Origin: Rhizobium halophilum
GTDB taxonomy: Bacteria; Pseudomonadota; Alphaproteobacteria; Rhizobiales; Rhizobiaceae
DNA length: 64,000 nucleotides
NCBI RefSeq assembly: GCF_021648825.1
Contig: NZ_JAKJHS010000001.1
Location: 62,001 to 126,000 of the forward strand
Reading direction: 5' to 3'
Part shown: positions 1 to 64,000 of the stretch, in pieces
Position numbering within the stretch: the first letter of the stretch is position 1
Layout: each line of letters starts with the position of its first letter
Translations under genes and position numbers: made by a program
The notes under the pieces: model-generated
The model's input: the letters and a program-made list of their open reading frames with translations, nothing else
What the model was told of the DNA's origin: nothing
Database searches by the model: none

Positions 1-532
1 GGTTCTGGCCTCTGTCGTCTACCGTACGCTGACGCTCACCAACCTGCGCCGCGCGCTTGTCGATTCCTGTATCCTCACGGGAGAAGTCTTGATGGTCGTC
101 GGCTTTTCGACGGCGCTGGGTTGGGCCTTGTCGCAGGCAGGCGTTCCCGCAGCGCTTGCCAGCGGGCTGGAAACCGTTTTCCCCTTCGAGAACACCACCT
201 TGAAGATCTTCGCGCTTCTCGCCATCGCGCTGGTGGCCGGCATGGTGCTGGATCCGCTGATACCAATGATCATGCCCGTGCTTCTCCCGTCGCTGATGGT
301 TCTGGATGTCGATCTGGTCCACTTCGGCGTGCTGATCGTCACGACTGTGGTCATTGGGCAGGTGACCCCACCCGTGGCGATTGCACTTCTCGTGGCGGCA
401 AAGATCGGCAATGAGGACGTCGTGCAGGTGACGAAGGCAAACATGCCCTTCCTCATCGCGCTGTTTCTGTTCCTGATCCTGTTGACACTCTTCCCCGTCC
501 TGTCGACGGCTCTTCCGAACCTCCTGAATTGA
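1..532 (+). CDS. TRAP transporter large permease (DctM family), 3' part
   Basis: This is the C-terminal part of the large membrane subunit of a TRAP transporter, which uses an ion gradient and a periplasmic binding protein to import organic acids. The reading frame is already open at base 2 and gives about 176 residues; full DctM proteins have about 425, so the first half lies left of the window. Several hydrophobic helices are visible, and the GQVTPPVAIAL segment is typical of DctM. The small permease and binding protein would be expected upstream. The substrate may be the one processed by the catabolic genes that follow on the same strand, which is inference from position. Family assignment is secure. 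Confidence 0.9.
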   Translation, partial: VLASVVYRTLTLTNLRRALVDSCILTGEVLMVVGFSTALGWALSQAGVPAALASGLETVFPFENTTLKIFALLAIALVAGMVLDPLIPMIMPVLLPSLMVLDVDLVHFGVLIVTTVVIGQVTPPVAIALLVAAKIGNEDVVQVTKANMPFLIALFLFLILLTLFPVLSTALPNLLN

Positions 533-835
533 TCAAGAGGTATGAGGAAGCCATCGCAGGCCGTTGGAAGGCCGTGGCCTGCACGCTCGCCGGCCGGTTA
601 CCCACGTCCAAAACGCAAGCCCCAGCCGGGAGTTGCCGCCGGGCCAGCACCACAGTCCCACAAACGCGCTCAGTCGGCCGCAGAGGTTTTCCTGAGCTTC
701 TGACAAGGAAGATACTTCTTTCCACCTCGCCCGGTCCCGCGCAGTTTTCCGCCGAAGATATCGTCGATCAGCCAGTCCGGCTCACGTGAGGCGGAGCCCA
801 TGTCTGAGCGCGTTGCCAAAATCTAGGAAGTTGAA
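533..835. other. intergenic stretch, TRAP permease to monooxygenase
   Basis: About 300 bases with no convincing coding frame. Short frames on both strands here lack ribosome binding sites and recognisable protein character. The segment may carry a promoter for the monooxygenase gene. An AGGAAG sequence a few bases before position 836 is a reasonable ribosome binding site. Confidence 0.5.
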
Positions 836-2086
836 ATGACAATCGAAGAAATCGACACGCTCGTCGTTGGCGCCGGCCAGTCCGGAATTGCGATGAGCGA
901 GCATTTGAAGGAATGCGGTGTCCCCCACATCGTTCTGGAACGAAACCGGGTGGCCGAACAGTGGCGGTCCGGGCGCTGGGATTCCCTCGTTGCCAATGGT
1001 CCGGCATGGCACGATCGCTTCCCCAATCTCGAGTTTGACGACATCTCCCCCGACACCTTTCCGCCCAAGGAAAGAATGGCGCGCTACTTCGAAGACTACG
1101 CCAAGATGATCGACGCCCCGATCCGCACGGGCGTGGAGGTCAAGCGCGTCCAGCGCAACGAGGGACGCCCGGGCTTTCTGGTCACGACCTCGCAGGGCCT
1201 GATCGAAGCACAGCGTGTGGTGGCGGCAACCGGCCCGTTTCAGGTGCCACAGTATCCCAAGATCGTCCCGGCCGAAGCCGGCGTCGCACAGATCCACTCA
1301 TCCGCCTACAAGAACCCCGCACAGCTGGCAGAGGGCGCCGTCCTCATCGTCGGCGGCGGAGCCTCAGGTTCGCAGATCGCCGAGGAACTGCAGCGGGCTG
1401 GCCGCAGGGTCTATCTGTCCATTGGTGAGCACTACCGCCCGCCCCGCTCCTACCGCCAGCGCGACTATGTCTGGTGGCTCGGCGTTCTTGGCAAGTGGGA
1501 CGAGATTAAGACGACCGCCAAGAAGAAACACGTTGCCTTCGCCGTCAGCGGCTATGACGGCGGCAAGACGATCGACTTTCGTCGCCTGGCCGGCATGGGT
1601 GTTACAGTTCTCGGCACGACCAGCAGCTATGACGACGGTGTGATCCATGTTGCCGATGACCTCGCCGTCAACATCGCCGAGGGGGACCGAGCCTATCTGG
1701 ACGTGCTGCGCGAGGCCGACGCCTACGTCGAGCGCAATGGCATCGAGCTGCCGCCTGAGCCGGACGCCTGGGACATCTTGCCGAACCCGGACTGTATCGC
1801 CGATCCGATCCTGACGCTGAACCTGGCCGAGGCCGGGATCACGTCGATCGTCTGGGCAACCGGCTTTAAATTCGACTTCAGCTGGCTGGATGTCGATGCT
1901 TTCCATGAGGATGGCACACCCTTCCACAAGCGCGGAATCTCGGCCGAAAGGGGCATCTATTTCCTCGGCCTTCCCGAACTGACCAACCGGGCATCATCCT
2001 TCATCTACGGTTGCTGGTACGACGCAAAATACATCGCCACCCATATCGTGGTGCAGCGCAACTACGTCGCCTACCAGAAGAAATAG
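836..2086 (+). CDS. FAD-dependent NAD(P)H monooxygenase (flavin monooxygenase / CzcO-like)
   Basis: This is a 416-residue flavoprotein. The N-terminal FAD-binding Rossmann motif VVGAGQSG is at about residues 9-16, and a second dinucleotide-binding motif, IVGGGASGSQ, lies near residue 167. This two-Rossmann layout is that of class B flavin monooxygenases and their CzcO-like relatives, which oxygenate N, S or carbonyl groups using NADPH and oxygen. No signal peptide is seen, so it is cytosolic. It heads a same-strand series of catabolic genes (quinone oxidoreductase, GST, RidA, DUF1028, LysR, M20 deacylase), suggesting it oxidises an imported nitrogen- or carbonyl-containing compound. Substrate is unknown. 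Confidence 0.85.
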   Translation: MTIEEIDTLVVGAGQSGIAMSEHLKECGVPHIVLERNRVAEQWRSGRWDSLVANGPAWHDRFPNLEFDDISPDTFPPKERMARYFEDYAKMIDAPIRTGVEVKRVQRNEGRPGFLVTTSQGLIEAQRVVAATGPFQVPQYPKIVPAEAGVAQIHSSAYKNPAQLAEGAVLIVGGGASGSQIAEELQRAGRRVYLSIGEHYRPPRSYRQRDYVWWLGVLGKWDEIKTTAKKKHVAFAVSGYDGGKTIDFRRLAGMGVTVLGTTSSYDDGVIHVADDLAVNIAEGDRAYLDVLREADAYVERNGIELPPEPDAWDILPNPDCIADPILTLNLAEAGITSIVWATGFKFDFSWLDVDAFHEDGTPFHKRGISAERGIYFLGLPELTNRASSFIYGCWYDAKYIATHIVVQRNYVAYQKK

Positions 2087-2164
2087 CCTGTTCCCCTTGA
2101 ACGTGGGGCAGCCAAACCGCGCAGCCCGACGCCTTAATGCCCACTGACTTCGGAAGTACCGCCT

Positions 2165-3184
2165 ATGACCGCCGTATCCACTTCGATCCCCGCTACCATG
2201 ACTGCCGTCATCGCCGAAACGGCAGGGGGGCCCGACGTCCTAAAGTCGGTCCAACGCGATGTTCCACACCCCGGCCCTGGCGAAGTGCTGATTGCGGTTG
2301 CCGCCGCCGGCCTGAACCGGCCCGACATCATGCAGCGATCCGGGGCTCTGCCGGCACCGGCAGGTCTTTCGGACATCCTCGGCCTGGAAGTGGCAGGACG
2401 TGTCGTGGCGTGTGGCGAAGCCGTCGACCCCGGTCTGATCGGGACGGAGGTCATGGCGCTCGTCAAGGCGGGTGGCTATGCGACCCATGCCTGCGCGCGC
2501 GCCGATCATTGCTTGCCGATCCCTGAAGGACTGTCCCTGATCGAGGCTGCAGCCCTTCCGGAAGGGCTCTTCACCATCTGGCACAATCTCTTCGACCGCG
2601 GTGCACTTCGCCCGGGCGAAACGCTTCTGATCGAGGGCGGCGCGTCGGGAATAGGCACATTGGCGGTACAGCTCGCACAGGTTTTCGGAGCCAGCGTCAT
2701 CGCGACCGCGGGCGGCCCTGAGAAATGCGCGCGTCTTGCGGCAATGGGTGTTTGCGCCATCGACTACCGCGATGCCGGCCAGAACGCACGCATCCTTTCA
2801 CTGACCGAGGATCGAGGAATCGATGTCGTCCTCGACATCCTCGGCGGAGATGCCGTCAATCGCCACCTCGCGGTCATGGCGCCGGGCGGGCGTCATGTCG
2901 GCCTGTCCTTCATGACGGGAGCGATCGCGAGCATCGAGCTGGCACTGGTGATGCGCAAGGGGCTCTGGTTGACGTCCTCGACGCTGCGACCAAAATCGGA
3001 TGCGGAGAAAGCCGATATTGCCCGCGATATCGCCCAGCATCTGTTGCCGCACCTCGGTGGAACGGGTGTGCGTCCCGTGGTCTCCTGCGTCTTGCCACTG
3101 AGCCAGGTCGCCGACGCGCATCGCCTGCTCGAGGGTGGTGCGAATTTTGGCAAGATCGTTTTGCAGATGCCGGAGGCAGCATGA
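2165..3184 (+). CDS. NAD(P)H quinone oxidoreductase / zinc-type alcohol dehydrogenase superfamily (QOR-like)
   Basis: This 339-residue medium-chain dehydrogenase/reductase is of the quinone oxidoreductase type. Visible features are the early PGPGEVLIAV segment, the NRPDIMQR segment of the GroES-like domain, and the nucleotide-binding LIEGGASGIGTLAVQLA stretch near residue 155. The structural and catalytic zinc cysteines of true alcohol dehydrogenases are not seen, which fits the QOR branch. The start at 2165 gives a 5' extension; an internal ATG at 2198 (MTAVIAETAGGP) is an alternative. Its stop overlaps the next start by four bases (ATGA), so it is translationally coupled to the GST gene. 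Confidence 0.85.
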   Translation: MTAVSTSIPATMTAVIAETAGGPDVLKSVQRDVPHPGPGEVLIAVAAAGLNRPDIMQRSGALPAPAGLSDILGLEVAGRVVACGEAVDPGLIGTEVMALVKAGGYATHACARADHCLPIPEGLSLIEAAALPEGLFTIWHNLFDRGALRPGETLLIEGGASGIGTLAVQLAQVFGASVIATAGGPEKCARLAAMGVCAIDYRDAGQNARILSLTEDRGIDVVLDILGGDAVNRHLAVMAPGGRHVGLSFMTGAIASIELALVMRKGLWLTSSTLRPKSDAEKADIARDIAQHLLPHLGGTGVRPVVSCVLPLSQVADAHRLLEGGANFGKIVLQMPEAA

Positions 3185-3822
3185 CAAATTCGTCCATATC
3201 CCTGTACTGGGGCTCGGCCTCGCCTTTTGTCCGCAAGGTCATGGTTTGCGCCCACGAGCTCGGTCTTGCCGATCGCATCGAGATCCGCGACAGTGCAGCA
3301 AACCCTGTGGACCGCGATAGCCGCATTCAGGCCTTCAATCCCCTGGCGAAGGTTCCTGCCGCAAAGACATCGGACGGGGCGACGCTTTATGACAGCCGGG
3401 TGATCTGCGAATACCTGGACACCCTGGCGGCGGAAGAAAGCGGAGCCGCTGCGCTGCGCTTGTTTCCGTTGACCGGCCGTGATCGCTGGTCAGCGCTGCG
3501 CCGCCAGGCGCTGGCCGACGGCCTGCTGGATGCGGCACTGCTGGTGCGCTACGAAACCCTGCTGCGGCCGGAACCATTGCGGTGGTCACAGTGGATCGAC
3601 AAACAGGGCGAGAAGGTCGGGGACGCGCTCGATGCGATGCTTGAGGATGTTCCCGAACCGGACGCCGTCAATATCGGCAGTATTTCCTATGCCTGCGCAC
3701 TTGGATGGCTCGATTTCCGCTTTCCCGAGCTCGATTGGCGCAGGGAGCGGCAGCCGCTTGCCGAGTGGCATGCCGCTTATGACAATCGCCCCGCCATGAC
3801 CGCAACGCGACCAAGCGCATGA
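3181..3822 (+). CDS. glutathione S-transferase family protein
   Basis: This is a 213-residue cytosolic GST-like protein. The N-terminal thioredoxin-fold start (LYWGSASPFVRKVM) and the FNPLAKVPA segment with the following Ser-Arg-Val-Ile-Cys-Glu-Tyr-Leu-Asp stretch are typical of the glutathione-binding domain. An all-helical C-terminal domain follows. The start at 3181 is chosen because it forms an ATGA overlap with the oxidoreductase upstream; the frame is open further 5' but that part has no GST character. In this context it may conjugate or isomerise a reactive intermediate made by the monooxygenase or reductase, which is inference. Confidence 0.85.
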   Translation: MTNSSISLYWGSASPFVRKVMVCAHELGLADRIEIRDSAANPVDRDSRIQAFNPLAKVPAAKTSDGATLYDSRVICEYLDTLAAEESGAAALRLFPLTGRDRWSALRRQALADGLLDAALLVRYETLLRPEPLRWSQWIDKQGEKVGDALDAMLEDVPEPDAVNIGSISYACALGWLDFRFPELDWRRERQPLAEWHAAYDNRPAMTATRPSA

Positions 3823-3922
3823 CCGCTTAACCTTCGCCCTACCCGCTGTCGGGCGATCATCAACAGGACCTGGAAGCCGCACAGATTGCGGTTCCGGCAA
3901 ACTGCAAAAGGCATCTCACCCA

Positions 3923-4336
3923 ATGGCACATATCCGTCACCGCAAGTTCAACACCCGCGACACCTACCCCGAGCAGAAGCTCGACAACGATCTGGCGCAG
4001 GCGGTGGTGGCCCGCGGGACCACGATCTTCCTGCGCGGCCAGTGCCCGCAGGATCTGGATACCGCAAAGAACCTTGAGAGCCATGACCCGGTCGAGCAAA
4101 CCCATAAGGTGATGCAGAACATCCGGCAGCTGGTGGAGGAATGCGGTGGCAAGATCGAGCATGTCACCAAGCTCGTGGTCTATCTGACCGACGTGCGTCA
4201 CCGCGAAGCCGTCTATCGCACCATGGGCGACTACATCCGCGGCGTCCATCCCGTCTGCACCGGCCTGGTCGTGGTGGCACTCGCACGGCCCGAGTGGCTG
4301 GTGGAAATCGACGCCACGGCCGTCATTCCGGACTGA
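3923..4336 (+). CDS. RidA family protein (YjgF/YER057c/UK114)
   Basis: This 137-residue protein belongs to the RidA superfamily, small trimeric proteins that hydrolyse enamine/imine intermediates or otherwise act in amine catabolism. The conserved core is seen in FLRGQCPQDLD, in the QTHKVMQNIRQLVEECGG segment, and in the Thr-Lys-Leu-Val-Val-Tyr-Leu-Thr-Asp strand. The usual catalytic arginine context (normally IDAxARP near the C-terminus) appears changed to CTGLVVVALARPEW, followed by EIDATAVI, so it probably belongs to a subgroup other than classical RidA. It sits 37 bases before the DUF1028 gene, a pairing that suggests a joint role in a nitrogen-compound pathway. Confidence 0.88.
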   Translation: MAHIRHRKFNTRDTYPEQKLDNDLAQAVVARGTTIFLRGQCPQDLDTAKNLESHDPVEQTHKVMQNIRQLVEECGGKIEHVTKLVVYLTDVRHREAVYRTMGDYIRGVHPVCTGLVVVALARPEWLVEIDATAVIPD

Positions 4337-4373
4337 CCACGGCGTCCCAACCAAACCTTCATCGAGGATCACC

Positions 4374-5048
4374 ATGACCTTTTCAATCGTTGGCCACTGC
4401 CCCGAAACCGGGATGTTCGGTCTCGCCATCTCCTCATCCTCTCCTGCCGTGGCGGCGCGCTGCGCCTTTGCACGCGCGGGCGTCGGTGCCGTTTCCACCC
4501 AGAATGTCACCGATCCGCGGCTTGGACCCCGCACGCTGAATCTGATGGAGCAAGGCGCGACACCCGGCGAGGCATTGGCGATCCTGGAGCGGACGGGCGA
4601 GCACATGGCATGGCGTCAGGTACTGGCGGTTGGACGCAGCGGTGAAAGCGCGATCTATTCCGGCACGCATGTCCTCGGTCTGTGGAGTGAGGCGCAGGAC
4701 GTCGATGTGGCTGCGGCCGGCAATCTTCTGGCCGATACCGGCGTGCCGGAGGCAATGGTCACTACCTTTCGCAAGACCTCGGGCAAGCTTGGCCATCGGT
4801 TGATGGAGGCGCTCGTGGCGGGCCTTGCCGCAGGCGGCGAGGCCGGCCCCGTGCATTCATCTGGTCTTTTGCTGGTGGACCAGCAAAGCTGGCCTTTGGC
4901 CGAACTGCGCATCGACTGGACCACGCAATGCCCCATCGCCGCCCTCGCGGAGGCATGGACGGTGTTCGAGCCGCAGATGGACGCCTATGTGACCCGCGCG
5001 CTCGACCCGCGCAGCGCGCCCTCCTACGGCGTACCCGGCGACGAGTGA
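4374..5048 (+). CDS. DUF1028 domain protein (Ntn-hydrolase-like fold)
   Basis: This 224-residue protein starts MTFSIVGHCPETG, which is characteristic of DUF1028 proteins. The AISSSSPAVAARCAFARAGV segment and the TQNVTDPRLGPR stretch are the family core. DUF1028 members are predicted N-terminal-nucleophile hydrolases, but their substrates are mostly undefined. The gene is encoded just after a RidA homologue and before a LysR regulator, inside a catabolic gene series. An amidase or deacylase step on a nitrogen compound is the likely role (inference). Confidence 0.85.
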   Translation: MTFSIVGHCPETGMFGLAISSSSPAVAARCAFARAGVGAVSTQNVTDPRLGPRTLNLMEQGATPGEALAILERTGEHMAWRQVLAVGRSGESAIYSGTHVLGLWSEAQDVDVAAAGNLLADTGVPEAMVTTFRKTSGKLGHRLMEALVAGLAAGGEAGPVHSSGLLLVDQQSWPLAELRIDWTTQCPIAALAEAWTVFEPQMDAYVTRALDPRSAPSYGVPGDE

Positions 5049-5090
5049 CGGCCTCTGAAGAGCCCCACAGCGAGAGGACATGGAAAAGAG

Positions 5091-6029
5091 ATGCCGCTCC
5101 GATTTACGCTTCGACAGCTGGAGTATTTCATTGCCGTCGGCGAAGCGGGCAGCATCGCCACGGCCGCTGACAGGAAGAATGTCTCCGCGCCTTCGATGTC
5201 CTCCGCCATCGCCCAACTTGAGTCGGGGTTCGGGGTCCAGCTGTTTACCCGCCGCCACGCCCAGGGCTCCGTGCTGACACCGACGGGCGAGCGCTTCATG
5301 GAAACGGCGCGTGCGGTTCTGGAAGAAGCCGCCCGACTGAACGAACTGGCGAAAGTCTTCACCGGAACGGTTCGCGGATCGTTGCGCGTCGGCTGCCTGC
5401 GGACCTTCGTCCAGATCATCATTCCGCAGCTGCGACGCAGCTTCGAAGACAAATATGCGGATGTCGACTTCTCGCAACAGGAGCTTGACCAGGCGCAGAT
5501 CTTCGATGCGCTGGGGCAAGGTCGCATAGACGTCGCCCTGACGTATGATCTTGCCCTGCCCAGCGACGTCACCTTCAAGGCGCTTCAGGAGCTGCCGCCC
5601 TTCGTCCTGATCTCCCCCGACAACCCGCTTGCTGGTATGGACCGTCTTCGGCCGGAAGATCTTCTCGATCATCCGATGGTGCTTCTGGATCTGCCGCACA
5701 GTGCGGAGTATTTCATGTCCCACTTTCGCCATCTGGGACAGCGACCGCGCATCTCGGAGCGCACGGTCGAAGTGGCCGTTCAGCGTAGCCTCGTTGCGTC
5801 CGGATATGGTTTTGGTATCACCAACCTGCGCACGATTTCGACCGAATCCCTCGACGGCAAGCCGGTCAAGTTCATTCCCCTCCAAAGCGACGTCCAGCCG
5901 CTGCAGCTGGGGCTTGCCATGTCGAGGGTCTCGCATGTGTCGAGAACGATACAGGCGTTCATCGATCACTGCCATGAAGCGGCAGATAGCGGCGGCCTGC
6001 CGGGCATCGTGACCACTTCCAGCACGTGA
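5091..6029 (+). CDS. LysR family transcriptional regulator
   Basis: This 312-residue LysR-type regulator has an N-terminal winged helix-turn-helix (residues about 1-60, FTLRQLEYFIAVGEAGSIA) followed by a periplasmic-binding-protein-like effector domain. It is encoded in the same direction as the enzymes on both sides, so it probably controls the surrounding catabolic set rather than a divergent gene. The effector is unknown but would be expected to be the substrate or an intermediate of the pathway. Confidence 0.9.
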   Translation: MPLRFTLRQLEYFIAVGEAGSIATAADRKNVSAPSMSSAIAQLESGFGVQLFTRRHAQGSVLTPTGERFMETARAVLEEAARLNELAKVFTGTVRGSLRVGCLRTFVQIIIPQLRRSFEDKYADVDFSQQELDQAQIFDALGQGRIDVALTYDLALPSDVTFKALQELPPFVLISPDNPLAGMDRLRPEDLLDHPMVLLDLPHSAEYFMSHFRHLGQRPRISERTVEVAVQRSLVASGYGFGITNLRTISTESLDGKPVKFIPLQSDVQPLQLGLAMSRVSHVSRTIQAFIDHCHEAADSGGLPGIVTTSST

Positions 6030-6095
6030 CGCCAGGCACCACCCTCTCAAAAGCCTGGGCTCCCAGGCCCTGCACAGCAGCCAAGAACCGGATCG

Positions 6096-7271
6096 ATGCC
6101 AATGGCACCTGACGCTTTTGAAATACTGTCGCGCCTGATCGGCTTTCGCACCATCTCGCTGCAGTCAAATCTCGCACTCCTGGACTATGTCGAAAGCCTC
6201 CTCGTGCCGGCCGGCATCACGGTGCGCCGGTTTTCCCATCCCGATGGCAGCCGCGCCAATCTCTGGGCCACGGCCGGACCTGAGATCGATGGCGGCATTG
6301 TTCTTTCCGGGCACAGCGACGTGGTCCCGGTTGCCGGCCAGGACTGGCGGTCCGATCCTTTCGTCCTGCGACAGAACGGCGAACGCTGGTATGGCCGCGG
6401 CACCGTCGATATGAAGGGCTTCGTCGCAGTTGCGGTCCACACGATGTTGAAGGCAGCGACGCGCGATCTCCAGCGACCGCTGCACCTAGCGCTCTCCTAT
6501 GACGAGGAAGTGGGATGCCTGGGCGTGCGCGGCATGATTGAAAGCCTCGCACAGGAACCGTTGCGCCCTGCGTTCTGCCTGATTGGAGAACCAACCGGAA
6601 TGCGCATCGCCACGGGCCACAAGGGCAAGACGGCGCTGAGGGCCTGCTGTCACGGACAGGCGGGACACTCGGCACTGGCTCCAGAGGCACTAAATGCCCT
6701 CCACCTCGGAGCAGCTTTTCTGCAGCGCTTGCAGATGCGGCAGGAAGAGCTTGCATCAAGCGGCGCGCGCGACCCTGCCTATGCCGTTCCTTACACCACG
6801 GTCCATGCCGGCATCATGCATGGCGGCGAGGCCTTGAACATCGTGCCCGGATCCTGCCAGATCGACTTCGAGATTCGCCATATCGCTGCAGATGATCCCG
6901 AGAGGATCCTCTCGGATCTCCGTGTCGATGCGGAAGACATCGTTGCCCCCTATCGAGATCGCTTTGAGGGTGCAGCGATCACGATCGAGACCCTGTCCAG
7001 CTATCCCGGTCTTGATACGCCAGCAGACAGCCCGACCGTGACACTCATCGCGGCGCTTCTGGACACCAACCTGCCGACAATCAAGGTGGCCTATGGCACG
7101 GAGGGCGGTCTGTTTACTGCCGGCCTCGACATCCCGGTCCTGATCTGCGGGCCTGGCGAGATGGCGCAGGGACACAAGCCGGACGAGTACGTCGAGATCT
7201 CCCAGCTTGAGAAATGCGAGCGCTTTCTCGCCCGTCTGGTCGACATTTTGGACGGCTCTCTGCCCGGCTGA
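6096..7271 (+). CDS. M20 family deacylase, acetylornithine deacetylase (ArgE) type
   Basis: This is a 391-residue zinc metallopeptidase-family amidohydrolase. The metal ligands of the M20 family are visible: HSD in LSGHSDVVPV (about residue 71), Asp in GTVDMKGF, the Glu-Glu pair in YDEEVG, Glu in IGEPTG, and His in GHKPDEY near the C-terminus. The dimerisation domain lies in between (TVHAGIMHGGEALNIVPG). Length and motifs match ArgE, which hydrolyses N-acetylornithine and other N-acyl amino acids. Its place after a LysR gene in a catabolic series suggests an acyl-amino-acid substrate rather than arginine synthesis. An alternative start is the ATG at 6102. Confidence 0.88.
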   Translation: MPMAPDAFEILSRLIGFRTISLQSNLALLDYVESLLVPAGITVRRFSHPDGSRANLWATAGPEIDGGIVLSGHSDVVPVAGQDWRSDPFVLRQNGERWYGRGTVDMKGFVAVAVHTMLKAATRDLQRPLHLALSYDEEVGCLGVRGMIESLAQEPLRPAFCLIGEPTGMRIATGHKGKTALRACCHGQAGHSALAPEALNALHLGAAFLQRLQMRQEELASSGARDPAYAVPYTTVHAGIMHGGEALNIVPGSCQIDFEIRHIAADDPERILSDLRVDAEDIVAPYRDRFEGAAITIETLSSYPGLDTPADSPTVTLIAALLDTNLPTIKVAYGTEGGLFTAGLDIPVLICGPGEMAQGHKPDEYVEISQLEKCERFLARLVDILDGSLPG

Positions 7272-7320
7272 GGTCCTCCCCATTCCCGAGTGCCTCACCC
7301 GGCGACAGGCCGCGCTGCTA

Positions 7321-8562
7321 CTACGCGCGCCTGTTGCCGAAGGGTTGTGCGCGGTGCATGCGAAACGTGGCCGACTCCACGTTGGAAATATCGCTCAGAC
7401 CGCTTTGCCCCATCGCTCCGCGCAATTCCGAGCGATACATCGCCGCCATATGCGCCGGCCCATGTTTCCCCAGTGCTGCGGTTGCGGCCAGAAACGGACG
7501 CCCCGCGAAAACGAAATCGGCGCCGCATATCCGGCTCTTGAGTACATCGAGCCCCGAGCAGATCGATCCGTCGATCATGATCGGCACCCCATGGCCCAGC
7601 CGGTCGCGCAAATCCTGCAGCACATCGATCGCCGCGGGTGCTGCATCGAACTGGCGACCACCGTGGTTGGATACGATCAGGCCATCAACACCGAGCTCTA
7701 TGGCTCTGACGGCGTCTTCGACATGCTGATGCCCTTTTAGGACGAGCGGCTTTTTCCAGCGGGCACGGACCCGCTCGATCAGGTCCCAGGTCGTGGGACC
7801 GACCATGTACTCGTTGACATAGTTGGCGACCTTGTTTGGCGTCGCCTCACCCTCGACATAGGGCACGAAGTTGGCAAAGCGCGGCTGACCGGATCGCAGG
7901 ACCTGCAAGGCCCATCGTGGCGACGTGGCAACCTGATAGACAGTGCGCATGGTGGCACGGAAGGGAACCGTCAGGCCATTTCGGGTATCGCGCAGTCGCT
8001 TCTGGCGCATGGGCGTATCCATCGTCAGAACGAGAGCTCGCACACCAGCGCGTTCTGCCCTGTCGACCATATCGAAAACCACCCGATAATCGGACTGCGG
8101 AACCGCATAGAGTTGCTGCCACGTCGTGTTCGGAGCAACCGAGCAGACGGTTTCGACATCGACATTCGAAACCATGGACAGAATGAACGGTATATTCGCC
8201 TCCTCGGCCGCCTTGGCGATGAAAAGGTCCGCGTCTGGCCAGACAAGTCCAGAAAGCCCCATGGGGGCGACCCCAAGGGGAAGGTCGTAGTCTTGACCAA
8301 AGAGCCGGACCGCGGTCTGGATCTGCGAAACATCGTCCCCGTAGCGTGGCACGATCTCGATCTCGTCGAGAGCCCTTCTGTTTCGCGAAATGCAAAGCTC
8401 GTCGCCGACGCCGCCTTCCAGGTAGTCGAAGGCAAATCCCGGGATCCTGCGTTTTGCCGCCGTCATGAGGGACCCGACACCAGGATGGCGCCGTAGCAGC
8501 CTGGCTTCGGTGGTGTTCGAAGCGCCCACTCCCCAACCTGCGCTGCCGGCGTTTGCACTCAT
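7321..8562 (-). CDS. FMN-dependent alpha-hydroxy acid dehydrogenase/oxidase (LldD / mandelate dehydrogenase family)
   Basis: This 413-residue flavoprotein oxidises 2-hydroxy acids to 2-oxo acids using FMN. The signature SNHGGRQFDAAPAA holds the active-site histidine and arginine. YLEGGVGDE near the N-terminus and the GHGVPIMIDGSI and VFAGRPF segments of the FMN-binding TIM barrel are all present. The start at 8562 is preceded by GGAGAG at good spacing; upstream codons have no family character. The gene converges on the M20 deacylase gene and stops 50 bases from it. Substrate (lactate, mandelate, glycolate or other) cannot be set from sequence alone. Confidence 0.88.
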   Translation of the reverse strand: MSANAGSAGWGVGASNTTEARLLRRHPGVGSLMTAAKRRIPGFAFDYLEGGVGDELCISRNRRALDEIEIVPRYGDDVSQIQTAVRLFGQDYDLPLGVAPMGLSGLVWPDADLFIAKAAEEANIPFILSMVSNVDVETVCSVAPNTTWQQLYAVPQSDYRVVFDMVDRAERAGVRALVLTMDTPMRQKRLRDTRNGLTVPFRATMRTVYQVATSPRWALQVLRSGQPRFANFVPYVEGEATPNKVANYVNEYMVGPTTWDLIERVRARWKKPLVLKGHQHVEDAVRAIELGVDGLIVSNHGGRQFDAAPAAIDVLQDLRDRLGHGVPIMIDGSICSGLDVLKSRICGADFVFAGRPFLAATAALGKHGPAHMAAMYRSELRGAMGQSGLSDISNVESATFRMHRAQPFGNRRA

Positions 8563-8815
8563 GTCGCTCTCCACGGATTGGGAAAAAGAGAGCCGGCACC
8601 CTTGAAGGCGCAGGGCTCGGCGGTTGCACCAGAACGGGGAATCGACAAGTGATACTCCGCAATGATGATGTCTGCTGTCAAAACGGAGGCGATGACGGGT
8701 CACACCCGCCGGTCTTTGGTGACGGCGTTTTCGTCCAGCCAGCGTTCCAGGATCTTGCGATCACCTTGAGCACAGACCGCGGATCGAAGTGAAATACATA
8801 AATCTTACAGCCGGG

Positions 8816-8830
8816 ATAGGTCGAACCTAT
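8816..8830. promoter_or_regulatory. perfect dyad ATAGGT-CGA-ACCTAT, candidate operator
   Basis: Six-base arms ATAGGT and ACCTAT are separated by CGA in the 429-base gap between the hydroxy acid oxidase and the metal-sensor gene. It could be a regulator binding site for either divergent gene. The rest of this gap shows no coding frame. Confidence 0.3.
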
Positions 8831-8962
8831 GCAGTCCTCTCCAGCGGCTCACGCGTTTAGCGTTGGCAAGGCCGATCGTCAGCCGCGTTCACAAGTGGCG
8901 ACCGGCCCGGCGTGCCAGGGTTATGGGAGCCGCTGCCGACAGAGACAAGAAACACCTTGAGT

Positions 8963-8984
8963 GATCCTCTCCAGGGGGATAGCA
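8963..8984. promoter_or_regulatory. candidate CsoR/RcnR-type operator upstream of the metal sensor
   Basis: The sequence ATCCTCTCCAGGGGGATAG lies just before the start codon of the DUF156 metal-sensor gene. A C-rich arm followed by a run of G, flanked by AT/TA, is the general layout of CsoR/RcnR-family operators. Position and layout suggest autoregulation. The dyad is imperfect, so the call is tentative. Confidence 0.35.
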
Positions 8985-8991
8985 TAATGGG

Positions 8992-9267
8992 ATGGCCGAG
9001 CATCGACACGAATCCCATCCCGACATCGTCAAGCGCCTCAAGCGCGCCGAGGGACACCTGAAAAGTGTGATTGCCATGATCGAGGCGGGCAAGCCGTGCC
9101 TCGACATCGCCCAACAGCTTCATGCTGTGGAGAAGGCGGTCGAAAACGCCAAACGGACGCTGATCCAGGATCATCTCGATCATTGCCTCGACGAAACGGT
9201 CGGCGCGCTTGATCTTGAGCAGCGCAAGTCGATCAACGAATTCAAGGCAATCACCAAATATCTCTGA
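8992..9267 (+). CDS. metal-sensing transcriptional repressor, CsoR/RcnR (DUF156) family, NreA-like
   Basis: This 91-residue all-helical protein belongs to the CsoR/RcnR/FrmR family of tetrameric repressors released from DNA by metal or aldehyde. The core segment KRLKRAEGHLKSVIAMIEAG is typical. Likely metal ligands are Cys36, His61 and Cys65, with His64 and the N-terminal His4, His6 and His9 nearby. Cys-His-Cys occurs in copper and nickel sensors alike. Eleven bases downstream is an MFS exporter with a histidine-rich tail, the arrangement of nreA-nreB nickel resistance, so nickel (or cobalt) is the favoured signal. Confidence 0.85.
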   Translation: MAEHRHESHPDIVKRLKRAEGHLKSVIAMIEAGKPCLDIAQQLHAVEKAVENAKRTLIQDHLDHCLDETVGALDLEQRKSINEFKAITKYL

Positions 9268-9277
9268 AGGAGCCGCC

Positions 9278-10597
9278 ATGCTGGGCGTTCTGCAAAATCG
9301 AACTTACCGGCACCTGTTTCTGGCCCAGGTGATCGCTCTGCTTGGAACAGGGCTCGCGACCGTGGCACTGGGACTGCTGGCCTATAAATTGGCCGAAGAC
9401 CGGGCGGGCGCTGTGCTCGGAACCGCACTTGCCATCAAGATGATCGCCTATGTCGCGCTCGCTCCGATTGCCGGGGCTTTCGCGGAAATCCTGCCCCGGC
9501 GCGCCATGCTGGTCAGCCTTGATCTGGTGCGGGCGGCTGTGGCGGTCTGCCTGCCGTTCGTTACGGAGATCTGGCAGGTCTACTGCTTGATCTTCATCCT
9601 TCAATCCGCATCTGCCGCCTTCACGCCGGCATTTCAGGCGACGATCCCCGACGTCCTGCCGGACGAGCAGAACTACACGCACGCTCTGTCGCTTTCCAGG
9701 CTGGCCTACGATCTCGAAAGCCTAGTCAGCCCGATGCTGGCGGCAGCCTTGCTGACGGTCATTTCCTTCCATTCTCTATTTGCCGGCACTGTTTTGGGCT
9801 TCTTGGTGTCTGCGGCCATGGTCATGTCTGTGGCGCTGCCAAACCATCCTGCCAGGCAGCGCAGAAGCATCTATGACCGCACCACACGCGGCATCCGCCT
9901 CTATCTGACGACACCACGCCTCCGTGGTCTTCTGGCACTCTGCATGACAGTATCTGCGGCAGGTGCCATGGTGATTGTCAACACGGTCGTCTTCGTCCAG
10001 GCAAATCTCGGCCTCTCCCAGACCGAGACGGCAGTGGCGCTGGCGGCCTTCGGATGCGGCTCGATGCTGGCGGCTCTTTCCTTGCCCAAGCTGTTGGAAA
10101 GGAACACCGACCGGCCTATGATGCTGTCTGGAGCAGCGATCCTCATCATCGGCTTAGTATCGGCAATTTTCGTCAGGGACTATGCCATATTGCTGGCGGT
10201 CTGGCTGCTGATGGGGCTGGGCTATTCGATCGTGCAGACACCGTCCGGCAGATTGTTGCGCCGGTCTGCCCATGCGCAGGATCGCCCCGCCTTATTCGCC
10301 GCCCACTTCGCCCTGTCGCATGCGGCCTGGTTGTTGACCTATCCACTGGCGGGATGGCTTGGGGCTACCATCGGCTTGTCCATGACGGCGACCATACTGG
10401 CCCTCGTGGCAGGCGTTGGATTGATCGGTGCGATCTGGGTCTGGCGACCATCTGACGAGGCAGAAATCGAACACAGCCATTACGACCTGGCGGCAAATGA
10501 TCCCCATCTGATGGAGGGGCATCACCGGCGTGGACATCGACATAGTCACGCCTTCATGATCGATCATCTGCATCCGCAGTGGCCACGTGCGCACTGA
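9278..10597 (+). CDS. MFS transporter with histidine-rich C-terminus, NreB-like metal exporter
   Basis: This 439-residue membrane protein has about 12 hydrophobic helices of the major facilitator superfamily. The last 40 residues contain many histidines (for example EGHHRRGHRHSH and MIDHLHPQ), as in NreB nickel exporters, where the tail binds metal ions. The start at 9278 follows AAGGAG at good spacing; the frame stays open upstream over the end of the regulator gene, but that part has no MFS character. Coupled to the DUF156 sensor, it is probably a nickel/cobalt efflux pump of the inner membrane. Confidence 0.85.
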   Translation: MLGVLQNRTYRHLFLAQVIALLGTGLATVALGLLAYKLAEDRAGAVLGTALAIKMIAYVALAPIAGAFAEILPRRAMLVSLDLVRAAVAVCLPFVTEIWQVYCLIFILQSASAAFTPAFQATIPDVLPDEQNYTHALSLSRLAYDLESLVSPMLAAALLTVISFHSLFAGTVLGFLVSAAMVMSVALPNHPARQRRSIYDRTTRGIRLYLTTPRLRGLLALCMTVSAAGAMVIVNTVVFVQANLGLSQTETAVALAAFGCGSMLAALSLPKLLERNTDRPMMLSGAAILIIGLVSAIFVRDYAILLAVWLLMGLGYSIVQTPSGRLLRRSAHAQDRPALFAAHFALSHAAWLLTYPLAGWLGATIGLSMTATILALVAGVGLIGAIWVWRPSDEAEIEHSHYDLAANDPHLMEGHHRRGHRHSHAFMIDHLHPQWPRAH

Positions 10598-10624
10598 CCT
10601 CGGCGATTTCGTCCGCTAGGTTCC

Positions 10625-10774
10625 TCAGAAGGGCCTGCCGATCGTCGGTGATTCTGGTGACATCGCCGCTGTCGCTATGAGCGATCCGAGGAAGGGCTGC
10701 AGCATTCCGAGGGTGAGCACCGCGCCGACGACGACAATAATCACGATAGACACCATCACTTTGGTCGTCTGCAT
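10625..10774 (-). CDS. possible small single-helix membrane protein
   Basis: A 49-codon frame starts MQTTKVMVSIVIIVVVG and contains one strong transmembrane segment. No good ribosome binding site precedes the ATG, and the frame continues upstream without protein-like character. It may be a real small membrane protein or the remnant of a larger one. Not recognised. Confidence 0.25.
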   Translation of the reverse strand: MQTTKVMVSIVIIVVVGAVLTLGMLQPFLGSLIATAAMSPESPTIGRPF

Positions 10775-11108
10775 TAGCTGGGCATAACAGGCGATGGCAA
10801 GGCCAAGGCTGCCGTTAGCTCTTGCCGGAAGGTTCCCCGAACAGGAGAATCGCAAAGCTTCCTGGATCCCTGAGCTTGATAGCTTGTTCGAGGTCAGGCG
10901 CGGGATCTCCAGCGGCGCCACATGCTGGCGGAATTGCCTATGTGATCCCGTTCTTTCCCCCGAGCTTTCTGGTCGAGCCACTGCCAAGACATTCACTGGC
11001 GCACGCTCAGAATCGTATTATGATGACATCACGTTTCTGCTTAGTGACAAGTGCTGAAAGGCAAAGACCGGGCAGACTGATGAATGAGCCAACTGAAAGC
11101 AGGCAGAC
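10775..11108. other. intergenic region upstream of LysR gene with a TGATG-A-CATCA dyad
   Basis: No supported gene is seen here. An 11-base perfect dyad, TGATGACATCA, lies at 11021-11031, about 80 bases before the LysR start, and could be a regulator binding site. Confidence 0.35.
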
Positions 11109-12002
11109 GTGAGCTCGCGAATACCGTCGACGGCAGGGCTGAGGGTGCTAATCGCGCTCGCTGAACGAGGCTCGACCGTCGCAGCGGCCGACGCGGTCAA
11201 CCTCTCCCAAAGTGCGGTAAGCAAGCAACTGGCAAAGCTTGAGAGTTCGATCGGACATCAGCTCTTTGCACGGCATGCGTCGGGTCTGCAACTGAGCGAC
11301 GCTGGGAAGGTCTATGTCGAGCAGGCAAAGATTGCCCTGAAGGCGCTTGAGGATGCTGCCCTTCGCGTGGCGCGCCTTTCAAGTGATCCAGACGTGTTGC
11401 GTCTCCACACGTTGCCTATTCTAGGAGACCGGTGGCTGCTGCCGCGATTTGCGGGATTTGCTGAACGCTATCCACACGTCGACGTTCAGTTCACAAGTTT
11501 TGAGACTCCCGGCCAGGCCGAGCCCGATGCCGCATTTCGTTACGGCGCTCCGCCATGGCGCGGGCAACAGGCAGACTATCTCTTCGGCCGTGACATTGCT
11601 CTAGTCGGGGCGCCCCATTACATCAAGAGAGCAGGTGGTCTGCAAGCCTTGGCCGACATTGATCGCTTCACACTTCTGGAGCATCCGCAAACCCCCAACT
11701 GCTGGCAAAACCTCCGGAAAGTCGTGGCCCTTCCTGTCGATGCCCCAGAGCCTCGCCACTATATCCGCTTCGGTTTTTATACGCTCGTCATCCGCGCTGC
11801 AATTGCCGGGCAAGGACTAGCACTCATCCCACGGAGGTTGATCGTTCAGGAACTTGCTTCAGGTGACCTGATCAACCCTAACGGCCTCGGCTTCGACAGC
11901 CCCAACTGTTACTGGTTTACTCGCCCCATGGACCGCACGCCCCGGCGCGCACTCAACCTGTTCTATGACTGGTTGATGGAAGAGGTCGCACGGCAAGGTT
12001 AA
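11109..12002 (+). CDS. LysR family transcriptional regulator (GcvA-like)
   Basis: This is a 297-residue regulator with an N-terminal winged helix-turn-helix (GLRVLIALAERGSTVAAADA, then NLSQSAVSKQLAKLE) and a C-terminal effector-binding domain. The chosen start is GTG. The pattern of the effector domain resembles GcvA-type LysR proteins. It converges on the amino-acid ABC transporter operon, with an inverted repeat between the two, and is the nearest candidate regulator for that operon. Confidence 0.88.
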   Translation: MSSRIPSTAGLRVLIALAERGSTVAAADAVNLSQSAVSKQLAKLESSIGHQLFARHASGLQLSDAGKVYVEQAKIALKALEDAALRVARLSSDPDVLRLHTLPILGDRWLLPRFAGFAERYPHVDVQFTSFETPGQAEPDAAFRYGAPPWRGQQADYLFGRDIALVGAPHYIKRAGGLQALADIDRFTLLEHPQTPNCWQNLRKVVALPVDAPEPRHYIRFGFYTLVIRAAIAGQGLALIPRRLIVQELASGDLINPNGLGFDSPNCYWFTRPMDRTPRRALNLFYDWLMEEVARQG

Positions 12003-12012
12003 AGGCGAATGA

Positions 12013-12048
12013 CCACATCAGCGGTAGCTGGTTGCGCGGCTGATGTGG
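12013..12048. terminator. inverted repeat between convergent genes (bidirectional terminator candidate)
   Basis: Perfect 10-base arms CCACATCAGC and GCTGATGTGG are separated by 16 bases, placed exactly between the LysR stop and the binding-protein stop. No long T run follows on either strand, so termination efficiency is uncertain. Confidence 0.5.
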
Positions 12049-12058
12049 CCAAACAAGC

Positions 12059-12895
12059 TTATTCTCCCTGGTTGAGACCAATCGCGCCGATTTCGTTTCC
12101 TGTCAGGCCGTACTCCTTGAAGATCTCCGAGTAACGGCCGCTCTCCTTCAATCTTTCAAGCGCGCCCTTTACCGCCTCGCGGATCTGCTTTCCCTCATCC
12201 GATTTCAAGAAGGGAATGCCGGCGAGAGAACGGGTGAAGGGTTCTCCGAGCAGCACATAGGTATCCGGCTCGAGCTTCTGGAAATAAGGAAGGGTTTCAC
12301 TGCCTTGGACTGCAGCGTCCAGGCGCTGGCTCTTCAACTGCGTGCGTGCATCGACCGATCCCTCGGTGCCGATGACCTCAACCGGCTCCAGCCCCTTCGC
12401 CTCACAATTATCCTTGCTCCAATCACCGATCTGCTTGGGCCAGTTTGTGTTGCGGGACGCGCCGACGCGCTTGCCGCACAGGTCCTCGGTGCTGGTGATG
12501 CTTTCTGAAAGCGCCTTTAAGGTATAAAATTGGGCGCCAGAGACCATGTAGTCGACGAAGTCGACGGTGTCCCGCCGAGACGGAAGGTCCGACATCCCAG
12601 CCATTGCCATGTCGACGCGGCCCGTTTGCAGCGAGGGCAACATCTGAACGAACTCGGTTTCCTGCCATTCAATTTTGACGCCGAGTTCTTCGGCGATGGC
12701 TTCACCAAGCGCGATATCGAGGCCCTGGAGGGTGTTAGTCGCAGGATCTTTGTAGACGATGGGCGCGTAGTTCGGGTTCGTCGCCGCAACAATGGTGCCC
12801 GCGTCGCGGATGCGCTGAGGCAACTCCTGGGCGCCGACGAAGGTGGCCGTGGCCGCAAGCGCAGTACCAGCGATTAGAAGTGTTCTCAATGACAT
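12059..12895 (-). CDS. polar amino-acid ABC transporter, periplasmic substrate-binding protein
   Basis: This 278-residue protein has a clear signal peptide (residues 1-22, ending around VGAQE) and a family-3 solute-binding fold. The segments NYAPIVYKD, LQGLDIALGEAIAEELGV and ATNPNYAP are typical. It delivers amino acids or similar small amphoteric molecules to the permease encoded two genes upstream. It is the last gene of an operon argH-like lyase / permease / ATPase / binding protein. Ligand unknown; the lyase suggests an arginine- or aspartate-derived compound (inference). Confidence 0.9.
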   Translation of the reverse strand: MSLRTLLIAGTALAATATFVGAQELPQRIRDAGTIVAATNPNYAPIVYKDPATNTLQGLDIALGEAIAEELGVKIEWQETEFVQMLPSLQTGRVDMAMAGMSDLPSRRDTVDFVDYMVSGAQFYTLKALSESITSTEDLCGKRVGASRNTNWPKQIGDWSKDNCEAKGLEPVEVIGTEGSVDARTQLKSQRLDAAVQGSETLPYFQKLEPDTYVLLGEPFTRSLAGIPFLKSDEGKQIREAVKGALERLKESGRYSEIFKEYGLTGNEIGAIGLNQGE

Positions 12896-12925
12896 TGTCA
12901 GTTCCTCTCTTGTTATAACTGTACC

Positions 12926-13714
12926 TTACGACAGCACGGCCGCTATGAAGTCTCTTGTACGCTGTTCCAAGGGCTCCCCTAGCACTTGGTCAGGAGCGCC
13001 GGTCTCGACGATCCGTCCGCAGTCCATGAAGATAACGCGATCGGCCACTTCGCGCGCAAAGCCGAGTTCATGGGTCACGACAATCATTGTCATGCCACTG
13101 GCGGCGAGGTCGCGCATGACGGTTAGCACTTCGCCGACCAGTTCGGGATCGAGCGCGGAGGTCGGCTCGTCGAACAGCATCAGCTTCGGCTTCATCGCCA
13201 GCGCACGAGCGATCGCCACGCGCTGCTGCTGGCCACCCGACAGTTGCGCGGGGTAGGCTTCGTGCTTGTCCGACAGGCCGACCCTTTGCAGCAACGCGAT
13301 GGCCTCCTGGCGCACCTCCTGGCGTGGTCGTTTCAGGACAGTGGCAGGGCCTTCCATGACGTTCTGCAAGGCAGTCATGTGGTTGAACAGATTGAAGCGC
13401 TGGAAGACCATGCCGCAGGCAAGGCGCTGGCGCGCAATGGCGCGATCGTCGAGTTCGTAGAGCGTGTCTCCGTCTTGGCGATAGCCGATCATCTCCTCGT
13501 CTATCCAGATCGCGCCACAATCGAAGCGCTCGATCTGGTTCAGGCAGCGTAGCAAAGTCGACTTGCCCGAGCCCGAGGGGCCGATGATGCACAGGACTTC
13601 ACCACGCATGACATCAAGATCAACCGCGTCGAGCGCCGTGAGGCTCCCGAAGGTCTTGGTGACCTTTCGCGCTGTAAGCTGCGGCTGCGAAGATTTCCTC
13701 GGGTCCAAGCTCAT
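12926..13714 (-). CDS. polar amino-acid ABC transporter ATP-binding protein
   Basis: This 262-residue ABC ATPase has Walker [10 protein letters not shown], signature LSGGQQQR and Walker [15 protein letters not shown]. It is of the GlnQ/HisP class that energises polar amino-acid import. Its start overlaps the permease stop by four bases, so the two are translationally coupled. The single permease probably acts as a homodimer with two copies of this subunit. Confidence 0.93.
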
Positions 13715-14583
13715 CGCCCGCGCCCCCTGTTGGCCTGTCCGCGCGAAAAGCGGCGCTCCAGGAAGTGCTGTCCGATCGACAGGACCGAGACCACCGCGAT
13801 GTACCAGACGGCTGCGACGATCAAAAGCTCAATGACGCGGCCATTGGCGAAGTAGATCGTCTGCGCATTGCGCAAGATCTCGGAGAACTGGATGACCGAC
13901 GCGAGCGAAGTCAGCTTGACCATGCTGATGAACTCATTACCCACCGGGGGGATGATGACACGCATGGCCTGCGGCAACACGATGCGGCGCATGATCACCG
14001 GGCGTGCCATGCCGATCGACTGGGCGGCTTCAGTCTGGCCCTGGTCCACCGAAAGGATGCCTGCGCGAACGACTTCAGCCGTGTAGGCCCCCTGATTTAT
14101 CCCCAGTCCCAGGAGTGTTGCCATGAAGGGGGTGATGACATCGACCGTCCGAAACGCGAAGAGACCCGGAACCCCGAGCGTGGGGAACACCAGTGCCAGG
14201 TTGAACCAGAGCAGGAGTTGCAGGATCAGCGGCGTACCGCGGAAGAACCAGATATAACCCTTGGCTGAGTAATGCAGCACCGGGTTCGGGGACATGACCA
14301 TGACGGCGAAGAGGACGCCGAGGGTGATGCCGAGCGCCATGGCGGCAATCGCCATGATGATAGTGTTGACCAAGCCAAAGAGGATGGCCGGCGCGGTGAG
14401 AAACTGCGCAACAACTGCCCATTCGATCTGGCCGAGCGCGAAGGCTCTGACAATACCGGAAAGGGCCAAAAGAATGAGTGCAGTTGCCAGCCATCGGCCG
14501 TAATGACGACGCGGTTTTATGGTGAACGAACTCGGGTCCGGTTTAGCCGGTGTGCCTATTCGAGACCCGGAGGCCGTGCTCAT
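13711..14583 (-). CDS. polar amino-acid ABC transporter permease
   Basis: This 290-residue inner-membrane protein has several hydrophobic helices and the permease EAA-type loop ([20 protein letters not shown]). It follows the HisM/GlnP pattern. The start at 14583 makes an ATGA overlap with the lyase stop. Only one permease gene is present, as in homodimeric amino-acid importers. Confidence 0.92.
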
Positions 14584-15995
14584 TGTGCGTCCTCCTCCGC
14601 CCAAACGCGAAGCGGAGCCAGCGTGAGGCTCAATCGGCCGATTTGCCGTTCAACGGCTTCGGGGGCCGTACCACCTTGCGCAGAGCGCGCTGCGAGCGCG
14701 GCATCTAAGCTTATGTGCTCCATGATCGAAGGCTGCAGTGCCGGATCGATGTCGGTCAGCATCTCAGGGCTGAGATCTTCGAGCGTGATGCCATGATCTT
14801 CGCAATAGCGCACAGCCCTGCCGGTGATTTCATGGGCGTGGGAAAAAGGCACCCCACGAAGTGCCAGCCAATCGGCCATCTCTGTAGCAAGCGTAAACCC
14901 CTGCGTTGCCGCTTGTCGCATCCGCCCCACGTCAAACTGAAGCGTCCGCACAAGACCACTCATGGCAGGAAGCGCTATGTGCAGAGTGTCCACGGCCTCG
15001 AATGCTGCCTTCTTGTCCTCGATGAGGTCACGGTTGTAGGCGAACGGCAGCCCCTTGAGCGTCGCCATGATGCTTGAAAGGCAACCGATCAGCCGGGCGC
15101 TTCGGCCTCGGGTCAGTTCGGCAATGTCCGGGTTCTTCTTCTGTGGCATGATGGAAGAGCCGGTCGAGAAGGCGTCATCGAGCTTTGCCCAAGCAAATGA
15201 CTGTGAGCACCACAAGATAATCTCTTCGGAAAGCCGAGACAGGTCGACGCCAATCATGGCGGTGACGAAGAGGAACTCTGCGACGTGGTCGCGGCTACCA
15301 ACAGCATCGATGGAGTTTTCGAAGGAGCCTTCGTAGCCGAGCTCCCGCGCCATTTCTTGCGGGTGGCGGGCGATCGCGCTTCCCGCGAGCGCCGCGGCGC
15401 CCAACGGGGAACGGCCGCTCCGGCGATACCAATCCCGCAACCGGTCGAGATTGCGAGAAAGCGCCTGTGCATGAGCCATCAACTGGTGGCCGAAGACGAT
15501 TGGCTGCGCCGCCTGGAGGTGCGTGAACCCCGGCGCTGGAGTGTTCAAGTGGGACGACGCCTGTCCCATCAGGGCTTCGATCAGCGTCAGAAGCTCCTGC
15601 GAAACAACCTTCGCCTCCTCCCGCAGATATAGCTTGAGGTCATTGGCGGCCTGGTCATTGCGCGAGCGGCCCGCACGAAGTTTGCCTCCCACGTCCCCAA
15701 GGCGCTCGATCAGGTGGCGTTCAATGAAGGTATGGATATCTTCGTCGCTGGCGGCTGGTTCGATCTCCCCGCTTGCCGACTCCGCGGCAATCGCGTCTAG
15801 TGTCGTCAGGATCCTGCGGCACTCCTCATCATTGAGAATACCGGTCCGCACCAGCTCGCGTGCATGGGCGCGCGACCCTGCAACGTCGAAGGAGACAAGG
15901 CGAAGGTGGCTCGCATCCGAGCGTGAATATCGGGTAAGCGAGGGATCAGGCTGCGCCCGGAAACGACCACCCCACAGGGCCTTGCTCTGGCTCAT
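14580..15995 (-). CDS. argininosuccinate lyase family enzyme (ArgH paralogue)
   Basis: This 471-residue member of the aspartase/fumarase superfamily carries the signature GSSIMPQKKNPD near residue 280. The N-terminus (LWGGRFRAQPDP) and ERHLIERLGDVGGKL segment match argininosuccinate lyase, which splits argininosuccinate into arginine and fumarate. GGAGAG lies upstream of the ATG at 15995. The gene is the head of an operon with an amino-acid importer, unlike biosynthetic argH, so it probably acts on an imported N-succinyl-type compound. Related superfamily enzymes such as EDDS lyase use argininosuccinate-like substrates. Exact substrate unknown. Confidence 0.85.
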   Translation of the reverse strand: MSQSKALWGGRFRAQPDPSLTRYSRSDASHLRLVSFDVAGSRAHARELVRTGILNDEECRRILTTLDAIAAESASGEIEPAASDEDIHTFIERHLIERLGDVGGKLRAGRSRNDQAANDLKLYLREEAKVVSQELLTLIEALMGQASSHLNTPAPGFTHLQAAQPIVFGHQLMAHAQALSRNLDRLRDWYRRSGRSPLGAAALAGSAIARHPQEMARELGYEGSFENSIDAVGSRDHVAEFLFVTAMIGVDLSRLSEEIILWCSQSFAWAKLDDAFSTGSSIMPQKKNPDIAELTRGRSARLIGCLSSIMATLKGLPFAYNRDLIEDKKAAFEAVDTLHIALPAMSGLVRTLQFDVGRMRQAATQGFTLATEMADWLALRGVPFSHAHEITGRAVRYCEDHGITLEDLSPEMLTDIDPALQPSIMEHISLDAALAARSAQGGTAPEAVERQIGRLSLTLAPLRVWAEEDAQ

Positions 15996-16046
15996 GACAT
16001 CTCTCCGCATTCCATTCGCCATAGTCACCTCGGCAAGCGGCTCAGC

Positions 16047-16080
16047 AAAATGAAAAGAATTCCATCAGGTATTCCATTTT
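16047..16080. promoter_or_regulatory. imperfect dyad with ATTCCAT direct repeats upstream of the lyase operon
   Basis: The outer arms AAAATG and CATTTT form a dyad, and ATTCCAT occurs twice, at 16059 and 16071, exactly 12 bases apart. The element lies 52-85 bases upstream of the lyase start, the right place for a regulator or LysR binding site. Confidence 0.4.
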
Positions 16081-16728
16081 GGAAGATGCCATAATTACTT
16101 CAATTTAGATCCCCGAACGAGATGCCGACGAGACTCGTATGTTCTTTGAACGTTCTTGGTGACGCCGAGCGCAGAATAAGTGATCCCAATGCTGGACGAG
16201 CAGACGCTGAAGGCCGGGCGCTGCCATTGCGTAGTCCAGGGCGGGAAGCCCTTTGTTAGCCGAACAGCGGAGGCGGGCGCCTTGAGCCTGTCATGACGGC
16301 TGCCGCTTTGAGGAGAGCAAGACAACCACGTCATCCGGTGGGCCATCCAACGGGCCACGAGCAGTGCGGCCGTCAGCCCACACACAAGACAATGAAGAGT
16401 ATCGGAGCTTTCAGCATAGCGCCGGCCGCAGGACGGGAAAGCGGGAATTCTCGACACGGGTCGGTCGGAAAAAGGGCAGCCGCAGGAACCTTAGCATAGC
16501 GACGCCCTAGCGGAAGGCGGCACCGACTGCCCCCGGCTGAGCCGTTCCGTCTGGCTGACCTTCTTCAGTTCCATCGTCTGGGATCAGTTCGACTATGCGA
16601 ACTCCACAAGATCCTTGGCTTATACCGAAGCTTAGTCACTTGACACGGCTGATTTGGGGCCGACAGCAGACGGGCAGCTTTCGGCGCACGGGAAGGATGA
16701 ACTCACCATTCTCTTTAGAAAATCTGCG
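16081..16728. other. gene-free region between the lyase operon and the HARP-like gene
   Basis: About 650 bases without a convincing gene. Frames on both strands lack protein-like character or start signals. It may hold remnants of earlier insertions, since it opens the accessory stretch that runs to about 22 kb, but no transposase or terminal repeat was recognised. Confidence 0.4.
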
Positions 16729-16752
16729 AACTCTCCACCAAAGTGGAGAGTT
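16729..16752 (-). terminator. hairpin downstream of the HARP-like gene
   Basis: Perfect 10-base arms AACTCTCCAC and GTGGAGAGTT surround the loop CAAA. The hairpin starts 25 bases beyond the stop codon of the minus-strand gene and is followed on that strand by a short T-rich stretch, fitting a terminator. Confidence 0.5.
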
Positions 16753-16776
16753 ATCCATAAAACCACCAAGGCGAAT

Positions 16777-17673
16777 TCATGTCCCCTGCGAAGTCGCGTG
16801 TCTGCTTTCGTTGATCCGTTCAAGCCGCCTTTCAGTCGAACGTGCTCTCCGCCGGGCGGCGCGAAGTTCGTCGATGGTGGGCTGCCACCAACCGCGACGC
16901 CGCTCCTCTTCGGCAGCTTCCACCCGTGCCGGCCAAGTTTGAACAAGTTCCTCTAAGGTCGGCGACCGCCAGAGGGCCCAGACATGCTCTTGTTCGCGAA
17001 GAGAATAGGCCTCGGCAACCTCTTCCGGAACGACGAGTTCGCCCGTGACCTGCGTGAAGACGACCATCCCGTAGCGGACCGTGGCGATAGGTCTGCCCAA
17101 TGGCGGCAGATCGTCGCTCGGCACCGGAAGGCGTCTCTTCCGGCGCTCCAGATCGCGACGCCTCGCCTTCGCCTCCTCCTCCGTTCCCTTCCGAGCTTCG
17201 GCCCGCTTCCTGCGCTCCTCCGGCTCGCAATGCTTCGCGGCTTCTTCGATCGTCTCCCATCGGTGCTGCAGGTCGTCGTAGGAGGCGTACGGCACCTCCC
17301 ACACCTTCTCCTCGCCGTTCCACCGGGCGAAGGGTATCTGCCGCAGCTCCTCGACAACCGTCCTTGAGTACGGCGTCTTGATGCGAAAGCCGTGGTCGTA
17401 GACGGATAGGTATGGACTGAGGATGGGTTCGAACTCGAAGGCGTCGCGGCCACGCTCCTCTTCGAACGGCCTATTTCGGTTCGATTCCGAGGCCAGCCAT
17501 CGATCGACGCGGCGGCGGGCAGTGGTGCCGGGAACCGTCCACGCCTGAAGTTCGTCGCTCCATCGGGCACGAGGGAAGGTTTCGCGGAACCGAGCTACGG
17601 TCATTCTGTCGAAGCGGAAGGACACAGTTTCCGGCATCGGTTCATGTTCGTCCTGTGGCTCGTCGTCTGTCAT
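16777..17673 (-). CDS. hypothetical protein with two HARP-like modules
   Basis: This is a 298-residue protein of unknown role. Two similar modules are visible: residues about 18-60, containing FPRARWSDELQAWTVP, and about 88-145, containing IPFARWNGEEKVWEVP. The shared pattern (aromatic-rich strand, ARW, then W-x-VP) resembles the HARP domain of SMARCAL1-type annealing helicases, but no helicase motifs follow. A Lys/Arg/Glu-rich helical stretch (about 150-185) and a charged C-terminus complete it. It overlaps the upstream esterase gene by four bases (ATGA). It lies close to the Ku remnants, so a DNA-binding or repair role is possible but unproven. Confidence 0.7.
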   Translation of the reverse strand: MTDDEPQDEHEPMPETVSFRFDRMTVARFRETFPRARWSDELQAWTVPGTTARRRVDRWLASESNRNRPFEEERGRDAFEFEPILSPYLSVYDHGFRIKTPYSRTVVEELRQIPFARWNGEEKVWEVPYASYDDLQHRWETIEEAAKHCEPEERRKRAEARKGTEEEAKARRRDLERRKRRLPVPSDDLPPLGRPIATVRYGMVVFTQVTGELVVPEEVAEAYSLREQEHVWALWRSPTLEELVQTWPARVEAAEEERRRGWWQPTIDELRAARRRARSTERRLERINESRHATSQGT

Positions 17674-18299
17674 GCCACCGAAACGTTTGGCGAGGTCGCA
17701 GGTTTCGGCGAGAGCGTCTTCTGCAGGAAGGTAAGCGCGCGGTCGGCACCCTTGGGCGAGATTGTGTGACCGACAGTCGGCTGGAGTTCCAGCTCGACCT
17801 GGAAGCCGGCGGCGCTGAATTGCCGAGCGGCAATGCTTGATGCAAATGCAGGTATGGTCCGATCATCCTCACCATGCACGAGCAAAACAGGCGTCCTTTT
17901 GCTCTCGGTGGAAACCGTGACGGGGGGAAGCAACCCAGCAAATGACACGAGAGATCCCACCTGCCAGCGGCCAGAGGCGACCGCGTCCAGGGACACAATG
18001 GCCCCCTGCGAAACGCCGACAAAGGCTACCCGGTTCAACGACTTCTCGAACCCTTCCCTCATGATGATCTCGCTTACAGTGGCGTCGAAGGCCTTACGGG
18101 CGCGGCAGATCCTGTCCGGCGAGAGCGGATCGCCCTGGATGCTGAACCATTCGCGCCCGTACTGGTGGCGAAATGGCGCGTCGGGCACCACCAGCCGGGC
18201 GTCCGGTAGGGAGTCCTGATATGAGTTTGCGAGAGGCATGAGCTGCGCCGAGGAAGCGCCGATGCCGTGGAAGAAAATGATGAGAGACTTGTCGTGCAT
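17670..18299 (-). CDS. alpha/beta hydrolase, phospholipase/carboxylesterase family
   Basis: This 209-residue protein begins MHDKSLIIFFHGIGASS, with the oxyanion HG motif near the N-terminus. The nucleophile elbow GVSQGA (about residue 107), the Asp of HGEDDRTIP and the His of VGHTIS complete the triad. The layout matches YpfH-type serine hydrolases that cleave short esters or lysophospholipids. The start at 18299 is chosen over longer frames that have no protein character. Translationally coupled to the HARP-like gene; any functional link is unknown. Confidence 0.82.
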   Translation of the reverse strand: MHDKSLIIFFHGIGASSAQLMPLANSYQDSLPDARLVVPDAPFRHQYGREWFSIQGDPLSPDRICRARKAFDATVSEIIMREGFEKSLNRVAFVGVSQGAIVSLDAVASGRWQVGSLVSFAGLLPPVTVSTESKRTPVLLVHGEDDRTIPAFASSIAARQFSAAGFQVELELQPTVGHTISPKGADRALTFLQKTLSPKPATSPNVSVA

Positions 18300-18328
18300 G
18301 TTGATCCAAGGGTTAGGTGAAGATCGCT

Positions 18329-18360
18329 GAGGGCGCTCGACCCTGGCGGGGAGCGCCCTC
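18329..18360. repeat. perfect 10-base inverted repeat upstream of the esterase gene
   Basis: Arms GAGGGCGCTC and GAGCGCCCTC are separated by 12 bases. It lies 30-60 bases before the start of the minus-strand esterase gene, so it could be a 5' leader hairpin, an operator, or a relic terminator. Confidence 0.4.
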
Positions 18361-18514
18361 ACACCCCGCGCACAACCATCTACGCACGACGAGGGGGTCA
18401 GTGCGGAAGTCGCGCTTGCTTTGGGGCGGCATGATTTAGATGGTGCTGATGCACTGTGAACGCAAGATCGGCCCAAAGACCTTCTGGGGCGGCAGCTATT
18501 GTCGTGCGGAACGT

Positions 18515-18616
18515 GAATCAGACTCTCAATCTCGAGCCGCAACCCATTGAATTTAGATTCATTTCGAGTCGGAACGAATCACTTCGAATCCAATTGAGTC
18601 GCCAAACGAGTGATTC
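18515..18616. repeat. array of eight GANTC sites, five spaced exactly 10 bases apart
   Basis: GANTC, the site methylated by the cell-cycle methylase CcrM in alphaproteobacteria, occurs at 18515, 18521, 18556, 18566, 18576, 18586, 18596 and 18612. The five sites from 18556 to 18596 lie at a strict 10-base period, so they face one side of the helix. They sit between the esterase operon and the first Ku remnant, in an AT-richer stretch. Such clustering is not expected by chance and suggests methylation-sensitive regulation or a degenerate short tandem repeat. Confidence 0.6.
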
Positions 18617-18649
18617 GGAGTACAGCGTAATGGCAGGGCATCGGGCACA

Positions 18650-19210
18650 GTGGTGCCCGACAGGTCCGGCGCCGACGCCTTCGTCGCACTGCGCGAGGCG
18701 ATGAACAGGTCTAAGGTCGCTGCCATCGCTCGAACCGTTCTCTTCCGCCGGATGCGCACCGTGTTGATCCGGCCGCACGGCAAGGGGCTGATCGCGACCA
18801 CGCTGAACTTCGACTACGAGCTGCGGTCGAGTGTGAAGGCCTTCGAGGGCGTGCCCAAGATGAAGATCGAGGGCGAGATGCTCGACCTCGCCAAGCATAT
18901 CATCGGGACGAAGAAGGGCGAATTTGATCCGGCAACCTTCGACAACCGATACGAGACGGCACTTGCCGAACTCGTCAAGGCGAAGATCGATGGCAAGGCC
19001 CTGCCGAAGCGTAAGAAGATAGAGCCATCAAAACCGAACGACCTGCTCGCGGCGCTACGCGAGAGCGCGGGCATGATGAAGGCTGCAGACGAGAAGCCGA
19101 AACGGACAGCCGCCAATGCCAATGCTGGCGAGGGACGGCCACGTGCGGCGCGCGGGACGGCTGGAAAAGCTGCAGCAAAAAACCGCCCCGCAGCGCAAGG
19201 CCGGCTGAGG
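18650..19210 (+). pseudogene. Ku-family NHEJ protein, 5'-truncated remnant
   Basis: Codons from about 18674 on (AFVALREAMNRSKVAA, then LIRPHGKGLIATTL and the LDLAKHIIG region) match the C-terminal two thirds of bacterial Ku, the homodimeric end-binding protein of non-homologous end joining. The first 110-130 residues of a normal Ku are missing; stops at 18548, 18554 and 18611 close the frame upstream. Near the 3' end, six A at about 19178 throw the frame off the expected ending; with five A it would end in QRKAG followed by TGA at 19208, right before the next Ku start. It is therefore a broken copy. Confidence 0.75.
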
Positions 19211-19218
19211 AGATCGTC

Positions 19219-20027
19219 ATGGCAATCAGACCATACTGGCGCGGCTGCCTGAAGCTTTCCCTGGTGACATGCCCTGTCGCCATGACTCCGGCGACCAGCG
19301 AGAGCGAGAAGGTTCGCTTCCATACTCTGAACAAGGAGACGGGCAATCGCGTCGTGTCGCAGTACGTGGACTCCGTCACGGGCAAGCCTGTGCAGAACGA
19401 GGACGAGGCGAAGGGCTATGACCGCGGCGAGAACGACTATGTGATCTTAACGGACGACGACCTCGACGCCGTCCAGCTCGATACGGTCAAGACGATCGAC
19501 ATCGAGAAGTTCGTGCCGACAGCATCGAGTGGGTTTACCTGGAAAAGCCGCACTATCTGGCCCCCGACGATCCCGTAGGCCAGGACGCCTTTGCGGTGAT
19601 CCGCGACGCCATGAAGGCCGACGACGTCGTCGGCATCTCAAAGCTGGTGATTGGACGGCGCGAACGGGCGGTTGTTCTGGAGCCGCGCGGCGAAGGTATC
19701 GTGCTCTGGACGCTGCGCTTCGGCGATGAGGTGCGCAGAGAGGAAGCCTATTTCGAGGACATCGAGGACGCCGCCGATCCAGAACTTGTCCCCCTCGTGC
19801 AGAAGTTGATCAAGCAGAAGACCGCGCATTGGTCGCCGACAATGGTGAGCGACCCGATTCAGGAGGCCCTGCTGTCGATTATCGCGGAGAAGAAGAAGGC
19901 GCTGAAGCCTGCGAAGAAGGCCAAGGCGAAGGCCGAGGCGGCACCCACGTCCAACATCGTCGACATTATGGCTGCCCTCAAGCAGAGCCTTGCCGCCGAG
20001 CGCAAGAACGACCGGAAGGCGGGCTGA
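19219..20027 (+). pseudogene. Ku-family NHEJ protein, frameshifted
   Basis: The gene starts MAIRPYWRGCLKLSLVTCPV, a textbook Ku N-terminus, with an AGGAG site upstream. After IDIEKFVPTAS (about 19520) the Ku homology jumps to another frame (IEWVYLEKPHYLAPDDPVGQ) and continues to RKAG-stop at 20027. A small deletion, possibly one or four bases around CCGACAGC, explains it. The frame-1 product would end early at 19578. Together both frames cover a full Ku of about 270 residues. Expression as a functional protein would need frameshifting, so it is called a pseudogene, unless this is a sequencing error. Confidence 0.75.
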
Positions 20028-20407
20028 TGACATTCGGCTGCGACAACTGCAGCGGCACCAGGTGGGTGCGCGAACATCATCGGAAGACGCCATGGCGAGC
20101 CGTCGAAAGCTGCAGATGCGGTGGCGCCGGGATGCCCTGCCCCGCCTGCAACAGCAATAGGCCTGCCCTGCACCCAGAATGGCCGCAGGAGTCCAACGAT
20201 CACGGTAGGAGAAGCGAAATGAAGGATCTAGTGGACCTCGTGCTCTGCGAGCCGGCACCCTTTCTGTTCGGCGCGAATGGCCACTTCAGTGTGACGGACG
20301 GTTCGTCCGTCTGGATCGCCGTCGTGACGTGCGAAGCTATGCGCGCGACCGCCTCCCCGCCAAGCTACGCTGAGCAGCCTCGTCCACTTCGCAGACGTGT
20401 ATCTTGA
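20027..20407 (+). CDS. small cysteine-rich (zinc-ribbon-like) protein, probably run-on
   Basis: The start at 20027 makes an ATGA overlap with the end of the second Ku gene. The first 43 residues carry CDNC, a CRC pair in ESCRCGGAG, and CPAC, the spacing of a small zinc-binding protein widespread in rhizobia. After that the frame runs without stop into the reading frame of the next small gene (residue 65 on), which suggests a lost stop codon. True product may be about 50-65 residues. Function unknown. Confidence 0.5.
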   Translation: MTFGCDNCSGTRWVREHHRKTPWRAVESCRCGGAGMPCPACNSNRPALHPEWPQESNDHGRRSEMKDLVDLVLCEPAPFLFGANGHFSVTDGSSVWIAVVTCEAMRATASPPSYAEQPRPLRRRVS

Positions 20408-20540
20408 TATGGCCGAGACTGCGTTATCACGTGGAGAAGACCAAGACGGCAAGATATGGATCTTCGAGCGCCACGTCCTCTCCCTTCGCGGTGGAGCACA
20501 TTTAGCGAGCGAAAGGCCGACTGACCTCCGCCCGGTTTGA
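20219..20540 (+). pseudogene. small hypothetical gene broken by frameshift
   Basis: A frame starts MKDLVDLVLCEPAPFLFGAN (GGAGAAGC upstream) and reads well to VWIAVVTCEAMR at about 20345. Protein-like sequence then continues in another frame (LSSLVHFADVYLDMAETALS from about 20370) to a TGA at 20538. At least one frameshift lies between. The overall layout recalls DUF1488-type proteins, but this is not certain. It shares the decay seen in both Ku genes. Confidence 0.45.
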
Positions 20541-20557
20541 TGAAGGTCTATTGACCC

Positions 20558-20713
20558 TCAGAGTGGCCAACGGGACCGCTTGCCGTCACGAACGGCAACG
20601 TGGACGAGAACAGTAGTCGTCAGCAGGATACTCGAGACGAGCGCCGCGATGGAGAGAAGCCCTCCGTTCGTGATCTCCGCTCGAGCCTTGAAGCCGGCGT
20701 TCCTACCGAACAT
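20558..20713 (-). CDS. small membrane protein, rhizobial hypothetical
   Basis: This 51-residue product starts MFGRNAGFKARAEITNGGLL, followed by one transmembrane helix (SIAALVSSILLTTTVLVHVA) and a basic end. A good GGAGG site lies 7-8 bases before the ATG at 20713. Similar short proteins occur in many rhizobial accessory regions. No function known. The frame is open further upstream, but without protein character. Confidence 0.6.
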   Translation of the reverse strand: MFGRNAGFKARAEITNGGLLSIAALVSSILLTTTVLVHVAVRDGKRSRWPL

Positions 20714-20850
20714 CAGAGAGACCTCCGCATGCTGGCGTTGCGCAAGGAACGACCGATGGGTACCTGTCAGACCGGGTCCATCTCGCAGGCGGTCTTCGGA
20801 GCGGTTCTCGATGTCCGCCCCACGATCCTGAGCCGAAACGACACCCCTGA

Positions 20851-21030
20851 TCACTTTGTGGCCTCCAGGTCAGCCTCGACCTTGTCGCGGCTGTTTCCGA
20901 CCTTCTTAACCGACTTCCTCACGGCTTCCTTCGAGACGCCTTCTTTCTTTGCTTCATAGCGGACTTCGTGCTCCTGCCCGCCTGCAACCCGTGCTCTGTC
21001 CTGCGCGCGCCCACGTGTCGTAGTAGCCAT
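20851..21030 (-). CDS. DUF3606 family small protein
   Basis: This 59-residue basic protein carries the DUF3606 pattern: HEVRYEAKKEGVSKEAVRKS, then VKKVGNSRDKVEADL. An AGGAGG site precedes the ATG at 21030. DUF3606 proteins are common in rhizobia, often several per genome and near stress genes; function undetermined. It is transcribed divergently from the DUF4334 gene. Confidence 0.8.
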   Translation of the reverse strand: MATTTRGRAQDRARVAGGQEHEVRYEAKKEGVSKEAVRKSVKKVGNSRDKVEADLEATK

Positions 21031-21227
21031 CGTTGCCTCCTGTCTGGTTCGATGCGTAACGGGCACGGAATCGGTATGTTCCACCCCGCGGTGCCGCAGG
21101 CTCCGCGCCGCCAAACATGCGACAGCATAGGGAACTTAAGAAGGACGCCGTCATTCCATCGGAACGCCCGCTTGCTGGACAATCTGTATCTGGCGAGGAC
21201 CCAGTGATTGGAAATGGAGAGCCGCCC

Positions 21228-21767
21228 GTGAAGCAAACTTTGCTGCAGGCGACGTTGCAGACCGAGGTCGCCCGATGGTTTCGTTCACTTGATCCAGTGC
21301 GGCCGGAAGAAATCATAGGACTGTGGAAGGGTGTCGGGCATCCCTCAGGACATCCGCTCGACGGGGTACTGGAGAACCTGCGCTGGTTCGGGAAGCGGTT
21401 TCACACCGATCTGCGCGCGGACGCCCTTCTGTTCGAGGGAGAACCCGGCCGCCTGGTTCCGGTTGATCCCAAGTTCTTCCCGATCAGGCTCGCGAACAGA
21501 TTCGCCGCGTTCGGCCGCTCCACCCGCGCACGCAATCTGTTCTCGCACATCAGGCCGCGCGTCCGTGCCCAAGGAGCGACGGCTACTTTGCGGACACTGG
21601 CGGACGACGGCGTGATGACTGCCGCAATGGCGTACGACCGGCAGCCGATCACCGACTACTTCCGTCGCGTAAACGAGCACGAGATCGCCGGAATGATGGT
21701 CGTCGAGCACGACCCGCGCCGCTACTACTTCCGGCTGACGAGGGCCGAGGCCGGAGCCGGAGCATGA
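21228..21767 (+). CDS. GXWXG / DUF4334 domain protein
   Basis: This is a 179-residue protein if read from the GTG at 21228, which follows GGAGAG. The GLWKGVG motif (GXWXG) and HPLDGVLENLRWFGKRFH segment are the N-terminal domain; MTAAMAYDRQPITDYFRR and the closing RRYYFRLTR belong to DUF4334. A longer frame from ATG 21117 is possible but begins with low-complexity sequence. Function unknown; a lipocalin-like ligand-binding fold is suspected for the family. It overlaps the next gene by four bases. Confidence 0.75.
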   Translation: MKQTLLQATLQTEVARWFRSLDPVRPEEIIGLWKGVGHPSGHPLDGVLENLRWFGKRFHTDLRADALLFEGEPGRLVPVDPKFFPIRLANRFAAFGRSTRARNLFSHIRPRVRAQGATATLRTLADDGVMTAAMAYDRQPITDYFRRVNEHEIAGMMVVEHDPRRYYFRLTRAEAGAGA

Positions 21768-22093
21768 AGGAACCTATTCTTGAAACTCCGGACGGCCGCT
21801 ACATCATTGTCAGAGGCCGTCTGTGGAGGAAGTCGAACCCGTATCTCCCAGAACACGAGCAGAAGCGCCTCGTGTCCGAACTGATGGCCGCCCGCCGGGC
21901 GGTGAAGGAAGCAACAGGCAACCCGGAGCAGCTTCGTGCAGCGCGGAAAGCCGTAGATGCCGCGAAGGTTGCCTTGGGGGAACGTGGTCCGGTTTGGTGG
22001 AACGACGGCGCGCCGGACTTCAACCGCCATCTCGCGAAGAACACGCCATACGGAGATCGCATAAGCGCCTTATGCAGTAGTTGCCCTGAATGA
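21764..22093 (+). CDS. hypothetical protein, rhizobial accessory family
   Basis: This 109-residue protein starts MKEPILETPDGRYIIVRGRL, has a helical, charged middle and the segment GPVWWNDGAPDFNRHLAKN near the end. This pattern recurs in rhizobial genomes beside DUF4334 and DUF3606 genes. The ATGA overlap with the DUF4334 gene indicates one transcript. No function is known. Confidence 0.7.
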   Translation: MKEPILETPDGRYIIVRGRLWRKSNPYLPEHEQKRLVSELMAARRAVKEATGNPEQLRAARKAVDAAKVALGERGPVWWNDGAPDFNRHLAKNTPYGDRISALCSSCPE

Positions 22094-22434
22094 CCCCATT
22101 GGGACCATTTTTTGACAGCGCCATCGGACGCTGCGGCGAGGCGTTATAGTTGACGCAACCGGCCGGTGCTCCGGCTCCCGTCAACCAGCAAGCGGAAATG
22201 CTTGTGCGCGGAGACTGCGGTTGGCGCACAGGCAACGTGAGGCGGCCAGGAGCAGTGTCTCCTTTCAAGTAGACGTAACCACGGCCTCAATGACTAACTT
22301 GGGGCGCTAAGCGGACGTACTTCTTCCCTGCGAGTCCTTTTGCTTTCTGCGTCACCTCCCGTATCGGCGCACGCTTGGCCCCCTGTATCCCCAATGGGCG
22401 GAGCGTCTGTAGTGCCCCAAATGCACCCAGAGCT
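22094..22434. other. gene-free region separating accessory and sugar loci
   Basis: About 340 bases with no supported gene. A minus-strand frame ending near 22287 reads PIREVTQKAKGLAGKKYVRL, which is protein-like but has no start signal and may be a remnant. No clear terminator was seen after the sugar dehydrogenase gene. Confidence 0.4.
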
Positions 22435-23430
22435 CTACAACGCCAGTTCGCCTCGCAGGGACTCGAGACGCTCCATTGCAACGACACCGTCCTTGATCGT
22501 CGGTGCCTGCGTTTCATCGCCCATCAGCGCCGGGACGACGTCCGACAGCAGCGAGTGATAACCCTTGGGGTCCTCGTTGGCCGCCGCTGTGAAGTTCGGT
22601 TTCCAAATCAGCGTGTCTGCAGCGTCGTCGAGCATGGCAGCGGGATCATCCACTTTGAACGGCGGATTGCGGTTCCAGCGCACCTCGACAACGTTATCGA
22701 CCTCGATACGCTGGTGGTCGCCCATGATCTCGATACGCTCCACCGGCGCACCCCGCGACTGGGCAGTGCCCATGGCGATGGTGCCGATGGCACCGCATTC
22801 AAAGTCAAAGTTCACATGGAACAGCACTTTGCCCCTGCCCTTCTCAACCCTGCGGGCCGTCAGCTTGGAAACCGGCGACACGAGGAACGAGACGAGGTCC
22901 ATGTAGTGCACGCAATGATGCAGGAAGAAGCCGGTATAGTCGACATTGCCAGCAAAATAGCCCGGTGCGGTCATATAGTAGCCGGTCAGGCCGTAGATTT
23001 CTCCGAACCGACCGGAGCGCAAAATGTTGGCCGCGATCTTGTTCCCGGCTGAGTAGCGCTTCATGAAGCCGAGAAGTAGCGGCTTGCCGCTCTTCTCCGA
23101 GGCGGCGAGTAGTTCGCGCGCACCTGCGGCGCTTCCGGATGGCGGCTTCTCCATGAACACGGGAAGCCCCCGCTCTAGAGCACTCTTGCCGAAATGGAGA
23201 TGCTGGTCTGGGCCAACGGCCATGCCGACAGCGTCGATATCCGAACGGCGAATGAGCTCTTCCGCGTCGCTCGTCAGGCTCGACACACCGAACTGCCGTC
23301 CCGCAGATGCCAGACGTTGGCCGTCAATGTCGCAAAGCGCAGCAATCTGGACGTCGTGGCGAACCAGTTGCGGAAGCAGCATTTGGGTAGCGTGGACGCC
23401 GCAGCCAATCCAACCGATCTTGAGTGTCAT
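22435..23430 (-). CDS. Gfo/Idh/MocA family oxidoreductase
   Basis: This 331-residue NAD(P)-dependent sugar or inositol dehydrogenase-family protein has the N-terminal Rossmann motif IGWIGCGVHATQ, and MEKPPSG contains the conserved Lys of the EKP motif. The C-terminal alpha/beta domain follows. The start at 23430 is set by an ATGA overlap with the epimerase gene. It is the last gene of a sugar uptake operon and probably oxidises the epimerised sugar. Confidence 0.88.
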   Translation of the reverse strand: MTLKIGWIGCGVHATQMLLPQLVRHDVQIAALCDIDGQRLASAGRQFGVSSLTSDAEELIRRSDIDAVGMAVGPDQHLHFGKSALERGLPVFMEKPPSGSAAGARELLAASEKSGKPLLLGFMKRYSAGNKIAANILRSGRFGEIYGLTGYYMTAPGYFAGNVDYTGFFLHHCVHYMDLVSFLVSPVSKLTARRVEKGRGKVLFHVNFDFECGAIGTIAMGTAQSRGAPVERIEIMGDHQRIEVDNVVEVRWNRNPPFKVDDPAAMLDDAADTLIWKPNFTAAANEDPKGYHSLLSDVVPALMGDETQAPTIKDGVVAMERLESLRGELAL

Positions 23431-24308
23431 CGACGATATTCCGTAAGCAGGATGTGGGACTTGATGAACTGCGCGCTGGCAGCAAGACGCTCGTTCTCGT
23501 CTTCGTGTGGCGCCCGCCACTGAGCGAAGGGAACGCCGAAGCGGTCGTCGTCGCGCCGGAAGGGTTCGAGCGATATTGGGCCGCCATAGCCGATCTCATG
23601 GAGCGCCCGGAAAACATCGACCCAATCCGTTGCGCCGGTACCGGGAAAGCCGCGGTGGTTCTCATTGGCCTGGAAGTGTACGACGCGATTTCCGCCCAGA
23701 CGGATCGCTTCGGCAATGGAGGCTTCTTCCATGTGCATGTGGAACGTGTCGAGCATGAGCTGAACGGCTGGGTGATCCACCGCATCGAGCAGCTCGATCG
23801 CCTGCTGTGTCGTGCAGAGCACGTCGCTCTCGAAGCGGTTGAGCGGCTCGACCGCCAGTACCACGCCGAGACTGGCCGCATGATCTCCCGCTTCCTTCAG
23901 ACCGGCGACGCAGCGGGCTTTTCGTGAATGCCGCTCTTGCTCAGTGACGGGCTGCGGCGGCCGTCCGGCAAAGACAAGAGGGTTACCGGTGAGCGGACCG
24001 CCGACGACCGTAGCGCCGAGAGCCGCAGCACAATCAGTTGCATATTTGAGGTAATTAATTCCGGCACGATGGGCGGCCGGATCATCAGCCGCGAGGTTTC
24101 GCTGCAGGTTAACGCGAGCGGCGAGTACAACGCCGAGCTCGGCGGCCTCAAGCGCATGGCGGGCCTCCTTCAGATCAAGCTCGCCCGGCTCCGGCACGAG
24201 TAGCTCGACGAAATCGTACCCGAGGCTGCGCATCTCTGAAAAGAGCGGGAAATGCTCTGCCGTGAACGGCCGCGCATATTGCATGGAGATCAACCCGACA
24301 GGGTTCAT
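23427..24308 (-). CDS. TIM-barrel sugar epimerase/isomerase (D-tagatose 3-epimerase-like)
   Basis: This 293-residue xylose-isomerase-like TIM barrel has VEPLNRFESD, LMLDTFHMHMEE and SLEPFRRDDD, matching the metal ligands and active-site glutamates of D-tagatose/D-psicose 3-epimerases. It would interconvert ketoses or related sugars in the cytosol, feeding the adjacent dehydrogenase. Exact sugar unknown. Confidence 0.85.
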   Translation of the reverse strand: MNPVGLISMQYARPFTAEHFPLFSEMRSLGYDFVELLVPEPGELDLKEARHALEAAELGVVLAARVNLQRNLAADDPAAHRAGINYLKYATDCAAALGATVVGGPLTGNPLVFAGRPPQPVTEQERHSRKARCVAGLKEAGDHAASLGVVLAVEPLNRFESDVLCTTQQAIELLDAVDHPAVQLMLDTFHMHMEEASIAEAIRLGGNRVVHFQANENHRGFPGTGATDWVDVFRALHEIGYGGPISLEPFRRDDDRFGVPFAQWRAPHEDENERLAASAQFIKSHILLTEYRR

Positions 24309-24330
24309 TGTCTTTCCTCTTTCATTTGAT

Positions 24331-25164
24331 TCAGCCCTTCACCGCACCTTGTGTCATTCCACCGATAAGGCGACGCTGGACGAGAAGGAAAAGGATAGTA
24401 GCCGGCATGGCGCCGACGACGGCGCCCGCTGCAAGCAGGCCCCATTCGATCTGGTATTCGCCGATGAGGGTCTGGATTGCGACCGTGACCGGTCGGACGT
24501 TCCGTCCGCCAAGCGTCAGCGCATAGAGATATTCATTCCAGGCGGTGATGAAGATGTAAATGCCCGTCGAGATGATGCCCGGCAACATAAGCGGCAGAAC
24601 GATCCGCCTGAGCGCCGTCAGCCGCGAGCAGCCGTCGATCATCGCGGCCTCGTCGAGGCTCTTTGGAATAGCGCCGACATAGCTCGTGAGCATCCAGACC
24701 GCGAAGGGAATGGCAACCGTCGCATTGGCAAGGATTAGACCGAAATGGGTGTCGAGTAGGCCCACCTTCCGCATAAGGACAAAGAGTGGCAGGATCAGCA
24801 GCACGATCGGGAACATATTGATCAGCAGAAACTGCAACATGAGGAGCTTTCGGCCGCCAAAGCGGAAGCGCGAAAAGGCGTAGGCGGCCGTCACAGCCAC
24901 AGCGAGCCCAAGTGCCATAGTACCGCAAGCAATGATCAGGCTATCGAGCATGTTGTCGAGGAAGGAAGTCTGCTGCAGCAGACGCACGTAGTTGTCGAGA
25001 CTCCACCCTGCGGGGGAGATTGAAACGCCTGTTGCATTCAGCGCCTTTGTCGGCGTCAGCGACGTCAGAACCATCCAGGCAAATGGCGCCATCGCAAAAA
25101 GCACGATAATCAACACCGGCAGATCAGTTGTGATGATCCGGCGGAAGGTGGAGGGCTTGTTCAT
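24331..25164 (-). CDS. carbohydrate ABC transporter permease (MalG-type, CUT1)
   Basis: This 277-residue inner-membrane protein has six hydrophobic helices and the EAA loop KSLDEAAMIDGCSRLTAL. N-terminus MNKPSTFRRI at 25164 overlaps the partner permease stop by four bases. The frame stays open far upstream, but that region belongs to the other permease. It forms the channel with the MalF-type subunit for sugar uptake. Confidence 0.93.
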   Translation of the reverse strand: MNKPSTFRRIITTDLPVLIIVLFAMAPFAWMVLTSLTPTKALNATGVSISPAGWSLDNYVRLLQQTSFLDNMLDSLIIACGTMALGLAVAVTAAYAFSRFRFGGRKLLMLQFLLINMFPIVLLILPLFVLMRKVGLLDTHFGLILANATVAIPFAVWMLTSYVGAIPKSLDEAAMIDGCSRLTALRRIVLPLMLPGIISTGIYIFITAWNEYLYALTLGGRNVRPVTVAIQTLIGEYQIEWGLLAAGAVVGAMPATILFLLVQRRLIGGMTQGAVKG

Positions 25165-26108
25165 CGTTCCACCTCGCGCATTGTACGGGCCAGATAAAGG
25201 GCAACTACAGCACCAAGGAGGATGGTAAAGGTGACCGCGATCGTCGTGCCATAGCCGAAGTCGAGGTTCTGGCGGGCACGCACAAAAGCATAGAGCGGCA
25301 GCGTATGGGTGGCATAACCCGGCCCGCCGCCCGTCATCACGAATATCACGTCCATGGAATTGGCGACCCAGATGACCCGAAGCAGACCGGCCGTCGCCAG
25401 AACCGGAGCAATACCCGGCAAAGTGATGTGCACGAACTGCCGCCAGGTCGAAGCGCCGTCGATGGAAGCTGCCTCGTAGTGGCTCTTCGGAATCCCCTGC
25501 AGCCCCGCAAGGATCATGACCGCGAAGAAGGGGAAGCCTTGCCAGGTCAGTGTCGCGATGATCGCGTAGAGAGCCAGGTCTGGATCGGCAAGCCATGGCA
25601 CGGCAGACTGCACGACCGAGAGATAGATCAGAATGTCGTTCAAGATGCCCGTATTCGGGTCATAGATCCAGCGCCACATCAGCGCGATCACCACACTCGG
25701 CAGCGCCCAGGGTATGATGATGAGCCCGCGCGCCAGGCCGCGCCACGGAAACTCCCGGTTCAGCAACAACGCGGTCACGAGGCCGAGGCCCATCTGCAAC
25801 GGCACTGTCAGGCCGATCCAGATGGCAGTATTGCCAAGCGCGGTCCAAAACACAGGGTCGGCAAAGAGCTTCACATAGTTACCAAACCCGACGAAGCGGC
25901 TGGCATTGGGCCTCCAGAGGATGAGATCATAGAAGCTGGTGGCAAGCGCCTGCACCATCGGAAAGAAGACGATGAACACCGTGACGAGAACGGCAGGCGC
26001 CAGCAGCATGTAGGGCATCAGCCGGACGCGCCAGGGCGTGGCGATGGTCACATCGGTCGATGGTGAGGCGGTCGTCGCGGTCATTCGGTCGTTCCCGGCC
26101 GTTGTCAT
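25161..26108 (-). CDS. carbohydrate ABC transporter permease (MalF-type, CUT1)
   Basis: This 315-residue membrane protein has the EAA loop KSHYEAASIDGASTWRQF and typical CUT1 permease helices. The ATG at 26108 is used; a TTG one codon upstream or ATG at 26084 are alternatives. It partners the MalG-type permease, the family-1 binding protein, and probably the divergently encoded MalK-like ATPase at 29178. Confidence 0.92.
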   Translation of the reverse strand: MTTAGNDRMTATTASPSTDVTIATPWRVRLMPYMLLAPAVLVTVFIVFFPMVQALATSFYDLILWRPNASRFVGFGNYVKLFADPVFWTALGNTAIWIGLTVPLQMGLGLVTALLLNREFPWRGLARGLIIIPWALPSVVIALMWRWIYDPNTGILNDILIYLSVVQSAVPWLADPDLALYAIIATLTWQGFPFFAVMILAGLQGIPKSHYEAASIDGASTWRQFVHITLPGIAPVLATAGLLRVIWVANSMDVIFVMTGGGPGYATHTLPLYAFVRARQNLDFGYGTTIAVTFTILLGAVVALYLARTMREVER

Positions 26109-26117
26109 CAAAGAATC

Positions 26118-26150
26118 CCATCCGCCCTGATGTTCGGGCGAGGCGGATGG
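26118..26150 (-). terminator. intercistronic hairpin after the sugar-binding-protein gene
   Basis: Perfect 9-base arms CCATCCGCC and GGCGGATGG are separated by 15 bases, between the binding-protein stop and the first permease start. Hairpins at this place often protect the binding-protein mRNA or cause partial termination, giving excess binding protein. Confidence 0.45.
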
Positions 26151-26189
26151 AAGAGGCGAAGGGGGCGCAGCACGCCCTCTTGCGGGAGG

Positions 26190-27392
26190 TTACTGCTGCG
26201 CGAAGAGCGCCTCGAGCTGCTGCATCATCTGCTCGGAGGTGATCTGGCCGGTCAACGCCTGCTGCATTGCAGTCTGCCAGGCTGTGTTCACAAATTCCGA
26301 CGTTGCAGTGTTCTGCGGCAGTACTTCAGCGAAGGGTAGCGACTGCACGGTCGCGTCCACGAAGCGGCGCTCATGCAGCGTCCAGTTCTCTGATCCGCTT
26401 TTGGTGACAGTCATTTGCCCCGTCGCCTTGTTGAAGGCGACGTTGTTTTCGCCCTCAGCCAGGAAGGAGATCCACTTCCATGCTGCATCCTTGACCTGCG
26501 AAGAGGAGAAGATAGCCAGCGACTCGTCGCCATAGGACGTCCACCGACCGCCACCGCACTCAGGAACCGGCACAGCCGAAACCTTGTCCCCGAGTGCCTT
26601 CACCATGTCATTGGACGAGCCAATGTGATGAATGGTCATGGCCGTCGTACCGTTCTTGAAGGCGCCGGTAATTTCCTGGAAGCCGTCGTTTGGCGCGGAC
26701 GGAGGGATAACCTTGTCCTTCTGGAAGAGGTCGATCAACCATTGATTGGCAGCGATCGCTTCAGGCGTCGTCAAGCCGCCCGGCTCCAGCTTTGCGCCTT
26801 GCGACAGCACGAAGGCTCCCCACTGGTCCCAGCCGCCCTTCCCGCCACGCAGGCCGAATCCGTAAGTCTCCGGCGCTTTGGTCAGTTTGATAGCGGCATC
26901 CCGAAACTCCTCGCACGTCGCTGGCGGCTTCAGTCCTGCCTGTTCGAACAAGTCCGCGCGGTAGTAGAGATAGAGCACGACGTACTGGATCGGCAGATAG
27001 TACTGCTGGCCGTCTGGTCCCTTGTTTATCTCCAGCAGGTTGTCGAGAAGGTCTGCCTTTCCTGACCAGGCCTCGACCTGCTCGCCAAGCGGCTCCAACG
27101 CTCCCATTTCGATGAGGCGCGGCTGGGCGAACAGCTTCACCATGGCGGCATCAGGTGCATTCCCACCAACCAACGCGGTGTATAAATTGTCGTAATAGCT
27201 GTTCCAGGGAACGTTTTCCGCTTCGATCTCGATGCCTGGATTGGCAGCCTCGAATTTGGCTACCAAGTCGTTCATCGGGTTTTCCGGATTATCAAAATGA
27301 TACCAGAACCGAACGGTTTCCGCGGATGCGGTGCTTGCAAGCAGCGCGGTCGCAAGAGCGGCGCCCATGGCCAGTTTCTTCAGCATTCTCAT
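26190..27392 (-). CDS. sugar ABC transporter, periplasmic substrate-binding protein (family 1)
   Basis: This is a 400-residue exported protein. A signal peptide of about 24 residues (MRMLKKLAMGAALATALLAS) ends at TASAE. The mature part is a family-1 solute-binding fold (FWYHFDNPENPMNDLVAKFE, then FEAANPGIEIE). A strong GGAGGAG site precedes the ATG. It captures a carbohydrate in the periplasm for the two CUT1 permeases encoded next. Confidence 0.93.
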   Translation of the reverse strand: MRMLKKLAMGAALATALLASTASAETVRFWYHFDNPENPMNDLVAKFEAANPGIEIEAENVPWNSYYDNLYTALVGGNAPDAAMVKLFAQPRLIEMGALEPLGEQVEAWSGKADLLDNLLEINKGPDGQQYYLPIQYVVLYLYYRADLFEQAGLKPPATCEEFRDAAIKLTKAPETYGFGLRGGKGGWDQWGAFVLSQGAKLEPGGLTTPEAIAANQWLIDLFQKDKVIPPSAPNDGFQEITGAFKNGTTAMTIHHIGSSNDMVKALGDKVSAVPVPECGGGRWTSYGDESLAIFSSSQVKDAAWKWISFLAEGENNVAFNKATGQMTVTKSGSENWTLHERRFVDATVQSLPFAEVLPQNTATSEFVNTAWQTAMQQALTGQITSEQMMQQLEALFAQQ

Positions 27393-27422
27393 TTTCTCCT
27401 CCTCTGAAAATCAAGTTTTGTT

Positions 27423-28397
27423 TCAGGCGATCATGTCCTTCGCCGCCTTCCCTGCCGCCGCTAGCGCCTCCCGCGCGGCGGCAAGATCGATCGTGTTCTG
27501 CAAGAAGCCATGGGTGACACCAGGGACGACCGTCAGCGCGTCGCTGCGCCCGAGACCCTTAAGGCGCTCGTGCAAGAGGATGCTGTCTGAAAGCAGCGGA
27601 TCCACGCTCGCGGCCATCAGATAAAGTGGTGGCATAGCCAGCAGCGCCTCTTTCGAAGCGACCAGCGGACACGCCAGGGAATCGGTCGAAACATCGCGGC
27701 CACCGACATACCAGTTCCAGTAGCGCTGCATCTTGGCAGTCGTCAGTCCCGGGCCATGCTCGAAATTGCGGTACGACTGCGTGTGGAAGGACGCTGCATA
27801 GGTTCCGTAGAACAGCAAGGCGCCCGCCACGGCGGCGCTTGATCGAGGCTGCTCGTGCAGTAATGCCGCGAGCGCAAGATTTGCGCCTGCGGAGTCGCCC
27901 GCCATAACCACTGGGCCTTCCTCAACGCCGAGGGTACCTGCTGCGGCGAAGGCCGATCGCAAGGTCGCGACTACGTCCATCAATCCAGCAGGATAGGGAT
28001 GCTCCGGCGAAAGCCGATAGTCCGGCAGCAGGACCGGCAGGCTGGATTCGATCGCAAGCACACGCGCACATCGCTCGTGCGTTTCGGGACTGCAGAAGGC
28101 GAAGCCGCCGCCGTGCACGAAGATCACGGCGCCTGGCCGATGCCCCGGCGGCACCAGAACCTTCAGGCGAACGCGCGCAGACCCAAGGGTTTCGTCCGAG
28201 TTGACCCAGGCGTCACCAGTGGCAGCCATCTCCGGCAGACCGACATTCCAGCGGCGATTGCTTTCAAGGGTGAGCGCCCTTCCTTCCGAAGGGGGCAGCA
28301 GCGTCGGATCAGGTTGCGGACCCGCTTCCCGTTCGACGCGCTCAAGCAGCCGCGCCATTTCGCCAGAAAGCAGACTGATGTCGGGCGCTGCGATCAT
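27423..28397 (-). CDS. alpha/beta hydrolase, HSL-type esterase
   Basis: This 324-residue hormone-sensitive-lipase-like esterase has the oxyanion motif VHGGGFAF, the nucleophile elbow GDSAGAN, the acid in SVDPLL, and the His in GVTHGF. It is cytosolic and probably removes acyl groups from the imported compound, suggesting an esterified sugar or glycoside ester as the true substrate of the locus (inference). It overlaps the GntR gene by four bases and precedes the binding protein. Confidence 0.85.
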   Translation of the reverse strand: MIAAPDISLLSGEMARLLERVEREAGPQPDPTLLPPSEGRALTLESNRRWNVGLPEMAATGDAWVNSDETLGSARVRLKVLVPPGHRPGAVIFVHGGGFAFCSPETHERCARVLAIESSLPVLLPDYRLSPEHPYPAGLMDVVATLRSAFAAAGTLGVEEGPVVMAGDSAGANLALAALLHEQPRSSAAVAGALLFYGTYAASFHTQSYRNFEHGPGLTTAKMQRYWNWYVGGRDVSTDSLACPLVASKEALLAMPPLYLMAASVDPLLSDSILLHERLKGLGRSDALTVVPGVTHGFLQNTIDLAAAREALAAAGKAAKDMIA

Positions 28398-29077
28398 TGA
28401 CGCACATCCGGAAAAACATCGGGGCCAAGGTCGACGATCGTCGCAATGTGGTGACGCAGCGCATCGCACGACCTTCCCACATCGCCTGCCTCGACGGCGT
28501 CGATGATCGAGGCATGCCGCTGTGCTGTAGCGACAAGATCGCGGGGGCTGGTGCTGCGTGAAATCTTGAACCGATGATTGTGCACCAGGCAGCGATGCAG
28601 GATCGGGTCGAGCGCCGGAAGCTGCGCGTCCTGAAAGAGGCGTCGGTGAAAATCGCGATCAAGCGAAGCCAGCTCCAATTCGTCGCCCGCCGCTGCCGCC
28701 CCCAGCATCTTCTCAAACAGAGTTTTCAAGTCGGCAATCAGCGTGCGCGAGGGCATCTGCAATGCTCGCAGAATGCCACTGCACTCGACCTGCTGTCGCA
28801 CCCGAAACATTTCCACGGCTTCAGCTTCCGTACACTCTGACACCTGGGTACCGCGATGACCCTGCCGGCGAACGAGCCCTTCCTCCTGCAATTGCAGCAG
28901 GGCTTCACGTACTGTTCCTTGGCTGCAGGAAAAGTAGGCGGCGAGATCCAACTCAGTCAAAGAGGCTCCAGCCGGAAGCACCCCCAGCATGATATCGCGC
29001 TTGAGCGCGTTAAAAGTGGCCGCCGACTTTGCCGGCTTGACGTCTCGCGCATTCGACTGGGCAGAAAAATACATCAT
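28394..29077 (-). CDS. GntR family transcriptional regulator (FCD domain)
   Basis: This is a 227-residue regulator with an N-terminal winged helix (SQGTVREALLQLQEEGLVRR) and an all-helical FCD ligand-binding domain carrying DRDFHRRLF, with further histidines likely binding metal or carboxylate ligand. A TTG start seven codons upstream is possible. It heads the operon of esterase and sugar importer and sits opposite the ATPase gene, with a dyad in between, so it probably represses both. Confidence 0.88.
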   Translation of the reverse strand: MMYFSAQSNARDVKPAKSAATFNALKRDIMLGVLPAGASLTELDLAAYFSCSQGTVREALLQLQEEGLVRRQGHRGTQVSECTEAEAVEMFRVRQQVECSGILRALQMPSRTLIADLKTLFEKMLGAAAAGDELELASLDRDFHRRLFQDAQLPALDPILHRCLVHNHRFKISRSTSPRDLVATAQRHASIIDAVEAGDVGRSCDALRHHIATIVDLGPDVFPDVRQ

Positions 29078-29113
29078 TCGCTTCCGCGGAGTTGCCAATT
29101 ATCTTTCGTCCGA

Positions 29114-29135
29114 TTATTGATATTGATATCGATAA
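29114..29135. promoter_or_regulatory. 22-base near-palindrome in the GntR/ATPase divergent promoter
   Basis: TTATTGATATTGATATCGATAA is a near-perfect inverted repeat in the 100-base gap between the GntR start and the ATPase start. Position and AT-rich symmetry fit an operator of the GntR regulator controlling both directions. Confidence 0.5.
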
Positions 29136-29177
29136 CGGACGTCAAGAGCCAAACAAGACCTTGCGAGGAGTAGACCC

Positions 29178-30257
29178 GTGACTGCAATCAGCTTAAGGGA
29201 AATCCGGAAATGCTATGGATCGCTGCAGGTCATCCACGACATCGATATCGATATCGAAAGCGGTGAATTTCTCGTTCTGGTCGGTCCCTCTGGCTGCGGA
29301 AAATCCACCCTGCTGCGAATGATCGCGGGTCTTGAGGAGATCTCCGGAGGCCAGCTGAAGATTGGCGAGAAGCTGATGAACGCCCTCCCGCCGTCTCAGA
29401 GAGACATCGCGATGGTGTTTCAAGACTATGCGCTCTATCCACACATGAGTGTGCTGGAGAACATGGCATTCGGGCTGAAGATGCGCGGGACAGACGAGGC
29501 CGTCATCCAGCAGCGCGTCGCGCAGGCGGCCAATATCCTTCGGATCCAGCCGTTTCTTGATCGGCGGCCTGCCCAGCTTTCCGGCGGTCAACGCCAACGC
29601 GTCGCCATGGGCCGCGCCATTGTGCGGGAGCCTTCCGCGTTCCTCTTCGACGAGCCACTTTCCAATCTCGATGCGGCGCTGCGTGTGGAAATGCGCCTTG
29701 AGATCGCAAAGCTTCATAATCGCATGAAGGCGACCACAGTATACGTCACTCACGATCAGGTCGAGGCAATGACGCTTGCGGATCGCATTGTGGTGCTGAA
29801 TGCCGGGCGCATCGAACAGATTGGTCCTCCGCTGGAGCTTTACCGCCGTCCGGCCAGCCTCTTTGTCGCCCGCTTCATCGGCAGCCCGACCATGAACACG
29901 ATGTCAGCCGACATCGTCTCTCACAACGATCAGCTGACAATTCACATCAAGGGCCACACGATTAGACTTGCCGATGTGGTTGCAGGCGGGTTCAGAGCTG
30001 GAACTGTGACGGTTGGCATTCGGCCTGAGGATTTATCCGCCTGCGCTCCAGAGGACGCTTGGTTTAGTGGGAAGCTTGCGGTCGCCGAACGCTTGGGGAG
30101 CCAGACGTACGGATATCTGGAAACGGGCGACACGCGCATGCTGACCGCGGAGTTTACTCGAGACGCAACCATCAGCGTTGGTGACACAGTGCACTTGCGC
30201 CCCGACTTGAGCGCTCTTCATGTGTTCGATGGCTCGTCTGGTCAACGCCTGAGCTGA
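29178..30257 (+). CDS. carbohydrate ABC transporter ATP-binding protein (MalK/UgpC-like)
   Basis: This 359-residue ABC ATPase has Walker A GPSGCGKST, signature LSGGQRQR and Walker B AFLFDEPLSNLDA, with the MalK-type C-terminal regulatory domain (VGIRPEDL). It is the only ATPase near the CUT1 permeases and is transcribed away from them, so it most likely energises that importer. Confidence 0.93.
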   Translation: MTAISLREIRKCYGSLQVIHDIDIDIESGEFLVLVGPSGCGKSTLLRMIAGLEEISGGQLKIGEKLMNALPPSQRDIAMVFQDYALYPHMSVLENMAFGLKMRGTDEAVIQQRVAQAANILRIQPFLDRRPAQLSGGQRQRVAMGRAIVREPSAFLFDEPLSNLDAALRVEMRLEIAKLHNRMKATTVYVTHDQVEAMTLADRIVVLNAGRIEQIGPPLELYRRPASLFVARFIGSPTMNTMSADIVSHNDQLTIHIKGHTIRLADVVAGGFRAGTVTVGIRPEDLSACAPEDAWFSGKLAVAERLGSQTYGYLETGDTRMLTAEFTRDATISVGDTVHLRPDLSALHVFDGSSGQRLS

Positions 30258-30273
30258 GCAACACAGTGGGTGG

Positions 30274-31206
30274 TCACATCAAGAGGACCCGAGCACTGTC
30301 AGCGTCAGTCACCACAGCAGTTGCTAGCTGAGCTCTCAGGACCGCGAAAAGGATCGCATGCTTGTGCGGCCCCGCAGATGCAATGATCCTGGTCGGAATG
30401 GTGCGATAGGCTTCAAGATCCGGCGATATCACCTGCCGATTGACGCAATGGTGCACAGACCGCCCCTCTGCGTCCAGATAGCGCCCGAGGATGTCGCCAA
30501 CGGCGCCGGCCGCCACTAACTCGCTCACATTCGTCTGCGCCGGCAGTCCATAGCGAACCTGTAGGGACTGGCCCGTCACGTCGCCCACGCTGAGAAACGA
30601 CACATCAACATTCGCTGCGTCTCGGACAAACTCCTGGAAGACCGGCTGAGCCATAATTACCGCGTGCGCCTCCTCGCTACCAGCGTAGATGGGTGCGGCA
30701 AAATAGTGGCACTTAGCGTTGAGGACCTTGGCGAAGCTCCTCACGATCTCGAACGTATTGATCTCCGAACCGCGGGTTAACCCTCCCATAAGCGATCTTA
30801 TTCGCATGTCCGGCTCTTGCGCTTGGTTCATCTGGCGGGCCGTTTCATACAGCGTCGCCCCCCAACCAACGCCGATTGATCTCGGCTTGCGGACTTGGAT
30901 GAACCGGTCGAGGAAGGATGCGGACGCTCTGCCAATCACCGCATGCATATGCACGGGATCGCCCGGTGTTGGCGAGACTATTGCATGCTCCAGCCCGAAG
31001 CGCTCGCAAAGCCTCGCCTCGAGCTCGACGTTTTCGGCAAAGGGAGAGCTAAAGCTAATCCGCACAACCCCCTGCTCCAGAGCCAGCGCGAGAAGCTCGT
31101 TGATGCGTCGACGCGTGAGGTTCATCCGCTCCCCGATCTGCGCCTGTGTCAGCCCCTCGACGTGGTAGAACCACGCTGCTTTCACCATCAGTTCCTGTTG
31201 CTCCAC
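30274..31206 (-). CDS. SorC/DeoR-type sugar-binding transcriptional regulator
   Basis: This 310-residue protein has an N-terminal helix-turn-helix (GLTQAQIGERMNLTRRRINE) and a SorC-type sugar-phosphate-binding domain related to phosphosugar isomerases. It is divergent from the HAD phosphatase and phosphodiester transporter operon and probably senses a sugar phosphate made by that pathway. It converges on the MalK-like gene with only 16 bases between the stops. Confidence 0.88.
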   Translation of the reverse strand: MEQQELMVKAAWFYHVEGLTQAQIGERMNLTRRRINELLALALEQGVVRISFSSPFAENVELEARLCERFGLEHAIVSPTPGDPVHMHAVIGRASASFLDRFIQVRKPRSIGVGWGATLYETARQMNQAQEPDMRIRSLMGGLTRGSEINTFEIVRSFAKVLNAKCHYFAAPIYAGSEEAHAVIMAQPVFQEFVRDAANVDVSFLSVGDVTGQSLQVRYGLPAQTNVSELVAAGAVGDILGRYLDAEGRSVHHCVNRQVISPDLEAYRTIPTRIIASAGPHKHAILFAVLRAQLATAVVTDADSARVLLM

Positions 31207-31235
31207 TCACCCCTCCGATCAAATGTCACAGTGGC

Positions 31236-31249
31236 GTAACATATGTAAC
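31236..31249. promoter_or_regulatory. candidate SorC operator GTAACATATGTAAC
   Basis: A core ACATATGT palindrome flanked by two GTAAC direct repeats lies about 30-45 bases before the SorC start and 115-130 before the HAD gene. It may be the operator of the SorC regulator for both directions. Confidence 0.35.
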
Positions 31250-31363
31250 TTACACCACCTTCGTAGGCACAGCCAGGGAGTGGGCCCGATCTTCCTCCGG
31301 CGTGCAAACAGCGAGTACCGACATTCCCCCAAAGATTGTCTCGCGCCAAGAACGGATTGAGAG

Positions 31364-32080
31364 ATGACCGCGACTGACTTGCTTATCTTCGACTGCGACG
31401 GTGTTCTGATCGACAGCGAGCCTTTGGCGAGCCGTGTTCTTTGGCAGGCCCTGCGTGGCGCGGGCGCCGATGTCTCGCATCAGGAGGTATGGCAACGATT
31501 TACCGGATTTGCCGAAGCAGACGCCAAAAAGATATGCCGCGAGGCCTTCGACCTTCGTGACACCGACCAGATCTTCGAGGGTTTGCGAACTGCTCTTCAG
31601 GAGGAGTTTGCTAGGGCGCTATCGCCCATGCCGGGGATGCCTGACTTGGTTCGTTCTCTCTCCATCCGCAAGTGTGTCGCCTCAAACAGCAGTTTCGAGC
31701 GCTTAAAGAACAGCCTCGGCCTATTCGATCTGTGGCACGAGTTCTCCCCCTATGTGTTCAGTGGCGAGTCGGTTGCCCGCCCAAAGCCAGCGCCCGATCT
31801 CTTCCTCCATTGCGCCGACGCATTTGGCCTTGACCCAGCCCGCTGCCTCGTCATCGACGACAGCCCCCACGGCATCCTCGGTGGCGTGGCAGCCGGCATG
31901 CGCACAATCGGATTTGTTGATCCGTCCGATCCGCGTCCTGATCGATACGGCGTCTTGAAGGACGCCGGAGCAGAGGCGGTGGTCACGGGGGCTACCGGTC
32001 TTAAGACGGCGCTGGAAGGTATTTTGTCGGGCGGCCATGCGGATGGGCATCCTGCCCAGAAGCGTGCCGTGCCCGCCTGA
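31364..32080 (+). CDS. HAD-IA family phosphatase / phosphoglucomutase-like hydrolase
   Basis: This 238-residue haloacid dehalogenase-superfamily enzyme has motif I FDCDGVLIDSE with the two catalytic aspartates, motif II CVASNSSFER, the lysine in ARPKPAPDLF, and motif IV VIDDSPHG. These features indicate a sugar phosphatase or beta-phosphoglucomutase. With the diesterase of the same locus it could release the sugar from a sugar phosphate. Confidence 0.88.
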   Translation: MTATDLLIFDCDGVLIDSEPLASRVLWQALRGAGADVSHQEVWQRFTGFAEADAKKICREAFDLRDTDQIFEGLRTALQEEFARALSPMPGMPDLVRSLSIRKCVASNSSFERLKNSLGLFDLWHEFSPYVFSGESVARPKPAPDLFLHCADAFGLDPARCLVIDDSPHGILGGVAAGMRTIGFVDPSDPRPDRYGVLKDAGAEAVVTGATGLKTALEGILSGGHADGHPAQKRAVPA

Positions 32081-32202
32081 TCATTCCGCGTCGCGGTCCT
32101 CTGCGGCGCGTCATCAAAAATTCACGAGCTCATTAACAAACCGACATTCGAGGAGCTCAGGAGAAGCTTGCTTTTCGAAGTCTGAACCTCAGGAGGTTAT
32201 CG

Positions 32203-33837
32203 ATGCTTTCCATCAATCGACGCGGCGCGCTTGGCCTGATCGGTGCCGCCACCGGAAGCCTTATCCTGCCGCGAATGACCTTTGCACAGGGCAAGCGCCC
32301 TTCGGTGACGATCGCGGTCCAGAAGATCACCAACAACAACACGCTCTGCGTTTGGAATGAGCAGTCCAATGTCGGTGAGCGGGTGTTCTTCCCCAACCTG
32401 TGGGAAGGCCTCATCCTGCGTGACTGGATGGGAAATCAGGGCCCCATCGCAGGCCTGGCTACAGAATGGAAGCGCATAGACGACAAGACCCTTGAGCTAA
32501 AGCTGCGCCAGGGGGTGAAGTTCCACAATGGCGACGAGCTGACGGCTGACGACGTTGTCTTCTCCTTCTCCAAGGAGCGCGTGTTTGGTGACACCGAGCC
32601 TAAGGGCGGGAAGACCATCTTCGAAGACGACCATAAACCCACCACGGCCAAGGAACTGCCTGCCTCCGTCCCGGGCATTGGCCGGCGTCTGTGGCCGGCC
32701 CTCGCCGGCGTGGAGGCCGTCGACAAATACACCGTCCGCTTCCACAACACGACACCGGACGTTACCCTTGAAGGGCGCCTCTACGCCTATGGCAGCCAGA
32801 TCGCCAACCGCCGCGCCTGGGATGAAGCTGCCTCCTTCACCGAATGGGCGCGCAGACCGGTTACGACCGGCCCGTACATGGTGAGCGAATACAAGCCGGA
32901 CGTCTCACTGACGCTTGTTGCCTTCGACGAATATTGGGGTGGCCGTCCGCCGCTGGAGGAAATTCGCTTCGTTGAAGTTCCGGAAGTCGCCTCACGCGTG
33001 AACGGGCTGCTGTCGGGCGAGTACGACTTTGCCTGCGACCTGCCGCCGGACCAGATCGGCGCGGTGGAGGCCGCATCGGGCTTTGAGGTGCAGGGATCGA
33101 CAATCCTCAACCACCGCATTTCCGTGTTCAATACACAAAACCCCGTTCTCGCCGATCCGCTGGTGCGCCGCGCCATGACGCACGCGATCGATCGCAAGGC
33201 CATCGTTGAAGCCTTGTGGGGCGGCCAGACAGTGGTGCCTCCCGGCCTGCAGTTCGACATCTTCAAGACGACAGACATGTTCATCGAGGGTTGGCAGGCT
33301 CCGGAATTCAATCCGGAGCTGGCCCGTGATCTTCTCAAGCAGGCAAACTATAAAGGCGATGCGATCCCTTATCGACTGCTCAACAATTATTACACCAACC
33401 AGACGTCCAACGGACAGATCATGGTCGAGATGTGGAAGCAGGTGGGTCTAAACGTCGAGATCCAGATGAAAGAAAACTGGGCGCAAATCCACGATCCGGA
33501 AGGCATCAAGGGCGTGCGTGACTGGTCCGCTTCGGCCAACATCAACGACCCAGTGACGCCGATGGTCACGCAATTCGGTCCCAACGGCGAAATGCAGCAG
33601 AAGAAGGACTGGACGAACGCAGAGATGAACGATCTGTCCGTCGTGCTGGAAACCTCCACCGATCGCGCGGCCCGAAAGAAGGCTTATGCCCGGATCCTCG
33701 AAATTTGCGAGCGCGAAGACCCCGCTTATCAGGTCCTGCACCAGAACGCCGTGTTCACTGGCATGAAGTCCTCGCTCAAGTGGAAGGCAGCGCCCGCCTT
33801 CGCCATGGACTTCCGCTCCAACAACTGGACCATGTAG
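32203..33837 (+). CDS. family-5 ABC transporter substrate-binding protein, AccA-like
   Basis: This 544-residue exported protein starts with a twin-arginine-like leader (INRRGALGLIGAATGSLILP), cleaved near TFAQ. The family-5 (DppA/OppA) core follows: LKLRQGVKFHNGDELTADDV is typical. Stretches such as EQSNVGERVFF, EYWGGRPPLEEIRF and EVASRVNGLLSGEY resemble, from memory, AccA, the agrocinopine-binding protein of Ti plasmids. AGGAGG precedes the ATG. It probably binds a sugar phosphodiester rather than a peptide (inference supported by the downstream diesterase). Confidence 0.85.
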   Translation: MLSINRRGALGLIGAATGSLILPRMTFAQGKRPSVTIAVQKITNNNTLCVWNEQSNVGERVFFPNLWEGLILRDWMGNQGPIAGLATEWKRIDDKTLELKLRQGVKFHNGDELTADDVVFSFSKERVFGDTEPKGGKTIFEDDHKPTTAKELPASVPGIGRRLWPALAGVEAVDKYTVRFHNTTPDVTLEGRLYAYGSQIANRRAWDEAASFTEWARRPVTTGPYMVSEYKPDVSLTLVAFDEYWGGRPPLEEIRFVEVPEVASRVNGLLSGEYDFACDLPPDQIGAVEAASGFEVQGSTILNHRISVFNTQNPVLADPLVRRAMTHAIDRKAIVEALWGGQTVVPPGLQFDIFKTTDMFIEGWQAPEFNPELARDLLKQANYKGDAIPYRLLNNYYTNQTSNGQIMVEMWKQVGLNVEIQMKENWAQIHDPEGIKGVRDWSASANINDPVTPMVTQFGPNGEMQQKKDWTNAEMNDLSVVLETSTDRAARKKAYARILEICEREDPAYQVLHQNAVFTGMKSSLKWKAAPAFAMDFRSNNWTM

Positions 33838-33849
33838 CGGTCCCGTATT

Positions 33850-33874
33850 GTCCGGCGGGTTTGATCCGCCGGAC
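33850..33874 (+). terminator. intercistronic hairpin after the family-5 binding-protein gene
   Basis: Perfect 9-base arms GTCCGGCGG and CCGCCGGAC with a 7-base loop start 12 bases after the stop codon. This may stabilise the binding-protein mRNA or attenuate transcription into the ATPase and permease genes. Confidence 0.5.
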
Positions 33875-33943
33875 TCCCCTTCCGGAAACCATGGCGGCCA
33901 GGACAAGCTGACGCGCCATCAGTCCTTGAAGAAGGAGAACGCG

Positions 33944-34942
33944 ATGTCGCAAGAACTCGTGGAATTGCGCGATTTGAAGGTCGCCTTCGACGGCATTCAG
34001 GTGCTGCACGGCATTGATTTGACCGTTGGCCGTGGTGAAGCGCTCGGGCTGGTAGGTGAATCCGGCTGCGGCAAATCCGTGACGTGGTTGGCGGCCCTCG
34101 GCCTTCTGCCCGGCAAGGCGACAATATCGGGCTCGGTTTGCATCGAGGGTCATGAACTCTGCGGTGCGCCTCGCCAAGCGCTGGAAACCGTGCGCGGCGG
34201 ACGCATCGCGATGATCTTCCAAGACCCGTCGAGCTCGCTTAACCCGGTCATTGGCATCGGTCAGCAGATCACAGAGGCGTTGACGCTTCACCGTGATCTT
34301 AGAGGAGAGACGGCAAGGGCGGAGGCACTGCGGCTCCTGGACATGGTTGGAATTCCAGATGCTCCTCGTCGCTTCAATCTATTTCCCCACGAGTTCTCCG
34401 GCGGCCAATGTCAGCGGCTGATGATTGCCATGGCCCTCGCCGGCGAGCCCGACCTGCTGATTGCCGACGAACCGACGACCGCGCTCGATGCCACCATCCA
34501 GGCGCAAATCCTCGACCTCCTAATCCAGCTTCGCGCAGAGACCGGCATGGCTACCGTCTTCATCAGCCATGATCTCGGCGCCGTCTCTCAGGTCTGTGAG
34601 CGGGTATGCGTCATGTATGCCGGCCGCATTGTCGAGCAAGGGTCGATCACGCAGCTGTTCTCCAATCCCCAGCACCCTTATACCCGCGGCCTGTTCGATG
34701 CGATTCCCCGCCTCGACGGACCGCGCACTCGCCTTGTCCCGATACCGGGGACTGTGCCCAATCCCAAACACCTGACCGCTGGCTGCGCCTTTGCGCCCCG
34801 CTGCGCCCATGCCGCGGCCCCCTGCGATTTTCATCGCCCCCAACTCGATATGCTTGAAGATGGGCGGCGGCTGGCATGCTTCAATCCGGTGCTTTCTGCC
34901 GGCACGGCGCCTGTCCGGCAGAAATTGGTGGAGGGCGTTTAG
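33944..34942 (+). CDS. ABC transporter ATP-binding protein (DppD/OppD-like)
   Basis: This 332-residue ATPase has Walker [10 protein letters not shown], signature FSGGQCQR, and Walker [14 protein letters not shown]. The C-terminal cysteine cluster region ([11 protein letters not shown]) is typical of DppD/OppD and may bind an iron-sulfur cluster. Start 33944 follows AAGGAG. It is the first ATPase of the importer. Confidence 0.92.
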
Positions 34943-35929
34943 GTGGTCGCTGCGCTTATCAAGGCCGAGGGACTGACGCGCATCTACGAAATGCGGCGCG
35001 GGCTCTTCGGCAAGGTAACACCTGTGCGTGCCGTGGATGACCTGTCCCTCAAGGTTCTGCCCGGCGAGACGCTCGGCGTTGTCGGGGAATCCGGATCCGG
35101 GAAATCGACACTCGGCCGGATGCTGCTGGGGATCGATCCGGCTGAGAGCGGCACAGTCACTTTCGAAGACAAGCCGATGCCGGCATTTGGAACAGCGGAA
35201 TGGCGTGCGTTGCGGGTCAGGATGCAGCTTGTCTACCAGGACCCTCTGGCAGCACTGGACCGGCGGCTCACCATCGCCACGCAGATTCGCGAGCCGCTGG
35301 ACATACACAACCTGCTGACCAAGGATGAACGGGATGCGCGCGTACAGGCGCTGATGGCAGCTGTCGGCCTGAGGCCGGACCAGGCTGACCGTTATCCACA
35401 CGAGTTGTCCGGCGGACAACGCCAACGTGCAGTGATCGCCAGAGCGCTTGCCTCCCGTCCCCGCCTGATCGTCTGTGACGAGCCGGTTTCGGCACTCGAC
35501 GTGTCAATCCAGGCACAGGTGGTCAACATGCTGCGTGACCTGCAGGATGAATTCCAGATCGCCATGGTCTTCATCAGCCACGACCTGAAAGTCGTGCGTA
35601 ACATCGCCGATCGGGTTGTCGTCATGTATCTGGGGCGGATCGTGGAAGAGGCCTCTTCCGACGTGATCTTTGCCTCGCCGCGTCATCCCTATACCCAGGC
35701 GCTGGTCTCAAGCGTGCCTGTCCCGGGCCAGCCGTTAAAGGGTCGCATGATCCTGCAGGGGGAGCCGCCGAACCCTGCCAGCCGCCCTTCCGGGTGCGCC
35801 TTCCATCCCCGCTGTCCGCTCGCGACCGATATCTGCCGCACCACGGTGCCGATGCTTCGCACGGTTGGCTTGCAGCGAGCCGCCGCCTGCCACCTCGTCG
35901 AAGGCGCAAACGCGCCGATCGCTGCCTGA
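34943..35929 (+). CDS. ABC transporter ATP-binding protein (DppF/OppF-like)
   Basis: This 328-residue ATPase has Walker [10 protein letters not shown], signature LSGGQRQR and Walker [14 protein letters not shown], with a C-terminal Cys segment ([15 protein letters not shown]). The GTG start directly abuts the stop of the DppD-like gene, so translation is coupled. It pairs with the other ATPase in a heterodimer. Confidence 0.92.
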
Positions 35930-35939
35930 GGAGACGGGA

Positions 35940-36866
35940 ATGGTGCGCTTCGTTTTCGCCCGCCTGCTGCGCGCTCTCATCACCATCCTGGCAGTCGTCA
36001 CCTTTGCGTTCGTGGTGCTGCGCATGTCCGGCGATCCGGCCCAGGTCATGCTCGGACCCGACGTGCCGCAGGACGCGGTCGATGCCTTCCGCAATGCCTG
36101 GGGGCTCGACCAGCCGTTATGGATCCAGTACCTCGCCTACATCAAATCGATCTTCACCGGCGATTTCGGCGTTTCGATGCGCGACAAGGCCTCAGCCTTG
36201 CAACTCGTATTGGAGCGCGTTCCCGCGACGCTGCAACTGACGATCCCGGCGCTGCTCCTGAAGCTGATGATCGGCGTTCCGGCCGGCGTCTATGCAGCAC
36301 TCCATCGCCAGAGCGCCATCGACCGTGGCGTCATCCTGCTCGCCATCCTCGGCTTCACCCTTCCCTCCTTCGTTCTAGGCCTGCTCCTGGTCCTTGTCTT
36401 CTCGGTCATCCTCGGGGTGCTTCCCTCGGGGGGCCAGGACACATGGGTTCACGGCCTGCTTCCGACGATCACAATGAGCATCGGCGGGATCGGCATCCTG
36501 GCGCGATTCTCGCGCAGTGCAATGATAGAGGTCATGGGCCAGCCTTATATCCGCACGGCGTCCGCGAAAGGCCTCAAATGGTCGAATGTGGTGTGGAACC
36601 ACGCACTGCCCAACGCCGCCGTGCCGATCATCACCATTGTCGGCTTCATGGTCGGCTCGTTGATTGCTGGCGCCGTGGTCGTCGAGTCGATCTTCTCCTG
36701 GCCCGGCATCGGCCGTCTGCTGGTCGTGTCGGTCAGCAACCGCGACCTCGCGGTCGTCCAGTGCATCCTGCTGATGATCGCGGCCACAATGGTGCTCTCC
36801 AATCTGATGGTCGATCTCTTCTACGGCTGGCTGGATCCGCGTCTACGTCATCAAACCGCGCACTAG
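35940..36866 (+). CDS. ABC transporter permease (DppB/OppB-like)
   Basis: This 308-residue membrane protein starts MVRFVFARLLRALITILAVV, the usual DppB start, and has the permease motif RTASAKGLKWSNVVWNHALP near residue 207. The ATG at 35940 is preceded by GAGGAGA. First permease of the importer. Confidence 0.93.
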   Translation: MVRFVFARLLRALITILAVVTFAFVVLRMSGDPAQVMLGPDVPQDAVDAFRNAWGLDQPLWIQYLAYIKSIFTGDFGVSMRDKASALQLVLERVPATLQLTIPALLLKLMIGVPAGVYAALHRQSAIDRGVILLAILGFTLPSFVLGLLLVLVFSVILGVLPSGGQDTWVHGLLPTITMSIGGIGILARFSRSAMIEVMGQPYIRTASAKGLKWSNVVWNHALPNAAVPIITIVGFMVGSLIAGAVVVESIFSWPGIGRLLVVSVSNRDLAVVQCILLMIAATMVLSNLMVDLFYGWLDPRLRHQTAH

Positions 36867-36876
36867 GACAACAAGC

Positions 36877-37758
36877 ATGACTACGGCAGATCTTGACCAC
36901 ACCCACACCATCGCAAGCCGCAGGCCTTGTTTCGTTGCGACGCTCCGCCGCCACGTTCCGCTGTCGATCGGGCTCGGCATCCTGTGGCTTGTGGTCATGG
37001 TTCTCGTCGCCATCTTCGCCGACGTCCTACGCCCCTACAGCATTACCGCGATGGACCTTACCAACCGGCTCTCTGCACCCGGAAACCCGAAGCACTGGCT
37101 TGGCACGGACGAGCTCGGCCGCGATGTTCTCGCGCGCCTTATCCAGTCGGTACGTATCTCGCTCGTCATTGCCTTCAGCGCAACGATCATCTCCGCAGTC
37201 TTTGGCACGGCGCTCGGCTTTGCTGCGGCGAAATTTCGCGGCATTGTCGAGCACGTCGTTCTCGTCCTGGCGGACTTCCAGGCAGCCCTGCCGTTCCTCG
37301 TCATGTCGCTTGCCGTTCTTGCCTTCTTCGGCTCTTCAATGGTGCTCATCGTCTGCCTGATGGGCTTCTACGGCTGGGAACGCTACGCCCGCGTTGCGCG
37401 GGGACTGGCCATCTCGGCTAGCGCCCAAGGCTATGCGTCTGCCGTGGTGCAGCTCGGCGCGTCGCCGCTCAGGGTCTACTTCCGCCACATCCTGCCCAAC
37501 GTTGCATCGACGCTGATCGTCTCGATGACCCTCACATTTCCCGAGATCATCCTGATGGAAAGCGGGCTGTCCTTCCTGGGGCTCGGCGTGCAGCCGCCGG
37601 AGACCAGCCTTGGCAACATGGTTGGCTTTGGCCGCGAGTACCTTACACGCGCACCGTGGATCATGCTCGCCCCTGCTCTCGTCATCATGCTGACGACGCT
37701 GTCCATATCGCTTGTCGGCGATTGGCTGCGAGACAAGCTTGACCCAACCGTTCGCTGA
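36877..37758 (+). CDS. ABC transporter permease (DppC/OppC-like)
   Basis: This 293-residue membrane protein has HWLGTDELGRDVLARLI near the N-terminus, a hallmark of DppC/OppC, and the ESGLSFLGLGVQPPE segment near the end. Second permease of the importer, ten bases after the first. Confidence 0.93.
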   Translation: MTTADLDHTHTIASRRPCFVATLRRHVPLSIGLGILWLVVMVLVAIFADVLRPYSITAMDLTNRLSAPGNPKHWLGTDELGRDVLARLIQSVRISLVIAFSATIISAVFGTALGFAAAKFRGIVEHVVLVLADFQAALPFLVMSLAVLAFFGSSMVLIVCLMGFYGWERYARVARGLAISASAQGYASAVVQLGASPLRVYFRHILPNVASTLIVSMTLTFPEIILMESGLSFLGLGVQPPETSLGNMVGFGREYLTRAPWIMLAPALVIMLTTLSISLVGDWLRDKLDPTVR

Positions 37759-37786
37759 ACTTCACTCGACCTAGCAGGAAATCCCC

Positions 37787-38536
37787 ATGACCCTGATTAC
37801 CGGCCATCGCGGCGCACGCAATCTCTGGCCCGAGAACTCGCTCCAAGGCTTCCGCAATGTGCTCGACCTAGGCGTCGATGCGGTCGAATTCGACGTGCAC
37901 CTGACGGATGCCGGCGAGCTCCTGGTTATCCACGACGCAACGCTCGACCGCACGACGGAGGGCGAAGGCCCGGTGAAGCGGCTTTCGGCCGAAGCCCGCC
38001 ACAGGATCAAGCTCAAGGATAGCGACGAGATTATTCCAACGCTGGGTGAGGTGCTTGATGTGCTGACTTCTGCAGACGGCCTTCCCCTCCACGTGGAATT
38101 AAAGAGTGACGAGGCTGGAAATCCTTATCCCGGCATTGTGGAGAAGGTTGCCGCCGAACTTGCCGCACGCGGCCTTTCCGCGCGCACCTACCTGACTTCT
38201 TTCGACGTTTCCGTCCTGGAAGACTGCCGCCGCATCGCGCCCGAGCTAGCGCGCCTTGTTTCAGTCAATGCCGCCTGGGCGCAGAGACAGGGCGGGCTCG
38301 ACCGTTTCATTGCACAGGTCGCGGATCTTGTCGAAGTCGTCGCCATTCATCACGAACTGATGGAGGCCGAATGGGCGCTGGTCACATCTCGTCTGCCGCT
38401 TAAGCGTATGTGCGTCTGGACGCTCAACGACGAGGCGCTAATCACAGATTGGCTGAAGCGCGGCATCGGTCACCTCACATCCGACAGGCCCGACCTCGCC
38501 CTTGAACTGCGAAGCAGTCTCGCATCCGCAGCATGA
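37787..38536 (+). CDS. glycerophosphodiester phosphodiesterase family protein (AccF-like)
   Basis: This 249-residue TIM-barrel phosphodiesterase has GHRGARNLWPENSLQGF, with the catalytic His-Arg and the following Glu. It also has the EFDVHLTDAG metal-ligand strand and IHDATLDRTTEG with the second catalytic histidine. It lacks a signal peptide, so it cleaves the imported phosphodiester in the cytosol. The combination of this enzyme with a family-5 importer is the arrangement of the agrocinopine operon (AccF). It overlaps or abuts the next gene. Confidence 0.9.
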   Translation: MTLITGHRGARNLWPENSLQGFRNVLDLGVDAVEFDVHLTDAGELLVIHDATLDRTTEGEGPVKRLSAEARHRIKLKDSDEIIPTLGEVLDVLTSADGLPLHVELKSDEAGNPYPGIVEKVAAELAARGLSARTYLTSFDVSVLEDCRRIAPELARLVSVNAAWAQRQGGLDRFIAQVADLVEVVAIHHELMEAEWALVTSRLPLKRMCVWTLNDEALITDWLKRGIGHLTSDRPDLALELRSSLASAA

Positions 38537-38571
38537 ACCGCCTCACCTCTTTCCAACACCCGGAGATAACC

Positions 38572-39486
38572 ATGGGCAATATCATCGCAACCGGCTTCAA
38601 CGCCGGCTCCATCAATGGCGAAATTGAGAGCTTCGAAGAGGACCTTCGTGCGCTCGCCGAGATCGGTGTCGATACCGTCGAACTGGGACTGACCACTCTC
38701 GACGTGATCGCCGGCGGGCGCATCATCAAGGATCGCGCGGAGCGGCTGGTGGAGATGACCCGCAAGTTCGACTTCCGATACACCGTCCACGGCCTGGTAT
38801 CTTCCAATTTCATGGATCCTGCGACCTGCCGCTACCATATCGACGCCGCCAAGGCACTGGTCGAACTCTGCGACCGTGTAGACGCTCGCATTCTAGTTCA
38901 GCACGGTGGCTGCCTGCGCGGCGACCAGATCTTCGACCGTCCCGAAGCCGATCTGCGCGAGCGCGAAGCACTGTTGGAGCTTGCTGAGTTCGCAAAGCCC
39001 TATGGCGTGCGCATCGCACTGGAGAACATCTTCACAACTGAGCCCGGTCAATATCGCCAGACGCCAGCCGAAGTCGCGGAGACGGTGAAGGCGGTCAATC
39101 ATCAAAATGTCGTCGCCCTCATCGATTTCAGCCATGCCTATATCGAGTCCACCTACCGCGGCCTGAACTTCCGCGAGCAGATCGCTGCCATGGCCCCTGT
39201 CGCCGGACACCTGCACCTGCATGATAGCTTCGGGCGCCCGCAAGGCTTCTACAAGGGCTTTCACCCGCAGGAGAACACGGCCATGGGCATCGGTGACCTG
39301 CACATGCCACTCGGCTGGGGCGACATCGACTGGGATGATATTTTTAAGGAACTGAAATTCCTTCCCGGGACAGTCGCGATGATGGAGATCGGTCGTCGCT
39401 ACCGTTCAGAGCAGCCGGAGAGCCTTCAGCGCGCGCGTAGGCTGTTGGCGGTGAATGGCAGCAACTCTGCAATTGCCGCCGAGTGA
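38572..39486 (+). CDS. TIM-barrel sugar phosphate isomerase/epimerase
   Basis: This 304-residue xylose-isomerase-like TIM barrel has the N-terminal ATGFNAGSINGE, VELGLTTLDVIAGG, RIALENIF and VALIDFSHAY segments and a late MEIGRRY strand. The start at 38572 follows GGAGATAACC; an ATG at 38533 would give an ATGA overlap with the diesterase gene but has no ribosome site. It probably isomerises or epimerises the sugar released by diesterase and phosphatase. Confidence 0.8.
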   Translation: MGNIIATGFNAGSINGEIESFEEDLRALAEIGVDTVELGLTTLDVIAGGRIIKDRAERLVEMTRKFDFRYTVHGLVSSNFMDPATCRYHIDAAKALVELCDRVDARILVQHGGCLRGDQIFDRPEADLREREALLELAEFAKPYGVRIALENIFTTEPGQYRQTPAEVAETVKAVNHQNVVALIDFSHAYIESTYRGLNFREQIAAMAPVAGHLHLHDSFGRPQGFYKGFHPQENTAMGIGDLHMPLGWGDIDWDDIFKELKFLPGTVAMMEIGRRYRSEQPESLQRARRLLAVNGSNSAIAAE

Positions 39487-39501
39487 AACTGCACAGAAAG
39501 T

Positions 39502-39530
39502 GACCTCGCCCCCCCACGGGAGGCGAGGTC
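39502..39530 (+). terminator. hairpin after the phosphodiester operon
   Basis: Perfect 9-base arms GACCTCGCC and GGCGAGGTC with an 11-base loop begin 15 bases after the last stop. No T run follows, so it may act with Rho or stabilise the mRNA end. The 180 bases from here to the tRNA show nothing else. Confidence 0.5.
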
Positions 39531-39714
39531 TGCGCCTTCGCAAGCGTCGATCTTTCAGGCGAACACTTTCTAGCTAGGTGGACCAACGTCGTCCAATAAT
39601 GATCCGCTTAATGGCTCAGTCCGGCTTCATTGGTCTAAGCGCCATAATCTTGGTCGGAGAGCGTCGCCCAAAAAGGGCCTACTCCACATCATCAAAATCA
39701 ATAACTTAGACCTT

Positions 39715-39790
39715 TGGTGGGCCCGGAGGGACTCGAACCCCCAACCAAGCGGTTATGAGCCGCCGGCTCTAACCATTGAGCTACAGGCCC
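39715..39790 (-). tRNA. tRNA with CAU anticodon, probably tRNA-Ile2
   Basis: A full cloverleaf is read on the minus strand. The acceptor stem GGGCCTG pairs with CGGGCCC, the D arm is TAGCTCAATGG, the anticodon loop is CTCATAA with CAT anticodon, the T arm is GGGGGTTCGAGTCCC, and CCA is encoded. C4-G69 and C5-G68 pairs and a CGGCTCATAACCG anticodon stem-loop resemble tRNA-Ile2, whose C34 is changed to lysidine by TilS, more than elongator tRNA-Met. Automatic tools may label it Met. No integrase lies beside it. Confidence 0.92.
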
Positions 39791-39938
39791 TGCCCGAAGG
39801 GCATGGGGCGGGCGCAATGGCTCGCCGACCCCGGACGCCCGCTCTAACGCAATTCCGTTACCGCCACAAGGCGTTGCCGCAATAGCTACACAATCTCCCT
39901 CCAGCTATTGTCCGGGACAAACTGAAGAGGAATCATCC

Positions 39939-40694
39939 ATGCCCCGATCCGCTGCCGCGAGTGCCTTCGCCGCTCTGTCGCTTCCCGTCCTCCTGGCGAT
40001 CGCTTGGCCAAGCACAGTCCTTGCACAGGAACCGCCCTCCCCGCGTGAACGGGTGGTTCGCGTTTCTGCTGTTGGGGAGGCACGCGTCGCGCCCGATACG
40101 GCAATCGTCAGCCTGTCGGTGGTGCGCAATTCGCAGACGGCCCAGGTCGCGGTCGACAGCAACAGCCAGGCGATGAACGCGGTGACCGCCGCCTTGAAGG
40201 CTGAGGGCATCGAGGCCAGGGACATGCAGACAAGCAACTTCTCGATCCAGCCTCAATACCGCCATTTCCAGCCGAAGGAAGACGGAACCGTCGACCCGCC
40301 GGAGGTCGTCGGTTACGAGGTCACCAACACACTGACGGTGAAGATCCGCGACCTTGCGAAGGTCGGCGCCATTCTCGACCGCTCGGTCAAGCTTGGCATC
40401 AACCAAGGCGGGCAGATCGTTTTCACCAATGATGATCCCGAGGGCGCGTTAAGCGATGCGCGGCGGCAGGCCGTCGAGAAGGCCATGGCGAAGGCTCGCA
40501 CGCTGACGCAAGCAGCGGGAGTAACGCTTGGCGACGTGGTCGAGATCGGCGAGAGCGTTCAACCGCCAATGCCACCCCAGCCAATGTATCGGATGGCGAT
40601 GACAAAGGAGGCCGCGTCCGACGCCGTTGCCATTTCTGCGGGGGAAAACACGTATGCCGTCACCGTGGATGTGATCTTCGCCCTGGAGCAATAG
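39939..40694 (+). CDS. SIMPL domain protein (DUF541), exported
   Basis: This 251-residue protein has a signal peptide ending near VLAQE. The SIMPL/DUF541 pattern is visible: RVSAVGEARVAPDTAIVSLS at the mature start, the NSQAMNAVTAALKAEGIEA helix, the NFSIQPQY strand and AMAKARTLTQAAGVTLGDV. These periplasmic or outer-membrane-associated proteins are linked to oxidative or envelope stress; exact role unknown. A strong hairpin follows the stop. Confidence 0.88.
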   Translation: MPRSAAASAFAALSLPVLLAIAWPSTVLAQEPPSPRERVVRVSAVGEARVAPDTAIVSLSVVRNSQTAQVAVDSNSQAMNAVTAALKAEGIEARDMQTSNFSIQPQYRHFQPKEDGTVDPPEVVGYEVTNTLTVKIRDLAKVGAILDRSVKLGINQGGQIVFTNDDPEGALSDARRQAVEKAMAKARTLTQAAGVTLGDVVEIGESVQPPMPPQPMYRMAMTKEAASDAVAISAGENTYAVTVDVIFALEQ

Positions 40695-40697
40695 AAA

Positions 40698-40735
40698 GGC
40701 GCCCTGCCGACCTTGCTGCAGGTCGGCAGGGCGCC
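40698..40735. terminator. perfect 15-base-pair hairpin between convergent genes
   Basis: Arms GGCGCCCTGCCGACC and GGTCGGCAGGGCGCC surround an 8-base loop, four bases after the SIMPL stop and before the end of the minus-strand gene at 40770. Fully symmetric, so it can serve both directions, though no T run is present. Confidence 0.6.
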
Positions 40736-40769
40736 CCCATCCGTCTTCGGGCGAAGGAGACGGATACTT

Positions 40770-41120
40770 TTAGCGGCGGATTACAGGGCAGCCGCGGTCG
40801 TTCGCAAAGACAACGCGGTCGCGACCATGGCGGTCGCGGCCGATGACGGTCACGGTGCGGCGGTCGACATCCACCACACGGGCGCGGCGCAGCCCCATAT
40901 GCCGCGCCTTTTCCTCAGCAAGCCAAGGCGCGCAACGGCCACCGCGCTCGCGGCGCGGACGCTCCCATCGATCGCCACGACGGTGATCGCGATCCCACCC
41001 GCCGTGCTGGACGAAGATCCGAAATTCTGGTCCTCCAGCGGCTGCCGTGGACGCGGTAGCGGTGAAACCGGCAAGCGCGATGAGAGCGGCAAGTCCGGTC
41101 TTTACAAGCATATTGGTCAT
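40770..41120 (-). CDS. small exported Arg/His/Asp-rich protein
   Basis: This 116-residue product has a signal peptide (MTNMLVKTGLAALIALAGFT) with likely cleavage after STAAA. The mature part is rich in Arg, Asp and His (WDRDHRRGDRWERPRRERGG) and has two cysteines (about 63 and 111), then a beta-strand-like end (TVTVIGRDRHGRDRVVFA). Similar small periplasmic proteins are common in rhizobia. No function known. Confidence 0.75.
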   Translation of the reverse strand: MTNMLVKTGLAALIALAGFTATASTAAAGGPEFRIFVQHGGWDRDHRRGDRWERPRRERGGRCAPWLAEEKARHMGLRRARVVDVDRRTVTVIGRDRHGRDRVVFANDRGCPVIRR

Positions 41121-41248
41121 TGGTGTCTCTCCCAGGAGGGCCAGAAGCTGGCGCCGTTGATCTCTCCCGCCTGCCGGGATTGAGGAGACCCTAGGAGGAT
41201 GCTGCTGAACGCTCCCAGAATCTGCCGTTCAGGAAGGGTTCATCGGCA

Positions 41249-41671
41249 TCAGCGGGAAAGGTGGAGCACGACGCTGCGGCTCTGCGGCCGATCGCGATGC
41301 TCGAAGAGATAGATGCCCTGCCAAGTGCCGAGCACCGGGCGGCCACCGGCCACCGGTATCGCGAGCGACACGGCCATCAGCGCCGCCTTGATGTGGGCCG
41401 GCATGTCGTCCGGGCCCTCGCTCATATGGGTCACCCAGCTCATCGATGGCGCATCGGACGGCGGCACTAGGCGCGAGAAGAAGGTCTTCAGGTCACGTTG
41501 CACATCGGGATCGGCATTTTCCTGAACCAGCAGGGAGCAGGAGGTATGCCGCACGAAAACCGTCAACAGCCCCTCCTCCACCCCTTGCCGGCGGACGAAG
41601 TCCGCAACCTCGCCCGTGAACTCGTAGAGGCCCTGGCCCCGGGTCTCGATCGTCAGTTGCGTTTGCGGCAT
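41249..41671 (-). CDS. secondary thiamine-phosphate synthase enzyme family (YjbQ, UPF0047)
   Basis: This is a 140-residue YjbQ-family protein. The conserved HTSCSLLVQENADPDV motif and SDAPSMSWVTHMSEGPDDMP with its histidine are present, and GTWQGIYLFEHR closes the domain. Family members show weak thiamine-phosphate synthase activity; the true role is not settled. Single gene, minus strand. Confidence 0.9.
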   Translation of the reverse strand: MPQTQLTIETRGQGLYEFTGEVADFVRRQGVEEGLLTVFVRHTSCSLLVQENADPDVQRDLKTFFSRLVPPSDAPSMSWVTHMSEGPDDMPAHIKAALMAVSLAIPVAGGRPVLGTWQGIYLFEHRDRPQSRSVVLHLSR

Positions 41672-41727
41672 CGATGTCCTTCAATTATGCACGGAGCGCC
41701 CACGGGACCTCCCAGGGACGTGCCCCG

Positions 41728-42081
41728 TCATAGTGTCAGAAACGCCTGAAAGCCGCCATAGATCATCCGCTTGCCGTCGAAGACCTGCTTCCACTCCTCC
41801 CCCGCAAGCCGCGGATCTGCCATCACCTTCGCGCAGATTTCGTCGCGGCTGGCGCGGTCCTTGTAGGTGATCCAGGAGAAGATCACCGTCTCCTCTCCCG
41901 TTGCCTGGACCGAGCGCGGGAAGGACGTCACCTCGCCATAGGGGATATCGTCACCGATGCACTCCACGTAGGAAAGTGCGCCATGCTCCATCCATACCTC
42001 GCCGCCCACGCGCGCCATTTCCCTGTAGGCGTCGAGTTTAGTCTTGGGAACAGGAACGATGAACCCGTCGACATACACCAT
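41728..42081 (-). CDS. DUF1428 domain protein
   Basis: This 117-residue protein starts MVYVDGFIVPVPKTKLDAYR and has GALSYVECIGDDIPYGEVTS and the DEICAKVMADPRL segments, the DUF1428 core, a dimeric ferredoxin-like (Dabb-type) fold. Function unknown. AAGGAGG precedes the start. Confidence 0.88.
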   Translation of the reverse strand: MVYVDGFIVPVPKTKLDAYREMARVGGEVWMEHGALSYVECIGDDIPYGEVTSFPRSVQATGEETVIFSWITYKDRASRDEICAKVMADPRLAGEEWKQVFDGKRMIYGGFQAFLTL

Positions 42082-42170
42082 TGTCTTCCTCCTTCGTTGA
42101 CTTGACCAACGCGAGGACGTTTCAACCGCAACGAAGCCGACAATGGTGGCACGATTTCCTGAAACGGAGA

Positions 42171-43211
42171 TCAGAAGCGGGTGATGACGCTGATCCCCGG
42201 TGCCGTCGCGCGGTCCATTTCCATCAATGCTGGCACTGCTTCCTCCAGGCTGATGCGCGAGGAGATCAGCTTCGACGGCGCCATTCGGCCGGCTGCGATC
42301 ATTGACAGCATGGCATCATAGCGCCAGGCCTGCATGCCATGGCTGCCATAGATCTCGAGCTCGTGGCCGATCACCTGCGCCATGGGGATCTGCGGCGTGG
42401 AGTTCTCGCCCAGCATCAGTCCGACCTGCACATGGCGCCCGCGGCGGCGAAGATTCCTGATCGAGTTGAAGCAGGTGGTCGGATGGCCGAGCGCATCGAT
42501 TGAAACATGCGCTCCACCCTTGGTAATCTCCCGCACCGCCTCGACAGGATCCGCGACGCTGCTGGCGTTGATGGTCGCCACCGCACCGCAAGCGCGAGCA
42601 AGCTCGAGCTTCTCTTCGGACAGATCTATCCCGATCGCATTCGCACCCAGCGCCGTGGCGATCATGATGGCGGAAAGCCCGACGCCGCCGCAGCCATGCA
42701 CGGCGATCCACTCCCCCGGCCCCGTCCGGGCCTGATCGGCAACAGCACGAAACGAGGTGGCGAACCGGCAGCCGAGGCTGGCGGCGGTTGCATCATCGAT
42801 CTCTTCCTGCAGACGCACGAGATTGGTGTCGGCATAGCCGATCGCCACATATTCCGCGAAGGAGCCCCAATGGGTGAAACCCGGCTGGAACTGGTTCGGG
42901 CAAACCTGCTGGTTGCCGGAATGGCATTCGCTACAGTGGCCGCAACCGGAGACGAAGGGCACCGTCACCCGGTGGCCGACCTTGAAACGCATCACCCCCC
43001 TGCCAGTCGCGACGACTTCGCCGGCCAGTTCATGGCCCGGAACATGCGGCAGGTGGATGTCCGGGTCGTGCCCCATCCAACCGTGCCAATCGCTACGGCA
43101 AAGGCCCGTGGCGCCGACCTTGATAACGACACCGTCATCCGTCGGGGTGGGGTCGGGAAGATTGAGGATTTCCGGCGCCTTCTCAAAGGCGTCGTAGAAC
43201 ATGGCTTTCAT
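42171..43211 (-). CDS. zinc-dependent alcohol dehydrogenase family protein
   Basis: This 346-residue medium-chain dehydrogenase has catalytic zinc residues in [12 protein letters not shown] and [12 protein letters not shown] and the structural zinc cluster [18 protein letters not shown]-binding [13 protein letters not shown] is near residue 170. It oxidises alcohols or reduces aldehydes; substrate not known. The start at 43211 is 103 bases from the divergent UV endonuclease gene. Confidence 0.9.
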
Positions 43212-43314
43212 GAGTCTACCTTCTGATGTCGCGCGCAGCATAGTCGGGAGCTTCAACCGGTCAACGACGGATCGAAACGGCGGCTTACCCGTTGCCGAAG
43301 ATCGGAGGTGTGGG

Positions 43315-44400
43315 ATGGATCAGCATGACGAGAAGCAGGTGATAATAGGACAGCGAATGCGCCCAAGAAGGCTTGGCTTCCCCGTGAAGGTCATGGCGCG
43401 TGATGACCTCAAGAGCAATGACAGCCGCCGGTCGGCGAACAATCCGCACCTCAAGGTCTCGCTGGAATATATCGATCGCATCCTCGATCATCTCGACCGG
43501 CATGATGTCCGCATGTACCGACTATCCTCGGACCTGGCGCCTTATGCGACGCATCCTGACATGCCGCAATTCCATGGGATGGTCGCCGAAAGCGATGCGG
43601 AGCTGAAGGCGATAGGAGAGAAGGCGAAGCGGCTCGACATCCGCCTCTCCTTCCACCCTTCACAATTCGTCGTCCTGAACAGCCCAAACCCGGAACTCGT
43701 TCGCAAAAGTATCTGGGACCTGCAAAGTCAGGCAGAGATGCTGGACCGCATGGAGCTTGGGCCTGAAGCAGTGATGGTGATTCATGTGGGTGGCACCTAT
43801 GGCAACATCGAGGAAAGCCGCACCCGCTGGGTCGACACCTGGGAAAACCTTCCGGAGCCGGTCCGCCGACGCCTCGTGCTGGAGCACGACGATCTTCGCT
43901 TTTCGGCAGCCGATGTTCTCTGGATCCACGAGCACACCGGCGTGCGCCTCATCTTCGATTACCAGCACTTTTGGTGCCTCAATCCAGAGCGCTCCGACCT
44001 GCGCGAGACGCTGGCCAAGATCCTTCGCAGTTGGCCGGATGACCAACAGCCAAAGATCCATTTCTCCTCGCCCAGGACGGAACTGCGCGAGCAGGTGCGG
44101 GTCGACCCGACGACTCGCAAGAAGACAATCAGGCATGTGGCACCGGTATTCACGGGACATGCGGATTTCTGCAACCCCTTCGAGTTCGCAACCTTCATGC
44201 GAACGGCCGACGGTCTCAACTTCGACGTGATGCTGGAGGCCAAGGCGAAGGATCTGGCGCTGCTACGGCTGCGTCCCGACCTCCTCCGTTACGCACCGGA
44301 CGTTGCCGCCCAATTCGGCTTGCAGGCAGAAGAGGCGGAAACACTGGAAGAGGAAACAGACGCCGTGATGGATGAGGGTGGCGAAACCGGAGGAGCCTGA
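43315..44400 (+). CDS. uvsE: UV DNA damage endonuclease (UvsE/UVDE family)
   Basis: This is a 361-residue TIM-barrel endonuclease that nicks DNA 5' of UV photoproducts. The segments [77 protein letters not shown] and [10 protein letters not shown] hold the metal-binding His, Glu and Asp residues of the family. The start at 43315 follows GGAGG; an earlier ATG at 43201 would overlap the divergent gene and is unlikely. The acidic C-terminal tail is not conserved. Confidence 0.9.
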
Positions 44401-44402
44401 CT

Positions 44403-45353
44403 TCAGGATCCGGGGAAGCCGCGCTGACGCCATTGGCTGCGCGGAACCGGCGCACCGATATTGAAGCCGAAGCCGACGACTTTCGTCGCCTCATCATTGA
44501 TCTCGCAGCGAAAGCTCAGATTGTACCATTGTCCTTGGGCGCGGAATGCGGTCTGACGCAGTTCGAGGATCGTCCCTTCCGAAAGCGGCGAGCGGGGAAT
44601 GAAATCCGGATCGCGTGGCGGCGAAGCGTTGCGCAACTGTTCGGTCAACTCCGTCTCGCACAACTGCGTGGCCCGCATGGATCGCGGTATGTCTTCCATG
44701 GCAGTGCGCGCAACAGCGTCCTCGGTAAGGTCGGGGGAAAAGAGCGTCTTGGCCTCCGCCAGCTCCTCCAGCGGATCCTCGCTCGGCTGTTCCGCAACCT
44801 CGGTAGCGTTTTCCGTCGTTTCAGGCGGTGCGGTCGCTGCCTCGTCCACCGCCCAATCGTCAGGCTGGCCTGCAGCAGCCAATGCCTCAGGCGCATCGGG
44901 AGGAGCGCTTTCGGCAGCGTCAGATTGCGTTTCGGCCGCTTCCGTGGAGGAGTTGCCCTCGACAGCGACCCTCGGGCCTGTCGTTTCTTCGCCGAATTCG
45001 AAGACCGGACGTAGCGTCGGTATGGGAGGCGCCGCAGCGGTCCCCTCTTCGGCAGGCATCTCAGGTGCGGGCGAAGGCGGGGGCTCCGGCGGCTGTTCCT
45101 CGGCCGGTGGCGGCTCGGGAGACTCCTCCTCCGCCAGCGCTTCCTCCTCTGCCGGCTCTTCCGGCTCAGGCTCAGGCGCCGGTTCAGGTGGCGGCTCGAC
45201 AATCTCCACCGTTACCGCTTCTTCTTCGGGCGGCGTCGGCAATTCTAGGGGAAGGCCGAAGATCAGGATGACGGCGAGAACAGCATGAAAGAGGATAGAG
45301 GCGGGAATCCCCCACCTCACGTCTCTCCGCCGCTTTTCGACCTCGTCTGTCAT
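44403..45353 (-). CDS. DUF930 protein with TonB-like layout
   Basis: This is a 316-residue protein. A single N-terminal membrane helix (ASILFHAVLAVILIFGLPLE) is followed by a long Pro/Glu-rich linker (residues about 45-110) and an acidic middle. The C-terminal DUF930 domain has CETELTEQLRNASPP and SFRCEINDEATKVVGFGF. The N-terminal half resembles TonB, spanning the periplasm. Role unknown; possibly envelope function. Its stop is two bases from the UV endonuclease stop (convergent). Confidence 0.78.
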   Translation of the reverse strand: MTDEVEKRRRDVRWGIPASILFHAVLAVILIFGLPLELPTPPEEEAVTVEIVEPPPEPAPEPEPEEPAEEEALAEEESPEPPPAEEQPPEPPPSPAPEMPAEEGTAAAPPIPTLRPVFEFGEETTGPRVAVEGNSSTEAAETQSDAAESAPPDAPEALAAAGQPDDWAVDEAATAPPETTENATEVAEQPSEDPLEELAEAKTLFSPDLTEDAVARTAMEDIPRSMRATQLCETELTEQLRNASPPRDPDFIPRSPLSEGTILELRQTAFRAQGQWYNLSFRCEINDEATKVVGFGFNIGAPVPRSQWRQRGFPGS

Positions 45354-45421
45354 GGCAGGGGATGTAAGATGAAATGATGCTCGGATCGAGTCCCGACGCA
45401 TCAAAAGAAAAGAGCACGCTG

Positions 45422-45766
45422 ATGAACCCCGTTCTGCTGACCTACATCTCTCTCGCTGCCGCAATCGCCCTGGAGGTCGTCGGCACCACTTTCCTCCAGC
45501 AGAGTCAGCAGTTCACGCGCCCGCTCCCAACCCTGCTTATGGCGCTTTGCTACGGAGCGGCCTTCTACCTTCTGTCGCTCGCGCTACGGACGATGCCGGT
45601 CGGGATTGCTTATGCGATCTGGAGCGGCCTGGGGATCGTGTTGATCTCGGCCGTCGGGTTCTTTGTCCTCGGCCAGAGGCTAGACCTTCCTGCCCTCATT
45701 GGGATCGGGCTGATCATTGTCGGCGTCGTGGTGGTGAATGTGTTCTCTTCTTCCGTGAGCCACTAA
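45422..45766 (+). CDS. SMR family multidrug efflux protein (EmrE-like)
   Basis: This 114-residue protein has four transmembrane helices. The essential glutamate lies in helix 1 ([12 protein letters not shown]), and [13 protein letters not shown] is the conserved Trp63-Gly region. It exports quaternary cations in exchange for protons as a dimer. Start 45422 follows a run of purines; an earlier ATG at 45374 adds a region without family match. Confidence 0.9.
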
Positions 45767-45768
45767 AA

Positions 45769-45802
45769 AGCCCCGGCACGCTTCCGCACCGGGGCTCTTA
45801 TA
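45769..45802. terminator. bidirectional Rho-independent terminator
   Basis: The arms AGCCCCGG and CCGGGGCT have a 12-base loop. A five-A run precedes the hairpin and T-rich sequence (CTTATATTT) follows it, giving a T tract on both strands. It sits between the convergent SMR and rpoD genes. Confidence 0.8.
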
Positions 45803-45817
45803 TTTCGACATGCCCGA

Positions 45818-47872
45818 TCAGCTGTCCAGGAAGCTCCGGAGTTTCCGCGACCGGCTCGGATGCTTCAACTTGCGCAGCGCCTTCGCCTCGATCTGGCGGA
45901 TACGCTCGCGCGTCACCGAGAACTGCTGGCCGACTTCTTCCAGCGTATGGTCGGTGTTCATGCCGATGCCGAAGCGCATGCGCAGGACACGCTCTTCGCG
46001 CGGCGTGAGCGAAGCGAGGACACGGGTCGTCGTTTCGCGCAGGTTCGCCTGGATGGCCGCGTCGATCGGCAGAAGGGCATTCTTGTCCTCGATGAAATCG
46101 CCAAGGTGGCTGTCTTCTTCGTCACCCACGGGGGTTTCGAGCGAGATCGGCTCCTTGGCAATCTTCAGGACCTTGCGGACCTTCTCGAGCGGCATCGCGA
46201 GCTTTTCGGCCAGTTCTTCCGGCGTTGGCTCGCGGCCGATCTCGTGCAGCATCTGGCGCGAGGTGCGGACGATCTTGTTGATCGTCTCGATCATATGTAC
46301 CGGAATGCGGATCGTGCGGGCCTGGTCGGCGATCGAACGGGTGATCGCCTGCCGAATCCACCAGGTGGCATAGGTCGAGAACTTGTAGCCGCGGCGATAC
46401 TCGAACTTGTCAACCGCCTTCATCAGGCCGATATTGCCTTCCTGAATGAGGTCGAGGAACTGCAGGCCGCGGTTTGTGTACTTCTTGGCAATCGAAATAA
46501 CGAGACGCAGGTTCGCCTCGACCATCTCCTTCTTAGCGATGCGTGCTTCGCGCTCGCCCTTCTGCACCATGGAGACGATGCGACGGAACTCGGCGATCGA
46601 AATGCCAGTTTCGGTTGCCAGATTTTGGATCTCCTGGCGGATATCGCGGATAGTCTGGTTCTCTTCGCGGGCGAAGTCCTTCCAGCCACGAGCGGACAGG
46701 TTGGCGATCGACTTCATCCAGTTCGGATCGAGTTCGGCACCCTGGTACTGCTCTAGGAAGGAATCGCGCTTTACACCGTATGATTCGGCCAGCCGAAGCA
46801 GACGACCTTCGTTCTGCATCAGTCGCTTGGAGATATCGTAGAGTTGCTCAACGAGGCTCTCGATGCGGTTTTGGTTCAGCGACAGAGACTTGACGGCCGT
46901 GATTAGCTGGTCCTTGAGCTCCTTGTAACGGCGCTCTTGGCCCGACGACAGGGTGCCGGTGCAGGAGAGACGTGCCTCGACCTGCTGATCCTGAAGCTTG
47001 CGCAGCTTCTTATAGGTGTCCGCAATGGTGTCGAGGGTCTCCATGACCTGCGGGCGAAGTTCAGCTTCCATGGCGGCAAGAGACAAGCTCGACTCGTCGT
47101 CGTCTTCCTCTTCTTCCTCGGGAGGCAGGCCTTCGCCGCCAACGGCCGTAACGTCATCATCGTTGGCCGCGACCCGCATCTTGCGAGCCTTCTCCTTTTC
47201 CTCGGCAGCCTTGCGGTCGGCTTCAATCTTCTCCGGGCTCTGGAACTGCGGCGCAGCCTTTGCCTCGGGACCGGAATAGGTCGTTTCGAGATCGATGATC
47301 TCGCGCAACAGCGTTGTGCCTTCGTTCAGCTCGTCACGCCAGATGATCAGTGCCTGGAAGGTCAGCGGACTTTCGCAGAGACCAGCGATCATTGTCTCGC
47401 GGCCGGCTTCGATACGCTTCGCTATCGCGATCTCGCCCTCGCGCGACAGAAGCTCTACCGAACCCATCTCGCGTAGGTACATTCGTACCGGATCATCGGT
47501 ACGATCTGTAGGCTCTTTCTTCTTGGCAGTGGCCAAAGCGGTACCCGAGCTTGGCGCAATCTCACCGCCCTCGCCCTCGCTCTCGCCATCGTCGGAGCTG
47601 TCGTCGTCGTTGGAGGCTTCATCGGCCTCCTCGTCCTCTACGACGTTGATACCCATATCGGAGAGCATCGACATCGTGTCCTCGATCTGCTCCGAGGTAA
47701 CTTCCTCCGACGGCAGGACCGAGTTCAATTCATCCATTGTGACGTAGCCGCGCTTCTTGGCAGCCTTGATCATCTTCTTGACCGCGTCATCGGAAAGATC
47801 GAGAAGCGGACCGTCCGGCGTGCCTTCGCGCTCGGTCTCGGCTTCTTCGTTCTCTTTGACTTTCGTTGCCAT
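45818..47872 (-). CDS. rpoD: RNA polymerase primary sigma factor RpoD (sigma-70)
   Basis: This is a 684-residue housekeeping sigma factor. Region 1.1 ([20 protein letters not shown]) is followed by a long acidic stretch and the non-conserved region. Regions 2.1-2.4 contain [20 protein letters not shown] and [11 protein letters not shown], with region 3 next and region 4.2 ([20 protein letters not shown]) at the end. Length equals that of rhizobial SigA. dnaG lies directly upstream on the same strand, as in other alphaproteobacteria. Confidence 0.97.
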
Positions 47873-48313
47873 CTAACTTCGCTTTCCTTGAACGCCACCT
47901 CGCGGCGGTGGCCGTCGGCTCGAGCTCAAAGCTCCAGCCGCGAATCACTGTCCAACACGTACGGAATGATCTTTAATTCCGGATTACCACTACGGCAGTC
48001 GCTTATAGCTAACGCCCCTGCATTGCAGGTCGCCGATCGTGGCCCGGCGTGCTTGGCCCACTCCACCTTTTCTGCCTGATGTGGTGATTCCCACAAATTA
48101 ACGCTCCGTCAAGCTTTTCTGAGGCAATGGCCATGAGAAAAGTGGAAAAAGCCGTTGTTATGAGGCCAGCGGGTCAAACATGTACACGGTTGCCGGATAT
48201 GTAGGCAGTCGCTTCCTTGTGACAAGTGCCTGCTCATTTAAATGAAATTTTTGCTGAACATGAAGCTCGGCCTCTTCTGAGAGAGTCAGTAGTCTAAGGC
48301 GATTCGGCGAACT
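47873..48313 (-). promoter_or_regulatory. rpoD upstream region
   Basis: A 441-base gap between dnaG and rpoD, on the minus strand. A TTGACG box lies on the minus strand at about 48107-48112 and is a possible -35 element of an rpoD promoter, but no clear -10 follows at the right spacing. The rest is AT-richer and gene-free. Confidence 0.35.
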
Positions 48314-50302
48314 TTAGCCATGGCTAACAGCAGCACCCTTCACCCTGCCAGACATCACGCCAAAGCCGTCGATGATGGCCTCCTGATTTTCCAGTCGGCC
48401 TATCTCAAGCTGCACTTCCGCCAAGGCCCGCATCAGCGCAATAGCGCGCTCCTCCTCGTCGGCAGCCGTTTCCGCGATCTCGCGTTCCAGTTCGATCTTC
48501 TGCCAACGAAGCTCCTTGTTGCGCGAGTGGAGCGCGAAAGCCTGGCGGTAAGCCTGAACCACGTCCTGCAGATCGGCCTCTGGCGTCGCCGTCCATAAGC
48601 GAGCGTTGCGGACCTGCTGGTTCATCGTTGCAAGGAGAGCATCGAACCCGTTCTCCTCGAGCTGCTCACGCAGGTTCTCACGGTCAAGCCGTGCACCAAG
48701 CTTGGCGGCAATCGTCAGGAGACATGACCAGAAACGCTGCAGATCGCGGTTTTCGAAATCCACGCTGGCGATCTCGTCATAGTCATCCAGCAGCAGTTGC
48801 GGATGGTTGACCACGGTGAGGGCAAGAACGCTCTCACGAAGGGCCGGAAGCTCTCGGTGTCCCCGCACCAGCCCGGAACGCGCCAGCCGGTCCGATACCG
48901 CAACCCCCCGCTCTTGCCCTCGAGCCTGGCCAGACGAACCGCCCGCTCTGCCACCGCCATTGCGTGGCTGGAAGTTGCCGCGACGCTCCGGGCCTCGTCC
49001 GGCACTGAAGAAGCCGTTCAGTCTTTCGCGCATCTCCTGCTGGTAGTACCGCCGGACGTTTTCATCCGAGATCACCGAGACAATCTGCCTCAAGCGGGCC
49101 TCCAGTTCCGCTCGTCGCTCAGGAGTTTCGAAACTCCCGGCGGCCGTTTCACGCATCCAGATCATCTCGGCCAGAGGGCGCCCTTCGGCCAGGACCTTTT
49201 CGAACGGCACCCGTCCGTCGTGACGAACGAGGTCGTCGGGGTCCTTGCCTTCGGGCAGCAGCGCAAACCGGACGGAGCGTCCCGGCTTCAAGAACGGCAG
49301 GGCCAGATCGGCAGCGCGATTGGCCGCCCGCGTGCCGGCACCATCGCCGTCAAAGCAGAGAATGGGCTCAGGAGACATTTTCCAGAGCAGGTCGAGCTGG
49401 CTCTCGGTCAAAGCAGTACCGAGAGGGGCCACCGCGTTCTCTATGCCCGCCTGATGAAGTGCGATGACATCCATGTACCCTTCGACGGCTATGATTGTGC
49501 CGCCATCGCGCGTGCCGGGCACCGCCTGCGAAGCGCGCCTCGCCCGCGCAAAATTGTAGAGCACCTTCCCCTTGTGAAAGAGCTCCGTCTCGTTGGAATT
49601 GAGGTATTTGGCAGGCGCGTCCGGTGACATCGCCCGCCCGCCGAACGCGATGATCTTTTCACGCGAGGAAAGGATTGGGAACATGATCCTGTCGCGAAAT
49701 CGATCATAGGACACAGCGATGCCCTCACCGTGAACGACTAGGCCGCAGGCCTCGATCTGATCCTTCGGAACCCCTTTATCGGAGAGAAACGCCTTCAGGG
49801 CATTGCGGCTTTCCGGCGCATAGCCCAGGCGGAACGTCTCGATCGTGCGTCCCGTTAGCCCACGGTCACGGAGGTAGGCACGCGCCCTCGCGCCGACAGC
49901 ACTTTGCAATTGCTCTTGAAAGAACTGCGCCGCCAATTCCATGACGTCGAGAAGCGTCGTCCGTTCCTTCTCGCGCCGCTCCGCCTGTGGATCCGGCTGC
50001 GGAAGAGCCATGCCGGCCAGGTCGGCGATCTGTTGGACCGCCTCTGGAAAGTTTAGCCCTTCTAGATCCGTCAGAAACCGGAAATGGTCGCCGGAAACAC
50101 CACAACCGAAGCAATGGTAACGGCCCTTGCGATCTTCACAGTGAAAGCTAGGGCTTTTTTCGCCGTGGAACGGGCAGCAGGCCCAGTAGTCTCCGCGGGC
50201 GACATTGGTCTTCTTACGATCCCATGTCACCCGGCGGCCGATGACCGACGAGATCGGAACACGATCACGAATTTCGTCGAGAAAGCTGTTGGAAAAGCGC
50301 AT
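48314..50302 (-). CDS. dnaG: DNA primase DnaG
   Basis: This is a 662-residue primase that makes RNA primers for replication. The N-terminal zinc-binding domain shows CCPFHGEKSPSF and YHCFGCGVSGDHF. The Toprim catalytic core has VEGYMDVIALHQAG and LCFDGDGAGTRAA with the metal-binding acidic residues. The C-terminal helicase-binding domain is helical. The start at 50302 (MRFSNSFLDEI) is favoured over the longer frame. Confidence 0.97.
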   Translation of the reverse strand: MRFSNSFLDEIRDRVPISSVIGRRVTWDRKKTNVARGDYWACCPFHGEKSPSFHCEDRKGRYHCFGCGVSGDHFRFLTDLEGLNFPEAVQQIADLAGMALPQPDPQAERREKERTTLLDVMELAAQFFQEQLQSAVGARARAYLRDRGLTGRTIETFRLGYAPESRNALKAFLSDKGVPKDQIEACGLVVHGEGIAVSYDRFRDRIMFPILSSREKIIAFGGRAMSPDAPAKYLNSNETELFHKGKVLYNFARARRASQAVPGTRDGGTIIAVEGYMDVIALHQAGIENAVAPLGTALTESQLDLLWKMSPEPILCFDGDGAGTRAANRAADLALPFLKPGRSVRFALLPEGKDPDDLVRHDGRVPFEKVLAEGRPLAEMIWMRETAAGSFETPERRAELEARLRQIVSVISDENVRRYYQQEMRERLNGFFSAGRGPERRGNFQPRNGGGRAGGSSGQARGQERGVAVSDRLARSGLVRGHRELPALRESVLALTVVNHPQLLLDDYDEIASVDFENRDLQRFWSCLLTIAAKLGARLDRENLREQLEENGFDALLATMNQQVRNARLWTATPEADLQDVVQAYRQAFALHSRNKELRWQKIELEREIAETAADEEERAIALMRALAEVQLEIGRLENQEAIIDGFGVMSGRVKGAAVSHG

Positions 50303-50400
50303 TGTTACCTCAGAGACCCGATCAGTATAGGGGTCAGCACCGCGCCGTGCCAATCGCAAAGCGCGTCATGCCCGCTATTCACAGCCGTACAAACGAAAAT

Positions 50401-50424
50401 GGCGGGACCAGCACTGGCCCCGCC
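50401..50424 (-). terminator. hairpin downstream of the GatB/YqeY gene
   Basis: On the minus strand GGCGGGGCCAGTGCTGGTCC followed by CGCC folds into a nearly perfect stem of about 10 pairs. ATTTTCGTTT, a loose T tract, comes next. It lies 27 bases past the stop codon and separates this gene from dnaG. Confidence 0.6.
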
Positions 50425-50450
50425 GAAGCGTGATCGATTGCTGCTAGCGG

Positions 50451-50903
50451 CTACTTCAGCAGATCCTTGACCATGCCGGAGGCCTTGGCGAAATCCATCT
50501 GACCCGGATACTTCTCCTTCAGGGCATTCATGCACTTTCCCATATCGCGCAACCCATGCGCACCGGTCTCGGACACGACCGACTGACACAGCTGCCGGAC
50601 CTTCTCCTCCGACAGCTGCTCCGGCATGAAGCTCTTGATGACCTCGATTTCCTCGCGCTCCTGCGTGGCGAGCTCGATCCGTCCGGCCTCTTCGTAGATC
50701 TTGGCCGACTCTTCGCGCTGCTTTACCATCTTCTGCAGGACCTGCATGATCTCCTCGTCGCTCACCGGATCCTTGCCGGCGCCACGGTTGGCAATGTCGC
50801 GATCCTTGATCGCAGTCTGAATGAGGCGCACAGTCGACAAACGTCGGCTATCCTTCGCCTTCATCGCATCCTTCATTTCGTTCGCGAGCTTATCGCGCAT
50901 CAT
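50451..50903 (-). CDS. GatB/YqeY domain protein
   Basis: This 150-residue helical protein has MKDAMKAKDSRRLSTVRLIQ at the N-terminus and EEIEVIKSFMPEQLSEEKVR in the middle, the YqeY family. It is related to the tRNA-binding tail of GatB amidotransferase and may bind tRNA. AAGGAGC lies 7-8 bases before the ATG at 50903. It is transcribed divergently from carA. Confidence 0.92.
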   Translation of the reverse strand: MMRDKLANEMKDAMKAKDSRRLSTVRLIQTAIKDRDIANRGAGKDPVSDEEIMQVLQKMVKQREESAKIYEEAGRIELATQEREEIEVIKSFMPEQLSEEKVRQLCQSVVSETGAHGLRDMGKCMNALKEKYPGQMDFAKASGMVKDLLK

Positions 50904-51066
50904 ATTCTTGCTCCTTTGGAGAAGCCGCCGCGGGTTGCGGAATTGCGGCTTTTCCTTGTCGATCAGGCGGCCCTCATAGACAAGCACGAGCACACGATCA
51001 AATCAAATCAGCCAAGCTCTTGATCTTGTTGGAAGTAAAATCCACCTGGAAAGAACATGGGTGACA

Positions 51067-51095
51067 TTGACCGCTTCGCGCGCTTTGTCTATTTT
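51067..51095 (+). promoter_or_regulatory. candidate carA promoter
   Basis: TTGACC at 51067-51072 and TATTTT at 51090-51095, spaced by 17 bases, match a sigma-70 promoter. It would place transcription start near 51102, about 120 bases before the carA ATG. The gap 50904-51223 otherwise holds no gene. Confidence 0.5.
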
Positions 51096-51223
51096 CCAGC
51101 ACCTGCACGAGATTTGGATATGAGGGGCTGCACGGATCATCCGGGGCGCCCTTTTCTGCGACCATAGATGGCCCTGTTTCCCCGCGACTTCAAGTGGCGA
51201 GGCCCAAGGGCAGAAGGATTGAG

Positions 51224-52429
51224 ATGACTTCTACCGCTCCCTGGACAAGCAAGAAGCCGACCGCTGTTCTGGTCCTCGCCGATGGCACGGTCATCGAAGG
51301 CGTCGGGGTCGGTGCAACCGGAAAGGTCTGCGCCGAGGTCTGCTTCAATACGTCTCTCACCGGGTACCAGGAGATCCTGACGGACCCGTCGTACCTCGGC
51401 CAGATCGTCACTTTCACCTTTCCGCATATCGGCAATATCGGCACGAACGAAGAAGACATCGAAGACCTGACGCCCGCGGCCCGTCGCGGGGCGGTCGGCG
51501 TGATCTTCAAGGCTGACATAACCGAGCCCTCGAGCTACCGTGCCTCCAGGCACCTGGACGAATGGCTGAAGTCGCGCGGTGTGATCGGCCTTTCCGGCAT
51601 CGACACCCGGGCGCTCACCGCTTGGATCCGTGAAAACGGCGCACCGAACGCAGTGATCGCCCATGATCCAAATGGCGTGTTCGACATCGAGGCGCTGAAG
51701 GCGGAAGCGCGCAACTGGGGCGGCATCGAGGGTCGCGATCTTGCCAAGGAAGCGACGTCGGGCCAGTCGTCGCAGTGGGCACAGACACCTTGGGTCTGGG
51801 ACGAGGGATATGGTGAGGCTGATCCGGCCGAAGCCAAGTACCACATCGTCTGCGTCGACTATGGCGTGAAACGCAACATCCTGCGGCTCTTCACCGGGCT
51901 CGACTGCAAGGTGACGGTTGTTCCGGCACAGACCTCTGCCGAAGATATCATGGCGCTCAACCCCGATGGCGTCTTCCTTTCCAACGGACCGGGTGATCCG
52001 GCAGCAACCGGCGAGTACGCGGTGCCGGTGATCCGGCAGGTGCTTGAAAAAGACGTGCCGACCTTCGGCATCTGCCTCGGCCACCAGATGCTCGGACTCG
52101 CTCTCGGCGCCACCACCACGAAAATGCACCAGGGACACCACGGCGGAAATCATCCCGTGAAGGACCACACGACCGGCAAGGTCGAGATCGTTTCGATGAA
52201 TCACGGCTTCGCCGTCGACTCCGATAGCCTGCCGGAAGGCATCGAAGAGACTCACATTTCTCTCTTCGATGGCACGAACTGCGGCCTGCGCGTCAGCGGC
52301 AAACCCGTGTTTTCGGTGCAGCATCATCCGGAGGCCTCGCCGGGTCCGCAGGACAGCCACTACCTGTTCCGGCGCTTCATCAACATGGTGCGTGAACGAA
52401 AGGGCGAGCCCGCCCTGGCCGAGCGCTAA
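51224..52429 (+). CDS. carA: carbamoyl-phosphate synthase small subunit CarA
   Basis: This 401-residue glutamine amidotransferase subunit makes ammonia for carbamoyl-phosphate, the precursor of arginine and pyrimidines. The class-I amidotransferase triad is visible: Cys in FGICLGHQMLGLAL, and His and Glu in HHPEASPGP. The N-terminal small-subunit domain is ADGTVIEGVGVGA and VCFNTSLTGYQEILTD. It works with CarB encoded 4.1 kb downstream, separated by three opposite-strand genes. Confidence 0.97.
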   Translation: MTSTAPWTSKKPTAVLVLADGTVIEGVGVGATGKVCAEVCFNTSLTGYQEILTDPSYLGQIVTFTFPHIGNIGTNEEDIEDLTPAARRGAVGVIFKADITEPSSYRASRHLDEWLKSRGVIGLSGIDTRALTAWIRENGAPNAVIAHDPNGVFDIEALKAEARNWGGIEGRDLAKEATSGQSSQWAQTPWVWDEGYGEADPAEAKYHIVCVDYGVKRNILRLFTGLDCKVTVVPAQTSAEDIMALNPDGVFLSNGPGDPAATGEYAVPVIRQVLEKDVPTFGICLGHQMLGLALGATTTKMHQGHHGGNHPVKDHTTGKVEIVSMNHGFAVDSDSLPEGIEETHISLFDGTNCGLRVSGKPVFSVQHHPEASPGPQDSHYLFRRFINMVRERKGEPALAER

Positions 52430-52437
52430 GCGATCAT

Positions 52438-52465
52438 AAAGCCCGCCCCTTCGGCGGGTTTTTTG
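52438..52465 (+). terminator. Rho-independent terminator of carA
   Basis: A CCCGCC / GGCGGG stem with a five-base loop is followed by six T. It begins about ten bases after the carA stop and also lies at the end of the convergent MATE gene. Confidence 0.85.
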
Positions 52466-52467
52466 TT

Positions 52468-53850
52468 TCAGCGGCGTCGAACGAGCAGGTAAAACCGACC
52501 ACACAAAAGGATGGCGGCAGCGCCAAGCCCGGTCACGAAGCCAAACCAGACGCCGGGGCCGCCAAACCCCAAGGGGAAGGCAAAAAGCCAGGCGCAGGCA
52601 AAGCCGATCGGCCAATAAGCAACCAGCGCCAGCATCATCGGCACCTTTGTGTCCTTCAGGCCGCGCAGCAGTCCCGCCCCTACGGCCTGCAGACCGTCTG
52701 CCAACTGAAACACGCCAGCGATGACGATCAACGAAGCAGCGTATTCCAGAACCGCCTGCGCATCCGGATTGCGAATGTCGAGAAACAGCAACCCGAGTGT
52801 CCTTGGCATGAATGCGAAGAGTAGGCTGCCGCAGGCCGAGAAGCAGAGACTGACAACCAGAACCGCCACAGCCGCCCGCTTGACCCCCACCATGTCCTCG
52901 CGACCATAGGCGAGCCCCACCCGGACGGTCGCGACCTGCGCGAGGCCGAGCGGGATCATGAACGCGATCGACGCCAGTTGCAGGGCGATGCCGTGTGCTG
53001 CAAGCTCGCGGGTCCCGATAGTGCCGATCAACAGCGACGCTGCCGCAAACAAGCTGGTCTCCGCAAGGATGGTGAAGCTGATCGGAAGACCAAGGGCGAT
53101 ATTCTCGCGGATTGCCCCCCAATCCGCACGCCAGAACCGAACGAACAATTCGTAGGCTCGCGTTTCCGCTCGCCCGTCTATGTATACGATCATTGCGATG
53201 CAGCCGAAGGCGCTTGAGCATACCGATGCGACGGCCGCGCCGACCAGACCCCAGGCCGGAGCACCGAAGTTCCCAAAGATAAGCGCGTAGTTGAGCACGG
53301 CATTGGCGAGGAACATGCCAATTGTGACATAGAGGATGATGCTCCCCCGCTCGAGCCCGCTGAGGAAGCTGCGCAGAACCATTAGGGCCAAGGCTGGAAA
53401 GATCCCCCATTGCGCCACCCGCAAGTAATCCTGCGCAAGTTGCGCGACGTCTGGCTCCTGCCCGAGGATAAGCAGGATGGGACGGGAGAACCACAGGATC
53501 GGCGCCGTCAGGATGCCATAGGCAAGCACGACCCAGATCCCCATGCGCACCGCCCGCCGCACGGACGTGACGTCCCCGCGTCCGACAGCATGCGCTACCA
53601 TGGGAACGACGGCAGCGGCAAATCCGGTTCCGAAGATGAAGACGATGAAGAACATCTGACTCGCCAGAACCACGGCCGCGAGCTCCAGCGTGCCAAGCCA
53701 CCCCACCATGATGACGTCAGTGGTGTTGATCGCCATCTGCGCCAGTTGCGCACCCACGAAAGGGACGCCAAGGCGAATCGTGGAGCGGATGTGATGGCCC
53801 CAACTGTTGATACCAGCAACAGCATCCGATGCGGCGGAGGGGGTCAGCAT
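52468..53850 (-). CDS. MATE family efflux transporter (NorM-like)
   Basis: This 460-residue inner-membrane protein has about 12 hydrophobic helices in two MatE halves. The start region (GVPFVGAQLAQMAINTTDVI), FIFGTGFAAAVVPMVAHAVG and VADGLQAVGAG-like segments near residue 390 are typical. It exports drugs or metabolites using sodium or proton gradients. The TTG four codons upstream is an alternative start. Confidence 0.92.
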   Translation of the reverse strand: MLTPSAASDAVAGINSWGHHIRSTIRLGVPFVGAQLAQMAINTTDVIMVGWLGTLELAAVVLASQMFFIVFIFGTGFAAAVVPMVAHAVGRGDVTSVRRAVRMGIWVVLAYGILTAPILWFSRPILLILGQEPDVAQLAQDYLRVAQWGIFPALALMVLRSFLSGLERGSIILYVTIGMFLANAVLNYALIFGNFGAPAWGLVGAAVASVCSSAFGCIAMIVYIDGRAETRAYELFVRFWRADWGAIRENIALGLPISFTILAETSLFAAASLLIGTIGTRELAAHGIALQLASIAFMIPLGLAQVATVRVGLAYGREDMVGVKRAAVAVLVVSLCFSACGSLLFAFMPRTLGLLFLDIRNPDAQAVLEYAASLIVIAGVFQLADGLQAVGAGLLRGLKDTKVPMMLALVAYWPIGFACAWLFAFPLGFGGPGVWFGFVTGLGAAAILLCGRFYLLVRRR

Positions 53851-54063
53851 GGGGCGCTCCAAACGATAAACGCCGCTTCCAGGGACTGGTGAGCGGCGGT
53901 CGATTGGACCTATAGATCAGCGGCTTCGGTCCGGCAAGTTACCAGGGTGGCCTTGTTATTCAATGTTTTTGATGCTCCCGCCAAAGATGTTGATGATCGG
54001 CGGGAACCTTAGCGGCACGAAGACGGAACAGAGACAGCCTGGGGCTCTGTGGGCAGGGCAAAC

Positions 54064-54966
54064 TCAGAGTTCGGCAGAGAAGGTATCGCAGCTATTGACG
54101 TCGCCACTCTCGAACCCGCGGCGGAACCACTCCATCCGCTGCGCAGACGTCCCGTGATTGAAGCTCTCAGGCACGACATAGCCTTGACTGCGCCTCTGCA
54201 GGGTGTCGTCGCCGATCTGCCTCGCCGCATTGAGCGCCTCCTCGATATCTCCCTGCTCCAGCAAGCCCCTTTGGTCGGTAAACTTGCCCCAGACACCGGC
54301 AAAGCAGTCCGCTTGCAGTTCCACACGCACAGACATCTGGTTCGCCTCGACCTCACTCATCCGCTGTCGGGCCTGGTTGAACCGGGGAAGGACGCCGATC
54401 AGGTTCTGGACGTGATGGCCGACCTCATGGGCGATCACATAGGCCTGTGCGAAATCGCCTGATGCATCGAACTGACGCTCGAGCTCCTGGAAAAAGGAGG
54501 TGTCGAGATAAACTTTTCGGTCACCTGGGCAATAGAACGGCCCGGTGGCGGACGATGCAAACCCGCAGGCAGATTCTACCTGCCCGGAGAACAGAACCAG
54601 CGTTGGCTCCTGGTAATCCTCCCCACTCGCCTGGAAGATGCCGTTCCAGGTGTCCTCGGTTTCCGCCAGCACGGTTCGGATGAAGGCCGTGGTCTCGTCA
54701 TTGGCAGGTGCGCCCGCCTGCTGCTCATAGCCGCCACTGTCCAAGCCGATGTCGCCGCCCGAGAGCAAAGTCAACGGATTGATGCCGAGGACCCAGGAGA
54801 CAATGAGGATGATGATGATGCCCCCAATCCCGATCCCTCCCCCGGCGCGACGCACGCCACCTCGGCCAACGGGAATACGCAAGCCACCGCGGCCAAACGG
54901 ACTGCGGCCTCTGGCACCTCGTCGATCCTCCACATTGCTCGACTGGCGGCGGCCTCTCCACTCCAT
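54064..54966 (-). CDS. neutral zinc metallopeptidase, YpfJ family
   Basis: This 300-residue protein has a glycine- and arginine-rich N-terminus, one membrane helix (IGIGGIIIILIVSWVLGIN), and a periplasmic domain with the zinc motif HEVGHH (VIAHEVGHHVQNLIG). YCPGDRKVYLDTSFFQELER precedes it. The family is described as neutral zinc metallopeptidases; substrates unknown. AGGAG precedes the ATG at 54966. Confidence 0.88.
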   Translation of the reverse strand: MEWRGRRQSSNVEDRRGARGRSPFGRGGLRIPVGRGGVRRAGGGIGIGGIIIILIVSWVLGINPLTLLSGGDIGLDSGGYEQQAGAPANDETTAFIRTVLAETEDTWNGIFQASGEDYQEPTLVLFSGQVESACGFASSATGPFYCPGDRKVYLDTSFFQELERQFDASGDFAQAYVIAHEVGHHVQNLIGVLPRFNQARQRMSEVEANQMSVRVELQADCFAGVWGKFTDQRGLLEQGDIEEALNAARQIGDDTLQRRSQGYVVPESFNHGTSAQRMEWFRRGFESGDVNSCDTFSAEL

Positions 54967-55043
54967 CTTCACTCTCCTGCGGCTGTCCGGTGCTCGTTAG
55001 AACGCAAGAGTGCAGAAGATGATCCAGTTCCGAATCTGGATCT

Positions 55044-56249
55044 TCACGCGACGCGCAGCGACCGCTTGCTGGGTAGAAACACCGTCAGCAGCCCCAGCGC
55101 GGGAAGGAAGGCGCAAATGGTGTAGACGGTCGATATGCCGTGCCGGTCAGCCAGCAACCCGAGGACCGCTGCGGCAATGCCACCCATGCCAAAGGCAAAG
55201 CCGAAGAAAATCCCCGCGATCATGCCCACCCGCCCCGGCACCAGTTCCTGCGCCATCACGATGATGGCCGGGAAGGAGGAGGCCATGATGAAGCCGATCA
55301 CCGCCGAGAGCGCGATCGTCACAGGCAGGTTGGCGAATGGCATGGCCAGTGTGAAGGGGAGCACCCCAAGGATCGAAAACCAGATGACGACCTTCGAGCC
55401 GAACCGGTCGCCGATCGGGCCGCCAATCACCGTACCGAGCGCACTGGCGCCCAGGAACACGAACAACAGAATCTGCGATTCTTGGACGCTGACGCCGAAG
55501 CGCTCGATCACGAAGAAGGTGTAGTAGCTGCCGATGCTCGCCATGTAGACGTTCTTGGAGAACGTCAGGACAACCAAGACCGCGAGCGCGAGAACCACCG
55601 TCTGCCGTGGCAGCGAATGCGCATGTACCTTTTTCCTCTTGCCGGCATTGGCGGCCATGTGGGCCTTGTACCAGGCTGCGACGCGGCCGAGAACGATGAT
55701 GCCGAGGATGGCGGCGAGACAGAACCAGGCGACGCTCCCCTGCCCGCGCGGCACGATGATGAAAGCCGCGAGCAACGGCCCGATCGCCGTCCCGAGATTG
55801 CCGCCAACCTGGAAGACCGATTGGGCAAAACCATAGCGGCCGCCGGAGGCAAGCCTCGCCACCCGCGACGACTCAGGATGGAAGATCGCCGAGCCGACCC
55901 CCACAAGGGAAGCTGCCACCACAAGCATACCGTAATCATGAGCGGTCGCAAGGAGCACCAAGCCGATGAGCGTAGAGGCCATACCGACGGGTAAGGAATA
56001 GGGATACGGCTTCTTGTCCGTGACGATCCCGACCACCGGCTGCAGCAGCGATGCCGTGCACTGGAAGGCAAGCGTCAGGAACCCGATTTGCCAGAAATCT
56101 AGGTTATAATCCGTCTTCAGCATCGGATAGATTGCGGCGATCATCGACTGCATGATGTCGTTCAGCATATGGCTGAAGCTGACAGCAAGAATGATCGGTA
56201 AGACGGTCACTTCGACGGGAGCGGCGGGTTTCATCACTACATCAGCCAT
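55044..56249 (-). CDS. MFS transporter, fosmidomycin resistance (Fsr) type
   Basis: This 401-residue membrane protein has 12 helices of the MFS. It has the SHMLNDIMQSMIAAIYPML start and FHPESSRVARLASGGRYGFA, the characteristic loop of Fsr proteins. It would export fosmidomycin-like or other small compounds. GTG at 56261 is an alternative start. Opposite in direction to carA and carB. Confidence 0.9.
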   Translation of the reverse strand: MADVVMKPAAPVEVTVLPIILAVSFSHMLNDIMQSMIAAIYPMLKTDYNLDFWQIGFLTLAFQCTASLLQPVVGIVTDKKPYPYSLPVGMASTLIGLVLLATAHDYGMLVVAASLVGVGSAIFHPESSRVARLASGGRYGFAQSVFQVGGNLGTAIGPLLAAFIIVPRGQGSVAWFCLAAILGIIVLGRVAAWYKAHMAANAGKRKKVHAHSLPRQTVVLALAVLVVLTFSKNVYMASIGSYYTFFVIERFGVSVQESQILLFVFLGASALGTVIGGPIGDRFGSKVVIWFSILGVLPFTLAMPFANLPVTIALSAVIGFIMASSFPAIIVMAQELVPGRVGMIAGIFFGFAFGMGGIAAAVLGLLADRHGISTVYTICAFLPALGLLTVFLPSKRSLRVA

Positions 56250-56545
56250 CGTACTGTCCACCCCTCGCCTGCATCTGCTTTAGAGATCGGTCATACTGCC
56301 GCGCCACGACAAATGTCCATGCCAGGGGAAGGACAAGCGGTACGCTTTGCACCTGGTTGACGCCTCCGTCACGAACTCGGCTCCACCCGTCGTTTTCCTG
56401 TCGATTTGCCGAATTATGGGGTTTCGCTTCAAGCGACATTTGCCTATAAGCCGCTTCTAGCCTGAAAAGACCCACGCCTTGCGCCCGACCGGTGAGTTCA
56501 TCATCCGGCCGGCTTTCTGCGCAGGAACTCGAATGGAAAAAGACG

Positions 56546-60031
<3,486 letters not shown>

Positions 60032-60048
60032 GGGTCCTAAATTCTGAA

Positions 60049-60080
60049 ACCGGTCAGCTGCTGTTGACCGGTCTCTTTTT
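60049..60080 (+). terminator. Rho-independent terminator of carB
   Basis: Arms ACCGGTCA and TGACCGGT with an 8-base loop are followed by CTCTTTTT. It begins 18 bases after the carB stop. Confidence 0.8.
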
Positions 60081-60123
60081 CTGCCGTACTTAGCCAGTAA
60101 GTTAATTAACCGGATGGCTAATA

Positions 60124-60465
60124 ATGACCGATACCCTTTCGGAGACTTTTGCCGCCCTCGCGGATCCGACCCGCCGCGCGATCCTCGCGCGGCTGGCGAA
60201 GGGAGAGGCGACGGTGAACGAGCTGGCCGAACCGTTCGACATGAGCCTTCCGGCGGTCTCGAAGCATCTCAAGGTTCTGGAGAACGCTAAGCTGATCTCC
60301 CGCAGCCGCACCGCTCAATGGCGCCCTTGCCGGCTTGAGGCCGACACTCTGAAGACGGTCGACGGCTGGCTCGGCGGCTACCGCTCGCTCTGGGAGCACC
60401 GCCTCGACCGGTTGGAGGATTACCTCGCGACACTGAAGACGGAAGAGAAGGAAGAGCAAAGATGA
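60124..60465 (+). CDS. ArsR family transcriptional regulator
   Basis: This 113-residue winged-helix protein has FAALADPTRRAILARLAKGE and DMSLPAVSKHLKVLENAKLI, the standard ArsR pattern. No metal-binding cysteines are seen, as expected of the subgroup that controls SRPBCC proteins. It overlaps the next gene by four bases and probably represses the whole four-gene set. Confidence 0.92.
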   Translation: MTDTLSETFAALADPTRRAILARLAKGEATVNELAEPFDMSLPAVSKHLKVLENAKLISRSRTAQWRPCRLEADTLKTVDGWLGGYRSLWEHRLDRLEDYLATLKTEEKEEQR

Positions 60466-60908
60466 CGGAGAAGATGGAAATCCTCAACGACCGCCTGTTC
60501 AACGTCAGCCCCTCCACTCTCTTCAACGCATTCGCAGACCCAGAGAAGCTGACGCAATGGTGGGGGCCGCATGGCTTCGCCAACAGGATCGACCGGTTCG
60601 ACTTTCGCCCTGGCGGTGACTGGCACATCACCATGACGGCGTCCGACGGCACCCACTTCGATAACCGCTCCACCTTCCAGGAGATCGTCCCCTCCGAGCG
60701 GATCGCTTTCCTGCACCACCTCCCCATGCACGTCTATACGATGGAGATGCGCTTCATCGCAGAAGGCGGCGGTACCCGCCTTCACTGGCGCATGCTCTTC
60801 GAACCGACCGAAGAAAACCTGCAGCTCAAGACGTTCATTGCCGCCGCCAACGAGCAGAACTTCGATCGCCTTGAAGCCCTCCTCCAACAGCTGAATCAAG
60901 GACGCTGA
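60462..60908 (+). CDS. SRPBCC / AHSA1 domain protein
   Basis: This 148-residue START-like fold protein has PEKLTQWWGPHGFANRIDRF and FDFRPGGDWHITM, the AHSA1 pattern. It probably binds a hydrophobic ligand in its central cavity; target unknown. Coupled to the ArsR gene. Confidence 0.88.
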   Translation: MTEKMEILNDRLFNVSPSTLFNAFADPEKLTQWWGPHGFANRIDRFDFRPGGDWHITMTASDGTHFDNRSTFQEIVPSERIAFLHHLPMHVYTMEMRFIAEGGGTRLHWRMLFEPTEENLQLKTFIAAANEQNFDRLEALLQQLNQGR

Positions 60909-60909
60909 C

Positions 60910-61377
60910 ATGACGACAGGACAGGACAGTAACCGGATCATTGCAGTTGATCGCCTCATCTCCGCGCCTCCGGAGCTCGTCTTCAAGATGCTGACCGAGG
61001 CCCGGCACCTGGACAAATGGTGGGGGCCGGACGGCTTCATCACCGAGACGCATGAGATGGACTTTTCCGTCGGCGGGCTCTGGCGCTACACGATGCACGG
61101 CCCCGACAAGGATTGGCCGAACTGGATCCGCTACAAGGAGATCAGCCCGCCAAGCCGTATTGCCTATGACCATGGCGCCGAAGTCGGCGAACCGGCCTGG
61201 TTTGAAGGCGCCATTACGCTCGAGGCCGAGGGCGATGCCACCCGCATCACCATCACCCTCACCTTCCCGACCGCGGAAGCCCGCGAAGCAACGGTGAAGT
61301 TCGGTGCCGTGGAAGGTGGCCAGCAGACACTGGCGCGGCTCGATGCCTATGTCACGGCCCCGCTGACGCAGGCCTGA
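60910..61377 (+). CDS. SRPBCC / AHSA1 domain protein
   Basis: This 155-residue paralogue of the preceding protein has ARHLDKWWGPDGFITETHEM and FSVGGLWRYTMHGPD. The starts and stops are one base apart in an operon with ArsR. The tandem suggests gene duplication with different ligands. Confidence 0.88.
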   Translation: MTTGQDSNRIIAVDRLISAPPELVFKMLTEARHLDKWWGPDGFITETHEMDFSVGGLWRYTMHGPDKDWPNWIRYKEISPPSRIAYDHGAEVGEPAWFEGAITLEAEGDATRITITLTFPTAEAREATVKFGAVEGGQQTLARLDAYVTAPLTQA

Positions 61378-61463
61378 TTATCGGCCTTTTGCCGCGCTCA
61401 AATTGGCTCTTGTCAAGTGCCACAACTTGAGGAAGTCTCCGCCCGATCTCCGGGAGAACAAAC

Positions 61464-63008
61464 ATGACGACAATCGTGCAAGTGCCTGGACCTGCAGGCA
61501 GGCGCGAATGGATCGGCCTGTCCGTCCTTTCGATCGCTTGCCTGATTTACTCCATGGATCTGTCGGTGCTGTTTCTGGCGGTGCCGGCGATCGTCGCGGA
61601 TCTCGATCCGTCGGCCGCGCAACTCCTTTGGATCAACGACATCTACGGCTTCATGGTTGCGGGCTTCCTGATGACCATGGGAACGCTTGGAGACCGCATC
61701 GGTCGCCGCCGGGTCCTGTTGATCGGAGCATTCGCCTTCGGCGTCGCCTCGGCCCTCGCCGCCTTTTCGCAGACAGCCGGACAATTGATCGCCTCACGAG
61801 CGCTGCTAGGTATCGCCGGAGCGACGATCGCTCCCTCGACCCTCTCGCTGATCGTCAACCTCTTCCGCAATGAAGCGGAGCGAAACAGGGCGATCGGCAT
61901 CTGGGGCACCGCGTTCGCATTGGGAGGTCTCGTCGGCCCGCTGATCGGCGGATTGCTGCTGCAGTACTTCCACTGGGGCGCAGTCTTCCTCATCAACATC
62001 CCCGTCATGATGGTCCTTCTGGCTGTCGCCCCCTTCCTCTTGCCGGAGTACAAGAGCGACGACGCCGGCCGCATCGATCTCGTGAGCGTGGTGCTGTCGC
62101 TGGCGACGGTTCTGCCTGTGATCTACGGCATCAAGCACATGGCTGCAGACGGGTTCGAGCTCATCCAGCTGCCATATCTTGCGGTCGGACTTCTCTTCGG
62201 CGCCGCCTTCATCCGCCGCCAGAAGCGGCTGGCTGATCCGCTGATCGATCTCGCACTGTTCCGGAACGCGGCCTTCAACGCGTCGCTGTTGGTCAATCTC
62301 GCAGGCATCTTCTTCGTCTTCGGCGTCTTCCTCTTCCAGAACCTCTTCCTTCAGCTCGTGCTGGGGCTCACGCCCCTGAAGGCGGCACTGTGGTCGGCGC
62401 CATCCGCTCTCGTCTTCACGATCATGTCCTTGCAGGCCTACCGCTTCACCAACCACTTCGGTCCGATCAGGACGGTGCTCGGAGGACTGGTGGTCAATGC
62501 GGTCGGCACGGCGGCCATGGCGGTGGCGGCCTATTCGGAAAGCCTGCTCGGCATCCTCGGCGCCAGCATGATCATCGGCCTCGGCTTCGTTCCCGTCATC
62601 CTCACGACAACCGGTCTGATCGTCGGCACGGCGCCGCCGGAACGGGCGGGGTCTGCCTCGGCGATCTCGGAAACAAGCGCCGAGTTTGGTGGAGCGCTCG
62701 GCGTCGCCCTCCTCGGCAGCCTGGCAACGCTCGTCTACCGGACGGCGATGAACGGCACCGATCTCAGGGGGCTCAACGCCCAGCAGGCGGAAGCAGTGTC
62801 GGAGACCCTCGCCGGTGCGGTGGAGACCGCACAGCAGCTTCCACTCTCGGCTTCGGCCATCTGGCTCCCGGCGGCAAAGAGCGGCTTCGCGCTGGGCTTC
62901 TCGCTCTGTTGCATCGTCGTTACCGCAACCCTGCTTCTCCTCGCCCTGCTTGCCCGCCGCGTCTATGCCGCTGCCCGGATCGACGAGAGCGCTTTAGCAT
63001 CCCACTGA
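61464..63008 (+). CDS. MFS transporter, DHA2 (14-TM) drug exporter type
   Basis: This 514-residue membrane protein has about 14 hydrophobic helices and the segment SAAQLLWINDIYGFMVAGFL of the DHA2 family, plus DRIGRRRVLLIG (MFS motif A). It resembles SmvA-type exporters of quaternary compounds. It is 86 bases downstream of the SRPBCC pair and may share their ArsR control. Confidence 0.9.
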   Translation: MTTIVQVPGPAGRREWIGLSVLSIACLIYSMDLSVLFLAVPAIVADLDPSAAQLLWINDIYGFMVAGFLMTMGTLGDRIGRRRVLLIGAFAFGVASALAAFSQTAGQLIASRALLGIAGATIAPSTLSLIVNLFRNEAERNRAIGIWGTAFALGGLVGPLIGGLLLQYFHWGAVFLINIPVMMVLLAVAPFLLPEYKSDDAGRIDLVSVVLSLATVLPVIYGIKHMAADGFELIQLPYLAVGLLFGAAFIRRQKRLADPLIDLALFRNAAFNASLLVNLAGIFFVFGVFLFQNLFLQLVLGLTPLKAALWSAPSALVFTIMSLQAYRFTNHFGPIRTVLGGLVVNAVGTAAMAVAAYSESLLGILGASMIIGLGFVPVILTTTGLIVGTAPPERAGSASAISETSAEFGGALGVALLGSLATLVYRTAMNGTDLRGLNAQQAEAVSETLAGAVETAQQLPLSASAIWLPAAKSGFALGFSLCCIVVTATLLLLALLARRVYAAARIDESALASH

Positions 63009-63029
63009 ACCGGGCACGGCTCAACTGGC

Positions 63030-64000
63030 TCATGCAAAACCCGCAGCAAGCCTTTGAACGGACTCCATATCCTGACGGAAGCGGATCATTTCCTTCGCCT
63101 TGAGGCCTGGATCCGGAATGCGCAGCAGATAGGACGGGTGAACGGTCACGAAGAGAACCTGTCCATCCTCCATGGTCAGCGGCTTACTTCGGACATCCGC
63201 AAGCTTCTGCTTCTCGTCCGTCAGTGCAAAATAGGCCGTCGCTCCCATGGCGACGATCAGTTTCGGCTGCACGAAATCAAGCTCCTGCTTCAGCCACCAG
63301 CGGCATTGCTGGATCTCTCCCTGGTTTGGCTTCTGGTGGATGCGGCGCTTCCCCCGGGCCTCGTACTTGAAGTGCTTCACCGCATTGGTGACGTAGAGCG
63401 AGCGGCGATCGCGCCCGACCTCGCGCAGCACATCGTTAAAGACCTGTCCTGCCGGACCGACAAACGGCTTGCCGGCAAGATCCTCCTGGTCGCCCGGCTG
63501 CTCCCCGACGACCATCACCTTTGCCTGCTCCGGCCCCTGCCCGAAGACCGTCTGCGTTGCCATACAGTGAAGCGTGCAGCGGGTGCAGTGTCGCGCCTCC
63601 TGCCTCACAGCCTCAAGTGTTCCCGCAGGAGCAACATCAACAGCCGGTGCATTCGCTGCCGCCTCCTGCAGCCGATGGTGGAACGGGAGCGGCTCGCTTG
63701 CCGCCCTTGCCGCCATCTCCAGCACGCTGCGCTCGGCGTTGGCGATCAGGCCGGGAATGAGCTCCGCCTCCGGCAAATTCTTCCAGTACTTCTTCGGCAT
63801 CTCCGCCGTCATCGCCTTCACCTTCAGGCGCGCCGGATTGAAGATGGAGGCGTAATACGTCCGCCACAGATCATCCGTCTCGTCTTTAAGGTCCGGCTTC
63901 TCCGCCGGCTCCGTGCTCGTGAGCAAGGTTTCGCCATCCCAGGAGGCGGATCCCTTGGGCGTCGCGATTAACCAGTCCATGTCGTTGAACCGGCGTTGGA
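63030..64000 (-). CDS. UdgX family uracil-DNA glycosylase with N-terminal DUF4130 domain, 5' part cut off
   Basis: The visible part is 323 codons; the frame is open through base 64000, so the N-terminus lies right of the window. The first part (MDWLIATPKGSASWDGETL, then AEMPKKYWKNLPEAE) belongs to DUF4130. The C-terminal part is the iron-sulfur glycosylase: CTRCTLHC, GEQPGDQEDLAGKPFVGPAG, KRRIHQKP and VTVHPSYLLRIPD. KRRIHQ is the loop unique to UdgX, whose histidine forms a covalent link to uracil-containing DNA. Repair of deaminated cytosine is the expected role. Confidence 0.88.
   Translation of the reverse strand, partial: QRRFNDMDWLIATPKGSASWDGETLLTSTEPAEKPDLKDETDDLWRTYYASIFNPARLKVKAMTAEMPKKYWKNLPEAELIPGLIANAERSVLEMAARAASEPLPFHHRLQEAAANAPAVDVAPAGTLEAVRQEARHCTRCTLHCMATQTVFGQGPEQAKVMVVGEQPGDQEDLAGKPFVGPAGQVFNDVLREVGRDRRSLYVTNAVKHFKYEARGKRRIHQKPNQGEIQQCRWWLKQELDFVQPKLIVAMGATAYFALTDEKQKLADVRSKPLTMEDGQVLFVTVHPSYLLRIPDPGLKAKEMIRFRQDMESVQRLAAGFA

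Follow-up and report, generated by a model that had tools for sequence, protein, structure and literature searches.

A dense, conserved array of GANTC sites at a predicted EcfG-like promoter of tandem ku genes in Rhizobium

Promoters that are dense in GANTC and controlled by methylation are already known, the described case being that of gcrA, a cell-cycle regulator. In Agrobacterium tumefaciens, the gcrA promoter holds six GANTC in 250 bp, and methylation lowers its activity, also in E. coli with CcrM (PMC11514494). In a Brucella study, GcrA is described as working with the housekeeping sigma factor; its ChIP peaks, some of them at genes of DNA repair, are 4.4- and 4.7-fold enriched in GANTC, and one GANTC lies just 3' of the ogt start codon (PMC6813329). 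For EcfG of R. etli, the reported motif is GGAAC-N16-CGTT (PMC3892343). Cell-cycle gene promoters of Ensifer reportedly show no GANTC enrichment (PMC8725594), so single sites are poor guides there. With respect to DNA repair, a further paper reports that nonhomologous end joining (NHEJ) contributes in stationary-phase S. meliloti (PMC10932983, citing Dupuy 2019).

We analyzed a stretch of 64,000 nucleotides from Rhizobium halophilum (the window), in which a motif scan places eight GANTC within 102 bases, at 18515, 18521, 18556, 18566, 18576, 18586, 18596, and 18612. The five sites from 18556 to 18596 follow one another in exact 10-bp steps. An earlier note on this DNA had given the same eight sites and the same spacing, and its positions were recovered exactly. 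The note had also called GANTC usually rare in alphaproteobacterial genomes, and the counts here agree: the window as a whole holds 95 GANTC, whereas its dinucleotide shuffles average 348, so the motif is depleted in the window, and a background sample of 464 kb from the 4.35-Mb genome (the window plus 20 stretches of 20 kb) holds 727, or 1 per 638 bp (1.57 per kb, compared to 3.55 expected from base composition). The count in this sample tops out at four GANTC per 102-bp span beyond the array, and in the only span of the sample that reaches four (L159:2270), three of the sites lie within a tRNA-Arg gene. Beyond the sample, the gcrA gene of the same genome has five in one 102-bp span. A density like that of the array is therefore rare in this genome, as the sample attests, without being unique in it. 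The Poisson probability of at least eight GANTC in one placed span of 102 bp is approximately 7e-12, and the background counts rule out chance or low complexity as the source of the array. Across the whole genome, the pattern GANTC-N5-GANTC-N5-GANTC occurs only in the array and at a second ku promoter on another contig (G000:C22:7974). As a separate observation, the region upstream of the genome's own gcrA (L153:1275-1459, start at 1501) has six GANTC within 226 bp, five of them in the span just mentioned and two exactly 10 bp apart, much like the arrangement in Agrobacterium.

The last GANTC of the array is 13 bp from the ku ATG at 18630. The earlier note had located the array between the start of an esterase gene and a truncated Ku gene; the truncated Ku stands, and at this distance the location is better described as the ku promoter. 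Behind the array, all on the forward strand, a start remnant of the first ku (18630..18704) encodes MAGHRAQW, after which eight codons the Ku frame is lost, with a stop after 24. The C-terminal part of the first ku, corresponding to approximately residues 116 to 291 of the Ku protein of a related locus (L008), was identified at 18650..19249 by Pfam Ku (9.3e-13) and tblastn. The second ku of the tandem (19219..20027) occupies two frames, 19219-19578 and 19596-20027, with Pfam Ku matches of 7.5e-21 and 4.7e-9. We read the first ku of the window as having lost its front part and the second as split over its two frames. The first ku is intact, at 301 aa, in the relatives L007 and L008, the two that were read as frames. 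The layout is a tandem ku operon, which we take to be that of Sinorhizobium ku3-ku4. The second array-bearing ku of the genome, on contig C22, is damaged too, with a split Ku match that ends near residue 183. Because both array-bearing copies are damaged, the array in this genome is a promoter without a working product. Two whole ku frames, of 285 and 296 aa, adjoin ligD-like frames at C1:723-727 kb, and the 150 bp 5' of either start contain no GANTC. In an unannotated stretch of S. meliloti pSymA (positions 215000 to 250000, L144), we observed the second ku of a pair without an intact first ku adjoining it, and this one ku has no array in the stretch read; as a positive control the stretch is therefore uninformative.

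To place the array among related genes, we retrieved 89 ku loci by protein similarity to the L008 Ku and kept the best 80. A simple rule, applied close to where the tblastn match begins, fixed each ku start, and a few are possibly off by some codons. In the 150 bp 5' of ku, 16 loci have no GANTC, 6 have one, 1 has two, 2 have three, 3 have four, 10 have five, 15 have six, 25 have seven, and 2 have eight. Four to eight GANTC are thus present at 55 of the 80 loci, which is not a rate for ku genes at large, because the query bears the array itself (L063 is its own locus) and the loci are related to one another. All other 150-bp windows in these loci (10,075, overlapping) have a mean of 0.19 GANTC and a maximum of four. 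The 55 upstream regions with the array are all distinct and form 28 groups at 80% identity. The enrichment of GANTC upstream of ku is 22.4-fold, compared to 3.65-fold for TTNAA, the next of the 16 palindromes of the form XYNY'X'; the signal is therefore GANTC, and neither AT-richness nor palindromes generally, the 16-motif comparison ruling out generic enrichment of either kind. One locus has another cluster of four GANTC (L093:489-595), approximately 2.4 to 2.5 kb 5' of ku and just beyond the end of a gene that resembles the window's open reading frame at 16777-17673.

A tree was built from 78 Ku proteins, leaving out L124 (64 aa to a stop) and L138 (223 aa to a stop); both of these loci, and L130, remain in the 80-locus counts. 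On this tree, the label "at least four GANTC" changes 5 times, compared to 21.1 times in shuffles. The array clade comprises 57 rows, 53 of which have at least four GANTC (the others have 1, 2, 3, and 3), and a second ku lies directly behind the first at every one of its 57 loci. Ten nested promoters are array-less, with zero or one GANTC, and tandem ku genes are present in all nine for which the contig continues. The 11 outer rows have zero or one GANTC, save one with four, and ten of them have ku followed by ligD. In all ten array-less promoters (L105, L113, L114, L117, L119, L120, L122, L127, L137, and L141), the EcfG-like core is cleaner and has the form GGAAC...GTT, and they constitute a natural contrast set.

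By its motifs, the array wraps the predicted promoter of the tandem ku-ku operon, which has an EcfG-like core. The features that follow are on the forward strand, and the promoters of the array clade were aligned on GGAAC (L130 has none in the expected span). Two upstream GANTC, GAATC at 18515 and GACTC at 18521 (18515..18525), lie 115 and 109 bp 5' of the ku ATG, and a GANTC 56 bp 5' of GGAAC, like the one at 18515, is found again in 19 of the 57 promoters. An AT-rich box at 18541..18555 (alignment columns -30 to -16) is conserved; it reads AACCCATTGAATTTA in the window and roughly AAGYCATTGAAAAAT in relatives. The box sits immediately 5' of the array core and is possibly an UP-like element. 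Array sites 1 to 3 form a 25-bp inverted repeat, GATTC-N5-GANTC-N5-GAATC, at 18556..18580 (consensus GATTCGTTYC GANTC GRAACGAATC). Within it, the -35 element GGAAC (18571..18575), which is EcfG/RpoE2-like, is abutted by GANTC on either side. Site 4 (GAATC, 18586..18590) is located in the promoter spacer, at offset +15, where a GANTC occurs in 3 of the 57 promoters. The TT of the -10 element (18594-18595), 18 bp 3' of GGAAC, is joined to site 5 (GAGTC, 18596-18600), the two together spanning 18594..18600. Site 6 (GATTC, 18612..18616) falls between the -10 element and the ku start, an interval in which offsets +39 to +42 account for 31 sites in the 57 promoters. Outside the array, the flank at 18360-18470 has matches of 74 to 85% in five genomes of the same genus (G031, G035, G016, G025, and G004) that do not include the array.

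GGAAC followed by TT 17 to 19 bases on is present in 57/57 array-clade, 10/10 array-less, and 10/11 outer promoters; across the array clade, GGAAC shows zero changes on the tree, and one T of the -10 element is likewise present in 57 of 57. TTGANTC at the -10 position occurs in 53 array-clade promoters (54 with looser limits). A GANTC abuts GGAAC upstream in 44 of the 57, lies just downstream of it in 37, and starts 12 to 20 bp upstream in 53. Considering together the four recurrent positions, namely the two flanking the -35 element, the one 12 to 20 bp upstream, and the one after the -10 element, at least three are occupied in 51 promoters and all four in 25. The -10 element departs from CGTT: the window has AATT, GTT is found in only 26 of the 57 array promoters, and CG is not kept. 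We therefore limit the claim to an EcfG-like core and do not speak of an EcfG promoter.

The tree also bears on whether GANTC itself is kept, with a mixed outcome. At site 5, by the -10 element, the free base N changes 13 times, compared to 2 for G, 2 for A, 3 for T, and 3 for C. At site 2, 5' of GGAAC, N changes 15 times, compared to 3 for G, 9 for A, 7 for T, and 3 for C. Columns of the promoter spacer (+10 to +19) change 10 to 19 times each. Sites 1 and 3 behave differently: 43 of the 44 intact copies of site 1 have T at N, and 31 of the 32 of site 3 have A. The changes of N number 4 and 5 there, which does not exceed the figures for its neighbors, with indels disturbing the columns of some rows. 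The spacer joining sites 1 and 2 is conserved like the sites (0 to 10 changes), and part of the core may also be readable as a longer motif. The layout of GANTC varies across clades (types A, B, and C) while density stays high. Type A keeps the symmetry of the inverted repeat. Types B and C, in which the symmetry is broken or the spacing shifted, mostly retain five to eight GANTC. Because the layout varies and the number is kept, this pattern favors the sites themselves.

A search of 60 relatives with a 361-bp query from around the array detected the array part at 72 to 84% identity over approximately 85 to 120 bp in genomes of the same genus, and no array match in any of the 25 genomes from other genera. 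With up to two mismatches allowed, the inverted repeat has 21 places in the genus, spread over 16 of the 57 genomes; with up to one allowed, it is present in 10 of 394 family genomes. The window's genome is included in both counts, and the reversed control has no match in either set. The copies inspected lie just 5' of a ku start, identified by WKG codons (by position for the window copy). Of the 57 genus genomes, 17 contain the 10-bp phased triple, which occupies 21 distinct places in all. Twenty of these are ku promoters; the single exception (G072) is inside a coding sequence that we named radA-like by reading, and two of the 57 genomes contain the reversed control, each a single time. In these genomes the triple goes with ku, a point that the earlier note had proposed to check in relatives. 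The possibility it had raised of a common dispersed repeat is ruled out, since the triple is found at just two places in the window's genome and all but one of its 21 places in the genus lie at ku. Among 72,556 plasmid records, 30 match a 131-bp region, at 31 places; 27 of the 30 are from Rhizobium, and 23 are typed as conjugative. The annotation under the matches is Ku in 11 records and a DNA helicase in 1; none is named in 4, and 14 records are unannotated.

The genome encodes the relevant machinery. Its CcrM (L154) matches 6pbd at 1.5e-163 over residues 21 to 372, its GcrA has a match of 4.5e-60, and its NepR (9.3e-16) is adjoined by PhyR-like and ECF-sigma frames, both named by reading. 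Considering this together with the comparative data, we think it probable that the array is a CcrM-methylation-gated, EcfG-like stress promoter of the tandem ku operon into which four to eight CcrM sites are packed. A methylation-dependent switch was among the proposals of the earlier note, and it is the one that best fits the comparative evidence, from which we infer both the methylation of the sites and its effect on ku. CcrM would methylate the GANTC sites around the -35 element, directly 3' of the -10 element, and upstream, and full, hemi-, or no methylation would alter the firing of ku by RNA polymerase with EcfG, perhaps with GcrA. By the precedent of gcrA, full methylation would damp the ku promoter, and loss of methylation (behind the replication fork, in periods without CcrM synthesis, or on plasmid DNA that has just entered the cell) would release it. 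Damping appears somewhat more likely than licensing; methylation as a licence for ku is almost as likely, because full methylation marks an unreplicated cell that has no sister copy, in which end joining makes most sense.

Several observations count against a methylation-gated promoter. The near-fixed N at sites 1 and 3, with the conserved spacer between sites 1 and 2, is one, and the departure of the -10 element from CGTT, in the window and in those array promoters that have no GTT, is another. The ten array-less promoters keep the core, and the two whole ku genes have no GANTC upstream, which means that a ku promoter can exist without the array. Finally, the sigma factor with which GcrA is described as working is the housekeeping one and not EcfG (PMC6813329).

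Another version combines methylation with a regulator of the repeat: a methylation-sensitive protein would read it, such as GcrA or a repressor specific for methylated or unmethylated GANTC. GcrA is present in the genome, and its Brucella ChIP peaks show GANTC enrichment and cover some genes of DNA repair (PMC6813329); the sigma factor to which GcrA is tied, however, does not match the EcfG-like core. We give this version perhaps one chance in a handful or a little better, which is counted within the likelihood of the methylation-gated promoter, because the two readings overlap.

At similarly long odds, and as the main rival, the inverted repeat over the -35 element may be the operator of a dedicated regulator of the ku operon, with GANTC merely part of the recognition sequence and methylation irrelevant. 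The arms GATTCGTTYC and GRAACGAATC are near-perfect and recur in the genus and family genomes counted above, and the constancy of N at sites 1 and 3 and of the bases separating sites 1 and 2 speaks for such an operator. However, GANTC also recurs beyond the repeat, after the -10 element, before the start codon, and upstream; types B and C mostly hold on to their GANTC where the repeat does not survive intact; N varies freely at sites 2 and 5; and no common regulator gene adjoins the operon in the three annotated loci examined.

An extension of the methylation-gated promoter, which we regard as doubtful, is that the ku-ku genes are switched by the methylation history of their own DNA and fire on entering a new cell unmethylated or where replication stalls and leaves hemimethylated DNA. 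The ku-ku genes are often on conjugative plasmids, as the 23 of 30 matched records suggest, and would thus fire on unmethylated entry. If this were true, the array would sense DNA that is new or unfinished, and error-prone end joining would be on exactly when DNA ends need fixing or capture.

Very unlikely, in our judgment, is a phased DNA-bending element in which the 10-bp spacing matters and methylation does not. Five sites share one helical face in the window, and GANTC occurs at offsets -15, -5, and +5 from GGAAC in 44, 44, and 32 of the 57 promoters, but other array promoters keep GANTC at offsets -17, +6, +17, and +26, and no other palindrome is comparably enriched. The earlier note's proposal of bending finds no support as the main function, given that spacing varies by clade and GANTC density is kept. 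The least credible reading is that the array is a relic of a replication or transposition site, a dispersed repeat, or chance: the adjoining ku genes are broken, as is the second copy on contig C22, so the "relic" of the earlier note is apt in that one sense, but the inspected copies of the palindrome sit at ku starts and not, as expected of replication iterons or transposon ends, at origins or the ends of mobile elements, the plasmid annotation names Ku under 11 of 30 matches, and the Poisson probability is minute.

The methylation-gated promoter that we favor resembles each of the described systems in part. In work by Dupuy et al. in 2019, S. meliloti ku3-ku4 reportedly provides stress-inducible NHEJ; that system shares the tandem ku genes and the link to stress and stationary-phase NHEJ, and to our knowledge no methylation control of it has been described. 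The EcfG/RpoE2 promoters have the GGAAC, the spacing, and the TT that are present in all 57 array promoters, and NepR and its neighbors are encoded in the genome; unlike those promoters, the array clade has not kept the first bases of the -10 element. We know of no EcfG promoter that carries a GANTC array. The gcrA promoter of A. tumefaciens has the same kind of dense GANTC cluster in an alphaproteobacterial promoter (PMC11514494); unlike in that case, the target here is a DNA-repair operon, the core is EcfG-like, and GANTC directly adjoins the -35 and -10 elements. GANTC is also found near GcrA/CcrM-linked promoters, some of them of DNA-repair genes, in Caulobacter and, as ogt and mutL, in Brucella (PMC6813329). 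In contrast to ogt, which is described with one GANTC and GcrA with the housekeeping sigma factor, the ku promoters have four to eight sites on an EcfG-like core.

As far as the open-licence literature reaches, a conserved, GANTC-dense, EcfG-like NHEJ promoter has not been described. We found nothing in that literature joining CcrM and Ku protein, and, by title, no account of such an array under CcrM and NHEJ, CcrM and EcfG, GANTC and end joining, or RpoE2 and NHEJ. The main text of the A. tumefaciens CcrM paper does not mention Ku protein, NHEJ, or end joining.

End joining in bacteria introduces mutations and is best kept off while a sister chromosome permits accurate repair. Its timing and mode "remains poorly understood", in the words of the paper cited above for S. 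meliloti (PMC10932983). Conserved cell-cycle methylation sites in a stress-type ku promoter offer a direct and cheap test of methylation-gated NHEJ, and they would make this promoter a strong candidate for the rhizobial CcrM regulon. If the methylation-gated promoter is real, the CcrM/GcrA circuit and that of the general stress response, both central in alphaproteobacteria, would meet on one promoter. The sequence comparisons suggest that rhizobia couple error-prone end joining to how their DNA is methylated.
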